This document shows, in pieces, positions 1 through 43,626 of a stretch of DNA of 43,626 nucleotides. Under the pieces are notes generated by a model. That model worked only from the letters and a program-made list of their open reading frames with translations. It was not told where the DNA came from and made no database searches. This stretch comes from a virus. The first letter of the stretch is position 1, and the number at the start of each line of letters is the position of its first letter. Location of the stretch: positions 1 to 43,626 of IMG/VR virus record IMGVR_UViG_3300047550_003194. One strand, 5' to 3'. Position numbers and translations under genes: made by a program.

Positions 1-2
1 AT

Positions 3-95
3 AGTCTTGAAGTCGCTCAATCTGTTGCTGATAGTTGGAATGTTATCTATCAAAATGCACAGAATGGTTATATCGCTAAGGTTGCACTTTCCTGA
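3..95 (+). CDS. 3' end of a small unknown protein (partial)
   Basis: An open frame enters from the left edge and ends at TGA 93-95, giving about 30 C-terminal residues that begin SLEVAQSVADSW. The start lies outside the window, so length and family cannot be judged. The residue mix (A, Q, V, N, W) is protein-like, and the frame is followed six bases after the stop by the repeated leader of the next small gene. It appears to be the first visible member of a run of short genes that are more GC-rich than the rest of the window. I do not recognise the family. It could be the tail of a small helical protein, but nothing further can be said. Confidence 0.5.
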   Translation, partial: SLEVAQSVADSWNVIYQNAQNGYIAKVALS

Positions 96-100
96 TTAAG

Positions 101-148
101 TTTACACTTTTCCCACTTCAATTCTTCTCCAAATGACTAACACTTTCC
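101..148 (+). repeat. Leader repeat, copy 1 (5' UTR and start codon)
   Basis: These 48 bases match 321-368 at 47 of 48 positions, with a constant 220-base offset. The repeat covers the pyrimidine-rich leader TTTACACTTTTCCCACTTCA, an ATTCTTCTCCAA segment, the ATG at 133 and the first few codons. It contains no purine-rich Shine-Dalgarno site. The similarity stops abruptly on both sides, which suggests a duplicated expression leader rather than a duplicated gene. Confidence 0.85.
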
Positions 149-306
149 GAGTTGTAATCCCTACCGCTGATGGTATGCAAGTCGCTGGAGAGTTTCCCAC
201 TTGGTTGAATGCATCTCTGTTTCAGCAAGTTATTCTCACTGACCGCAATCTTAAGTGTTCGGTTGAATCGTTCTGTAACGGGATGTGGTTAAGCGAGTGG
301 GATTGA
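133..306 (+). CDS. Small unknown protein (57 aa)
   Basis: This short gene begins MTNTFRVVIPTADGM and ends CNGMWLSEWD. It has no motif that I recognise, no signal peptide and no membrane segment. The start is chosen because the ATG at 133 lies inside a leader repeat that also precedes the next gene at the same relative place. The second to eighth codons fall within the repeat, so the two neighbours share the opening MT-x-TF although the rest of the proteins are unrelated. Expression probably depends on the shared leader rather than on a Shine-Dalgarno site, since none is visible. The reading frame is supported by position and leader only, so the function is open. Confidence 0.55.
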   Translation: MTNTFRVVIPTADGMQVAGEFPTWLNASLFQQVILTDRNLKCSVESFCNGMWLSEWD

Positions 307-320
307 TTTTCTCTAATCCT

Positions 321-368
321 TTTACACTTTTCCCACTTCAATTCTTCTCCAAATGACTACCACTTTCC
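321..368 (+). repeat. Leader repeat, copy 2 (5' UTR and start codon)
   Basis: Second copy of the 48-base leader seen at 101-148, with one mismatch just after the ATG (base 360, c instead of a). It supplies the 5' UTR, the start codon at 353 and the first codons of the YETW-type gene. No -10 box is shared upstream of the two copies, so the repeat looks like a translation or RNA-level element rather than a promoter. Confidence 0.85.
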
Positions 369-598
369 AACGCAATGCTCTCGACATTTCCTATAACGGT
401 TGGGAGAATTATGAGACCTGGAATGTTGCTCTCTGGATTAACAATGACGAGAGTTTGTATCACCTTGCCCGTGAGTGTGGTGATTATCAAACCTTCTGTG
501 ATTGCCTTGGTTCAGATGCAGTAACTGGTGATGGGGTTCGCTATGATGACCCCAAGGTAAATGTCATCCAAATCAATAGCGATGTGTTTGACTTCTAA
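353..598 (+). CDS. Conserved phage protein with NGWENYETWNVALWINND motif
   Basis: An 81-residue acidic protein. Residues 15-32 carry the motif NGWENYETWNVALWINND, which I know from many small cyanophage and bacterial proteins annotated only as a domain of unknown function (I believe DUF7249; from memory). The remainder has several Asp/Glu and two Cys (DCLGSD region) but no catalytic signature. There is no signal peptide or membrane segment, so it is probably cytoplasmic. The start at 353 lies in the second copy of the leader repeat. Proteins of this type often sit in early or accessory phage regions, which fits the local context, but the biochemical role is unknown. Confidence 0.75.
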   Translation: MTTTFQRNALDISYNGWENYETWNVALWINNDESLYHLARECGDYQTFCDCLGSDAVTGDGVRYDDPKVNVIQINSDVFDF

Positions 599-657
599 GT
601 AACACAAAGGGGAATGAGATGCGCCTCTATAAAGACACTCACCAAACACACAGTTTC

Positions 658-677
658 TTACACTTTTCTTCTACATT
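658..677 (+). repeat. Shortened third copy of the pyrimidine leader
   Basis: The string TTACACTTTTC at 658-668 and the overlapping TTCTTCTACATT at 666-677 directly precede the ATG at 678. They match the two ends of the longer leaders at 101-132 and 321-352 with the middle missing. In all three cases TTCTTCTnCA lies just before the ATG, and in none is there a Shine-Dalgarno site. This supports a shared translation-start context. Confidence 0.6.
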
Positions 678-818
678 ATGTCCAAGCAAGTTCTCATTTC
701 TCTTCTGAAGCAAGGTAACACTGGCACTGAGATTCTGTCCATTCTGGATGCACTCGTCGCTGATAATGTTGCTGATGGTTATGATAATGAACCGACTGCA
801 GATGTGATCGAGTTCTGA
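678..818 (+). CDS. Small conserved-looking acidic protein (46 aa)
   Basis: The protein starts MSKQVLISLLKQGNTGTEIL and continues with SILDALVADN and an acidic C-terminus ending DVIEF. Its N-terminal half looks like two amphipathic helices. I recall similar short proteins with the KQGNTG-x-EIL pattern in cyanophages, annotated as hypothetical. The start is supported by the third copy of the pyrimidine leader immediately upstream. There are no Cys, no membrane segment and no signal peptide. The gene is followed within ten bases by a hairpin that could end transcription of this small-gene group. Function is unknown. Confidence 0.65.
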   Translation: MSKQVLISLLKQGNTGTEILSILDALVADNVADGYDNEPTADVIEF

Positions 819-826
819 TAACTGAG

Positions 827-855
827 AGGGCACGGGGTTTGACACTCTGTGCCCT
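827..855 (+). terminator. Hairpin terminator candidate after the small-gene group
   Basis: Bases 827-837 can pair with 845-855 (AGGGCAC...GTGCCCT core of seven pairs, then four more pairs including two G-U) around a seven-base loop. Only three T residues follow, so it would be a weak intrinsic terminator. Its loop and 3' arm overlap the -35 box of the promoter at 839-868. Confidence 0.5.
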
Positions 856-868
856 TTGATGTTATACT
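839..868 (+). promoter_or_regulatory. Sigma70-type promoter (TTGACA-N18-TATACT)
   Basis: A perfect -35 box TTGACA lies at 839-844 and TATACT (5 of 6 to consensus) at 863-868, separated by 18 bases. This is close to the host-type early promoters of T4-like phages. Transcription would begin near 875 and read through a GC-rich leader into the small genes at 1019 and 1211. Confidence 0.6.
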
Positions 869-1018
869 GGTTGATATAGTGCTCAGGCAGTTAATTCTGG
901 CGGGGTTGTTATAGCGCGGCGCGGCGTTGTCGTATATAAAATTTTGGGTCCTCTGTAACCTACAGTGTATGTCTTTTTCGAGTTCTCTATCACGCTCATA
1001 AAAAAAATTTCCGGAAGT

Positions 1019-1189
1019 ATGATCAGTCTCAAAAACCCTCAAAGATATTCTCAAAGGCACCCCTACTGGAATTTCTGGAAAGTTATTTTAGCAGGATGGA
1101 TGCTTCGATATCCTGATAAAATTTTTCGATTTATTGGAATTCCTCTTGGTATATTGATAGTAATGATATATAAATCGGTGACGAAATAA
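1019..1189 (+). CDS. Small membrane protein (56 aa)
   Basis: The protein opens MISLKNPQRYSQRHPYWNFW, has an internal RYPDKIFRFIGI segment and ends with one hydrophobic helix (IPLGILIVMIY, residues about 41-51) followed by KSVTK. That is the pattern of a single-pass membrane protein with a basic tail. I recall similar short proteins in cyanophage genomes without known function. The ATG at 1019 is preceded by GGAAG at 1013-1017, which is closer than usual. A GTG at 965 in the same frame would add 18 residues but has no better signal, so I prefer 1019. It could modify the host envelope during infection, which is only inference. Confidence 0.6.
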   Translation: MISLKNPQRYSQRHPYWNFWKVILAGWMLRYPDKIFRFIGIPLGILIVMIYKSVTK

Positions 1190-1210
1190 AAAATTTCCGG
1201 AAAAATTTTT

Positions 1211-1402
1211 ATGGAAAAAATATATCACATATACGCAAAGGGTCAGTGCATATATCACAGTTTAACAGAAGAAAAGTTCTCTGAAATTTGGGAGATGTTA
1301 CACAGAATGATTGATTTACTTGATATAAACATTTTAGAGAATGATTTGCAATATGAGGAATTGTGTATAAACAAAGAAGTTACATTAAATTCATCACATT
1401 GA
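1211..1402 (+). CDS. Small conserved phage protein (63 aa), unknown
   Basis: A compact acidic protein starting MEKIYHIYAKGQCIYHSLTE, followed by an amphipathic helix (EEKFSEIWEMLHRMIDLLD) and an acidic end with the pattern LQYEELCINKE. I associate this YHIYAKG-x-CIYHSL opening with a conserved cyanophage hypothetical family (memory, not searched). GGAA at 1199-1202 lies eight bases before the ATG and is an adequate ribosome site. There are two Cys, no membrane helix and no signal peptide. It follows the membrane-protein gene and probably shares its transcript from the promoter at 839-868. Its stop codon lies within the -35 box of the next promoter. Confidence 0.7.
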   Translation: MEKIYHIYAKGQCIYHSLTEEKFSEIWEMLHRMIDLLDINILENDLQYEELCINKEVTLNSSH

Positions 1403-1428
1403 CAAATGCATATATAGACTGTTAAAAT
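1399..1428 (+). promoter_or_regulatory. Sigma70-type promoter (TTGACA-N18-TAAAAT)
   Basis: TTGACA at 1399-1404 is a perfect -35 box and overlaps the TGA stop (1400-1402) of the upstream gene. TAAAAT at 1423-1428 matches the -10 consensus at 5 of 6 positions with an 18-base spacer. It is well placed to drive the glycosyltransferase-like gene starting at 1453. Confidence 0.6.
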
Positions 1429-1452
1429 TGAAAATGAAAATTATTTTAACTT

Positions 1453-2220
1453 ATGGCAAAAGGATTCACTGTTAAAACGGTTCCACCAAAACAAAAGACT
1501 GAAGAGTGGGACTATGATGCGATTAAAGCAAGAATGAGAGGTAAAAGCATTGTATTTTGTCTTCCTGGTAGAGGATGTTCATATATCTTCTTGAAGGCAT
1601 TTGTTCAACTTTGCTTTGATCTTGTACAAAACGGAATGAGTATTCAAATTTCTCAAGACTACTCATCAATGGTAAACTTTGCACGTTGTAAATGTTTAGG
1701 TGCAAATGTTCTTCGTGGTCCCAAGCAAATTCCTTGGGATGGAAAACTACAATATGATTATCAACTCTGGATTGATAATGACATTGTATTTGACACAAAT
1801 AAATTCTGGCAATTGTGCGATCTTGCATTATCAGAAGATGGCACGGAACGTGAAGTTGTTGCTGGATGGTATGCAACAGAAGATGGGCACACAACCTCAG
1901 TTGCTCATTGGTTAGAAGAAGATGATTTTCGTAAGAATGGTGGCGTCATGAACCACGAAACTGTAGAATCTATCAGTAAGCGTCGTAAGCCATTTACTGT
2001 AGACTACACAGGGTTTGGTTGGGTAATGATTAAAAATGGAGTATTTGAAAATCTAGAGTATCCTTGGTTTGCTCCAAAAATGCAAGTCTTTGAGTCTGGT
2101 GATGTTCAAGATATGTGTGGAGAAGATGTTTCATTCTGTCTTGATGCAAAGGATGCAGGATTTGAGATTTGGTGTGATCCTCGTGTTCGTGTTGGGCACG
2201 AAAAAACTCGCGTAATCTGA
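1453..2220 (+). CDS. GT-A fold glycosyltransferase-like protein
   Basis: A 255-residue protein with features of a nucleotide-sugar transferase. LWIDNDIVF (residues 105-113) gives a D-x-D motif (DND 108-110) for metal and sugar-nucleotide binding. CGEDVSFCLDAKDAGFEIW (222-240) resembles the acceptor and catalytic acidic region of GT2-type enzymes, and a final GHEK (248-251) supplies a late His seen in several such families. There is no signal peptide or membrane segment. It probably adds a sugar to a phage or host macromolecule, but the substrate cannot be inferred. It has its own sigma70-type promoter and its stop overlaps the next start (TGATG). A non-catalytic relative is possible. I am confident of the fold class, less so of activity. 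Confidence 0.75.
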   Translation: MAKGFTVKTVPPKQKTEEWDYDAIKARMRGKSIVFCLPGRGCSYIFLKAFVQLCFDLVQNGMSIQISQDYSSMVNFARCKCLGANVLRGPKQIPWDGKLQYDYQLWIDNDIVFDTNKFWQLCDLALSEDGTEREVVAGWYATEDGHTTSVAHWLEEDDFRKNGGVMNHETVESISKRRKPFTVDYTGFGWVMIKNGVFENLEYPWFAPKMQVFESGDVQDMCGEDVSFCLDAKDAGFEIWCDPRVRVGHEKTRVI

Positions 2221-2375
2221 TGAAATATAATATTCTTTATAAGGGTATTAAAATTCATACAAATCTCACTGCAGAAGATTGCAGTGAGATTCTTCAAAAT
2301 CTTTCGGAAGATTATTTTTTAAATAGTGATATAAATCCAGAACTTATAGAATTGGAGGAAATTGAAAATGGCTAA
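2220..2375 (+). CDS. Small acidic protein (51 aa), unknown
   Basis: The ATG at 2220 overlaps the glycosyltransferase stop (TGATG), and the frame runs to TAA at 2373-2375, overlapping the next gene by eight bases. The protein begins MKYNILYKGIKIHTNLTAED and ends ELIELEEIENG, so it is strongly acidic at the C-terminus. No motif is recognised. Overlaps at both ends suggest translational coupling. The gene contains a perfect 12-base-pair inverted repeat (2262-2291), and the ribosome site for the next gene (TTGGAGGAA) lies inside its last codons. Presence of a real protein is supported by the tight coupling, not by homology. Confidence 0.6.
   Translation: MKYNILYKGIKIHTNLTAEDCSEILQNLSEDYFLNSDINPELIELEEIENG
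2262..2291 (+). repeat. Perfect 12-bp inverted repeat inside a small gene
   Basis: AATCTCACTGCA (2262-2273) and TGCAGTGAGATT (2280-2291) are exact reverse complements around a six-base loop, GAAGAT. The hairpin lies about 40 bases after the glycosyltransferase stop, within codons 15-24 of the small gene. No T-run follows, so it is not a standard terminator. It may be an RNA-processing or regulatory stem. Confidence 0.8.
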
Positions 2376-2508
2376 AGGTGGTATGAATAAGGTGATCTTT
2401 GAACCAGGAGCACCTAAAAAAACACGTCAAGGACGTTCTCCTCGAACTTTGCTTAGCGCAACTTCTCGCAACGGACGTAAGAAAAAATATAGAGGACAAG
2501 GAAAATAA
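2368..2508 (+). CDS. Small basic conserved cyanophage protein (46 aa)
   Basis: A very basic protein: it begins MAKGGMNKVIFEPGAPKKTR, has QGRSPRTLLSATSRNGRKKK in the middle and ends YRGQGK. I recognise the MAKGGMNKV-x-FEPG...KKTRQGRS pattern as a short family that recurs in T4-like cyanophages, always unassigned. The many Arg and Lys with few acidic residues suggest binding to nucleic acid or to an acidic partner. A strong ribosome site, TTGGAGGAA, ends six bases upstream of the ATG. It is the last gene before the rho-independent terminator, so it closes the operon that starts at the glycosyltransferase promoter. Confidence 0.8.
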   Translation: MAKGGMNKVIFEPGAPKKTRQGRSPRTLLSATSRNGRKKKYRGQGK

Positions 2509-2513
2509 TCATC

Positions 2514-2548
2514 AGAGTGCTTAAATAGAAATAAGCACTCTTTTTTTT
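2514..2548 (+). terminator. Rho-independent terminator
   Basis: AGAGTGCTTA (2514-2523) pairs perfectly with TAAGCACTCT (2532-2541) around an eight-base loop, and a run of eight T residues follows (2541-2548). This is a textbook intrinsic terminator, placed just after the small basic gene. The T-run abuts the ATG of the next gene at 2549. Confidence 0.9.
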
Positions 2549-3073
2549 ATGTTTACAGAAAAAGAACTTTATATTTTAAATTGGATAAAACGAGTTTCAC
2601 AAGTTCGTCCTGAACTAAATGGTTTTGCAATATGTCCATTTGCTGCAAACTCAAAATTTAAAATCATAGAGTGTTCAGTAGAAGATATCTATCCATTAAA
2701 TGATTACGATGTTGTGATTTATATTGTAGAAGATTACTTTGATCTTGAAGCAATTCAGTTTTGGGTTAATTATCACAACTCAACTCAATTAAATTGGAAA
2801 TTTTTTGAGGATTGTGGGGCATATGATACTTTTATAAATGATATTCAAACTAATAATGGCAAATATAACTTGATTTTAGGGCAACCAATAAAAAAATTAC
2901 GGAAATTTCGCAAAAATTTAGCAAAAACTACTTATTATGATCTTTGGGATGAGGACTATTTAAAGGAAATTCTTGAAGATGATTATGATATAATTGAAAC
3001 ACGGGATAGAAACCCCGTAAAAAGTTCTGATTTAACGAATCAGGAGCAAAAAAATGACCAAACAAGTCGATAA
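2549..3073 (+). CDS. Conserved cyanophage protein (174 aa), unknown
   Basis: The protein begins MFTEKELYILNWIKRVSQVR, contains GFAICPFAANSKFKIIECS near residues 25-43, an acidic DYDVVIYIVEDYFD strand-helix region and LILGQPIKKLRKFRKNLAKT near 108-127, and ends in a hydrophilic tail. I recall close relatives in T4-like cyanophages annotated as hypothetical. The ICPFA string slightly resembles the CPFA motif of DUF1415-type proteins, but that is weak. The start is unusual: the ATG directly follows the terminator T-run, leaving no room for a ribosome site beyond the hairpin. Despite this, the N-terminal sequence looks native. The 3' end overlaps the next gene by 20 bases. Confidence 0.75.
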   Translation: MFTEKELYILNWIKRVSQVRPELNGFAICPFAANSKFKIIECSVEDIYPLNDYDVVIYIVEDYFDLEAIQFWVNYHNSTQLNWKFFEDCGAYDTFINDIQTNNGKYNLILGQPIKKLRKFRKNLAKTTYYDLWDEDYLKEILEDDYDIIETRDRNPVKSSDLTNQEQKNDQTSR

Positions 3074-3308
3074 AGACGAAAATTTTATGAAAAATGAGTG
3101 GGGAACGCAATTTTTATCTTCAGAGTATGGTTGGGAGTCCAAAATTGATAAGCAAAAAATGCTTCGTGAGATTGCAAATGATGATTTAACACCAAAAAAA
3201 CATGATTTTTATCAACAAAACGAAATCCATTCAAAAATTCGCAATGATGATGACTATGATGATTGGGAGTATGGAACAGAACCATTATATGAAGCAAAAA
3301 ATCCATAA
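3054..3308 (+). CDS. Conserved cyanophage protein (84 aa), unknown
   Basis: A hydrophilic, highly charged protein opening MTKQVDKDENFMKNEWGTQF, with EYGWESKIDKQKMLREIAN at about 24-42, then an acidic DDDYDDWEYGTEPLYEA end. I associate the GWESKIDKQKMLREIANDD pattern with a conserved cyanophage family of unknown role. AGGAG at 3042-3046 lies seven bases before the ATG and is a good ribosome site. The gene overlaps the preceding one by 20 bases, so the two are probably coupled. There are no Cys, no membrane helix and no signal peptide. A late-type promoter box overlaps its stop codon and serves gp25 downstream. Confidence 0.75.
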   Translation: MTKQVDKDENFMKNEWGTQFLSSEYGWESKIDKQKMLREIANDDLTPKKHDFYQQNEIHSKIRNDDDYDDWEYGTEPLYEAKNP

Positions 3309-3314
3309 TAAATA
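3307..3314 (+). promoter_or_regulatory. Late promoter box AATAAATA upstream of gp25
   Basis: AATAAATA resembles the T4 late -10 element TATAAATA. It overlaps the TAA stop (3306-3308) of the previous gene and ends 21 bases before the gp25 ATG at 3336, so it is placed to start the baseplate operon. Confidence 0.6.
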
Positions 3315-3335
3315 AGATAAGAATTACCATACTAA

Positions 3336-3737
3336 ATGCCATTAGAGCGAGTAAAGCAGGAATTTAGAGACATTAGTATGTCTTTTCAGGTTAATCCATT
3401 AAATAGGGACTTAATATCCCTAAAAAATCAAAGTGCAATTGCTCGCTCTATTCGGAATATCGTTTTTACTCTCCCTGGAGAAAAATTTTTTAATTCGGAT
3501 TTTGGATCAAGGATTGGTAGATCTTTATTTGAAAATGTAGATGAAATTACTGCTTCAATTATAAGAGATGAAATTAGAAATTCGATTAATAGATATGAAC
3601 CAAGAGTAAATTTAATCGAAGTCAAAACCTATCCAGATTATGATAATAATACGTTTGATGTTTCCATAATTTATAGAATAGTTGGAGTAGATGTTCCAGC
3701 GCAGCAATTAGAATTTGTTCTGCAACCAACAAGATAA
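3336..3737 (+). CDS. 25: Baseplate wedge protein gp25
   Basis: A 133-residue protein, matching the usual size of T4 gp25 (about 132). The core SAIARSIRNIVFTLPGEKFF (about 32-51), followed by SDFGSRIGRSLFE, is the signature of the GPW/gp25 family, which forms part of the sheath-initiating inner baseplate in contractile tails and related injection systems. The C-terminal half has the expected INRYEPRVNLIEV and FDVSIIYRIV strands. It is preceded by a late-type promoter box, and its TAA is followed directly by the ATG of gp6, as in coupled genes. In T4 gene 25 lies elsewhere. Its position next to gp6 is the arrangement I expect in cyanophages. Confidence 0.93.
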   Translation: MPLERVKQEFRDISMSFQVNPLNRDLISLKNQSAIARSIRNIVFTLPGEKFFNSDFGSRIGRSLFENVDEITASIIRDEIRNSINRYEPRVNLIEVKTYPDYDNNTFDVSIIYRIVGVDVPAQQLEFVLQPTR

Positions 3738-5663
3738 ATGCCACTCACAAATTTTACAAATCTGGACTTCGACCAGATTAAAACAACACTTAAAGATTAC
3801 CTAAAGTCAAATTCAAACTTTACTGATTATGACTTTGAGGGATCAAATCTTTCTACAATTCTTGATGTTTTATCTTACAATACATATATTTGCTCATATA
3901 ATGCGAACATGGTTGCAAATGAGGTTTTTATAGATAGTGCAACACTAAGAGAAAATGTAGTAGCACTTGCAAGAAACATAGGATATGTTCCAAAATCAAA
4001 AAAATCCGCAAGAACAACAATAAATTTTTTTATTGATGCCAGTGGAATTACTCCTACACCTTCATCAATGGTATTAAAAAAAGGTATAGTTGCATCAACT
4101 TCTAGTAGGTTTGGAAGTCAATCATATACATTTTGCATTAACAGTGATATTACGGTTCCTGTCGTGGACTCTATAGCATCATTCAATAATATTAAAATTT
4201 ACGAAGGAACTTATATATCCCAATCTTTTACTTATTCTGATAGGAATCCAAATCAAAGATTTATTCTTCCAAATTCCGGAATTGATACTGAAACAATTCA
4301 AGTGTCTGTCAGACCAAGTGAATTATCTTCAGTTTCGGTCAAGTATTCGCTTAAAGAAAACTTATTTGATATTAGTGAAGAATCTGAAGTTTACTTTTTA
4401 CAAGAAATTGAAGATGAAAGATATGAGATTATTTTTGGAGATGGAAAATTTGGAAGAAAAATTCAAGATGGTGAAATTATTGATGTTTCATACATTTTAA
4501 CTAATGGTGATAGTGCTAATGGCATTTCGGATTTTACTTTTAGTGGAAGAATAATTTACAACAGAAATGGGGTTGATTATACTGTTTCTTCTGGAATATC
4601 TTTAATTACACCTGATGGGGTTGCAAGTGGCGGAGAGCAAATTGAAAGTGTAGATTCTATTAAAAAATATGCTCCTAGAATATATGCTTCACAAAACAGG
4701 GCGCTCACGGCATCGGATTATGAAACTCTCATACCTTCTAGAATTTATCCAGAAACAGAATCAATATCTGTTTTTGGTGGAGAAGATTTGATTCCTCCCC
4801 AATATGGAAAAGTTTTTATAAGTATAAAACCAAAATATGGAGATTTTTTATCAAATCTAGTTAAGGAAAACATTAAAAGAGACTTAAAACAATATGCAGT
4901 TGCTGGAATTGTTCCAGAAATTTTAGACTTAAAATATTTGTATGTTGAGGTTGATTCTAAAGTTTATTATAATACAAATTTTGCTCCAAATTCAGAATAT
5001 GTATCGAGTATTGTTCAGTATAATGCTAAAAAATATGCAGAATCAAGCGAACTGAACACATATGGGGCCAAATTCAAATACAGCAAATTTTTGAATATTA
5101 TAGACAAGAGTCACAACTCAGTGACATCTAATATTACAACAGTTCAAATGAGAAGAGATCTTCGTTTATCAATAGATAATTTATCTGAATATTCAATTCA
5201 ATTTGGTAATAAAATACATATTCAAAGTATGAATGGTTATAATATAAAAACCAGTTCATTTAGAGTTCAAGGTATTGATCAAGATCTTTATTTTTCGGAT
5301 TTACCAAATTCTAATAAAAAGACTGGTAAAATATTTTTATTTTCCTTACCAAATATATCATCAACATCGCCAACTATTATAAAAGATAATGTTGGAAAGA
5401 TTGATTATGAAAATTCTATAATTACATTGAATCCAATCAAGATAATTTCCGGAAAAATTAAAAATGGAAGGCCAATTATTGAAATTTCTGCAATACCAGT
5501 TTCGAATGATGTTATTGGTAAACAGGATTTGTATTTGCAACTAGATATTAATAATAGCTTATTTGAGTTGATCGCTGATGAAATATCTTCTGGATTAAAT
5601 CCATCAGGATCAACATTTGAACCATCATCAAGTTATAAAAACGGGAACTTAGTAAGACTGTAA
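3738..5663 (+). CDS. 6: Baseplate wedge protein gp6
   Basis: A 641-residue protein, close to T4 gp6 (about 660). The N-terminal region MPLTNFTNLDFDQIKTTLKD, then FTDYDFEGSNLSTILDVLSY and NMVANEVFIDSATLRENVVA, is the conserved gp6/gpJ-type wedge domain; the middle region has the matching EIEDERYEIIFGDGKFGRKI pattern and AYASQNRALTASDYETLIPS-like sequence. Gp6 forms the dimeric ring that holds baseplate wedges together around the hub. Its ATG directly follows the gp25 stop. There is no separate promoter and no strong ribosome site, so translation is likely coupled. The protein is complete, with no sign of insertion, unlike the enormous gene that follows. Confidence 0.93.
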   Translation: MPLTNFTNLDFDQIKTTLKDYLKSNSNFTDYDFEGSNLSTILDVLSYNTYICSYNANMVANEVFIDSATLRENVVALARNIGYVPKSKKSARTTINFFIDASGITPTPSSMVLKKGIVASTSSRFGSQSYTFCINSDITVPVVDSIASFNNIKIYEGTYISQSFTYSDRNPNQRFILPNSGIDTETIQVSVRPSELSSVSVKYSLKENLFDISEESEVYFLQEIEDERYEIIFGDGKFGRKIQDGEIIDVSYILTNGDSANGISDFTFSGRIIYNRNGVDYTVSSGISLITPDGVASGGEQIESVDSIKKYAPRIYASQNRALTASDYETLIPSRIYPETESISVFGGEDLIPPQYGKVFISIKPKYGDFLSNLVKENIKRDLKQYAVAGIVPEILDLKYLYVEVDSKVYYNTNFAPNSEYVSSIVQYNAKKYAESSELNTYGAKFKYSKFLNIIDKSHNSVTSNITTVQMRRDLRLSIDNLSEYSIQFGNKIHIQSMNGYNIKTSSFRVQGIDQDLYFSDLPNSNKKTGKIFLFSLPNISSTSPTIIKDNVGKIDYENSIITLNPIKIISGKIKNGRPIIEISAIPVSNDVIGKQDLYLQLDINNSLFELIADEISSGLNPSGSTFEPSSSYKNGNLVRL

Positions 5664-5667
5664 TAAA

Positions 5668-8600
5668 ATGACAGAAAAAAGAATCCAGATTAATAAAATT
5701 ATCGAAAATCAACTTCCCTCATATGTGAGAGAAGAGTTTCCTTTAATTTCTGAATTTTTAAAGCAATATTATATTGGACAAGAGTATCAGGGAGCTACTC
5801 TTGATCTAATTCAAAATATTGATAACTATACGAAATTAGATACAATTTCAGATCCAGTCGAATTTACTATTTTATCTGAAGACATTGATGATTTTTCAAC
5901 TTCAATAGTTGTAGAAAATACTGTTGGGTTTCCGAATCAATATGGATTATTAAAAATAGACAGTGAAATTATCACATATACATCAAAAACAGATATTTCT
6001 TTTGATGGATGCGTTCGTGGTTTTAGTGGAATTACTTCTTATAGAAGTTCTACCGATCCAGAAAATCTTGTTTTTTCCGAATCAGAAGTATCATCTCACA
6101 CAAAAGAAACTCATGTAGAAAATCTCAGCATTCTATTTTTTAAAGAATTTTTATCCAAAATTAAATATCAATTATCTCCAGGATTTGAAGATCGTTCCTT
6201 TGTAGATGGTATAAAAGATTCTTTATTTTTAAAACAATCAAAAGATTTTTACTCATCAAAGGGAACCGACAAATCATTTGATATTTTATTTAAAGTTTTA
6301 TATGGAGAAAAAGTAAAAGTTATTAGACCAAGAGAAAATGTAATTAGACCGTCTAATGCTAACTATAGAGTCAATAAAGATCTAGTTGTTGATTCTTTTG
6401 AAGGAGATCCATCAGACTTAAAAAATTCAACATTATACCAAGATTATTATAATGATGATATTTTAGAATCATATTCTCCTATTACAAGAGTAGAAAAAAT
6501 ATCACCAGGATTAAGTACAAATTATTATTATAAACTTAGTTTAGATGCATCTTTTGATAGAGACATAGTTTCTGAAAATGAACAATATAATAATTTTTCT
6601 GTTCACCCCAAAACCAAATTAATTGGAAATGTTTCTGTTGGATCTACAATATTAGATGTTGATTCAACCGTAGGATTTCCCATTAATGGAAGATTGTCAT
6701 TTTTGGATGAAAATGGAGAAATAGGAATCGCTACATATTCATCCAAAAACTTAACTCAGTTTTTGGGAGTAAATTTGAATAATAATATTAAAGATACTGC
6801 AGAGTTGAATTTAGATGTTTATGCTTATGCAAATCAAGTTGGGACATCAATTTCAGATTCTATAAAAGTTAGAATTAGACCAGTATTGAAAAAATTTAAT
6901 ATTCCAGAAAAAACATATTACTACTCACAAAATGATCAAATTTCGATAAAAACTCTTGGGACACTTCCAACAGATAAAATTTCAAATAATTGGTTGTTCA
7001 ACACATCACAAACATATGAAATTGAAAGTATTGTATCTTTAGACAGTTCCAATTTAACGTATAAAGTAACAACTAAAGATAATCACATTCTAAGAATTAA
7101 TGATGAAATTACTTTCATTAGTTCTTCTGGAGAATCTGAAAAAGGATTTATAATTGATGTTTTTTCTGATAGAGTATTTCTAACCAGAGGTCAGGGGCAA
7201 TTAAATGAAAATCTTACATATGCAGTAAAAAGAAATATTTTAAAAACAAAATCATCAGAGTATCCAACTCTTTCTGGATATACATCAAACGTTCAGAATG
7301 TATACAAAAATGAAGAAAAAAATATTATTTCATCACTATCTCTTCCATATTATAATATTGATAAATTAAATTCATCAAAACAGGATTACAGATATACCTT
7401 TTCTGGCACGTTTTCTGGAGATACATTTAAAATTACGAATGGATTTGATCACAATTTTTACACAGGGGATGCAATATATTACACACCAGAAAAATCATCT
7501 TTTACTCTTACTGACTCTAGTGGACAAGATTATATTCAAGAAAACATAATTTCTTTCTTATTTGATGAAGGATTGTATTATGTAAAAAGAATTGATCCAA
7601 ATAATATCAAAATTGCAAAAAGTCTTTCAAATCTTTACAATGAAAATTATATTGAACTAGAAGAAGAAATTACAGTAAACAATAATATTATACAACTTTA
7701 CAAATTTAAGAATAAATTTTTATCTCCGCAAAATTTATTAAGAGAAATCTCTCAACCAGAAAATACAGGAAAAATCTATAAAACTTCTCCGGGATTTACT
7801 GGAATATTAATCAATGGCACTGAAATATTAAATTATAAATCTTCAGATAAGATATATTATGGTTCTATAAAAAATATAGATATTCTCTCTAAAGGAAGCG
7901 ATTATGATGTCATCAATCCTCCAATTCTATCAATAAGCGACAATACTGGTATTGGTGCGACCGGTTATTGTTCTGTAAAAGGATCATTTAAAGAAATTAG
8001 AATTATAGATTCTGGATTTGATTTTATTGAAACACCATCTATTAAAATTAGTGGAGGAAATGGTTTTGGAGCAAAAGCTCAGGTTAACTTAAAAACCGTT
8101 CCCCATGAAGTTATTTTCAATTCATCTGGAATATCAACCTCTGTAGATATATCCAATAATACAATTGGATTTTCTACATACCATAAATTTAGAAATGGTG
8201 AAAAAGTAATATATAAAACATTTTCACAATATGGTGTATCTGGACTATCAACCGATGCAATTTATTATGTTTCTATTTTAGATTCTCATAAAATTAAATT
8301 GCATAGAGATTACAATGGATCAATAGTTGGAATTAATACTGTAGAAATTTCAGATTATGGTGTAGGAAATCATTCCATAAAGTCCTTTAATGGAAAATAT
8401 ATTTTAGGATCCATTAGTATAGTAGATCCGGGTATTGGATATGAAAACAAAAAAAGAACTTGTTCTTCTTCGGGAATTAATACTGCATTAGATTCTATTA
8501 ACATAGAAGATCATGATTATAAAACCGGAGAAATTATTACTTATATGACTGATGGATCAACTCCATTGGGACTTTCTAACAACACAGAATATTATGTTAC

Positions 8601-11600
8601 AGCACTAGACAAAGATAATTTTAAGTTATCTGAAGTCGGAATAGGTTCTATAGCAAAAGATTTTTATTTTCAAACAAATCAACATATCGACATTGAGACC
8701 GTTGGTGTTGGAACACATATTTTCAATTATCCAAATATATTAGTAGAAATTACCTCAAAAATAGGTATTTCATCTTCGGTTGATAATAATTTCAAAGGTT
8801 CTTTACAACCAATTGTTCGCGGAGAAATAACCTCAATTTATTTAGAAAATAAAGGAGTTGGATATGGTTCTTCTGAGATTTTAAATTACAAAAAAGACTT
8901 AAATTTAAATCTTTATAGTGGATCAAAAGCTCAACTAACTCCAATAGTTAATGATGGTAAAATTACGGATGTTGTGATTAATTTTTATGGTCAAGACTAT
9001 AATTCTCCACCAGAATTAAAAGTTTATGGTAAAGGTAGTGGTGCAAAATTAACTCCTGTAATTGAAAATGGTCAAATCAAATCAGTAGTAATAGTAGAAG
9101 GTGGAATTGGATATGAAAACCAAAACACAAAAATAGAAGTCATACCGGCAGGAAAGGGTGCATTCCTAAAAGCAAATCTAAATGAATGGACAGTAAATCT
9201 TTTCAAAAAATATTTTAATAATTTTGGTCCTGATGATGGAGTATTGGAAAATTCAATAAAAAAAGATTATGGGTTAGAATATTCTCATTTATATGCTCCA
9301 AGAGAATTAAGAAAAATATTATATTCCTCGGATCGATCAGGAATAACTTTATTTGGAAAAAAAGATTTACAACTTTCTAACGGAATCGAAATAAATTCAA
9401 CTAACCACTCTCCTATAATTGGTTGGTCTTATGACGGAAACCCCATTTACGGTCCATATGGTTACATTAAAAAATCTGGAGGGACAGTATCTCAGATGAA
9501 ATCTGGATATGTTTTGGATTTAAAACCAGACAGACCACCAACTAGTATCTTCCCCCAAGAATTTTTTATAGAAGATTTTACCTACGTTAACTCCGAAGAT
9601 GAAACTGTTCTAGATGAAAACAATGGAAGATTTTGCGTAACTCCAGAGTTTCCGAACGGAGTATATGCATATTTTACCTCTGTTTCCCAAAATGTAGATT
9701 CTGATGGTGTATTTAAAAATTATAAGAGACCTGTTTTTCCATACCTAATCGGTGAGAACTATACGTCAAAACCAAATGATTTTAATTTTAATCCAAGTTC
9801 AAATCAAGAAAATATAAATTTGAATGAAACTGGATGGTTGAGAAATGTATACCCATACAATTTATCATCAAAAAATAGTTATTATTCTTATGTAATAGAA
9901 CCAAATGACTTAAAACAACAGAAATCTTTAGTAAAATTTGCAACTAAAGGATCTATTGATTTCATAGGAATTGTTTCAAGCGGAAATAATTATCAAGTAA
10001 ATGATAAAGTCGTATTTGATAACACAAAAACTGATGGATTTGGCGCCACCGCTAAAGTTTCCAGAGTATTAGGAAAACAAATCAATAATATAAGTGTTGC
10101 TACAAGTTCAATATCTAATGTAGAATTTTATCCTTCAGATCAATTTGGAGTTTTTGTTGGATTTTCATCCTTACCACACTATTTTAAAAATAAAGATTTA
10201 GTAAAAATAGTAGGATTGAATACTACATCATCTTTCTTAGAAAATTCTTATGAAATAGGAATATCTACAAGTCAATATATTTTAACTTCTCCAGTTTCAT
10301 CGACTTCAGTAACTGGTTTGGTTACTTATTTTTCAATTTCTGGAGACTTTGATTTCCAAAGTATAAGAGAAAATGATATTTTTAGTGTAGGAGTTGGAAC
10401 AGAAAAAATCAAAGTTTTAAACGTAGATCCAATTTCTTCCAGAATTCGTGTTCTTCGTGAATTTGGTTCATCATCTGGAGTATCTCATACTACTTCAACA
10501 GTTCTTAGAGAAATTTCAAGAAAATTTAACATAAATGTTGGATATAAAACAACATATGATTATAAACTAAACAAAGAGATTTATTTCAATCCATCAGAAA
10601 CTGTTGGAATTGGAACAACAGCAGGAATTGGTATTGGTGTTACTCTTATAATAGAAAATCCCGGAGTTGGTGTAACACAAGTTTTTGTCCCATCTAAAAC
10701 GATTTATCTTCCAAATCATAAACTTGAAACTGGAGATCAATTAATTTATAATGTAAATTCTGGAACTGCTCTTGGAGTATCTACAAGTGGACTAGGTAAT
10801 ACATATTTTGAATTGAAAAACAAATCTATAGTTTATGTTGCAAAAATTTCAAATGATTCTATTGGAATTTCTACCATAAAAGTTGGTCTTGGTTCTACTG
10901 GAACTTTTTGTGGCATTGCAGAAACCACTAGAAACCAAGGAACTCTTTATTTTATAAACAAAGGTTCTGGAACTTATCATAGTTTTGAGACTAATTATCC
11001 TTTGGTAGTAAATGGCAAAATTTCAAAAAATCTAGTTACTGTTTCTGTTGCAGAAACTCATGGATTGCAGTTAAATGATTATGCATATGTAGAGGTTACT
11101 CCAACAATATCTACTACGATAACTTTAAAGTATAATGATTCCACAAGAAGAGTAATAATAAATCCCAAAGATTTTATTTCTTCCGGCATTAATACTTCAA
11201 ATGGAAACATTAATTTACCTTCGCATGGATTTATAACCGGACAAAGAGTTTTACACACATCTTCTTCACCTTGTGGCGGATTAAAGGATAATCATTTATA
11301 TAATGTTCTTGTATTAGATTCAGATAATATTAAACTTACGGAAAGTTTATATCAAACTAAACAATCCTATCCAATTACAGTAGGAATCACAAGTTCTTCA
11401 TTTGGAACATTATCTGCAATTAATCCACCAATAAAAGTTTACAGAAACTGTTCTATAAACTTTGACACATCTGATCCATCTCTATCATATGTTTTAAACG
11501 GAACATCATATCCAGCATTTGATTTAGAATTTTATCTTGACGATAAATTTACAAGAAGGTATGAATCCAACCAAAAACTTTCATCTTTTGAAGTGTCAAA

Positions 11601-14600
11601 AGTTGGCACATTAGGTGTAACACCCAACGCAAAGACGATATTGAATATTAATCAGTATACACCAAATCTTTTATATTATAAGTTAACACCTTTAAAGACA
11701 TTTTCAAATCCAAAAGAAAAAACACAAATAGTTATAGATGATTCTATATCTTTATATAATCAGATTCAAATAGAGCAAAGTGAATATTCCGGGAAAAAAA
11801 GAATATCTTCTTTAACATCAACATCATTTGAATATAATCTTTTATCATCCCCAGAAAAAAATTCTTATAGTGAAACCGAAGCATCTTTATCATATACCAC
11901 CGATTCTATATCTGCATATGGACCTATTAATCAAATTAATATTCAAAATGGAGGAAAATCTTATAGTACCTTACCAGGAATATCTTCTGTTATTTCAAAA
12001 TATGGAGATGGATTTATTTTAGAACCAAATAGTAAAACAATTGGAAATGTAAAATCAACGAAAATATTTGATATTGGTTTTGACTATCCTGCTGATTTTA
12101 CTCTTAAACCAACATCAAAGTTACCAGAAATTCTTAAGATAGAACCTTTATCAACATTTGAATCGATTGGAGTAACTTCCTTTGGGTATGGGTATTCAAT
12201 AAGTCCAAAATTAGTTGTAATTGATGGTAAAACAAAAAAACAAATAACTGATATTGATTTGAAATTTACCCTCGGAGAGGAGCAGGTAAAAATTATTAAA
12301 AATACTCTCTCGATTAATAATACAGAACCAATAATACTTCCAATACAGAACTCTAATGGAGTTCCGATTTCAAACATTACATATAACTCATCAAATAAAG
12401 ATGTAACTGTAACTTTATCTGTTGGATTTAGTACTGCTGATAGTTTCCCATTTGCAGTAAATGATAAAGTAATGATTGAAAACGTTAGTGTTGGTGTGGG
12501 TTCTACCGGAAAAGGATATAATTCCTCAAATTATGATTATAATCTTTTTACTATTAAATCAGTTCTTCCGAATATCGGTGGAATAGGAATAGTTACTTTT
12601 AGTCTTACAAATTACTTAGGATCTAATGAAAATCCAGGAAATTTTGATGCAATTAACTCTTCAGGAAGAATTATTCCCGAAAAGCATTTCCCAAAATTCA
12701 ATTCTATTTTAAAAAAAGGTGAATTTTTAAAAGGAGAAAATGTTACTGATGGTAATGCAATTGGTATAGTTGGGGATTGGAATCCTAAAACAGAATATTT
12801 GAAAGTTATAACTTCTGAAGATTTTGTTCCACAGACTATTATTGAAGGTCAAAGTTCAAATTCAAAAGGATTTATAAAAGACATTATTAAATCTGAATCT
12901 AATTATGAACTGGGTTCATATTCTCTTGTGGAAAATGGTTGGGAATTTTTAACTGGATTTTTAAATAATGATTTGCAAAGAATTCACGACAATGAATATT
13001 ATCAAAGTTTTTCATATTCACTAAAATCAAAAATACCATATGATACTTGGAAGGATTCAGTAAGTTCTTTAAATCATACTTTAGGATTTAAGAAATTTAG
13101 TAATCTTCAGTTGGAATCAACTATCACTGAAAATTCTTCAATGATACCAGAATTTAGTGAATATGCATCAGTAAAAACAGACATTATTTCTGTTACAGAT
13201 TTAAATTGCGTTACTAATTTTGATTTAGTTTATGAAAATTCTTTATATTCAAACTCAGGGAATTTTTCAGATGAAATTATTTTTAGTAGCAGAATATTAC
13301 AAGATTACCAAGAATCTGTGGGAAATAGAGTTCTTTTAATTGATGATATTAGTGGGGAGTTTAATAGCGAACCCGGATTTAATATATTTGTTGATGTTAG
13401 TAGATCTTTGCTTAGTTCTTTTAGAACTCAAAAATTCTTTACTTATGTAAAAGATAGAAGATATACATCAGAAAGACAGGCAATGCTTGTTACTATTTTG
13501 AGAGATGATTTAGGATTTTCTTATATCAATCAATATGGAAGAGTTGAAACTATTAGAGATTTAGGATCTTTTGATTTTTATATCGATGGAACTGAAGGAG
13601 TTCTTAGATTTTATCCAACAAAATATACATATAACAACTATGATGTATCCACAATATCATATAATTTGGATGATAATTTAACTTCTATAGGAAATACGGA
13701 TTTAGGTGGGGTTGTAAGCATTGCATCTTCAAGTAGTTCATTTGTTGGAGTATCAACAATTGTAAGTATTTCAAATTCATACTCAAGTTCTAAAGTTCTC
13801 ATTTGCCTAAATCATGAAGTGGATGGGCAATTTGAATATAATGAGTTGAATATAATTCATAACGGAACTGATGTTTATGTTTTGGATGGAGGACAATTAA
13901 CTAATCATAGTTATTCTGATCCATATTCAAGTATTGGTCTTGGTACTTTCTATCCTTATCTGAGTGGATCAGATTTAAAAGTTGATTTTATTCCATCTGC
14001 TGGAATATCAACAGTAGTTGTAAATACTATAGCAATTTCTATAGGAAATACTTCTATGTCTGGAATTGGAACTATAGATTTAAACCAGGCAAGAATAGAA
14101 GCATCATCAACCTCAATTGCTGCAACATCACTACCAACACAAACATCAATTGCATCATATCCCGATGGATATGATGCTGCATATTGTATTGTCCAGGCAA
14201 CCAATACATCTACAGGAGAATGTCAACTATCTGAAGTTATTCTGATAGATGATGGAACAGAAACTTATTTGACTGAATATGCTATATTAGAAACTTATTC
14301 TGGTATTGGAACTATAAGTGCTTCTAGGGTAAGTGAAACTACTTATTTAAGTTTTACACCAATTGAAAATATTGATGTTGATGTAAAAGTTTTTATAAAT
14401 GCCTTAGCTCACATAAAAGATGAGGAAGATATAATTAATTTTAACAATTCAACGATTGAGACATCTTATGCGACTTATTATGGAACTCTTTCTACAATTA
14501 AAAAAGATTTTGATCTTACATACAAAACATATCCAATATTTAAGAGAAATTTCTTCGGAAACCAACCAGATATTGTTAATTTAACCAACAATACTATTAG

Positions 14601-17600
14601 TATTCCAAATCATTTCTTTGTCACCGGAGAAGAACTTGTATATAACAATACAAAAAATTCACTATCCATAAGTACTTATAACTCAACAAATGCAATAGGA
14701 ATAGGAACTACTACAATTTTGGGAATAGGTTCTACTGATAGGTTACCATCTTCTGTCTATGCAGTAAAAGTCGATATTAATAAAATTAAACTTGCAACAA
14801 GCGCAGAAAACGCTCTTAAATCAGTTCCAGTTACCATTGATTTGGAAAGTGTTGGTATTGGTTCTACTCATGTTTTCATTTCAAAAAACCAAAATCAAAG
14901 AGTAATTATTTTCATAGACAATATAGTTCAGTCACCAATAGTATCAACATCAACTACATCATCTACAGCACAACCAGTACTAGCAACGGATGAAATAATT
15001 TATTTTACTGGAATAACATCATTTTTTGGGGGAGATATATTAAAAATTGATGATGAAATTATGAGAATTGAAGGTATAGGCATTGGATCTACAAATGCCA
15101 TACGAGTTAGGAGAGAAATTCTTGGTACTATATCTGTTGGTCATTCATCTGATGCAAAAATAGTTAAAGTTGTTGGTGATTATAATATTGTAGAAAATAC
15201 TTTGAGTTTTGTTGATGCACCCTACGGAAACACTCCAATTGGAACATCATCTCTCTCACCAAATAATAGAGATTGGGCAGGAATAACAACATCATCAACA
15301 TTCCAAGGAAGAGTTTTTATTAGAAGTGGTATAGAGGATTCTTCAGAAGAAACATATAGCAAAAATTATATTTTTGATGATATATCATCTTCTTTTAATG
15401 GATATAATAAAAACTTTACACTAAAATCAAATAATTCCAATGTAACTGGAATTTCTACAGACAATGCTATTATACTTATTAACAATATTTTCCAAGGTCC
15501 AAATCAAGGTCAAAGTGTTATAAATGACTATGATCTATCTGAAGAAATCGGAATTACTAGTATTTCTTTTACTGGAACTGCAAGTTCTGTTGCGTATGAT
15601 CCAAACAATGCAAATATTCCAGTTGGTGGAGTAATTGTTTCTGTCGGATCTGTTGAAGGTTTTGGATATCAACCATTAATTGGTGCTGGAGGAACTGCGA
15701 TTGTTTCTGCTGCTGGAACTATTTCCTCAATTAGTATTGGAAATAGTGGATCCGGTTATAGATCTGGAATTCAAACAGTCCATGTTGGTGTTGCATTATC
15801 TTCGACAGGAACTCCTTATATTGATTATATTGGAACTGCCTTTATTAATAATGGTCATGTTGTGAGCGTCGCTATTACGAATCCGGGAGTAGGATATACT
15901 AATACTAATCCACCATACGTACTTATTGATAAACCTCTATCATATTCCAATATTCCTCTTGTTTATTCGTCAAGTAGTGGTGGAAATGGTGCTCAAGCAA
16001 AAGTTAATATTGTTGTTGGTCAAGGTTCAAGTATAATAGATTTCAACATTATCAATACTGGTTATGGTTATGGTGTTAGTGAGATTTTAACAGTAGAAAC
16101 TGGTGGAAGTACAGGAATTCCCACAACATCAGATCCAAACTTTAGTGAATTTCAACTAACAATCCAACAACTCGATGCAGATAAATTTACTGGTTGGTCA
16201 ATTGGACAACTTCAAGTTCTTGATGATTTTTCAAATCTTTTTAACGGAACCAGAGTTTCTTTCCCAATTCAATATGGAGGAAATTCTTTATCAATTCAAG
16301 CTTCTCCTGGTTCAAATATAAAAATTCAAGACACTCTTCTAGTGTTTATAAATGATATAATTCAAGTTCCAAATAAAAGTTATATTTTTAATGGTGGAAG
16401 TTCAATTACATTTACAGAGGCTCCTAAATTTGGAGATACTTTAAAATTGATTTTTTATAGAGGAACTGGTGGCGTAGATGTTGTCGAAAAAGACATATTA
16501 GAAACCGTTAAAATTGGTGATTCTTTGAAGATTGGATATAATTCTTATGACAATCAACCATCATATTATCAAGAAAATGAAAGAATTGTCAACGACATAA
16601 CTTCTTCCAATGTCGTAGATACAAACCCATATTATGGTCCAGGTAATATAAATGATCCCAACCTAAAGAGACCTATAGATTGGTGTCGCCAAATAGAAGA
16701 CAAATTTATAAATTCAAAAGTTGTTACTAAAGATAGGGTTCTTTATGAACCTATTATTAATCCTTCATCATATCTTATTCAATCAGTTGGTATAGGTTCA
16801 ACTATAGCTTTTGTTGACAACATTAGACCATTCTTTAACCCAATAAATGAAAATCAAATTTCATTAGATTTTCAAAGGGGAATTACTTTTATTTCACAAA
16901 ATAATATTGTTTCAGCTTCTGGAACTGCTACGGTTTCTGCCGCAGGAACTATTTCTAGCATTGAAATTACAAATGGTGGAGTCGGATACAGTACATCTCC
17001 AGAAGTTACAATTGAATGTCCAATTGGACTTGGTTCAACCACTAAAGCATCTGCAACATCAGTTATTTCAATTGGAGGCACAGTTTCTAGTGTGATAATT
17101 ACTTCACCAGGAACTGGATATACAAATACAAATCCACCGCTAATTTTAATTTCACCTCCAACGTTAAAAATTGAAAATAATACTTCAAAAACAAATGGTT
17201 ATGAAGGTGATTTTGGAATAATCACTGGCATTTCAACAACTTCTATTGGTATTGCTAGTACTGGAATAGTTTTTGACCTATTAATTCCTTCAGATTCTTT
17301 CTTAAGAAATTCTTCAATAGTTACTACACCAATAACAGAAAGTGGTATAAAGACCGGATATTACTTTATGGTTTATGATTCAAATGTTGGAAATGGGGTT
17401 ACTTCTATAGATTCAAATGGAAATATTGTTGGTGTTGGAACTTCATTCTTGGATAACATATATTATGTTAGTAAGGTATCAATAGCACAAACTGCTACTC
17501 CTGGATTTGGAATTACTAGCGTTGCAAAAGTAACAGTTAGTGTTTCTAGTTACAATGGATTGAGTGGAGTGGGATACAGTAACTATTATGGAAAATATAG

Positions 17601-17736
17601 TTGGGGAAAAATTTCTCTTGGAAATAGACTTGAATTGCTTGATCATGAAGCGTATACAACAAATGGGGTCTCTGGAATAAAGACAGGAACAATCGTAAAG
17701 AGAAAATATCCATTAAAATATCTAAATTATAGTTAA
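5668..17736 (+). CDS. 7: Giant gp7-like baseplate wedge protein (4022 aa)
   Basis: At 4022 residues this is about four times T4 gp7. Residues about 1-220 include SKDFYSSKGTDKSFDILFKV (191-210), which matches my memory of T4 gp7 (DFYSTKGIEASYKFLFKVLY). A second gp7-like segment, PYDTWKDSVSSLNHTLGFKK, appears only near residue 2458. Between and after them lie repeat modules: at least six TGE-x-V-x-Y...YYV-x-x-LD-x-x-x-IKL units, many G-x-GY units, an ID-x-E...RG unit at 69-128 and another near 3125, and three FINDIxQ-type units between 3078 and 3569. A YHYH-type domain (GWSYDGNPIYGPYGY at 1252, LDENNGRFCVTPEFPNGVYA at about 1315) is also present. The frame is uninterrupted. It probably combines the wedge core with large surface extensions. 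It lies between gp6 and gp8, as gp7 does in T4. Confidence 0.82.
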   Translation: MTEKRIQINKIIENQLPSYVREEFPLISEFLKQYYIGQEYQGATLDLIQNIDNYTKLDTISDPVEFTILSEDIDDFSTSIVVENTVGFPNQYGLLKIDSEIITYTSKTDISFDGCVRGFSGITSYRSSTDPENLVFSESEVSSHTKETHVENLSILFFKEFLSKIKYQLSPGFEDRSFVDGIKDSLFLKQSKDFYSSKGTDKSFDILFKVLYGEKVKVIRPRENVIRPSNANYRVNKDLVVDSFEGDPSDLKNSTLYQDYYNDDILESYSPITRVEKISPGLSTNYYYKLSLDASFDRDIVSENEQYNNFSVHPKTKLIGNVSVGSTILDVDSTVGFPINGRLSFLDENGEIGIATYSSKNLTQFLGVNLNNNIKDTAELNLDVYAYANQVGTSISDSIKVRIRPVLKKFNIPEKTYYYSQNDQISIKTLGTLPTDKISNNWLFNTSQTYEIESIVSLDSSNLTYKVTTKDNHILRINDEITFISSSGESEKGFIIDVFSDRVFLTRGQGQLNENLTYAVKRNILKTKSSEYPTLSGYTSNVQNVYKNEEKNIISSLSLPYYNIDKLNSSKQDYRYTFSGTFSGDTFKITNGFDHNFYTGDAIYYTPEKSSFTLTDSSGQDYIQENIISFLFDEGLYYVKRIDPNNIKIAKSLSNLYNENYIELEEEITVNNNIIQLYKFKNKFLSPQNLLREISQPENTGKIYKTSPGFTGILINGTEILNYKSSDKIYYGSIKNIDILSKGSDYDVINPPILSISDNTGIGATGYCSVKGSFKEIRIIDSGFDFIETPSIKISGGNGFGAKAQVNLKTVPHEVIFNSSGISTSVDISNNTIGFSTYHKFRNGEKVIYKTFSQYGVSGLSTDAIYYVSILDSHKIKLHRDYNGSIVGINTVEISDYGVGNHSIKSFNGKYILGSISIVDPGIGYENKKRTCSSSGINTALDSINIEDHDYKTGEIITYMTDGSTPLGLSNNTEYYVTALDKDNFKLSEVGIGSIAKDFYFQTNQHIDIETVGVGTHIFNYPNILVEITSKIGISSSVDNNFKGSLQPIVRGEITSIYLENKGVGYGSSEILNYKKDLNLNLYSGSKAQLTPIVNDGKITDVVINFYGQDYNSPPELKVYGKGSGAKLTPVIENGQIKSVVIVEGGIGYENQNTKIEVIPAGKGAFLKANLNEWTVNLFKKYFNNFGPDDGVLENSIKKDYGLEYSHLYAPRELRKILYSSDRSGITLFGKKDLQLSNGIEINSTNHSPIIGWSYDGNPIYGPYGYIKKSGGTVSQMKSGYVLDLKPDRPPTSIFPQEFFIEDFTYVNSEDETVLDENNGRFCVTPEFPNGVYAYFTSVSQNVDSDGVFKNYKRPVFPYLIGENYTSKPNDFNFNPSSNQENINLNETGWLRNVYPYNLSSKNSYYSYVIEPNDLKQQKSLVKFATKGSIDFIGIVSSGNNYQVNDKVVFDNTKTDGFGATAKVSRVLGKQINNISVATSSISNVEFYPSDQFGVFVGFSSLPHYFKNKDLVKIVGLNTTSSFLENSYEIGISTSQYILTSPVSSTSVTGLVTYFSISGDFDFQSIRENDIFSVGVGTEKIKVLNVDPISSRIRVLREFGSSSGVSHTTSTVLREISRKFNINVGYKTTYDYKLNKEIYFNPSETVGIGTTAGIGIGVTLIIENPGVGVTQVFVPSKTIYLPNHKLETGDQLIYNVNSGTALGVSTSGLGNTYFELKNKSIVYVAKISNDSIGISTIKVGLGSTGTFCGIAETTRNQGTLYFINKGSGTYHSFETNYPLVVNGKISKNLVTVSVAETHGLQLNDYAYVEVTPTISTTITLKYNDSTRRVIINPKDFISSGINTSNGNINLPSHGFITGQRVLHTSSSPCGGLKDNHLYNVLVLDSDNIKLTESLYQTKQSYPITVGITSSSFGTLSAINPPIKVYRNCSINFDTSDPSLSYVLNGTSYPAFDLEFYLDDKFTRRYESNQKLSSFEVSKVGTLGVTPNAKTILNINQYTPNLLYYKLTPLKTFSNPKEKTQIVIDDSISLYNQIQIEQSEYSGKKRISSLTSTSFEYNLLSSPEKNSYSETEASLSYTTDSISAYGPINQINIQNGGKSYSTLPGISSVISKYGDGFILEPNSKTIGNVKSTKIFDIGFDYPADFTLKPTSKLPEILKIEPLSTFESIGVTSFGYGYSISPKLVVIDGKTKKQITDIDLKFTLGEEQVKIIKNTLSINNTEPIILPIQNSNGVPISNITYNSSNKDVTVTLSVGFSTADSFPFAVNDKVMIENVSVGVGSTGKGYNSSNYDYNLFTIKSVLPNIGGIGIVTFSLTNYLGSNENPGNFDAINSSGRIIPEKHFPKFNSILKKGEFLKGENVTDGNAIGIVGDWNPKTEYLKVITSEDFVPQTIIEGQSSNSKGFIKDIIKSESNYELGSYSLVENGWEFLTGFLNNDLQRIHDNEYYQSFSYSLKSKIPYDTWKDSVSSLNHTLGFKKFSNLQLESTITENSSMIPEFSEYASVKTDIISVTDLNCVTNFDLVYENSLYSNSGNFSDEIIFSSRILQDYQESVGNRVLLIDDISGEFNSEPGFNIFVDVSRSLLSSFRTQKFFTYVKDRRYTSERQAMLVTILRDDLGFSYINQYGRVETIRDLGSFDFYIDGTEGVLRFYPTKYTYNNYDVSTISYNLDDNLTSIGNTDLGGVVSIASSSSSFVGVSTIVSISNSYSSSKVLICLNHEVDGQFEYNELNIIHNGTDVYVLDGGQLTNHSYSDPYSSIGLGTFYPYLSGSDLKVDFIPSAGISTVVVNTIAISIGNTSMSGIGTIDLNQARIEASSTSIAATSLPTQTSIASYPDGYDAAYCIVQATNTSTGECQLSEVILIDDGTETYLTEYAILETYSGIGTISASRVSETTYLSFTPIENIDVDVKVFINALAHIKDEEDIINFNNSTIETSYATYYGTLSTIKKDFDLTYKTYPIFKRNFFGNQPDIVNLTNNTISIPNHFFVTGEELVYNNTKNSLSISTYNSTNAIGIGTTTILGIGSTDRLPSSVYAVKVDINKIKLATSAENALKSVPVTIDLESVGIGSTHVFISKNQNQRVIIFIDNIVQSPIVSTSTTSSTAQPVLATDEIIYFTGITSFFGGDILKIDDEIMRIEGIGIGSTNAIRVRREILGTISVGHSSDAKIVKVVGDYNIVENTLSFVDAPYGNTPIGTSSLSPNNRDWAGITTSSTFQGRVFIRSGIEDSSEETYSKNYIFDDISSSFNGYNKNFTLKSNNSNVTGISTDNAIILINNIFQGPNQGQSVINDYDLSEEIGITSISFTGTASSVAYDPNNANIPVGGVIVSVGSVEGFGYQPLIGAGGTAIVSAAGTISSISIGNSGSGYRSGIQTVHVGVALSSTGTPYIDYIGTAFINNGHVVSVAITNPGVGYTNTNPPYVLIDKPLSYSNIPLVYSSSSGGNGAQAKVNIVVGQGSSIIDFNIINTGYGYGVSEILTVETGGSTGIPTTSDPNFSEFQLTIQQLDADKFTGWSIGQLQVLDDFSNLFNGTRVSFPIQYGGNSLSIQASPGSNIKIQDTLLVFINDIIQVPNKSYIFNGGSSITFTEAPKFGDTLKLIFYRGTGGVDVVEKDILETVKIGDSLKIGYNSYDNQPSYYQENERIVNDITSSNVVDTNPYYGPGNINDPNLKRPIDWCRQIEDKFINSKVVTKDRVLYEPIINPSSYLIQSVGIGSTIAFVDNIRPFFNPINENQISLDFQRGITFISQNNIVSASGTATVSAAGTISSIEITNGGVGYSTSPEVTIECPIGLGSTTKASATSVISIGGTVSSVIITSPGTGYTNTNPPLILISPPTLKIENNTSKTNGYEGDFGIITGISTTSIGIASTGIVFDLLIPSDSFLRNSSIVTTPITESGIKTGYYFMVYDSNVGNGVTSIDSNGNIVGVGTSFLDNIYYVSKVSIAQTATPGFGITSVAKVTVSVSSYNGLSGVGYSNYYGKYSWGKISLGNRLELLDHEAYTTNGVSGIKTGTIVKRKYPLKYLNYS

Positions 17737-17742
17737 TAAATA
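17735..17742 (+). promoter_or_regulatory. Late promoter box AATAAATA upstream of gp8
   Basis: AATAAATA overlaps the TAA stop of the giant gene (17734-17736) and is followed by a second overlapping TAAATAAA string. The box ends 16 bases before the gp8 ATG at 17759. It fits the T4-type late promoter pattern seen repeatedly in this window. Confidence 0.6.
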
Positions 17743-17758
17743 AATAAAAAATCAAAAA

Positions 17759-19309
17759 ATGGCAGCTATTATAACGGATCAGATTAGGATATTAAATGCT
17801 AAAAATTTCCTATCGGGTGTTACATCTGCATCCAATTCTTATTATTCTTTTGTAGGTCTTCCAAATCCCACATCAATTAAAAGTGATTGGAATACATCTC
17901 CACCTTCTCCATTGGATAATTTTGACAACGAAAATAATACGTGGGATAGTATTATTGCATTAAAAAAAATAACATCTAATGATGTTAGACAGGTTATAAG
18001 AAAAATAGATTGGTCTTCGGGAAGAACTTACGATTATTATAGACATGATTATAGTATTTCAAATATACCAAAAAATTCTAGTGGAACAAGTTTATATTCA
18101 GCAAACTACTACGTAGTTAATAGTGATTATAGAGTTTATATTTGCTTACAAAATGGAACTACTCCAGAAACACCAGAGGGAAAACCCTCATTAGATGAAC
18201 CAACATTTACGGATTTAGAACCAAGGTCTGCCGGTTCTTCTGGTGATGGTTATATTTGGAAATATTTGTATACGATTAGTGCGAGCGATATTGTCAAATT
18301 TGAGTCAACTGATTTTATTCCGGTTCCTTTGGATTGGGAAACAAACACAAATGATTCTGTTGTTAGAGATAATGCAATCGATGGATCGATTAAAATTGTA
18401 GTAATTACAGACCGAGGGGTTGGTTTAGGAACTGCAAATAGAACTTATACTAGAGTTCCTATCAAAGGTGATGGAACAGGGGCAGAATGTACAATAGTTA
18501 TTAATAATGATCAAAAAGTAGAATCGGTAACGGTATCAAATCAAGGGTCTGGTTACACATATGCAAATGTTGATTTAATTGCTGGAAATGTACCGACAGG
18601 GACTTATAGACCATCATTTGATGTAATTATCTCACCTAAAGGTGGTCACGGAAAAGATATTTACAGAGAACTTGGTGCAACAAATGTAATGCTATATTCT
18701 AGAATTGAAAATGACACGGAAAATCCAGATTTTATTACGGGGAATGAAATTGCTAGAATTGGTATCATAGAAAATCCAATTTCATATAATTCTTCCCAAT
18801 TGCTTGGATTACCTAAAGCAAGTTCAGTATATGCCTTACGTTTAACTGGAACTGGATATAGTTCTGCAACTTTTACTCCAGATTCTATTATTACACAAAC
18901 AGTTGGTACTGGCGTAACTGCTGCAGGAAAAGTAATTAGTTACGATCAAACAACAGGTGTGCTGAAATATTGGAAAGATAGGACTTTATCTGGATTTAAT
19001 ACCGTAGGAACAGCACAGACTAATCCACCTTATGGATATGATTTAGTTGAGTTTACAAGTTCTCCTCAGAGTGGAGGAAACCTAACAATTCTTGGGGGAA
19101 GTACAAATCTTTTTATTAGCACATCTTTCAGTGGTTTGTCTACCTCCATAAATAATAGAACATACTACTTAGGTCAAACATTTACTAATGGAATATCATA
19201 TCCTGAAGTAAAAAAATACTCAGGAAATCTTATTTACGTAGATAATAGACCTTCAATTACGAGATCATCTAATCAAAAAGAAGACATTAAAGTCATATTG
19301 CAATTCTAA
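17759..19309 (+). CDS. 8: Baseplate wedge protein gp8
   Basis: A 516-residue protein, longer than T4 gp8 (334). Family marks are GDGYIWKYLYTI (about 162-173; T4 has GDGYVWEYLFEI as I recall) and the C-terminal SGNLIYVDNRPSITRSSNQK followed by EDIKVILQF (T4: GEMIYMENRPPI...DQTEEINILFTF). Gp8 binds gp10 and gp7 in the wedge and forms dimers. The extra length is largely a middle region with a G-x-GY unit (VESVTVSNQGSGYTYANVDL, about 253-272) of the type found in the giant neighbour. It is preceded by a late promoter box and followed after six bases by the gp10-like gene. Confidence 0.92.
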   Translation: MAAIITDQIRILNAKNFLSGVTSASNSYYSFVGLPNPTSIKSDWNTSPPSPLDNFDNENNTWDSIIALKKITSNDVRQVIRKIDWSSGRTYDYYRHDYSISNIPKNSSGTSLYSANYYVVNSDYRVYICLQNGTTPETPEGKPSLDEPTFTDLEPRSAGSSGDGYIWKYLYTISASDIVKFESTDFIPVPLDWETNTNDSVVRDNAIDGSIKIVVITDRGVGLGTANRTYTRVPIKGDGTGAECTIVINNDQKVESVTVSNQGSGYTYANVDLIAGNVPTGTYRPSFDVIISPKGGHGKDIYRELGATNVMLYSRIENDTENPDFITGNEIARIGIIENPISYNSSQLLGLPKASSVYALRLTGTGYSSATFTPDSIITQTVGTGVTAAGKVISYDQTTGVLKYWKDRTLSGFNTVGTAQTNPPYGYDLVEFTSSPQSGGNLTILGGSTNLFISTSFSGLSTSINNRTYYLGQTFTNGISYPEVKKYSGNLIYVDNRPSITRSSNQKEDIKVILQF

Positions 19310-19315
19310 AGAATT

Positions 19316-22300
19316 ATGCCACAACAAACTAATCTCAATGTATCACCTTATTTTGATGATTTTGATCCAAATGATAATTACTATAAGGTTCTTTTTAAGC
19401 CAGAATATCCAATTCAGGCAAGAGAACTGACTGGTCTTCAGTCTATATTACAAAATCAAATTGAAAGATTTGGGCAACACTTCTTTAAAGAGGGCGCAAA
19501 AGTAATTCCAGGAAACACTGCATATACTCAATCATATTACGCAGTTCAATTAAACAACACACATTTGGGTGTTCCCGTAGATTCTTATATTAGTCAAATT
19601 TTAAAAACAAAAATAATAGGATTAACTTCTGGGGTAACCGCAGTTGTAGATAAAATTTTATTTTCTCAAGATTCTGAGAAAGGAAACGTAACTTTATATG
19701 TTGCATATTTATCATCAAGTACTTCGGACAATTCATCAGAAAAGTTTATTGATGGCGAATCATTAGTGTCGGAAAAAGATATTAGTACAGGTGCTTTAGG
19801 AAACATTTTAATTTCTTCCGGTCAACCTTTTGCATCTTTAATATCAACGGATGCAACAGCAACAGGATCATCTTTTTCAGTATCAAATGGTGTTTATTTT
19901 ATTAGAGGAACATTTGTAAATGTTAATGATGAGACTTTAATCTTAGATCAATATACAAATACTCCGAGTTATAGAATTGGTTTTTTTGTAGATGAAGAAA
20001 TAATTAACTCTGATATTGATGAATCACTAACTGATAATTCTAAGGGATTTAATAATTATGCTGCTCCAGGAGCAGACAGACTTAAAATAACTTGCCAATT
20101 AACAAAAAAACCTCTTGATGATTTCAATGATTCAAATTTTATCGAATTAGCAACCGTTCAAGATGGAGTAATAAGAACACAAACTAAAAACACAACTTAT
20201 AATATTGTTGCCGATGAACTTGCCAGAAGGACATATGCAGAGTCTGGAGATTATTGCGTAGACTCATTCGATATTAATGTAAAGGAATCTTTAAACAATA
20301 ACTTAGGCAATAACGGCATTTTTAATCAAGGACAATTAACTTATGGTGGTATTAGTGCGTCAGAAGACTTAGTAGTATATAAAGTATCACCCGGAAAAGC
20401 CTTTGTTAAAGGATATGAAATAGAAACAATTAGTCCGACTTTTTTGGATGCAAAAAAACCTAGAACAACCAAAACTCTAGAAAATCAAGCAATTAATTAC
20501 GTAACCGGTTCTACATTAAAATTAAATAGAGTTTTTGGAAATCCACAAATTGGAATAGGGAATACTTATGTTTTAAGTTTAAGAGATAGTCGTGTCGGTA
20601 TTTCTTCTTTATCTGCTCCAGGAAAAGAAATTGGTCTGGCAAGAGTTTATGATTTTCGTTTAGAATCTGGATCTTACAATACTTCTAATTTAAATTTAAA
20701 TGAATGGAATATTTCTTTATATGACGTTCAAACTGTAAGTGAAATTACTTTAAATGAATCCATTACATTGACAACACCAACATTCGTTAAAGGAAAATAT
20801 AGTGGTGCCACTGCTTTCTTAAAGAATTCAGTTTCTGCAGGAACTGCCGTAACAGTATATCAAAAGAGCGGTGAGTTTGTGGTAGGAGAACCGTTTATTT
20901 TTGATGGAATCGAAAATAATAGAGTTTCTATTGCAGTCACTTCATATGGAATTGGAGACATTAAATCTGTATTTTATAATGGTGGGACTGGAGCTGGAGT
21001 AACTTTTTCAGCTGATACCTTACAAACAAATAGTTTTTTTGTAGGAATTGCAACCATTTCTCCATTTGATGGAATTAGTGGTATTAGTACTATTGTCAGT
21101 TCAAATGTTCTTTTCCCAGGAAAAATAGCAACAGTAGGTGATCTTGTTAAATTTAGTGGCATTTCATTATCAGAACCAGTTTTTGCAAAAATTGTAAGCG
21201 TTGGTTCAACTTCAGTCAATGTCACCGGAGTTACAACAGTATCTGGTATATGTCAGGGAAAATTGCCATCAGGTTCAAATTTATCCGTCACAGATTTAAC
21301 ATTAATCACAACAAGACTAGAATCTTCAGAAGATAATACTTTATATACATCTTTTCCAAAATCTAATTTAGAAAAAGTAGATTTAACAAATACTACATTA
21401 ACGATTAGAAAATCATTTACTGTCAATATATCGTCAAATAGACTTTCAACCGCAATAGATTGTGGAATAAATGAGACGTTTCTTCCGTTTGATGAAGAAA
21501 GATACACACTCATAAGATCAAACGGAGAGACTGAAATTCTTACTTCAGATAAGTTTTCTTTTACAAATGGATCAACACAACTTCAAATCTACAATTTAGG
21601 ATCTAATGATACTGGTGCAACTCTGGTTGCAACTTTATCTAAAATAAAACCAACATCTAAAATCAAATTAAAGAAAAGAGTCAATACAATTATTATAGAT
21701 AAATCAAAAAATTTATCTTCTGGTATAGGAGCAACTACTCTGAATGATGGTCTTGTATACGGAAAATATCCATATGGAACTCGTGTTCAAGATGAAAATA
21801 TTTCACTAAATGAACCAGATATTGTAGAAGTTCTCGGTGTTTATGAATCATATGATATCTCAAGTCCATCGTCACCTAAAGCAACTTTAAGTTCCATAAG
21901 CGGACCTTCAGGAAAAACTACAGATTTAATAATTGGTGAAAAAATAATAGGAAAAAATAGTGGATCTATTGCATTATACACAGAAAGACTAAGTGATTCT
22001 CAAATTGGATTTATTTCAAAAAATGATTTTCCTTTCAAAGAAGGTGAAGTAATTACTTTTGAAGAATCTAAAATTCAAGCAATAGTTACATTATTGGAAA
22101 CACCTAGTATCAATGTATCAGCCAATTTTACATTCAATAATGGACAAAAGGGAACTCATTATGACTATGGATATTTAACCAGAAAGTTGAATGCAAAAGA
22201 ACCAACAAGAAAATTAAAAATATATTTTTCAAATGGATATTATGAATCATCTGATGATGGAGATATTACGACTACAGAATCGTACAAATCTTTAAATTAT

Positions 22301-25300
22301 ACAAATGATATACAAACAGTCAATGGAATTAGAAATACGGACATTGTTGATATTAGACCAAGAGTTTCATCATATCAAGTATCAGAAAATTTAAGATCTC
22401 CATTAGAATTTTATGGAAGATTATTTAATTCTTCTGGAAATTCTTCATCGAACATTTTAGCATCTGATGAATCTATAATAGTTGATTATTCATTCTATCT
22501 TGGAAGAATTGATAGAATTTATCTTACAAAGGAAGGTAAATTCCAAATTCAATATGGAGATCCTGCAGAAAAACCAGAAAAACCAATTTCAGTTGATAAT
22601 GCTTTAGAAATCGGTTATATAACTTTGCCACCATATCTCTATAATGTATCTCAGGCTTCTATATCATTTTTAGAAAACAAAAGATATAGAATGTCAGATA
22701 TTAAAAAACTTGAAGATAGGATTAAAAATTTAGAGTATTATACATCTCTTTCTTTATTAGAAACAAATACTTCCAATTTGTTCATTCCAGATACAAATGG
22801 ATTAAATAGATTTAAATCTGGATTTTTTGTTGATAATTTTACATCACTTCTTCCACAAGAAACTAAATTAGAAATTAAAAATAGCTTAGATGTTGTAAAT
22901 AAAGAACTAAGACCAAGACATTATACAAATTCTATTGATTTAACTCTTGGACCAGTTTTAAACACAAACCCATCTTCGGATCTCGCATTTACAAATCCAG
23001 AAGGAACTAATATTAGGAGATCTGGCGATATAATCACATTGGATTATACTGAAGTTGAGTGGTTAAAACAAACTTTTGCAACTAGAACAGAAAGTGTGAC
23101 TCCATTTTTAATTAGTTTTTGGCAGGCATCGATGGAGTTAACTCCATCATCAGATACTTGGGTTGATACTGCAAGAATAGAGGCAAAAATTATAAATGCA
23201 GAAGGAAATTTTGCAGAGACAATGGCAGAAGCTTCTAGAACAATGGGAGTTGATCCTCAAACTGGATTTAGTCCTATTTTATGGAACTCTTGGGAAACTA
23301 TCTGGACAGGACAAGAAGTTATCAATACATCTGCACAGAGAACGGTTAGCAACAGTACTCAAAACCAATCATCAAGACAAGTTAGCGGATCTGGTGTTTT
23401 TAGGGGTCAATTTAGAGGTGGATTAACTGGATCAGAAATAACAACTACCACAACAACCACAACAAATGTAATTCAAGATAATTTTAGAGAAGTCATTGAC
23501 ACTGGAGTATCGACAAGAACTGGTGTAAGAACAATTATTACAGAACAATTTGATCAAACATCGGTTGGTGATAGAGTCGTAAGTAGAGATCTCATTTCTT
23601 TTATGAGATCCAGAAATATTGAATTTAAAGCAAATAAACTTAAGCCACTTACCCAAATTTATGCATTTTTTGATGGTGTAGACGTTACCAGATATTGTAC
23701 TCCAAAACTTTTGGAAATATCTATGGTTTCTGGAGTTTTTGATGTGGGAGAAACTGTTTTTGGTTATTTAAGGCCCTCTGGGTTGGGTGAAAATTGGAGG
23801 CAATCTGTTCCTGGAATTAGTTTTAGAATTGCTCAAGCAAATCATAAAAATGGTCCATATAATGCACCAACTGAAATTTATAAAAATAATCCATATCTAT
23901 CTCAAGTCGGAACAACAGTTGTTGAAACATTTTTAGGAACTTCGGGAACAGTTCAAACTGCTGGTCAAGGACAGGTTTTACCAGCTTCATACTCTTCATC
24001 ATCTACTATATTAAACGTAGATACATTTTCTCTTTCAAATCAAGCACAGGGAGAGTTTAGTGGATATGCTCAACAAGATATGATACTTGTTGGAAGAACT
24101 AGTGGTGCTCAAGCAACGATAACAAATGTTCGATTGGTATCAGACTTATCTGCATCTTTAATAGGTAGTTTCTTTATTCCAAATCCAAATGTAACGTCAA
24201 ATCCAAAATTCCAAACTGGAAGTAAAGTTTTTACTTTGATTAATAGTACAGTTAATGATAGAAATTTTGCAAGTACAATTGCAGAAGAAGGATTTTCTTC
24301 CAGTGGAACGTTAGAAACTGTACAAGAGAATATCATTTCAGTCAGAAATGCTAGAATTGAAAAGAAACAAGAAACTGAGCAACAAGGAGCAAGAAGAACT
24401 ACAGGTGCTCAACTTGTTTCGAGTAATATAATTTCATCACAGACTACAAGTAGCACAAGTTCTAGAACTGAATGGTATGATCCTTTAGCACAGTCTTTTA
24501 CAGTTGAAGATGAAACAGGTGTCTTTATTACAAAATGTGATATTTTCTTTAAAACGAAGGATGATATGGATATTCCAGTCACCTTCCAAATTAGAACTAT
24601 GCAAAATGGAGTTCCTACTCAGAAGATTTTGCCATTCTCTGAGATTATTTTAAATCCTGATCAAGTTAATGTATCGCAGGATGGTACTGTTGCGACAACT
24701 TTTATATTTAAATCTCCAGTATACTTGGAAGGAAATACTGACTATGCTATTTGCTTAGCATCTTGGTCTACAAAATATAGTGTCTTTATTTCTAGAATTG
24801 GTGAATCAGATATTCTTACGAACGAATTTATTTCGAATCAACCATATCTTGGATCTCTTTTCAAATCACAAAATGCCGCAACTTGGGATGCGAGTCAATG
24901 GGAAGATCTTAAGTTTACATTATACAGAGCAGAATTTGCACCCACAGGAACTCTTGAAATTTATAATCCAGAACTTTCTTCTGGAAATGGGCAAATACCA
25001 ACACTAATGCCAGATTCTATTAATTTGGTTTCTAGAAGTATTAGAGTTGGACTTGGATCAACGGTTCAAGATTCTGGACTTCAACTTGGAAATGTCATTC
25101 TTCAACAAGGAACAAATGCCACAGGAAAATATGTAGGAAGTGCAGGAATTGCAACAGGAACTTTAAACGTTATTAATGCCGGAATTGGTTACACTCCATC
25201 TTCTGGATCATTCACATTCAATAATGTCAATCTTATAAACATTACAGGCAGTGGTAAAAATGCAACTGCAAATGTCAGCATAAGTAACGGGGTTGCAGTT

Positions 25301-26908
25301 GCTGCAACAATTTCCAATTCTGGAACCGGATATAAAGTTGGTGATGTTTTAGGTATTACTACAATTGGTAATATTTCCGTAGGACAAAATATTAGGCTTT
25401 CTGTTGTTTCTATAGCAAGTACTAATGAACTAATTCTTGATAATGTTCAAGGAGATTTTGTAGTAGGGGCAGCAAATACGATTCAATACATAAACAGTCT
25501 TGGAATTACCACAGCATTAAATGCTTCTAGTGGTGGTAATGTCCAAATTTCAAATATTGATGTAATAACCGATGGTCTTCATTTTGAAGTAGATCATAAA
25601 AATCATGGAATGTATCATGAAACAAATAGAGTCACAATTTCTAATGTTCAACCGGATGTATTGCCAACAAAATTGACAACATCATATGATTCTACATCAA
25701 CAAATCCAATTACTGTTGCAGACAGTAGTAATTTTTCAACTTTTGAAAATGTTGGCGTAGGAACTACAAATATTGGATATGCTTTAATTGGAGATGAAAT
25801 TATCTCATATACTTCAGTATCATCAGGGACTTTAAGTGGAATCACCAGAGGTTCTAATTCCAAAGATTATCCATTAGGTACACCGATTTACAAATACGAA
25901 ACTGGTGGAGTTTCTTTGAGAAGAATTAACAAAACACATTTACTTGATGATGTTACTGTAAATAATCCTATTACTTTTGATTCATATTATGTTAAGTTGG
26001 ACATGTCATCGAGTGGAGTTGCAAGAACTGATGGAGTAAGTTTCCCCAAACTCTATATTAATAATACAAAATCCACAGGAGGACCGACTATTAAGGCATC
26101 TCAAAATATGCCATTTGAGAGTATTACTCCAATGATACAAAATATAACTGTTCAAGGAACTTCAGTAATTGCTCAAGTTAGAACAACATCTGGATCCAGT
26201 ATTAGTGGAAATGAGGTTCCTTTTGTAAATAAGGGTTATGAGAGTGTGACTTTAAATAAAATTAATTATTTTGACTCTCCTAGAATTGTATGCTCGAAAA
26301 TTAATGAAACAAATAAATTATCATCTCTTCCAGGAAGTAAATCTTTGAATATTAAACTTACTTTAGATTCTGTTGATACTAGATTGACTCCTGTCATAGA
26401 TACACAAAGAATGAGTGCTATTTTTGTTTCCAATAGAGTTAATGATGTTATATCAGACTATACTAGAGACAATAGAGTTAACAGTATTTTCGAAGATCCT
26501 ACGGCTTTTCAATATATTTCAAAAGAAATTAAGTTGGAAAATCCCGCAACATCTATCAAAATAATTGCTAATGCACATATAAATCTTTATTCTGATATAA
26601 GAGCATTTTATAGTATTTCCGAGAAGGAAAATTTTGATCCTATATTTGTTCCTTTCCCCGGATGGGATAATTTAGATTCCAAAAAACAAATTATATCTTT
26701 TGCGAATAGCAACGGAAAACCAGATTCATATGTTTCAAATACATCAACCCTTGGATTTGACGGTAATTCTTTAGAATACAAAGAATATACTTTTACTTCA
26801 GATTTACTTCCATCTTTTAGATCATATAGAATTAAACTTATTATGACTTCAACGAATCAGGCATATGTTCCAAGATTAAAAGATTTGAGAGTTATTGCTT
26901 TAGCATAA
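19316..26908 (+). CDS. DUF4815-type giant virion protein (gp10-like, 2530 aa)
   Basis: The N-terminal part, SPYFDDFDPNDNYYKVLFKP then QARELTGLQSILQNQIERFG (about 10-54), is the DUF4815 signature known from many T4-like cyanophage structural proteins often labelled gp10 or tail fibre. Residues about 600-1300 include a coiled-coil-like RYRMSDIKKLEDRIKNLEYY segment. A run of eight Thr lies near residue 1375. Repeat modules occur at about 1948-2012 (G-x-GY) and 2142-2185 (GDEIISYTS...GITRG). The C-terminal 350 residues look like a compact beta domain ending VPRLKDLRVIALA. Position between gp8 and the neck genes corresponds to gp9-gp12 of T4, so it probably supplies peripheral baseplate or fibre functions. 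Direct identity to T4 gp10 is inference, so no gene symbol is given. Confidence 0.75.
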   Translation: MPQQTNLNVSPYFDDFDPNDNYYKVLFKPEYPIQARELTGLQSILQNQIERFGQHFFKEGAKVIPGNTAYTQSYYAVQLNNTHLGVPVDSYISQILKTKIIGLTSGVTAVVDKILFSQDSEKGNVTLYVAYLSSSTSDNSSEKFIDGESLVSEKDISTGALGNILISSGQPFASLISTDATATGSSFSVSNGVYFIRGTFVNVNDETLILDQYTNTPSYRIGFFVDEEIINSDIDESLTDNSKGFNNYAAPGADRLKITCQLTKKPLDDFNDSNFIELATVQDGVIRTQTKNTTYNIVADELARRTYAESGDYCVDSFDINVKESLNNNLGNNGIFNQGQLTYGGISASEDLVVYKVSPGKAFVKGYEIETISPTFLDAKKPRTTKTLENQAINYVTGSTLKLNRVFGNPQIGIGNTYVLSLRDSRVGISSLSAPGKEIGLARVYDFRLESGSYNTSNLNLNEWNISLYDVQTVSEITLNESITLTTPTFVKGKYSGATAFLKNSVSAGTAVTVYQKSGEFVVGEPFIFDGIENNRVSIAVTSYGIGDIKSVFYNGGTGAGVTFSADTLQTNSFFVGIATISPFDGISGISTIVSSNVLFPGKIATVGDLVKFSGISLSEPVFAKIVSVGSTSVNVTGVTTVSGICQGKLPSGSNLSVTDLTLITTRLESSEDNTLYTSFPKSNLEKVDLTNTTLTIRKSFTVNISSNRLSTAIDCGINETFLPFDEERYTLIRSNGETEILTSDKFSFTNGSTQLQIYNLGSNDTGATLVATLSKIKPTSKIKLKKRVNTIIIDKSKNLSSGIGATTLNDGLVYGKYPYGTRVQDENISLNEPDIVEVLGVYESYDISSPSSPKATLSSISGPSGKTTDLIIGEKIIGKNSGSIALYTERLSDSQIGFISKNDFPFKEGEVITFEESKIQAIVTLLETPSINVSANFTFNNGQKGTHYDYGYLTRKLNAKEPTRKLKIYFSNGYYESSDDGDITTTESYKSLNYTNDIQTVNGIRNTDIVDIRPRVSSYQVSENLRSPLEFYGRLFNSSGNSSSNILASDESIIVDYSFYLGRIDRIYLTKEGKFQIQYGDPAEKPEKPISVDNALEIGYITLPPYLYNVSQASISFLENKRYRMSDIKKLEDRIKNLEYYTSLSLLETNTSNLFIPDTNGLNRFKSGFFVDNFTSLLPQETKLEIKNSLDVVNKELRPRHYTNSIDLTLGPVLNTNPSSDLAFTNPEGTNIRRSGDIITLDYTEVEWLKQTFATRTESVTPFLISFWQASMELTPSSDTWVDTARIEAKIINAEGNFAETMAEASRTMGVDPQTGFSPILWNSWETIWTGQEVINTSAQRTVSNSTQNQSSRQVSGSGVFRGQFRGGLTGSEITTTTTTTTNVIQDNFREVIDTGVSTRTGVRTIITEQFDQTSVGDRVVSRDLISFMRSRNIEFKANKLKPLTQIYAFFDGVDVTRYCTPKLLEISMVSGVFDVGETVFGYLRPSGLGENWRQSVPGISFRIAQANHKNGPYNAPTEIYKNNPYLSQVGTTVVETFLGTSGTVQTAGQGQVLPASYSSSSTILNVDTFSLSNQAQGEFSGYAQQDMILVGRTSGAQATITNVRLVSDLSASLIGSFFIPNPNVTSNPKFQTGSKVFTLINSTVNDRNFASTIAEEGFSSSGTLETVQENIISVRNARIEKKQETEQQGARRTTGAQLVSSNIISSQTTSSTSSRTEWYDPLAQSFTVEDETGVFITKCDIFFKTKDDMDIPVTFQIRTMQNGVPTQKILPFSEIILNPDQVNVSQDGTVATTFIFKSPVYLEGNTDYAICLASWSTKYSVFISRIGESDILTNEFISNQPYLGSLFKSQNAATWDASQWEDLKFTLYRAEFAPTGTLEIYNPELSSGNGQIPTLMPDSINLVSRSIRVGLGSTVQDSGLQLGNVILQQGTNATGKYVGSAGIATGTLNVINAGIGYTPSSGSFTFNNVNLINITGSGKNATANVSISNGVAVAATISNSGTGYKVGDVLGITTIGNISVGQNIRLSVVSIASTNELILDNVQGDFVVGAANTIQYINSLGITTALNASSGGNVQISNIDVITDGLHFEVDHKNHGMYHETNRVTISNVQPDVLPTKLTTSYDSTSTNPITVADSSNFSTFENVGVGTTNIGYALIGDEIISYTSVSSGTLSGITRGSNSKDYPLGTPIYKYETGGVSLRRINKTHLLDDVTVNNPITFDSYYVKLDMSSSGVARTDGVSFPKLYINNTKSTGGPTIKASQNMPFESITPMIQNITVQGTSVIAQVRTTSGSSISGNEVPFVNKGYESVTLNKINYFDSPRIVCSKINETNKLSSLPGSKSLNIKLTLDSVDTRLTPVIDTQRMSAIFVSNRVNDVISDYTRDNRVNSIFEDPTAFQYISKEIKLENPATSIKIIANAHINLYSDIRAFYSISEKENFDPIFVPFPGWDNLDSKKQIISFANSNGKPDSYVSNTSTLGFDGNSLEYKEYTFTSDLLPSFRSYRIKLIMTSTNQAYVPRLKDLRVIALA

Positions 26909-26909
26909 T

Positions 26910-27137
26910 ATGGAATATCTCAAAGTAAAAGGATACTCGAACTTAATTAGAGATCCAAAAACAAACTCAATTATTAATACGAGTATGTCAGAATATCAAG
27001 AGTATATTTCACGTAGAGATGTGAAGAAAAATGAGGAGCAAAAGATACAGTATATTGAAGACGATCTTGCTATGATGAAAAGTGATCTCGACGAAATAAA
27101 AACACTACTGAGGAGTTTATTAAATGGATCCAAATGA
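26910..27137 (+). CDS. Small coiled-coil protein (75 aa), conserved in cyanophages
   Basis: The protein opens MEYLKVKGYSNLIRDPKTNS and contains INTSMSEYQEYISRRDVKKN, then a C-terminal heptad-like helix (QYIEDDLAMMKSDLDEIKTL to the end). The KGYSNLIRDPKTNSIIN opening is one I recall from cyanophages at exactly this place, with no assigned role. The ATG lies one base after the stop of the giant gp10-like gene, and its last 14 bases overlap the next gene, so translation is coupled. The coiled coil suggests oligomerisation, perhaps as an assembly factor or a minor virion part. No Cys, signal peptide or membrane helix is present. Confidence 0.8.
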   Translation: MEYLKVKGYSNLIRDPKTNSIINTSMSEYQEYISRRDVKKNEEQKIQYIEDDLAMMKSDLDEIKTLLRSLLNGSK

Positions 27138-27303
27138 TATTACCTTAGATGATCTATCAAAAAGTTTTGAGTATGTAAAGGCAGCGGCAGAAATCGATTC
27201 TATAGAAAATTTAAGTGATCTTAGAGACATTGCAAAATCTTATTTCAAACTATACTTAAAACAACAAGAGGTTATAAGTAACTTAGCAAATAAATATTTC
27301 TAA
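27124..27303 (+). CDS. Small helical protein (59 aa), unknown
   Basis: The frame begins at ATG 27124, 14 bases before the stop of the previous gene, and ends at TAA 27301-27303. The sequence starts MDPNDITLDDLSKSFEYVKA and ends KLYLKQQEVISNLANKYF, predicting two or three helices. The pattern ITLDDLSKSFEY...LKLYLKQQE is one I recall from small proteins of T4-like cyanophages next to gp13. It carries a late promoter box within its last codons (27289-27296), which would serve gp13. No catalytic or metal-binding residues stand out. It may be an assembly partner of the neighbouring coiled-coil protein. Confidence 0.75.
   Translation: MDPNDITLDDLSKSFEYVKAAAEIDSIENLSDLRDIAKSYFKLYLKQQEVISNLANKYF
27289..27296 (+). 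promoter_or_regulatory. Late promoter box AATAAATA upstream of gp13
   Basis: AATAAATA lies inside the last codons of the 59-residue gene and ends 21 bases before the gp13 ATG at 27318, the same distance as for gp25 and gp15. Because the box is also coding sequence (AAT AAA TA), chance occurrence is possible. Confidence 0.45.
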
Positions 27304-27317
27304 AGGTCTTATATTAA

Positions 27318-28163
27318 ATGGCGCAACCAGCAAGTAGACAAGAACTCATAGATTATTGTAAAAGAAAACTGGGAGCGCCAGTTTTGGAAATAAATGTTGC
27401 GGATGAACAAATAGAAGATCTTGTTGATGATGCAATTCAGTTTTTCCAAGAAAGACATTTTGATGGTGTATATCCAACTTTTTACAAATATAAGATTACT
27501 CAGGGAGACATTGATAGAGGAAGGGCTCCAGGAAATAATTCAATAGTTGGATTGACAACTATTACCGCTTCAACAACTATAGCCGGCACAGCAACTACAT
27601 TTTCATATACCGAAAATAGCAATTTTTTACAAGTTCCTCCAAATATCATAGGAGTAAATAAAATATTTCTATTTGATGGGGCAAATACTATTACCCATAA
27701 TATGTTTAGTGTCAAATATCAACTCTTTTTAAATGATATTTACTATTGGGGAACTACAGAACTTTTAAGTTATGCAATGGTAAAAACTTATCTAGAAGAT
27801 CTTGATTTTCTACTGAACACCCAAAAACAAATTCGTTTTAATAAAAGACAAGATAGGTTATATCTGGACATTGATTGGGGATCAATAAGTGTAGGTCAAT
27901 ATGTCATTATTGATTGTTATAGTACTTTAGATCCAAATGATTACTCTAGAGTTTGGAATGACTCTTTTATAAAACCATATTTAACATCATTGATAAAAAG
28001 GCAGTGGGGGCAAAATATGATGAAATTTACTGGAGTTAAACTTCCAGGTGGGGTTGAATTGAATGGTAGACAAATGTATGACGATGCTCAGAGAGAAATT
28101 GACATATTAATGGAAAAAATGTCTAACAATTACGAATTACCTCCTTTGGATATGATAGGATAA
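27318..28163 (+). CDS. 13: Neck protein gp13
   Basis: A 281-residue protein, near T4 gp13 (309). The N-terminal RQELIDYCKRKLGAPVLEIN, followed by VADEQIEDLVDDAIQFFQER, is a hallmark of the family, as is the C-terminal KPYLTSLIKRQWGQNMMKFT with GVKLPGGVELNGRQMYDDAQ and the final ELPPLDMIG. Gp13 joins gp14 to form the neck that seals the packaged head and provides the site for tail joining. A Ser/Thr/Ala-rich stretch near residues 74-95 (TTITASTTIAGTATTFSY) is an extra loop. It is followed after four bases by gp14, consistent with one transcript for the neck complex. Confidence 0.93.
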   Translation: MAQPASRQELIDYCKRKLGAPVLEINVADEQIEDLVDDAIQFFQERHFDGVYPTFYKYKITQGDIDRGRAPGNNSIVGLTTITASTTIAGTATTFSYTENSNFLQVPPNIIGVNKIFLFDGANTITHNMFSVKYQLFLNDIYYWGTTELLSYAMVKTYLEDLDFLLNTQKQIRFNKRQDRLYLDIDWGSISVGQYVIIDCYSTLDPNDYSRVWNDSFIKPYLTSLIKRQWGQNMMKFTGVKLPGGVELNGRQMYDDAQREIDILMEKMSNNYELPPLDMIG

Positions 28164-28167
28164 TTTT

Positions 28168-29574
28168 ATGTTAAATCCATTTTTTCTGCAAGGTTCAAAA
28201 TCTGAACAAGGTCTAATACAAGATTTGATTAACGAACAACTTAGAATGTATGGAGTTGAAGTTTATTATTTGCCAAGAAAATATTTAACTCAAAAAACTT
28301 CTATTAGAGAAGTAATAGAATCTAAATTTGATATTGCATATCCAATAGAAGCATATGTAGAAAATTATGATGGTTATGGTGACAATACAACTATCTTGTC
28401 AAAATTTGGAATTCAAGCCCTCAATGAGTTATCAATAACTATTTCTAGAGAAAGATTTGAAAACTATATAACTCCACTAATTAAAGGTCAGTCAAATATA
28501 AAATTATCAAGTAGGCCAAAAGAGGGTGATATTATATATTTTCCTCTTGGAGATCGTTTATTTGAAATAAAATTTGTAGAGCACGAAAAACCTTTTTATC
28601 AATTACAAAAAAATTATGTCTATCAACTAAAATGTGAGTTGTTTAGATATGAAGATGAGGTTATCAATACTGGTATTGAGGACATTGATGATAATATTTC
28701 GGGAACTTCAGATAGTGGATCGGGTTCTTCATCTGGATTGATAAGATCCTTTACGATGTCTGGAATTGGAGTAACAGCTACTGCAATAACTACACTTTCT
28801 TATGGTGGAATTAGATATTTTGACGTAACAAATCGTGGTGGAGGATATTCATATGCACCAAGAGTTGCTATTTCCTCTGCACCAAGTGGTGGAATGACAG
28901 GTGTAGGAACTGCTATAATGATTGGCGGAATAGTTGTATGTACAGATAACACAAATCCAAATTTAAAGTCAGTACAGTCGGTACAAGTTGTCAATCCTGG
29001 ATATGGATACACACAACCACCAAGCGTTGCATTTTTTGGTGATGGTGTTGGAGCAGCAGCCACTGCAATTATTGGTGATGGTATAGTTGGTATAGTAACT
29101 ATTACAAATAGCGGTGGAGGTTATTCACTACCTCCAACTATAACATTTAATGGCAATTGTACTGTTTCTGCTGCCGCAACAGCAGTAGTAAGTTCAGCAG
29201 GCACAATTACATCTATTAGACTGACAAATGCGGGTCTTGGTTATACCGAAACACCATCTATAACTGTTTCACCACCACCAATATCTGGAATAGGAACATA
29301 TCTGTTCAATGAAACTGTAATCGGTTCCATTACAGGAACTACTGGAATTGTTAAATCTTGGAATTCTGTAACTAATAAATTAGAATTATCTAACATAACA
29401 GGATCTTTTGCTATTGGAGAAGAACTTGTTGGTTCCGCTTCAAGCACATCAAGAACATTAAGAACTGCAGATTCATTTTACAATGATAATGGATATGCAT
29501 CTAATGATGAAATAGAAACTGATGCGGATAAAATTATTGATTTTAGTGAAATTAATCCATTTGGAACACCATAA
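28168..29574 (+). CDS. 14: Neck protein gp14 with extra repeat domain
   Basis: A 468-residue protein, much longer than T4 gp14 (256). The family core occupies the first 170 residues or so: SEQGLIQDLINEQLRMYGVE, then VYYLPRKYLTQKTSIREVIE and YQLKCELFRYEDEVINTGIE. After it comes a Gly/Ser-rich linker (GTSDSGSGSSSG) and an added domain (about 211-375) made of G-x-GY units, for example TNRGGGYSYAPRVAISSAP, VNPGYGYTQPPSVAFFGDG and LTNAGLGYTETPSITVSPPP. The same units occur in the giant gp7-like protein. The protein's C-terminus returns to an acidic tail with FSEINPFGTP, a segment I associate with gp14. The added domain likely decorates the neck, perhaps in place of whiskers, since no wac gene is visible. 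Confidence 0.9.
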   Translation: MLNPFFLQGSKSEQGLIQDLINEQLRMYGVEVYYLPRKYLTQKTSIREVIESKFDIAYPIEAYVENYDGYGDNTTILSKFGIQALNELSITISRERFENYITPLIKGQSNIKLSSRPKEGDIIYFPLGDRLFEIKFVEHEKPFYQLQKNYVYQLKCELFRYEDEVINTGIEDIDDNISGTSDSGSGSSSGLIRSFTMSGIGVTATAITTLSYGGIRYFDVTNRGGGYSYAPRVAISSAPSGGMTGVGTAIMIGGIVVCTDNTNPNLKSVQSVQVVNPGYGYTQPPSVAFFGDGVGAAATAIIGDGIVGIVTITNSGGGYSLPPTITFNGNCTVSAAATAVVSSAGTITSIRLTNAGLGYTETPSITVSPPPISGIGTYLFNETVIGSITGTTGIVKSWNSVTNKLELSNITGSFAIGEELVGSASSTSRTLRTADSFYNDNGYASNDEIETDADKIIDFSEINPFGTP

Positions 29575-29577
29575 ATA
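29570..29577 (+). promoter_or_regulatory. Late promoter box CATAAATA upstream of gp15
   Basis: CATAAATA matches seven of eight positions of TATAAATA and overlaps the TAA stop of gp14 (29572-29574). It ends 21 bases before the gp15 ATG at 29599. Confidence 0.55.
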
Positions 29578-29598
29578 TAATTTATTAGTTGTTTAAGT

Positions 29599-30600
29599 AT
29601 GTTTGAATATTTTTACCACGAAATTTTAAGAAGAACCGTTATATCATTTGGTTCTCTGTTTAATAATATATCAATAAAACATACTAGAGATGATGGAACA
29701 ACAATAGACATCATTAAAGTTCCTTTAGCATATGGACCAACGCAAAAGTTTTTAGCAAGGTTAGAGCAGGTCCCAAATTTGAATAAACCAACTCAAATTA
29801 CATTGCCAAGAATGTCATTTGAGTTTACTGGATTAACTTATGATGCGTCTAGAAAAGTAACAACAACACAATCATTTACAACTAAAGATGCAAATACTGG
29901 TATAGAAACTAAAAAGGTTTATATGCCAGTTCCATATAACATGCAGTTTGAATTGAGCATAATGTCAAAGTTAAATGATGATGCTCTTCAAATAGTTGAA
30001 CAAATTTTACCTTATTTTCAACCAGCATATACAATAACTGTAGAATTGGTAGACTCTGTAAATGAAAAAAGAGATATTCCCGTTGTTCTCGAAAATATAA
30101 CAATGCAAGATGACTATGAGGGTGACTTTAATACTCGAAGAGTGTTGATTTATACCTTAAGATTTACGGCAAAAACATACTTGTTTGGTCCAACATCGAG
30201 TGCTAGTAGAGATATTATTAAGAAGACAACTATCAGTTACATTACTGGAGATACTACAAGCACACCAACAAGAGAAATTGTTTATTCTGCAGAACCTAGA
30301 GCAATTAAAAATTATACTGGAATTGTCATCACAAATTTAGCTAAGGATATTAGCGTTGAGGATACTTTGATCACAGTAAATGATTCTAGTTTAATAGAGC
30401 AAAATTCATATTTAGATATAGAAGGTGAAGAAGTATTTGTCAGATTAAAATCTGGAAATGTATTGACAGTAGATAGAGGAAGAGATAGTACAAAAATTAC
30501 CGCACACTTATCTGGTGCTGAAATTAAATCAATAACGAGTGCAGATAATTTATTGATTGAAAGTGGGGACGATTTTGGTTTTAGTGGTACTACGTTATGA
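29599..30600 (+). CDS. 15: Tail completion and sheath stabiliser protein gp15
   Basis: A 333-residue protein (T4 gp15 is 272). The N-terminal MFEYFYHEILRRTVISFGSL, followed by FNNISIKHTRDDG and VPLAYGPTQKFLARLEQ, is typical of gp15, as are the strands FELSIMSKLNDDALQIVEQI and ENITMQDDYEGDFNTRRVLI. Gp15 caps the tail tube and sheath and connects the tail to the gp13/gp14 neck. About 65 extra residues at the C-terminus (245-310) form a module with DIEGEEVFVRLKSGNVLTVD then RGRDST, resembling units in the gp7-like and gp10-like proteins. Its last codons overlap the gp16 start (ATGA). Confidence 0.92.
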   Translation: MFEYFYHEILRRTVISFGSLFNNISIKHTRDDGTTIDIIKVPLAYGPTQKFLARLEQVPNLNKPTQITLPRMSFEFTGLTYDASRKVTTTQSFTTKDANTGIETKKVYMPVPYNMQFELSIMSKLNDDALQIVEQILPYFQPAYTITVELVDSVNEKRDIPVVLENITMQDDYEGDFNTRRVLIYTLRFTAKTYLFGPTSSASRDIIKKTTISYITGDTTSTPTREIVYSAEPRAIKNYTGIVITNLAKDISVEDTLITVNDSSLIEQNSYLDIEGEEVFVRLKSGNVLTVDRGRDSTKITAHLSGAEIKSITSADNLLIESGDDFGFSGTTL

Positions 30601-31061
30601 AAATGACAAAAAAATTTGATAAACTCAATGACACATTTAATATTTCCAATGCATCTGAAGAAATTATTTCAACAGAAGCAGAAACGGTATCTGCTCTAAC
30701 TGAAAATAAAGATGTGTTCGCAGAAAATAATAGATCATCTTTTGAGGAAGTAGAAAAAGATTACGAATATACAAGAGGAAATTTATATTCTCTAATTGAA
30801 AAGGGGCAAGAAGCTATAAATGGAATACTTGAACTGGCTCAAGAAAGTGAAATGCCAAGAGCATATGAAGTTGCTGGTCAGTTAATTAAAAATGTTGCGG
30901 ACGCAACGGATAAATTAATGGATTTACAAAAAAAACTTAAAGATATTAAAGAAGATAAAAATTCAAAATCACCAACTAATGTTACAAATGCGTTATTCAT
31001 AGGATCTACTGCAGAGTTATCAAAGTTATTAAAAAATCAAGAAAATATTACAAATAAATAA
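30597..31061 (+). CDS. 16: Terminase small subunit gp16
   Basis: A 154-residue protein, close to T4 gp16 (164). The central helices EKDYEYTRGNLYSLIEKGQE and AINGILELAQESEMPRAYEV then AGQLIKNVADATDKLMDLQK match the conserved oligomerisation core of gp16. The C-terminal NALFIGSTAELSKLLKN is the segment that contacts the large subunit in relatives. Gp16 forms rings that recognise DNA ends and stimulate gp17. The ATG overlaps the gp15 stop. A second ATG six bases downstream (30603) is an alternative start. Unlike in T4, gp17 does not follow at once but is separated by three other genes. Confidence 0.9.
   Translation: MKMTKKFDKLNDTFNISNASEEIISTEAETVSALTENKDVFAENNRSSFEEVEKDYEYTRGNLYSLIEKGQEAINGILELAQESEMPRAYEVAGQLIKNVADATDKLMDLQKKLKDIKEDKNSKSPTNVTNALFIGSTAELSKLLKNQENITNK
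31053..31060 (+). promoter_or_regulatory. Late promoter box AATAAATA upstream of the modular protein gene
   Basis: AATAAATA overlaps the TAA stop of gp16 (31059-31061) and ends 40 bases before the ATG at 31101. A TATAAT string at 31079-31084 lies between them and could be an additional -10-like site. Confidence 0.5.
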
Positions 31062-31100
31062 TAATGATAAAATTTCACTTATAATGCTTTTTCCAAAGTA

Positions 31101-32846
31101 ATGGATAATATTAAGACTCATAAAACAGTTGAACAGATTGCAAAGAAGCATCGCCTAGAAGTTTCTTTCATTCAAAAACAATTAGATATGGGTGAACCAA
31201 TTGAACATGAACACACTAAAGATCATGACCTTGCTAGAGATATTGCTCTTCAACATCTTGATGAAATTCCAGATTATTATACTCGTTTGAAAAAAATGGA
31301 AGCAGATGCTAAAAAGAATCATAAAAAGTTTAAAGATGTGAAAGAAGAATCAAAATCTGGAGATGAAGGTCTTCACGATTGGTTTAATAAATCAAAATCT
31401 TCTGATGGAAAAAAAGGATGGGTTCAATTGGGCGGAAAATGGTCTGGAAAACCATGCGCAAGGCAACCAGGACAAACTTCAACACCAAAATGCGGAAGTT
31501 CCAAAATGAAAAGATCGCTTTCTAAAGATGAAGAAGAAGCGGCAAGATCTAGAAAAAATAGAGAAGATCCTAATCAACCACAAAAAACAGGTGGTTCAAA
31601 ACCAACTAACGTAAGAACTGAAGAAATGGATTTACAAGAAGTCAAAGACAAACCAGGAAAGGGTAGTGGAAAAAAAGATGCTTGCTACCACAAGGTAAAG
31701 TCTCGGTATAACGTTTGGCCAAGTGCATATGCATCAGGAGCATTGGTCAAATGTCGCAAAGTTGGTGCAGATAATTGGGGAACAAAATCAGAAGCAACTG
31801 AGGAGCAAAGATATTGTCCATTATGTGACAAAAGAGAAACTAGATCTGAATGTTCTTATGGCGGAAAGGCATGGGATAAGGTTTCAATAAAAGATCATGA
31901 ATATTCAATGGCAAGATCTGAACTTAAAACTATTGCAGATGCAGTAAAAAAACTGCAAATGAAAGTTGGAAAAGGTGAAGGTGATCTTGAAGCATGGGTC
32001 CAGTCAAAAATTACTAAAGCAGCGGATTATATTGATACTGCAGCAGATTATGTTGCAAGCGGTGAAATGGAAGAGCAAAAGTTGGTCGATAAAATTATTG
32101 ATGAGGTTAAGTGTTGGCCTGGATACAAGAAAAAAGGAACACAGACTCTTTTTGGTAAAAAGTATAATCGTTGTGTTAAAGCAGAAAACGTGTCTATTGA
32201 AGATGCGAACGGAAATACTTTTGCAGAGGTCATTGATCTGATCAAACCAGAACCAATTCAAGGTACAGCATCAAAACCAGAAAAAGTTGAAGAAATGGTG
32301 AGGCTTCAATCAGAAAGCGGTAATATAATTGGCATCACTCTCATGTGGAGAGGAAAATATTATGCAGTTCAAATGTTCTTTCCGCAAGCAAAGTTACCAA
32401 GTCGCCAAGACATTAACGCAGAAATTCAAAAAGTCTATCCAGATTCTAAATTAGTCCATTATTCTGTGTCTGAAATTCAACCAGGTCAACCAATTATTAG
32501 AATTGGTTATCAAGGTGGAAATGCTGCTACTCCTGGTCCATCTAAAAAATATGTAAAACCATATGGCGAACAAGTAGAGTTTCAAGAAGATTGGCAATCA
32601 GTAAATCGCAAAGATAAAACTGATGGTCTAAGTCAAGCAGCGGTAAACGCTTATCGTCGTGAGAATCCTGGTTCAAAACTTCAAACTGCAGTAACTGAAA
32701 AAAATCCATCAGGCAAAAGAGCAAAACGTCGTGCATCATTCTGCCGTCGTATGAAAGGAATGAAATCCAAACTCACTTCTGCAAAAACTGCAAGAGATCC
32801 AGATTCAAGAATTAATAAGGCACTTCGCCGTTGGAATTGTAGTTGA
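31101..32846 (+). CDS. Multi-module phage protein between terminase genes (581 aa)
   Basis: A mosaic of short domains that I recall separately from other phage proteins. Residues 8-70 (EHEHTKDHDLARDIALQHLD...PDYYTRLKKME) look like DUF5661. Residues 107-170 carry KWSGKPCARQPGQ. Residues 190-222 carry KKDACYHKVKSRYNVWPSAY and ASGALVKCRK. CPLCDKRETRSEC (239-251) may bind zinc. Residues 297-318 (LEAWVQSKITKAADYIDTAA) are helical. CWPGYKKKGTQTLFGKKYNR (338-357) is another module. Residues 407-470 form an alpha/beta unit (GNIIGITLMWRGKYYAVQMF). Residues 498-580 (DKTDGLSQAAVNAYRRENPG...ALRRWNC) look like DUF6321 and are very basic. It may be an internal head protein or a DNA-binding virion component. 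No enzyme motif is visible. Confidence 0.75.
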   Translation: MDNIKTHKTVEQIAKKHRLEVSFIQKQLDMGEPIEHEHTKDHDLARDIALQHLDEIPDYYTRLKKMEADAKKNHKKFKDVKEESKSGDEGLHDWFNKSKSSDGKKGWVQLGGKWSGKPCARQPGQTSTPKCGSSKMKRSLSKDEEEAARSRKNREDPNQPQKTGGSKPTNVRTEEMDLQEVKDKPGKGSGKKDACYHKVKSRYNVWPSAYASGALVKCRKVGADNWGTKSEATEEQRYCPLCDKRETRSECSYGGKAWDKVSIKDHEYSMARSELKTIADAVKKLQMKVGKGEGDLEAWVQSKITKAADYIDTAADYVASGEMEEQKLVDKIIDEVKCWPGYKKKGTQTLFGKKYNRCVKAENVSIEDANGNTFAEVIDLIKPEPIQGTASKPEKVEEMVRLQSESGNIIGITLMWRGKYYAVQMFFPQAKLPSRQDINAEIQKVYPDSKLVHYSVSEIQPGQPIIRIGYQGGNAATPGPSKKYVKPYGEQVEFQEDWQSVNRKDKTDGLSQAAVNAYRRENPGSKLQTAVTEKNPSGKRAKRRASFCRRMKGMKSKLTSAKTARDPDSRINKALRRWNCS

Positions 32847-32848
32847 TT

Positions 32849-33610
32849 ATGTCAAATGAACTTTCAGATCTTTTTAAGTTAGTCGCTCAAGAAAAGAAAA
32901 GAAAAAAAGAAGAAATAGAATCTTTGATTGGAGATTCTTTTGAAAAACTTTTTATTGAGCAACTTCAACCAAAAACCAAAAAAGAAATTAAAGAAGAAGT
33001 CAAAGAAGAAACTAAAATAATTAAAGAAGAAGTAATTACCGAAGGTCTACTAAACATTTTACCAACGGAAAAAACTTCAGATCCATTGACACCATTGAAT
33101 CAAAATTTTGCAACTTTAGATGATCTTCAAAACCATTATAAACTTTTTCTTAATCGCATTCAACAACAACTTTCCACATTAGGTGGAGGTGGTGAAACTC
33201 GTCTTGAATTTCTCGATGACGTAGATAGAGATTCTGTAAAGATTAATAATAAATTTTTAAAGTATAATTCTAGCACCGGAAAATGGGAAGGTTCTAACGC
33301 TGGCGGCGGTGGACCAGTTTCATATGCAACAACTTTTATAACTTCCTCATCATATACAATCACAGAAAATGATTATTACATAGGAGTTAATTATGCTGGA
33401 GCAGTTACAATTACTCTTCCGACTGGAGTATCTGAAGGAACTACCTACATAGTAAAAGATGAACTTGGAGAGGCATCCAAGGGAACAAATAGATATATCA
33501 CAATCATTCCGTCAGGTTCGGATAAAATTGACGGACGAGATAGAGCAATTCTTGCGTATGATTTTGGTTCACTTACATTTGTTTATAGAAACGGTTGGAG
33601 GGTAGTTTAA
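32849..33610 (+). CDS. Fibre-like virion protein (253 aa)
   Basis: I start this gene at ATG 32849 (MSNELSDLFKLVAQEKKRKK) rather than the in-frame TTG at 32843, which overlaps the upstream stop. Residues 1-65 are highly charged and helical (IKEEVKEETKIIKEEV), probably a coiled coil. Next comes LEFLDDVDRDSVKINNKFLK with YNSSTGKWEG, a motif frequent in phage fibre proteins. A Gly linker (AGGGG) leads to a C-terminal beta domain with YIVKDELGEASKGTNRYITI and IDGRDRAILAYDF, a fold recurrent at fibre tips. It is probably a trimeric fibre or whisker-type protein. Its stop overlaps the next ATG by one base. Location between terminase genes is unusual for a fibre gene. Confidence 0.7.
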   Translation: MSNELSDLFKLVAQEKKRKKEEIESLIGDSFEKLFIEQLQPKTKKEIKEEVKEETKIIKEEVITEGLLNILPTEKTSDPLTPLNQNFATLDDLQNHYKLFLNRIQQQLSTLGGGGETRLEFLDDVDRDSVKINNKFLKYNSSTGKWEGSNAGGGGPVSYATTFITSSSYTITENDYYIGVNYAGAVTITLPTGVSEGTTYIVKDELGEASKGTNRYITIIPSGSDKIDGRDRAILAYDFGSLTFVYRNGWRVV

Positions 33611-34830
33611 TGTCTCATTTATATAAACCAAGTCAAGAACAATTTGATGCTTTTGGGCGATTAAGAACTTCAAGTCCGTTAACACTTTTTGATTCTTCTC
33701 ACAGATATAGAGATAATAATCTTTGGACGAGTTTGATTGTGGGAACTGGATCCACAGTTGGATTCGTAACTACACAAGGTTTAGTTAACTTAACTGTTGG
33801 TGTTGGAAGTACTGCATCAATCATTAGAGAAACCACAAAAGTATTTTCATATCAACCAGGAAAATCATTGCAGATAATCAATACATTTGTAATGAATTCA
33901 CCAAAAATAAATCTTCGTCAGAGAGTAGGATATTTTGGTGCTGATAATGGAATTTATTTTGAGACTGATGGAACTGATATAAATTTTGTAGAGAGAAGCA
34001 TTGTATCTGGAATTTCTTCAGAAACTCGCACTCCACAATCATCTTGGTTATATGATAAGTTAGATGGAACAGGTCCTTCCGGATATACACTTGATCCATC
34101 TAAAGGACAAATTATGTGGACTGATATTGAGTGGTTGGGATTGGGAACAGTTAGAGTTGGTTTTGTAATTGACGGTCAATTCATTCACTGCCATTCATTT
34201 CACCATGCAAATCTAGTTCAATCAACTTATATCACAACAGCGGCATTGCCAATAAGATATGAGATCACGAATACTGGAGTGACAACCAGCGCAAGTGCAT
34301 TAAAACAAGTTTGCTCTACGGTTATTTCAGAAGGTGGTTATGAACTTCGTGGATTGCAACAAGCAGTTGGAACTGCAATTACGGCGCCAGTGGGACTAAC
34401 AACATCAACATCATATTATAATGTTATTTCAATTCGTCTTAAATCTTCTCCAGATAGATTAGATGCAATTGTGATTCTTACAGCCCTTTCACTTTTAGGT
34501 GCTACAAATAATGCAAATTATAATTGGCAAGTCAGGGCAAGTGGAACTTCTTCAGGTGGAAATTGGATAAGTGCAGGAATTGATAGCGCAGTTGAATATA
34601 AACTTGATGGTTCAACTTATAGTGGAGGAAGAATTTTAGCATCTGGATTTTTTAATGCTGCTCAACAAGGTTCTACACCAGTTGATATCCTCAAAGAAGC
34701 ATTATTTAAGTTTCAGTTAGAAAGAGATGGATTAACTAAAACTCCTTATGAATTATCACTGATTTGTTCTAGTGATACTGCAAACGCAAATGTTTATGCT
34801 TCACTAGATTGGGAAGAAATTAGCAGGTAA
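33610..34830 (+). CDS. Conserved virion-type protein (406 aa), unknown
   Basis: The ATG at 33610 overlaps the upstream stop (TAATG), and GGAGGG at 33597-33602 ends seven bases before it, so this start is preferred over a TTG at 33595. The N-terminus MSHLYKPSQEQFDAFGRLRT, then SSPLTLFDSSHRY, is a pattern I recall in structural proteins of several phage groups (AFGRLR-x-S-x-P-x-T-x-FDS). The rest is rich in beta-forming residues, with a His cluster (FIHCHSFHHANL) in the middle that may contact metal, and ends NVYASLDWEEISR. Position after a fibre-like gene suggests a virion surface role. No enzyme motif is visible. Confidence 0.7.
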   Translation: MSHLYKPSQEQFDAFGRLRTSSPLTLFDSSHRYRDNNLWTSLIVGTGSTVGFVTTQGLVNLTVGVGSTASIIRETTKVFSYQPGKSLQIINTFVMNSPKINLRQRVGYFGADNGIYFETDGTDINFVERSIVSGISSETRTPQSSWLYDKLDGTGPSGYTLDPSKGQIMWTDIEWLGLGTVRVGFVIDGQFIHCHSFHHANLVQSTYITTAALPIRYEITNTGVTTSASALKQVCSTVISEGGYELRGLQQAVGTAITAPVGLTTSTSYYNVISIRLKSSPDRLDAIVILTALSLLGATNNANYNWQVRASGTSSGGNWISAGIDSAVEYKLDGSTYSGGRILASGFFNAAQQGSTPVDILKEALFKFQLERDGLTKTPYELSLICSSDTANANVYASLDWEEISR

Positions 34831-34836
34831 TTTATT

Positions 34837-36483
34837 ATGTCTAATGATGTTTATCTTGGCAATCCACTTTTAAAAAAAGCAAATACACCAATTGAATTTA
34901 CACAAGAACAAATTTTAGAATTTGTCAAGTGCAAAGATGATCCGGTTTATTTTGCAAACAACTATGTAAAAATCGTAACTCTTGATCACGGACTTCAAAC
35001 ATTTAAACCATATCACTTTCAAGAAAAGTTAATTAATAATTTCCACAATCACAGATTTAATATTTGTAAGATGCCCCGTCAGACTGGTAAGTCTACTACT
35101 GTGGTATCATTCTTACTACATTATGCAGTATTTAACGATAACGTAAATATTGGTATTCTTGCTAACAAAGCGGCAACAGCAAGAGAACTTTTAGATAGAT
35201 TACAAACTGCGTATGAAAATCTACCAAAGTGGATGCAGCAAGGTATTATCTCTTGGAATAAAGGTTCATTAGAACTTGAAAATGGTTCAAAAATTTTAGC
35301 AGCATCTACATCAGCATCTGCTGTTCGTGGTATGTCTTTCAATATCCTTTTTTTGGACGAATTTGCTTTCGTTCCAAATCATATCGCAGACTCTTTCTTT
35401 GCATCTGTTTATCCTACTATTACTTCAGGTAAACAAACGAAAGTTATTATAGTTTCTACACCACATGGTATGAATCATTTCTACCGAATGTGGCACGATG
35501 CCGAAAAGGGAAAAAATGAATATGTATTTACGGATGTTCATTGGTCTGAAGTTCCGGGAAGAGATGATGAATGGAAAAAACAAACAATTGCAAACACATC
35601 TGAACAGCAATTCAAAGTTGAGTTTGAATGTGAATTTTTAGGTTCTGTTGATACTCTGATTGCCCCATCTAAACTTAGAAACCTCGTCTATGACCATCCT
35701 AAGACCCGTAGCGGTGGATTAGACGTTTATGTTGATCCACAGGAACAACATGATTATGTAGTCACTGTAGACGTTGCTAGGGGCGTGGGAAATGACTATT
35801 CAGCTTTTACTGTAATTGATATAACACAGTTCCCACATAAAGTTGTTGCAAAATATAGAAATAATGAAATAAAACCAATGTTATTTCCAAGCATCATAAA
35901 AGAAGTATCATCAAGTTATAATGAGGCATTTATACTTTGCGAGGTTAATGATATTGGTGATCAAGTGGCAAGTATTCTTCAATATGATTTAGAATATAAA
36001 AATCTTTTAATGTGTTCTATGAGAGGTAGGGCGGGGCAAATTGTCGGACAAGGATTTTCTGGAAAGAAAACTCAACTTGGAGTTAAGATGTCCAAAACTG
36101 TAAAAAAAGTTGGATGTTTAAACCTCAAGACCATGATTGAGGAGGATAAGTTATACTTAAATGATTATGAAATTATTTCCGAACTCACAACTTTTATACA
36201 AAAACACAATTCATTTGAAGCAGAAGAAGGTTGTAATGACGACTTAGCAATGTGTTTGGTCATATATGCCTGGTTAGTTGCACAAGACTATTTCAAAGAA
36301 CTCACTGATCAGGATGTTAGAAAAAGATTATATGAGGAGCAAAAAAATCAAATAGAGCAAGACATGTCTCCTTTTGGATTTGTATCTGATGGTCTTGATT
36401 CCTCTAGTTTTGTTGATGTTGACGGTGATCGTTGGTTTGTCGATGAATATGGTGATCGCGCTTATATGTGGGAGTATATGTAA
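34837..36483 (+). CDS. 17: Terminase large subunit gp17
   Basis: A 548-residue packaging ATPase and nuclease (T4 gp17 is 610). The ATPase domain has Walker A MPRQTGKST (79-87), Walker B NILFLDEF (169-176) and coupling motif VSTPHG (206-211). The RNase H-like nuclease domain has candidate metal ligands D312 in VDVARGVGNDYSAF, E369 in ILCEVNDIGDQV, and D468 or D469 in CNDDLAMCL. It pumps DNA through the gp20 portal and makes the headful cut. The T4 N-terminal extension appears shorter here. The last 50 residues are acidic and aromatic (VDVDGDRWFVDEYGDRAYMW). It starts six bases after the upstream gene, and its stop overlaps the next ATG. Confidence 0.97.
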   Translation: MSNDVYLGNPLLKKANTPIEFTQEQILEFVKCKDDPVYFANNYVKIVTLDHGLQTFKPYHFQEKLINNFHNHRFNICKMPRQTGKSTTVVSFLLHYAVFNDNVNIGILANKAATARELLDRLQTAYENLPKWMQQGIISWNKGSLELENGSKILAASTSASAVRGMSFNILFLDEFAFVPNHIADSFFASVYPTITSGKQTKVIIVSTPHGMNHFYRMWHDAEKGKNEYVFTDVHWSEVPGRDDEWKKQTIANTSEQQFKVEFECEFLGSVDTLIAPSKLRNLVYDHPKTRSGGLDVYVDPQEQHDYVVTVDVARGVGNDYSAFTVIDITQFPHKVVAKYRNNEIKPMLFPSIIKEVSSSYNEAFILCEVNDIGDQVASILQYDLEYKNLLMCSMRGRAGQIVGQGFSGKKTQLGVKMSKTVKKVGCLNLKTMIEEDKLYLNDYEIISELTTFIQKHNSFEAEEGCNDDLAMCLVIYAWLVAQDYFKELTDQDVRKRLYEEQKNQIEQDMSPFGFVSDGLDSSSFVDVDGDRWFVDEYGDRAYMWEYM

Positions 36484-36713
36484 TGGACCTTGATGGGCAA
36501 TTGAAATTGAGTCATTTATTGCTTGTTGATAGAAAGTGTAGGGTTTGTGGGGAAATAAAAAATTTAATAGATGGATTCTATAGAACTCGCAAAGATAAGG
36601 GAGCAGTTTCATCTTCATATTCATACGAATGTAGAGAATGCACGATAAAAAGAATTGCAGTTGGTAGAATGACCACACGGATTCTTAATAAATGGGAATA
36701 TCCTGACTGGTAA
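36483..36713 (+). CDS. Small zinc-ribbon protein (76 aa)
   Basis: The ATG at 36483 overlaps the gp17 stop (TAATG). Two Cys pairs, CRVC (19-22) and CREC (50-53), are spaced like a four-Cys zinc ribbon. Between them lies GFYRTRKDKGAVSSSYSYE, and after the second pair IKRIAVGRMTTRILNK is basic. I recall such C-x2-C...YSYEC-x2-C proteins in cyanophages as unassigned. They resemble the zinc-binding part of endonuclease VII-like proteins but lack the catalytic region. A nucleic-acid or protein-binding role near packaging is plausible. It is followed by an 83-base gap holding a late promoter box for gp18. Confidence 0.8.
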   Translation: MDLDGQLKLSHLLLVDRKCRVCGEIKNLIDGFYRTRKDKGAVSSSYSYECRECTIKRIAVGRMTTRILNKWEYPDW

Positions 36714-36753
36714 ATTGTTCACGTCACATTTCCCCGATGTAAAGTAAGTTTTT

Positions 36754-36761
36754 AATAAATA
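36754..36761 (+). promoter_or_regulatory. Late promoter box AATAAATA upstream of gp18
   Basis: AATAAATA lies in the 83-base gap before the sheath gene and ends 35 bases upstream of the ATG at 36797. Here it is in true intergenic DNA, not overlapping a stop codon, which strengthens the case for the motif. A GGAG ribosome site follows at about 36787. Confidence 0.65.
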
Positions 36762-36796
36762 TTTCTTAGATAAACTGAGATTTTACGGAGAAAAAC

Positions 36797-39001
36797 ATGG
36801 CGACTCCTCAATTATCTCCTGGAGTACTTTCTAGGGAGGTTGATTTAACTGTAGGAAGAGTTGATAATGTTTTAGATAATATTGGTGCAATTGCTGGACC
36901 ATTTCCAATCGGACCAGTAGATTATCCAATTGACATTTCTAACGAACAGGACCTAATTAATGTCTTTGGAAAACCAATTTCAACAGATGCTCAATATGAG
37001 TATTGGATGAGTGCGTCATCATATCTTTCATATGGTGGAGTTCTTAAAGTTGTAAGAACAAGCGGATCTACATTGAATAACTCAAACGCTGGTGCAGGAG
37101 CCGCATCCACTTCTCTATTAAAAATTGATAACTATGATGATTACACCAATAATCACGCATCTGCAACTAATTTTACATTTTCATCCAAGAATCCAGGTTC
37201 TTGGGCAAATGGACTTAAAGTTTGTGTAATTGATGATTTAGCAGATCAAAGAATAGGTATTACTACCACAAGTCTCTCTACATTGGGTGCTCAAATTGGA
37301 TACGGTATTACTGTTGCATTATCTTCTGTAGCAATTCCAGGGACTGGATCAACATCTTCCTTCACTGGTTATTTGAAAGGAATTATTACCGGCGTTAGTA
37401 CAGATTCCACAAATGGAAATAGTACAATCGATGTCAAGATAGTATCAAGAGTTTCTAGTGGTGGAACAGAAACAAAAATTGATTATGCAGAAGGATCTAC
37501 TGTTTCTGCATTTGAGGCTTCTAGTACTGTGAGGTTTATCAACAATTCTGGAACCGAGTCGGGAACTGCAACTGCAAATTCTGTTACTGATTGGTATGAT
37601 CAGCAAACTCTTGGGTTAACGAATACAACTTTATATTGGAAATCTATTGCACCAAAACCAGTAACAAATAGATATTCTTTAGATAGACAAGGAAAAAATG
37701 ATGCGATTCACGTTGTAGTAGTTGATGATCTTGGTACTATTACCGGAAACCAAGGAACAATTCTTGAGAAGCATATTGGTCTTTCAAAAGCATTTGACTC
37801 TGTTTCTGCTGTAAATTCTCCACAAAAAATTTGGTATAAGCAATATTTGGCTGATTATTCTGGTCAGATTTATGCTGGAAATAACCCATCATCATCCTCT
37901 GATGCTTATTGGGGAACTTCACCAAGAGCAACTGGATTTACCACATATAGTGGAGTAGCATCCGCATCATTCACTCCGATTACAACTGCATCTGGACTTT
38001 GGGGTGCAAATGCCCAGGGAGTTACATTTAGTGCCATTGGTAACGTTACATATTCTCTTACTGGTGGTGTTGATTATAGTGCTTCTGGTGGAATGTCTGC
38101 AGCATTATCAGATTTAATAACTTCATATGGATTATTCCAAAATAAAGATGAAATAGAAGTTGATTATTTAATTAATGGTCCAGGATTAACATCTGAAGTA
38201 GAATCCCAAGCAAAAGCAAATTATCTAATTTCTCTTGCAGAAGCAAGAAAAGATTGTATTGCAGTTGTTTCTCCACATAGATCAAATTTAATTGGAGTAA
38301 CAAATACAACTACACAGACAACTAATGTAATTAGATTCTTTAGTTCTTTGTCATCTTCTTCTTATGCAATTTTTGATAGTGGATATAAGTATACCTACGA
38401 TAGATTTAATAATCAATTTAGGTATATTCCATGCAACGCAGATATTGCTGGATTGATGACTAGAACAAATATTATTTCGTATCCTTGGTTCTCTCCAGCT
38501 GGACAGCAAAGAGGAATATTAAATAATGTGGTAAAACTTGCATATAATCCAAACAAAGCACAAAGAGATCAACTTTATCCACAGAGAATTAATGCAATTG
38601 TAACTCAACCTGGAATTGGAACTCTTCTTCTCGGAGATAAAACTGCTCTTGGATATGCTTCTGCCTTTGATCGCATTAATGTTCGTCGTTTATTCTTAGT
38701 AATAGAGCAAGCACTTGAGAGAGCGGCACAGGCTCAATTGTTTGAACTTAATGATGAACTAACCAGATCAAATTTCAGAAATATTATTGAACCATATTTA
38801 CGTGATATTGAAGCGAAGAGAGGTCTTTATGGATTTTTGGTAAAATGCGACTCCTCAAATAATACACCCGATGTTGTAGATAACAATGAATTTAGGGCAG
38901 ATATTTATCTGAAACCTGCAAAATCAATTAATTATGTAACTCTAACATTTGTTGCCACAAGAACTGGTGTGAGTTTTGAAGAAGTAGCTGGTACTGTTTG
39001 A
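36797..39001 (+). CDS. 18: Tail sheath protein gp18
   Basis: A 734-residue sheath subunit (T4 gp18 is 659). The opening MATPQLSPGVLSREVDLTVG is the classic sheath N-terminus that links neighbouring subunits. The segment AGPFPIGPVDYPIDISNEQD, with LINVFGKPIS, and the C-terminal YPWFSPAGQQRGILNNVVKL, RINAIVTQPGIGTLLLGDKT and RRLFLVIEQALERAAQAQLF regions are conserved in contractile sheath proteins. The middle (about 90-270) is a variable surface domain, where most of the extra length lies. Copies assemble around the gp19 tube and contract on infection. It has its own late promoter box and a GGAG ribosome site. Confidence 0.96.
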   Translation: MATPQLSPGVLSREVDLTVGRVDNVLDNIGAIAGPFPIGPVDYPIDISNEQDLINVFGKPISTDAQYEYWMSASSYLSYGGVLKVVRTSGSTLNNSNAGAGAASTSLLKIDNYDDYTNNHASATNFTFSSKNPGSWANGLKVCVIDDLADQRIGITTTSLSTLGAQIGYGITVALSSVAIPGTGSTSSFTGYLKGIITGVSTDSTNGNSTIDVKIVSRVSSGGTETKIDYAEGSTVSAFEASSTVRFINNSGTESGTATANSVTDWYDQQTLGLTNTTLYWKSIAPKPVTNRYSLDRQGKNDAIHVVVVDDLGTITGNQGTILEKHIGLSKAFDSVSAVNSPQKIWYKQYLADYSGQIYAGNNPSSSSDAYWGTSPRATGFTTYSGVASASFTPITTASGLWGANAQGVTFSAIGNVTYSLTGGVDYSASGGMSAALSDLITSYGLFQNKDEIEVDYLINGPGLTSEVESQAKANYLISLAEARKDCIAVVSPHRSNLIGVTNTTTQTTNVIRFFSSLSSSSYAIFDSGYKYTYDRFNNQFRYIPCNADIAGLMTRTNIISYPWFSPAGQQRGILNNVVKLAYNPNKAQRDQLYPQRINAIVTQPGIGTLLLGDKTALGYASAFDRINVRRLFLVIEQALERAAQAQLFELNDELTRSNFRNIIEPYLRDIEAKRGLYGFLVKCDSSNNTPDVVDNNEFRADIYLKPAKSINYVTLTFVATRTGVSFEEVAGTV

Positions 39002-39039
39002 TATTATCTCTGATCTAATAAACAGGAGGAATTAAAAAA

Positions 39040-39609
39040 ATGGCACATTCTATTCAGGATTTCAAATCAGCACTTATTGGAGGAGGAGCTCGTCCAAATT
39101 TATTCGAAGTTACCATTCCAGGCAATATTCCAGGAGCTGGTGCATTATCTGCAAATTTTCCAATTCTATGTAAAGCTGCTGCTTTACCAGCATCTAATGT
39201 AGCATCAATCGATGTTCCTTTTAGAGGGAGAATTTTTAAGGTTGCTGGTGATCGTACATTTGACACTTGGACTATTACGGTAATCAACGATCAAGATTTT
39301 GCAATTAGAACTGCAATGGAAAATTGGATGCAGTTTATTGGTCAATATGCTGATGGTAGTGGTGCAACTGATCCAGCATCTTATATGCGAAATGCTTTTG
39401 TGAAGCAGTTTAGAAGAGGTGCTGCAAATGTAGGAAATAATGTTGCTGTTGGTGGTGGATTGGAAACAATCAAAACTTATAAGTTCTATGATATTTTTCC
39501 AACAACTATTTCTGCAATTGATCTTTCTTACGATACTTCAGATACAATTGAAGAATTCACTGTAGATTTCCAAGTTCAATACTGGACACCTAGCACAGAG
39601 GAAGCATAA
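39040..39609 (+). CDS. 19: Tail tube protein gp19
   Basis: A 189-residue tube subunit (T4 gp19 is 163). The sequences SALIGGGARPNLFEVTIPGN, LPASNVASIDVPFRGRIFKV and FDTWTITVINDQDFAIRTAM then ENWMQFIGQY are the family signature; the C-terminus YDIFPTTISAIDLSYDTSDT with FTVDFQVQYW completes the barrel. It forms the inner tube through which DNA passes. AGGAGG at 39024-39029 is the strongest ribosome site in the window, fitting high expression. A late-like AATAAACA lies just upstream (39017-39024) with one mismatch. It follows gp18 by 38 bases. Confidence 0.96.
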   Translation: MAHSIQDFKSALIGGGARPNLFEVTIPGNIPGAGALSANFPILCKAAALPASNVASIDVPFRGRIFKVAGDRTFDTWTITVINDQDFAIRTAMENWMQFIGQYADGSGATDPASYMRNAFVKQFRRGAANVGNNVAVGGGLETIKTYKFYDIFPTTISAIDLSYDTSDTIEEFTVDFQVQYWTPSTEEA

Positions 39610-39615
39610 TAAATA
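39608..39615 (+). promoter_or_regulatory. Late promoter box AATAAATA upstream of gp20
   Basis: AATAAATA overlaps the TAA stop of gp19 (39607-39609) and ends 29 bases before the portal gene ATG at 39645. Confidence 0.6.
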
Positions 39616-39644
39616 GTAGAAGTAAATACAACTAAACTTTAATA

Positions 39645-41339
39645 ATGGCAAAATTATTTGGATTCTCTCTTGAGGATAACGAACCAATTTCACCCGGTGC
39701 TCTGTCGCCCGTTCCTCCTAATAATGAGGATGCGAGCGACTTTTACCTAAGCAGCGGGTTTTTTGGTTCGTATGTTGATATTGAAGGGGTTTATAGAACT
39801 GAATTTGATTTAATCAAAAGATACCGTGAAATGGCATTGCATCCCGAATGTGATAGTGCCATTGAAGACATTGTAAATGAAGCAATTGTGTCGGATACAA
39901 ACGATAGTCCAGTATCAATAGAATTATCAAATTTAAATGCAAGTGACGGTATTAAGAAAAAAATTAGAGAAGAATTCAAACATATTTTAGAACTTTTGGA
40001 TTTTGATAAGAAATCGCATGAAATTTATAGAAATTGGTATGTTGATGGTAGATTATATTACCATAAAGTAATTGATCTGAAAAATCCACACGAAGGTATA
40101 AAAGAATTAAGATATATTGACGCAATGAAAATGCGTTATGTTCGTCAACAAAAACAAAGCGAAAAGGATAAAAAAATTTACAGGTTAGCAAATATCAATG
40201 TTGATGACCCAATGCAGTATGAATTTCCTGAAATTGAGGAATATTTCGTATATAACCCCAAAATGACTTATCCAACCACAAATCCATCATCTCTTGGTGG
40301 AACTGGTGGTATTAGAATTGCTAAAGATGCAATTACATATTGTACTTCTGGATTGGTAGATAGAAATAAAGGATCAACTCTTTCATACCTTCATAAGGCA
40401 ATTAAGTCTCTCAATCAATTAAGAATGATTGAGGATAGTCTTGTCATCTATAGATTATCGAGAGCACCAGAAAGAAGAATTTTTTATATTGATGTTGGCA
40501 ATCTTCCTAAGATAAAGGCAGAACAATATCTTCGTGATGTTATGATGCGTTATAGGAACAAACTTGTATATGATGCATCAACCGGAGAAATCCGTGATGA
40601 TAAAAAATTTATGGCTATGCTTGAAGATTTTTGGCTTCCAAGAAGAGAAGGCGGAAGAGGTACGGAGATTTCAACTCTTCCTGGAGGTCAAAATCTTGGT
40701 GAAATTACAGACATAGAATATTTTAAAAAGAAACTATATCGATCTTTAAATGTACCTCCATCAAGAATGGATGGTGAAGGTGGTTTTAATTTAGGAAGGT
40801 CTTCGGAAATTTTAAGAGACGAGGTTAAATTCAGCAAATTTGTAGCTAGATTGAGAAAAAGATTTTCATATATGTTTTCGGACATGCTAAAAACACAATT
40901 GATTCTTAAAAATATTATAACTCCAGAAGATTGGAATTTAATGAGTGAGCATATTCAATATGATTTTCTTTATGATAATCATTTTGCAGAACTAAAAGAT
41001 GCCGAACTTTTAAATGAAAGACTGAATATGGTACAAATAGCAGAACCATATGTTGGAAAGTATTTTTCGCAAGATTATGTGAGAAGAAAAATTCTAAGAC
41101 AAACCGATGAAGAAATTATTGAGCAAGATAAAATTATTAAGAAAGAAATAAAGGATGGCATTATTCCAGATCCAAATGTACCTATCGATCCAAATACAGG
41201 TTTACCTTTACAACCAGGACAACCTGATTCTACTATGGATTTAGGTCAACCTGTAATGGAACCAAATATTGATGCTCAAGGTGCTGCAACTGAAGTTAAT
41301 GGAAAAATTGCAGAAATGCCTAAGGGTGGAGAAATATAA
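39645..41339 (+). CDS. 20: Portal vertex protein gp20
   Basis: A 564-residue portal (T4 gp20 is 524). Conserved stretches include IEGVYRTEFDLIKRYREMAL with HPECDSAIEDIVNEAIV, the AITYCTSGLVDRNKGSTLSY stretch with LHKAIKSLNQLRMIEDSLVI then YRLSRAPERRIFYIDVGNLP, and LNVPPSRMDGEGGFNLGRSS, all standard for T4-type portals. Twelve copies form the ring used for prohead initiation, DNA packaging and tail joining. The C-terminal 60 residues are Pro/Gln-rich (PIDPNTGLPLQPGQPDSTMD), an added flexible tail. The start codon follows a late box but has no strong Shine-Dalgarno site. This gene is the classic marker for cyanomyovirus diversity. Confidence 0.97.
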   Translation: MAKLFGFSLEDNEPISPGALSPVPPNNEDASDFYLSSGFFGSYVDIEGVYRTEFDLIKRYREMALHPECDSAIEDIVNEAIVSDTNDSPVSIELSNLNASDGIKKKIREEFKHILELLDFDKKSHEIYRNWYVDGRLYYHKVIDLKNPHEGIKELRYIDAMKMRYVRQQKQSEKDKKIYRLANINVDDPMQYEFPEIEEYFVYNPKMTYPTTNPSSLGGTGGIRIAKDAITYCTSGLVDRNKGSTLSYLHKAIKSLNQLRMIEDSLVIYRLSRAPERRIFYIDVGNLPKIKAEQYLRDVMMRYRNKLVYDASTGEIRDDKKFMAMLEDFWLPRREGGRGTEISTLPGGQNLGEITDIEYFKKKLYRSLNVPPSRMDGEGGFNLGRSSEILRDEVKFSKFVARLRKRFSYMFSDMLKTQLILKNIITPEDWNLMSEHIQYDFLYDNHFAELKDAELLNERLNMVQIAEPYVGKYFSQDYVRRKILRQTDEEIIEQDKIIKKEIKDGIIPDPNVPIDPNTGLPLQPGQPDSTMDLGQPVMEPNIDAQGAATEVNGKIAEMPKGGEI

Positions 41340-41342
41340 ATA
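41335..41342 (+). promoter_or_regulatory. Late promoter box TATAAATA (exact T4 consensus)
   Basis: TATAAATA at 41335-41342 is identical to the T4 late -10 element. It contains the TAA stop of gp20 (41337-41339) and ends 24 bases before the ATG of the gp67-like gene. Confidence 0.7.
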
Positions 41343-41366
41343 AAAACGATATTTTAATATAAAAAA

Positions 41367-41540
41367 ATGGATGATCTCTTAGACATGATTGCTACTGACG
41401 AATCTCCTTCTCAGATTAGTGATAAAATTAAAGAACTTTTGTTTGCAAAATCTTCGGAAAAAATTGACAATTTTAGACCATTAGTATCTCAAAGTATGTT
41501 TGATTCTATTTCTCCAGATAATCAGACTGAAGAAGAGTGA
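41367..41540 (+). CDS. Small prohead core protein, gp67-like (57 aa)
   Basis: The frame from ATG 41367 to TGA 41538-41540 encodes MDDLLDMIATDESPSQISDK, then IKELLFAKSSEKIDNFRPLV and a short acidic end, NQTEEE. The location between gp20 and gp21 is that of T4 gene 67, and the helical N-terminus followed by an acidic tail fits gp67, although T4 gp67 (80 residues) has a much longer acidic tail. Gp67 is part of the prohead core and influences head shape. The assignment rests mainly on synteny and general pattern, so I leave the symbol empty. It is flanked on both sides by late promoter boxes. Confidence 0.65.
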   Translation: MDDLLDMIATDESPSQISDKIKELLFAKSSEKIDNFRPLVSQSMFDSISPDNQTEEE

Positions 41541-41546
41541 GTAATT

Positions 41547-41554
41547 AATAAATA
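41547..41554 (+). promoter_or_regulatory. Late promoter box AATAAATA upstream of the 183-aa gene
   Basis: AATAAATA lies in the 39-base gap between the gp67-like gene and the next ATG at 41580, ending 25 bases before it. It does not overlap a stop codon. Confidence 0.6.
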
Positions 41555-41579
41555 ACTATTAAATGATTACTAAAGAATA

Positions 41580-42131
41580 ATGGCTCATAGACCCGTTGGT
41601 ATAGGCACATCAATTACAACAAGTGCCAGTTCATCAATGTCAACATCATTTACAGTGTTATCTGATGTTTTAAGAATTACTGCAGTTACATCTGGAGCGT
41701 TTGTTGCTATTGGAACAAATCCAACCGCAACTATACAGGATTATTATATTCCATCAGGAACTTCAGCAACTCTTGCTTTAACAAAAGCATCAAATAGGGT
41801 TGTTGGAGTCACAACAGGTTCCACGACAATTATTGATGTGCCAGAGGGAACTCAAGTTCCTTTTGGTGTTGGTGATTATGTTTCACTCAGTGGTGCAAAT
41901 GAACCTCTTTATAATTTTACCCATGTTCCAGTCATATCAGTAAATACAAGTTCTGGTGTTGGTGGATATTACCAAACAAGACTTACAGTTGATTACAATT
42001 CGAGTGGAATTTTAACTGCATTTTCTTCTAAGGATGCAAATTTAAGAAATTCTTTAAGAATTGCAGCAAGAACAGATGGTGGTAGCGGTGTTGTTTATGC
42101 CCAACAAGTACAAATTTCAGGACAAGCGTAA
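41580..42131 (+). CDS. Ser/Thr/Gly-rich virion-type protein (183 aa), unknown
   Basis: The protein begins MAHRPVGIGTSITTSASSSM and continues with beta-rich, Ser/Thr/Gly-rich sequence such as FVAIGTNPTATIQDYYIPSG and YQTRLTVDYNSSGILTAFSS, ending VYAQQVQISGQA. It sits where T4 has the core gene 68 but shows no likeness to gp68, which is helical and charged. The composition suggests a beta-sandwich virion surface or decoration protein. Its own late promoter box precedes it, and its TAA overlaps the gp21 ATG by one base. I recall similar proteins at this locus in cyanophages, annotated hypothetical or structural. Confidence 0.7.
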   Translation: MAHRPVGIGTSITTSASSSMSTSFTVLSDVLRITAVTSGAFVAIGTNPTATIQDYYIPSGTSATLALTKASNRVVGVTTGSTTIIDVPEGTQVPFGVGDYVSLSGANEPLYNFTHVPVISVNTSSGVGGYYQTRLTVDYNSSGILTAFSSKDANLRNSLRIAARTDGGSGVVYAQQVQISGQA

Positions 42132-42781
42132 TGAAACTCATCACCGAAGAAATTGAATCAGTAGAAGTTATTACCGAAAATGTAAACGGTAAAAAAACTC
42201 TTTATATTCAGGGTCCATTCTTACAAACTGAACAACCCAATAGAAATAACAGAGTATATCGTATGCCTGTTATGGAAAGAGAGGTAAAGCGTTATACTGA
42301 ACAATATGTAAATAAAGGTCGTGCCCTTGGAGAACTTGGTCATCCAGATGGACCAACGGTGAATCTTGATAGGGTCTCTCATAAGATTGTTTCACTTCAT
42401 CGTGAGGGAAATGACTTTATTGGTAAAGCACAAATTCTTTCCACTCCAATGGGAAAAATTGCAGAGTCACTTCTTAAAGAAGGAGTAACTCTTGGAGTTT
42501 CATCTCGTGGAATTGGTTCAGTAAGACCAACCAAAGAGGGATATAATGAAGTCGGTGAAGATTTTATGTTAGCAACAGCAGCAGATATTGTTGCCGATCC
42601 TTCTGCTCCCGATGCATTTGTTCAGGGAATTATGGAAGGAAAGGAGTGGGTATGGGATGGTGGAATGCTAAGAGAGAAAGTTGCTGAGAATACAAAACGT
42701 AAAATAAATACTCTCGTTGACGGGGGTATTCTTGAGGAATACAAGTTATCATTATTTAATGAGTTTTTAAACTCATTGTAA
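42131..42781 (+). CDS. 21: Prohead core scaffold protease gp21
   Basis: A 216-residue serine protease (T4 gp21 is 212). Conserved features are TEQPNRNNRVYRMPVMEREV (33-52), the candidate catalytic His in GELGHPDGPTVNL (H71), and the candidate nucleophile Ser in LGVSSRGIGSV (S124 or S125), followed by ATAADIVADPSAPDAFVQGI. Gp21 is activated inside the prohead and cleaves the scaffold, core and capsid proteins before DNA packaging. The ATG overlaps the upstream stop by one base. The final 30 residues (TLVDGGILEEYKLSLFNEFL) form a helical tail of the type removed during self-cleavage. Confidence 0.95.
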   Translation: MKLITEEIESVEVITENVNGKKTLYIQGPFLQTEQPNRNNRVYRMPVMEREVKRYTEQYVNKGRALGELGHPDGPTVNLDRVSHKIVSLHREGNDFIGKAQILSTPMGKIAESLLKEGVTLGVSSRGIGSVRPTKEGYNEVGEDFMLATAADIVADPSAPDAFVQGIMEGKEWVWDGGMLREKVAENTKRKINTLVDGGILEEYKLSLFNEFLNSL

Positions 42782-42791
42782 TTTATTAATT

Positions 42792-42799
42792 TATAAATA
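42792..42799 (+). promoter_or_regulatory. Late promoter box TATAAATA upstream of gp22
   Basis: An exact TATAAATA lies in the gap after gp21, followed by an overlapping AATAAATA (42796-42803). The boxes end about 34-37 bases before the gp22 ATG at 42837, and GGAGA precedes the ATG as ribosome site. Confidence 0.7.
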
Positions 42800-42836
42800 A
42801 ATATAGTTTATAACTAAGGTTAAACGGAGAGTTCAA

Positions 42837-43626
42837 ATGTCTCGTGGAGATTTACAAGAAATGGAAGTAGGCACAAAGCAATCCAAAACTGCTGTAAATG
42901 CTAATGCAAAGGCAGGAGATACAATGCCACATCTTTCTGGTTCAACACCAGGTCAAACTGGGGGATGGGAAGATCTTGGTGGACCAGATCCTTCCAATTA
43001 TCGCCCAGATGATGATTCAGCAAAATTAAAAACGCCTGGAGCAGCTCTTAAGCAAGTTAAGGACGTTGTTAACAAAGGAGCCAAATCTGCTGATCCTATG
43101 AAAGGACTTAAGAAAGAGGATGCTGATTATGATGAAGACGAAGAACTCTTAGAAGATACCGAAGAAGAAGAGGAAGTAGTTTCCGAAGCTAAAGAAGAAG
43201 AAGAGGAAGAAGAGGGCGGTAAGAAAAAGGAAGGTGATGAAGATGATGATGACGAAGAAGAAGAAGAGGAGGAGATGGAAGAGTCTTTTGATATTGAAGA
43301 GGATGTAAATGCTCTTCTGTCTGGAGAAGATCTCTCTGAAGAGTTCCAAGAAAAGGCACGTACTATTTTTGAAGCTGCTCTTCTCTCCAAAGTTTCCGAA
43401 ATCAAAGAAGCAATCGAAGAGGAGTATGCTGCTGCTCTTGCAGAAGAAGTTCAAGAAATTAAAACAGAACTTTCTGAGCGTGTAGATGCTTATCTTGAGT
43501 ATGTTGCTGACGAGTGGATGCAAGAAAATGCACTCGTTATTGAGCAAGGTCTTAAGACCGAAATGACTGAATCGTTCCTCTCAGGTATGAAGGAACTTTT
43601 TGAAGCACATTATGTATCAATCCCTG
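42837..43626 (+). CDS. 22: Prohead core scaffold protein gp22 (partial, 3' end outside)
   Basis: The frame opens at ATG 42837 and runs past the window edge, giving 263 residues. It begins MSRGDLQEMEVGTKQSKTAV, then TPGQTGGWEDLGGPDPSNYR. Residues about 97-150 are almost continuous Glu/Asp with a few Lys. The remainder is helical, with KARTIFEAALLSKVSEIKEA and LAEEVQEIKTELSERVDAYL then EYVADEWMQENALVIEQGLK, the hallmark of T4-type scaffold gp22. The scaffold fills the prohead, guides capsid assembly and is degraded by gp21. The N-terminal acidic extension is larger than in T4 as I recall. Major capsid gp23 should follow. Confidence 0.93.
   Translation, partial: MSRGDLQEMEVGTKQSKTAVNANAKAGDTMPHLSGSTPGQTGGWEDLGGPDPSNYRPDDDSAKLKTPGAALKQVKDVVNKGAKSADPMKGLKKEDADYDEDEELLEDTEEEEEVVSEAKEEEEEEEGGKKKEGDEDDDDEEEEEEEMEESFDIEEDVNALLSGEDLSEEFQEKARTIFEAALLSKVSEIKEAIEEEYAAALAEEVQEIKTELSERVDAYLEYVADEWMQENALVIEQGLKTEMTESFLSGMKELFEAHYVSIP

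Follow-up and report, generated by a model that had tools for sequence, protein, structure and literature searches.

The locus examined here raises the question of how three small viral genes are expressed from leaders that share sequence motifs and lack a Shine-Dalgarno (SD) site. The window (the whole stretch of DNA analysed) is a 43,626-base virus record which at the DNA level is related to Synechococcus phages and to two single-cell virus records of marine origin, with S-CREM1 as the best-covered named relative over its first kilobase. Because its genes agree in order and size with the baseplate-wedge region of Synechococcus phage DSL-LC02, the window is taken to be a fragment of a T4-like cyanophage. 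The leaders and the three genes sit in a small-gene cluster upstream of the baseplate genes.

Leaders and genes of the small-gene cluster

Leader 1 (101–132, plus strand) is intercistronic, G-free and unstructured, as seen from the repeat, the G count and folding, and precedes orf57 (133–306, plus strand), which encodes a 57-amino-acid protein (MTNTFRV...) with homologous starts in 11 other loci. Leader 2 (321–352, plus strand) is the same as leader 1 over all 32 nt and precedes a DUF7249 gene (PF23907, phrog_871; 353–598, plus strand), whose 81-amino-acid product was assigned by PHROGs and Pfam matches to this family of unknown function. Leader 3 (642–677, plus strand) contains TTACACTTTTCTTCTACATT and is the G-poor spacer between an H-type pseudoknot, termed alpha (608–641, plus strand), and the ATG of gene678 (678–818, plus strand). 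Gene678 encodes a 46-amino-acid protein (MSKQVLISLLKQG...) that is acidic by inspection, and 183 distinct homologous starts, including that of the window, were collected. The orf57 protein has no family match in PHROGs and Pfam at E 0.001 and no match in the phage collection; the gene678 protein has none in PHROGs or Pfam at E 0.001 and none among PDB sequences at E 1. The three genes had been described as unrelated, and they indeed have no mutual similarity beyond one four-residue match (E 0.97).

The original prediction was of a 48-base leader present at 101 and 321. A direct repeat of this length exists (101–148 and 321–368, one mismatch), but the true leader part is only the identical 32 nt of 101–132 and 321–352; the other 16 of the 48 bases (133–148 and 353–368) are already coding and read ATGACTAxCACTTTCC from the start codon on, in orf57 as in the DUF7249 gene. 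The sharing of TTACACTTTTC by all three leaders is real and not due to chance, given exactly three copies in the window (102, 322, 658) against 0.05 expected, a number reached by 0 of 100 shuffles; with one mismatch allowed, there are still 3 copies against 1.96 expected, which is not unusual. TTCTTCTnCA, also said to be shared, has 7 copies in the window against 0.97 expected, of which 3 stand at the leaders and 4 lie elsewhere on the minus strand. The third copy had been regarded as a shortened form of the other two. Instead, ACACAGTT...ACACTTTTCTTCTTTATT-ATG is a separate leader that is found before gene678 homologues in other contigs, and in the window it is placed behind the RNA pseudoknot at 608–641.

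The reported lack of a purine-rich ribosome site was borne out, as the anti-SD energies of leaders 1, 2 and 3 are +2.8, +2.8 and +3.6 kcal/mol. The last 30 nt of these leaders contain 0, 0 and 1 G, and the folding energy is 0.0 for leader 1 and −1.2 (−35 to +15) for leader 3. A promoter function of the leader is very unlikely. The leader includes TTTACA, which resembles a −35 hexamer; however, leader 1 starts directly behind a stop codon, and a scan of window positions 1–1500 found 6 promoter-like sites against 4.4 expected, none of which overlaps the leaders.

Exchange of leaders and what stays constant

The leader motif ACACTTTTC was found in 86 distinct contexts, of which 69 have, within the next 50 nt, an ORF that is 25 codons or longer (less where the locus ends), some of these ORFs looking spurious, and 17 have none; as many of the loci were retrieved by the motif or by DUF7249, this count is no sample of all phages. 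Summed over 27 whole records, with the same retrieval bias, ACACTTTTC occurs 61 times and the reversed motif 11 times. Seven small protein families, chosen by eye, stand behind ACACTTTTC leaders and have no mutual similarity below E 0.025. The expectation that the motif precedes other phage start codons thus holds for other small genes, but not for the genome at large: a 219-kb relative (G001) carries it only three times, twice within leaders and once within the opening codons of orf57. The ACACTTTTC leader is accordingly read as a local toolkit and not as a genome-wide start signal, because these three copies all lie in the small-gene region (198,876–199,659). Across IMG/VR, the exact leader plus ATG (a 35-base pattern) gave 0 matches, and looser patterns gave 10 and 9 stretches, among which L010 and L118 (probably also L016, L114 and L115) were rejected as not being such leaders.

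Homologous genes do not keep one leader. When leaders were typed by regular expression as T1 (the leader of the window), T2 (a promoter-like AAAGTGY..TAGTRT) or other, several of the last being T2 variants that escape the expression, the 123 DUF7249 starts divided into 30 T1, 55 T2 and 38 other, and the 12 orf57 starts into 3, 7 and 2. At three loci (L086, L092, L064), a T2 element is followed by CCCACTTCAATTCTTCnCCAA, which in the window forms the 3′ half of the leader; this suggests that even leader halves are exchanged. Small genes are shuffled at the leader as well: a gene X is followed by leader–DUF7249 in L009 and L014, which are identical to each other in this stretch, and by leader–orf57–leader–DUF7249 in L013, where gene X is 79% identical to that of L009. 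The junctions in L009 and L013 are compatible with recombination inside TTACACTTTT, and the alignment of these contigs indicates that orf57 is gained or lost between two leader copies, a shuffling like that at PeSL cassettes. The notion of a portable expression leader therefore gains support from the seven dissimilar families, the different leaders of homologues and the gain or loss of orf57.

The T2-type element (about 10 nt plus AAAGTGYnnCnnTAGTRTRAG) precedes many small genes, with 391 distinct regular-expression matches, at loci including L108 (in G001), L133, L139, L153, L197, L253 and L337. G001 has 8 such elements, all on one strand, with 0 in reversed controls, and the window has 0. 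The 12 nt before the element are alike at 0.78 within a locus and at 0.53 between loci (21 loci), which would fit a version specific to each phage. T2 contains AAAGTGT and AGTGTAAG, of which the leader core has the reverse complements, ACACTTT and CTTACACT, by chance or through pairing.

Composition stays more constant than sequence. The 30 T1 leaders before DUF7249 genes have 0.60 G per 30 nt, anti-SD energies below −4 in 0 of 30 and a folding energy of −0.27 for −35 to +15, against 4.87 G, 29% and −4.27, respectively, for 244 G001 genes predicted by a simple purpose-written caller. About 70% of these G001 genes have no clear SD site either, and the missing SD site in the leaders therefore weighs little. 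Before gene678 homologues, the last 24 nt contain no G or a single one at 175 of 183 starts, irrespective of ACTTT in −24 to −1 (105 of the 109 starts that contain it; 70 of the 74 that do not). In pairs of gene678 homologues at 50–80% protein identity, aligned ungapped and anchored on the right, so that indels lower the leader figure, likeness is lower for the leaders (0.45) than for the third positions of codons whose residues are shared (0.62), and strong conservation of the leader sequence was ruled out. Since G-poverty holds in the starts that lack ACTTT and leaders diverge past silent sites, scarcity of G and of structure is the constant: what is kept across homologues is composition and openness, and neither the sequence nor a pyrimidine motif. 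This agrees with the portions of three papers considered here (PMC6847405, PMC5397173, PMC3121790), according to which cyanobacterial genes that lack an SD site tend to be less structured around the start; in the portion of PMC6847405 concerned, two other cyanophages mimic their hosts in SD use.

The original prediction offered capture of the pyrimidine tract by ribosomal protein S1 as a way to drive SD-less starts. Leaders 1–3 have 23, 23 and 22 pyrimidines in 30 nt and no SD site, and S1-reliant starts are described for some cyanobacterial mRNAs in the consulted section of PMC6847405. In that of PMC5397173, leaderless mRNA and/or S1 are given as possible causes of the start-region bias in a group of phyla that includes cyanobacteria, but S1 might not function in cyanobacterial initiation. 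The tract itself is not kept, as 42 of the 183 gene678 leaders, all among the 74 that lack ACTTT, have a purine majority, and the scarcity of G persists in nearly all of those 74. S1 capture is thus not favoured and is regarded as unlikely.

Alternatively, the leaders could be mainly recombination joints, shuffled like PeSL cassettes, with no special role in expression and a likeness that reflects recent copying. The extension of the 48-nt near-identity by 16 nt into coding sequence fits this explanation, as does the insertion or loss of orf57 between leaders. However, G-poverty and openness persist in quite different leader sequences, which makes copying alone insufficient, and this explanation is considered rather improbable, somewhat more so than S1 capture. 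The likelihoods given to the alternatives in this report answer overlapping questions and need not sum to one.

Pseudoknots upstream of the gene678 family

The alpha pseudoknot consists of helix S1 (608–612 with 624–628) and helix S2 (615–618 with 638–641), with the loop AUAAAGACA at 629–637; read by eye, S2 could be extended by U620–A637 and G621–C636 with A619 bulged. Between it and the stop codon upstream are 9 nt, and between it and the third ATG 36 nt. The alpha covariance model, which was built with the window's sequence included, matches 606–641 at E 4.9e-17. In minimum-energy folding with a programme unable to score pseudoknots, the preferred structure of 599–700 is a different one that pairs with the coding region, and the 42-nt knot region does not outperform shuffled sequences (z 0.17). 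This alternative, which would engage the alpha loop with coding bases of gene678, looked unconserved by eye and was set aside.

Three dissimilar pseudoknots (alpha, beta, gamma) share one site before the gene678 family. Covariation was assessed in two alpha sets, A1 (25 of the 27 distinct sequences in one length class; the two excluded have a loop longer by one base) and A2 (all 30 of its class), and in one gamma set, A3 (21 of 34 distinct sequences, one length class). The A1 and A2 counts together cover 55 of the 86 alpha sequences that are distinct after trimming; of the 31 others, 19 belong to the shortest main class. In A1 and A2, 97.3% and 97.5% of cells are paired and 11 and 15 cells are changed on both sides; in A3, 93.2% are paired and 41 are changed on both sides. 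Paired cells, both-side cells and the covariation score were equalled by 0 of 500 shuffles in each set, with the caveat that related sequences may exceed shuffles even if they have no structure, and slid controls have far fewer paired cells and fewer both-side cells than the true register. Changed-pair and type counts are not exceptional, being as high in 422 and 418 (A1), 35 and 324 (A2) and 166 and 41 (A3) of 500 shuffles, and A1 slid by 2 scores 0.226, slightly over the 0.180 of the true register. In A2, the second helix changes from UGAG/CUCA to UAAG/CUUA in 13 of 30 sequences. These comparisons support covariation of the alpha and gamma pairs. The beta pseudoknot is supported by a few variants that alter both helices (UGUC/GGCA, UGCC/GGCA, UGAG/CUCA, UGGG/ACCA), with rows filtered on first-helix pairing, the second helix read by eye and one variant pairing at 3 of 4 positions; its alignment (A4, 11 rows) was used for the model only. 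Since the search patterns fixed many bases, conservation at those bases carries no evidence.

Pattern scans of IMG/VR found alpha in at least 119, beta in 91 and gamma in 55 stretches, and the loci contain at least 238 distinct elements (alpha at least 124, beta 73, gamma 41). At least 231 of these have a downstream ORF, and at least 195 of the ORFs form one cluster, the gene678 family (alpha at least 99, beta 69, gamma 27); the remaining ORFs (at least 36) form 22 small clusters, the largest of 10. Measured from the extracted element, the spacing to the ATG is narrow: 35 or 36 nt in 70 and 34–37 nt in 85 of 119 alpha elements (total at least 119), 31–32 nt in 56 of 73 beta elements and 29–31 nt in 25 of 39 gamma elements. 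An exact alpha pattern gave 0 matches in the genomes of 84,980 bacterial and archaeal species. In 13 records searched with the covariance models, the matches listed include one strong alpha in each of 8 records, a further alpha at E 0.048, one strong gamma (G028) and three strong beta (G028, G032, G034), the others listed being near threshold. S-CREM1, whose host is Synechococcus CB0101, has its alpha match (88498–88532) before its gene678 homologue. In DSL-LC02, alpha lies 41 nt before a gene annotated as ParB/RepB/Spo0J-like, and the leader between them has an AAGGAG site, so leaders behind knots are not always SD-less; the gene678 homologue of this phage has a diverged alpha-like block upstream that the model missed.

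Some loci depart from the single-element arrangement. L088 (3264–3560) has a gamma and three alpha elements in one stretch, two alphas having long loop inserts; in L064, L089, L008 and L072, loop 3 of some alphas is enlarged by an additional hairpin-like insert, which reads GGGTTGGAAATCTCCGACC in L064 and L089; behind the alpha of L072 stands another knot-like block. Tandem gene678 paralogues, the first behind beta and the second behind gamma, occur in L046 (3256–3540) and G028 (44890–45155).

It is typical of riboswitches that a gene family is preceded by several folded elements unlike one another, and alpha, beta and gamma could accordingly be three aptamer classes for one metabolite; their architecture has a superficial resemblance to preQ1-I. 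Against such an assignment, Rfam 15 gave no family at gathering threshold in 15 loci, riboswitches included, and at E 5 only sub-threshold hits to miRNA, CRISPR, sRNA, fluoride and other models in four stretches, which sets aside a known RNA family. Moreover, the third leader has no SD site to sequester, and window positions 1–1500 have no terminator-like site. A riboswitch role is therefore thought rather unlikely.

The position of the elements bears on two further alternatives. An open frame ends at most 70 nt upstream in 209 of the 223 elements that have enough upstream sequence, at a median of 6–7 nt before the extracted element, flank included. A spacing of about 10 nt after a stop codon resembles that of viral read-through elements, and a knot that promotes read-through into gene678 is conceivable for the 69 of 191 cases in which the frame stays open for at least 20 codons. 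However, the median is only 10 codons and the stop-to-ATG phase is mixed (alpha 22/42/32, beta 28/22/15, gamma 9/10/11; n = 191), and recoding is disfavoured on both counts as extremely improbable, even more so than a promoter role of the leader.

Secondly, the knots might shield mRNA from nucleases and so guard the U-rich open leader behind them. A sigma-70-like site lies just upstream of 8 of 234 elements (1.9 expected), and five of the eight precede one 74-amino-acid (LNIAN) family; before these five alphas, the distance from the end of a near-consensus site to the extracted element is 9 nt, which would put the knot near the mRNA 5′ end. Most elements are intercistronic, as noted, and their loops look more conserved than a simple barrier would require, with the caveat that many loop bases were prescribed by the search patterns. 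Shielding is thus held to be unlikely, to about the same degree as S1 capture.

A putative control element and its relation to known systems

The explanation that is considered probable, albeit by modest confidence, is a modular 5′-end toolkit that combines G-free leaders with translational control by a pseudoknot and leader at the third gene. This toolkit would belong to the small-gene (ORFanage-like) region of T4-like cyanophages. In a G-free leader, which is unstructured by computation, the ribosome would start independently of an SD site because the AUG stays open. The leaders would double as recombination joints, a role shown by comparing a few contigs, such that small genes may be gained or lost along with a working start. 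Leaders 1 and 2 are too short for a knot, so a leader can do without one. At the third gene, the pseudoknot and the open leader would form a single translational control element, in which a factor, or a change of conformation, would nucleate at the knot and from there determine whether the single-stranded leader and the AUG are accessible. The original prediction also offered recognition of the leader by a phage or host factor; for such recognition, the pseudoknot 36 nt 5′ of the third ATG is the better candidate. The knot before gene678 probably controls or protects translation, and the control element would work in the manner of the T4 gene 32 translational operator.

The T4 gene 32 operator, as far as the cited passages describe it (PMC535899; review PMC3014915), has in a T4-like phage a 5′ pseudoknot of about 28 nt and, behind it, a less structured stretch of more than 40 nt with short repeats that reaches the start region. 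The covarying alpha pseudoknot (608–641) likewise lies 5′ of a start region, and the layout of a knot followed by an open leader is common to both, on these descriptions. By contrast, the cyanophage knots are upstream of gene678 and other genes and not of gene 32, their sequences differ, three of them are interchangeable, the third leader lacks an SD site, the leaders are CU- or CA-rich instead of containing UUAAA repeats, and the short repeats of the third leader appear weaker. Common regulation by gp32 was considered and dropped: the three knot models gave nothing convincing before gene 32 at 11 loci (10 with upstream DNA), their 7 weak matches (best E 0.03) all lying far downstream of the gene starts that were read, which leaves gp32 unsupported as the factor. 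Gene 32 upstream regions were read by eye in L368, L373, L374 and L378, L371 has no upstream DNA, and the other six were covered by the models only. The knots may therefore work like the gene 32 operator without being members of it. Leader exchange, G-poverty, openness, covarying pseudoknots and narrow spacing are computed results. A more specific possibility, put forward tentatively and with clearly lower confidence than the toolkit as a whole, is that at least three dissimilar pseudoknots serve one regulator or ligand and switch translation via a G-poor leader from about 30–36 nt before the AUG; in this tentative view, the AUG would mostly be that of the gene678 family, with rarer use before other genes such as the ParB-like one.

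PeSL elements are reportedly mobile regulatory cassettes of T4-type phages. Like the leaders, they are, so far as the sources at hand describe them, short, intergenic, located between small ORFs and tied to gene shuffling. Unlike them, leaders 1 and 2 have no promoter-like site in the sigma-70 consensus scan and no stem-loop (folding energy 0 for 95–150 and 310–370). A PeSL-like arrangement exists downstream of the leaders, where a strong hairpin just 3′ of gene678 (window 818–868; z −5.6 and −6.9) overlaps a near-consensus sigma-70 site, TTGACA-18-TATACT. Farther on, repeated AAAAAATTTCCGGAA stretches at 1001–1016 and 1188–1210 have an inverted-repeat character. PeSLs were judged unlikely to explain the S-PM2 ORFanage in the relevant passage of PMC4503421.

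Other cis-regulatory RNAs of cyanobacteria and cyanophages, namely wcaG, manA, glnA and Downstream-peptide (PMC2864571; PMC9964418), are, in the excerpts used, structured and located before genes, some of them before short ORFs, as are the knots; unlike these RNAs, the knots have no Rfam match. The table of the S-CREM1 paper, as available, lists abiF, wcaG, manA and glnA, none at the position of the alpha match. TAACTGA repeats lie mostly near start codons, often where a ribosome site is missing, and an S1-, Csp- or Csr-type regulator is proposed for them in the part of PMC4679880 consulted; they differ from the present elements in organisms, sequence and arrangement, and that part mentions no pseudoknots. 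Among papers retrieved on cyanophage SD sites, pseudoknots or riboswitches, none describes these leaders or knots in its title or the beginning of its abstract.

If the tentative possibility of three interchangeable knots that serve one regulator or ligand is true, it would be a second case of viral pseudoknot-controlled translation after T4 gene 32, and one assembled by shuffling. If the knots work similarly, they would constitute a large set of phage-encoded translational switches, testable in the isolate S-CREM1. G-free leaders may serve as SD-independent start parts for cyanobacteria, and the modular leaders show how cyanophages may add or drop small genes without losing expression.
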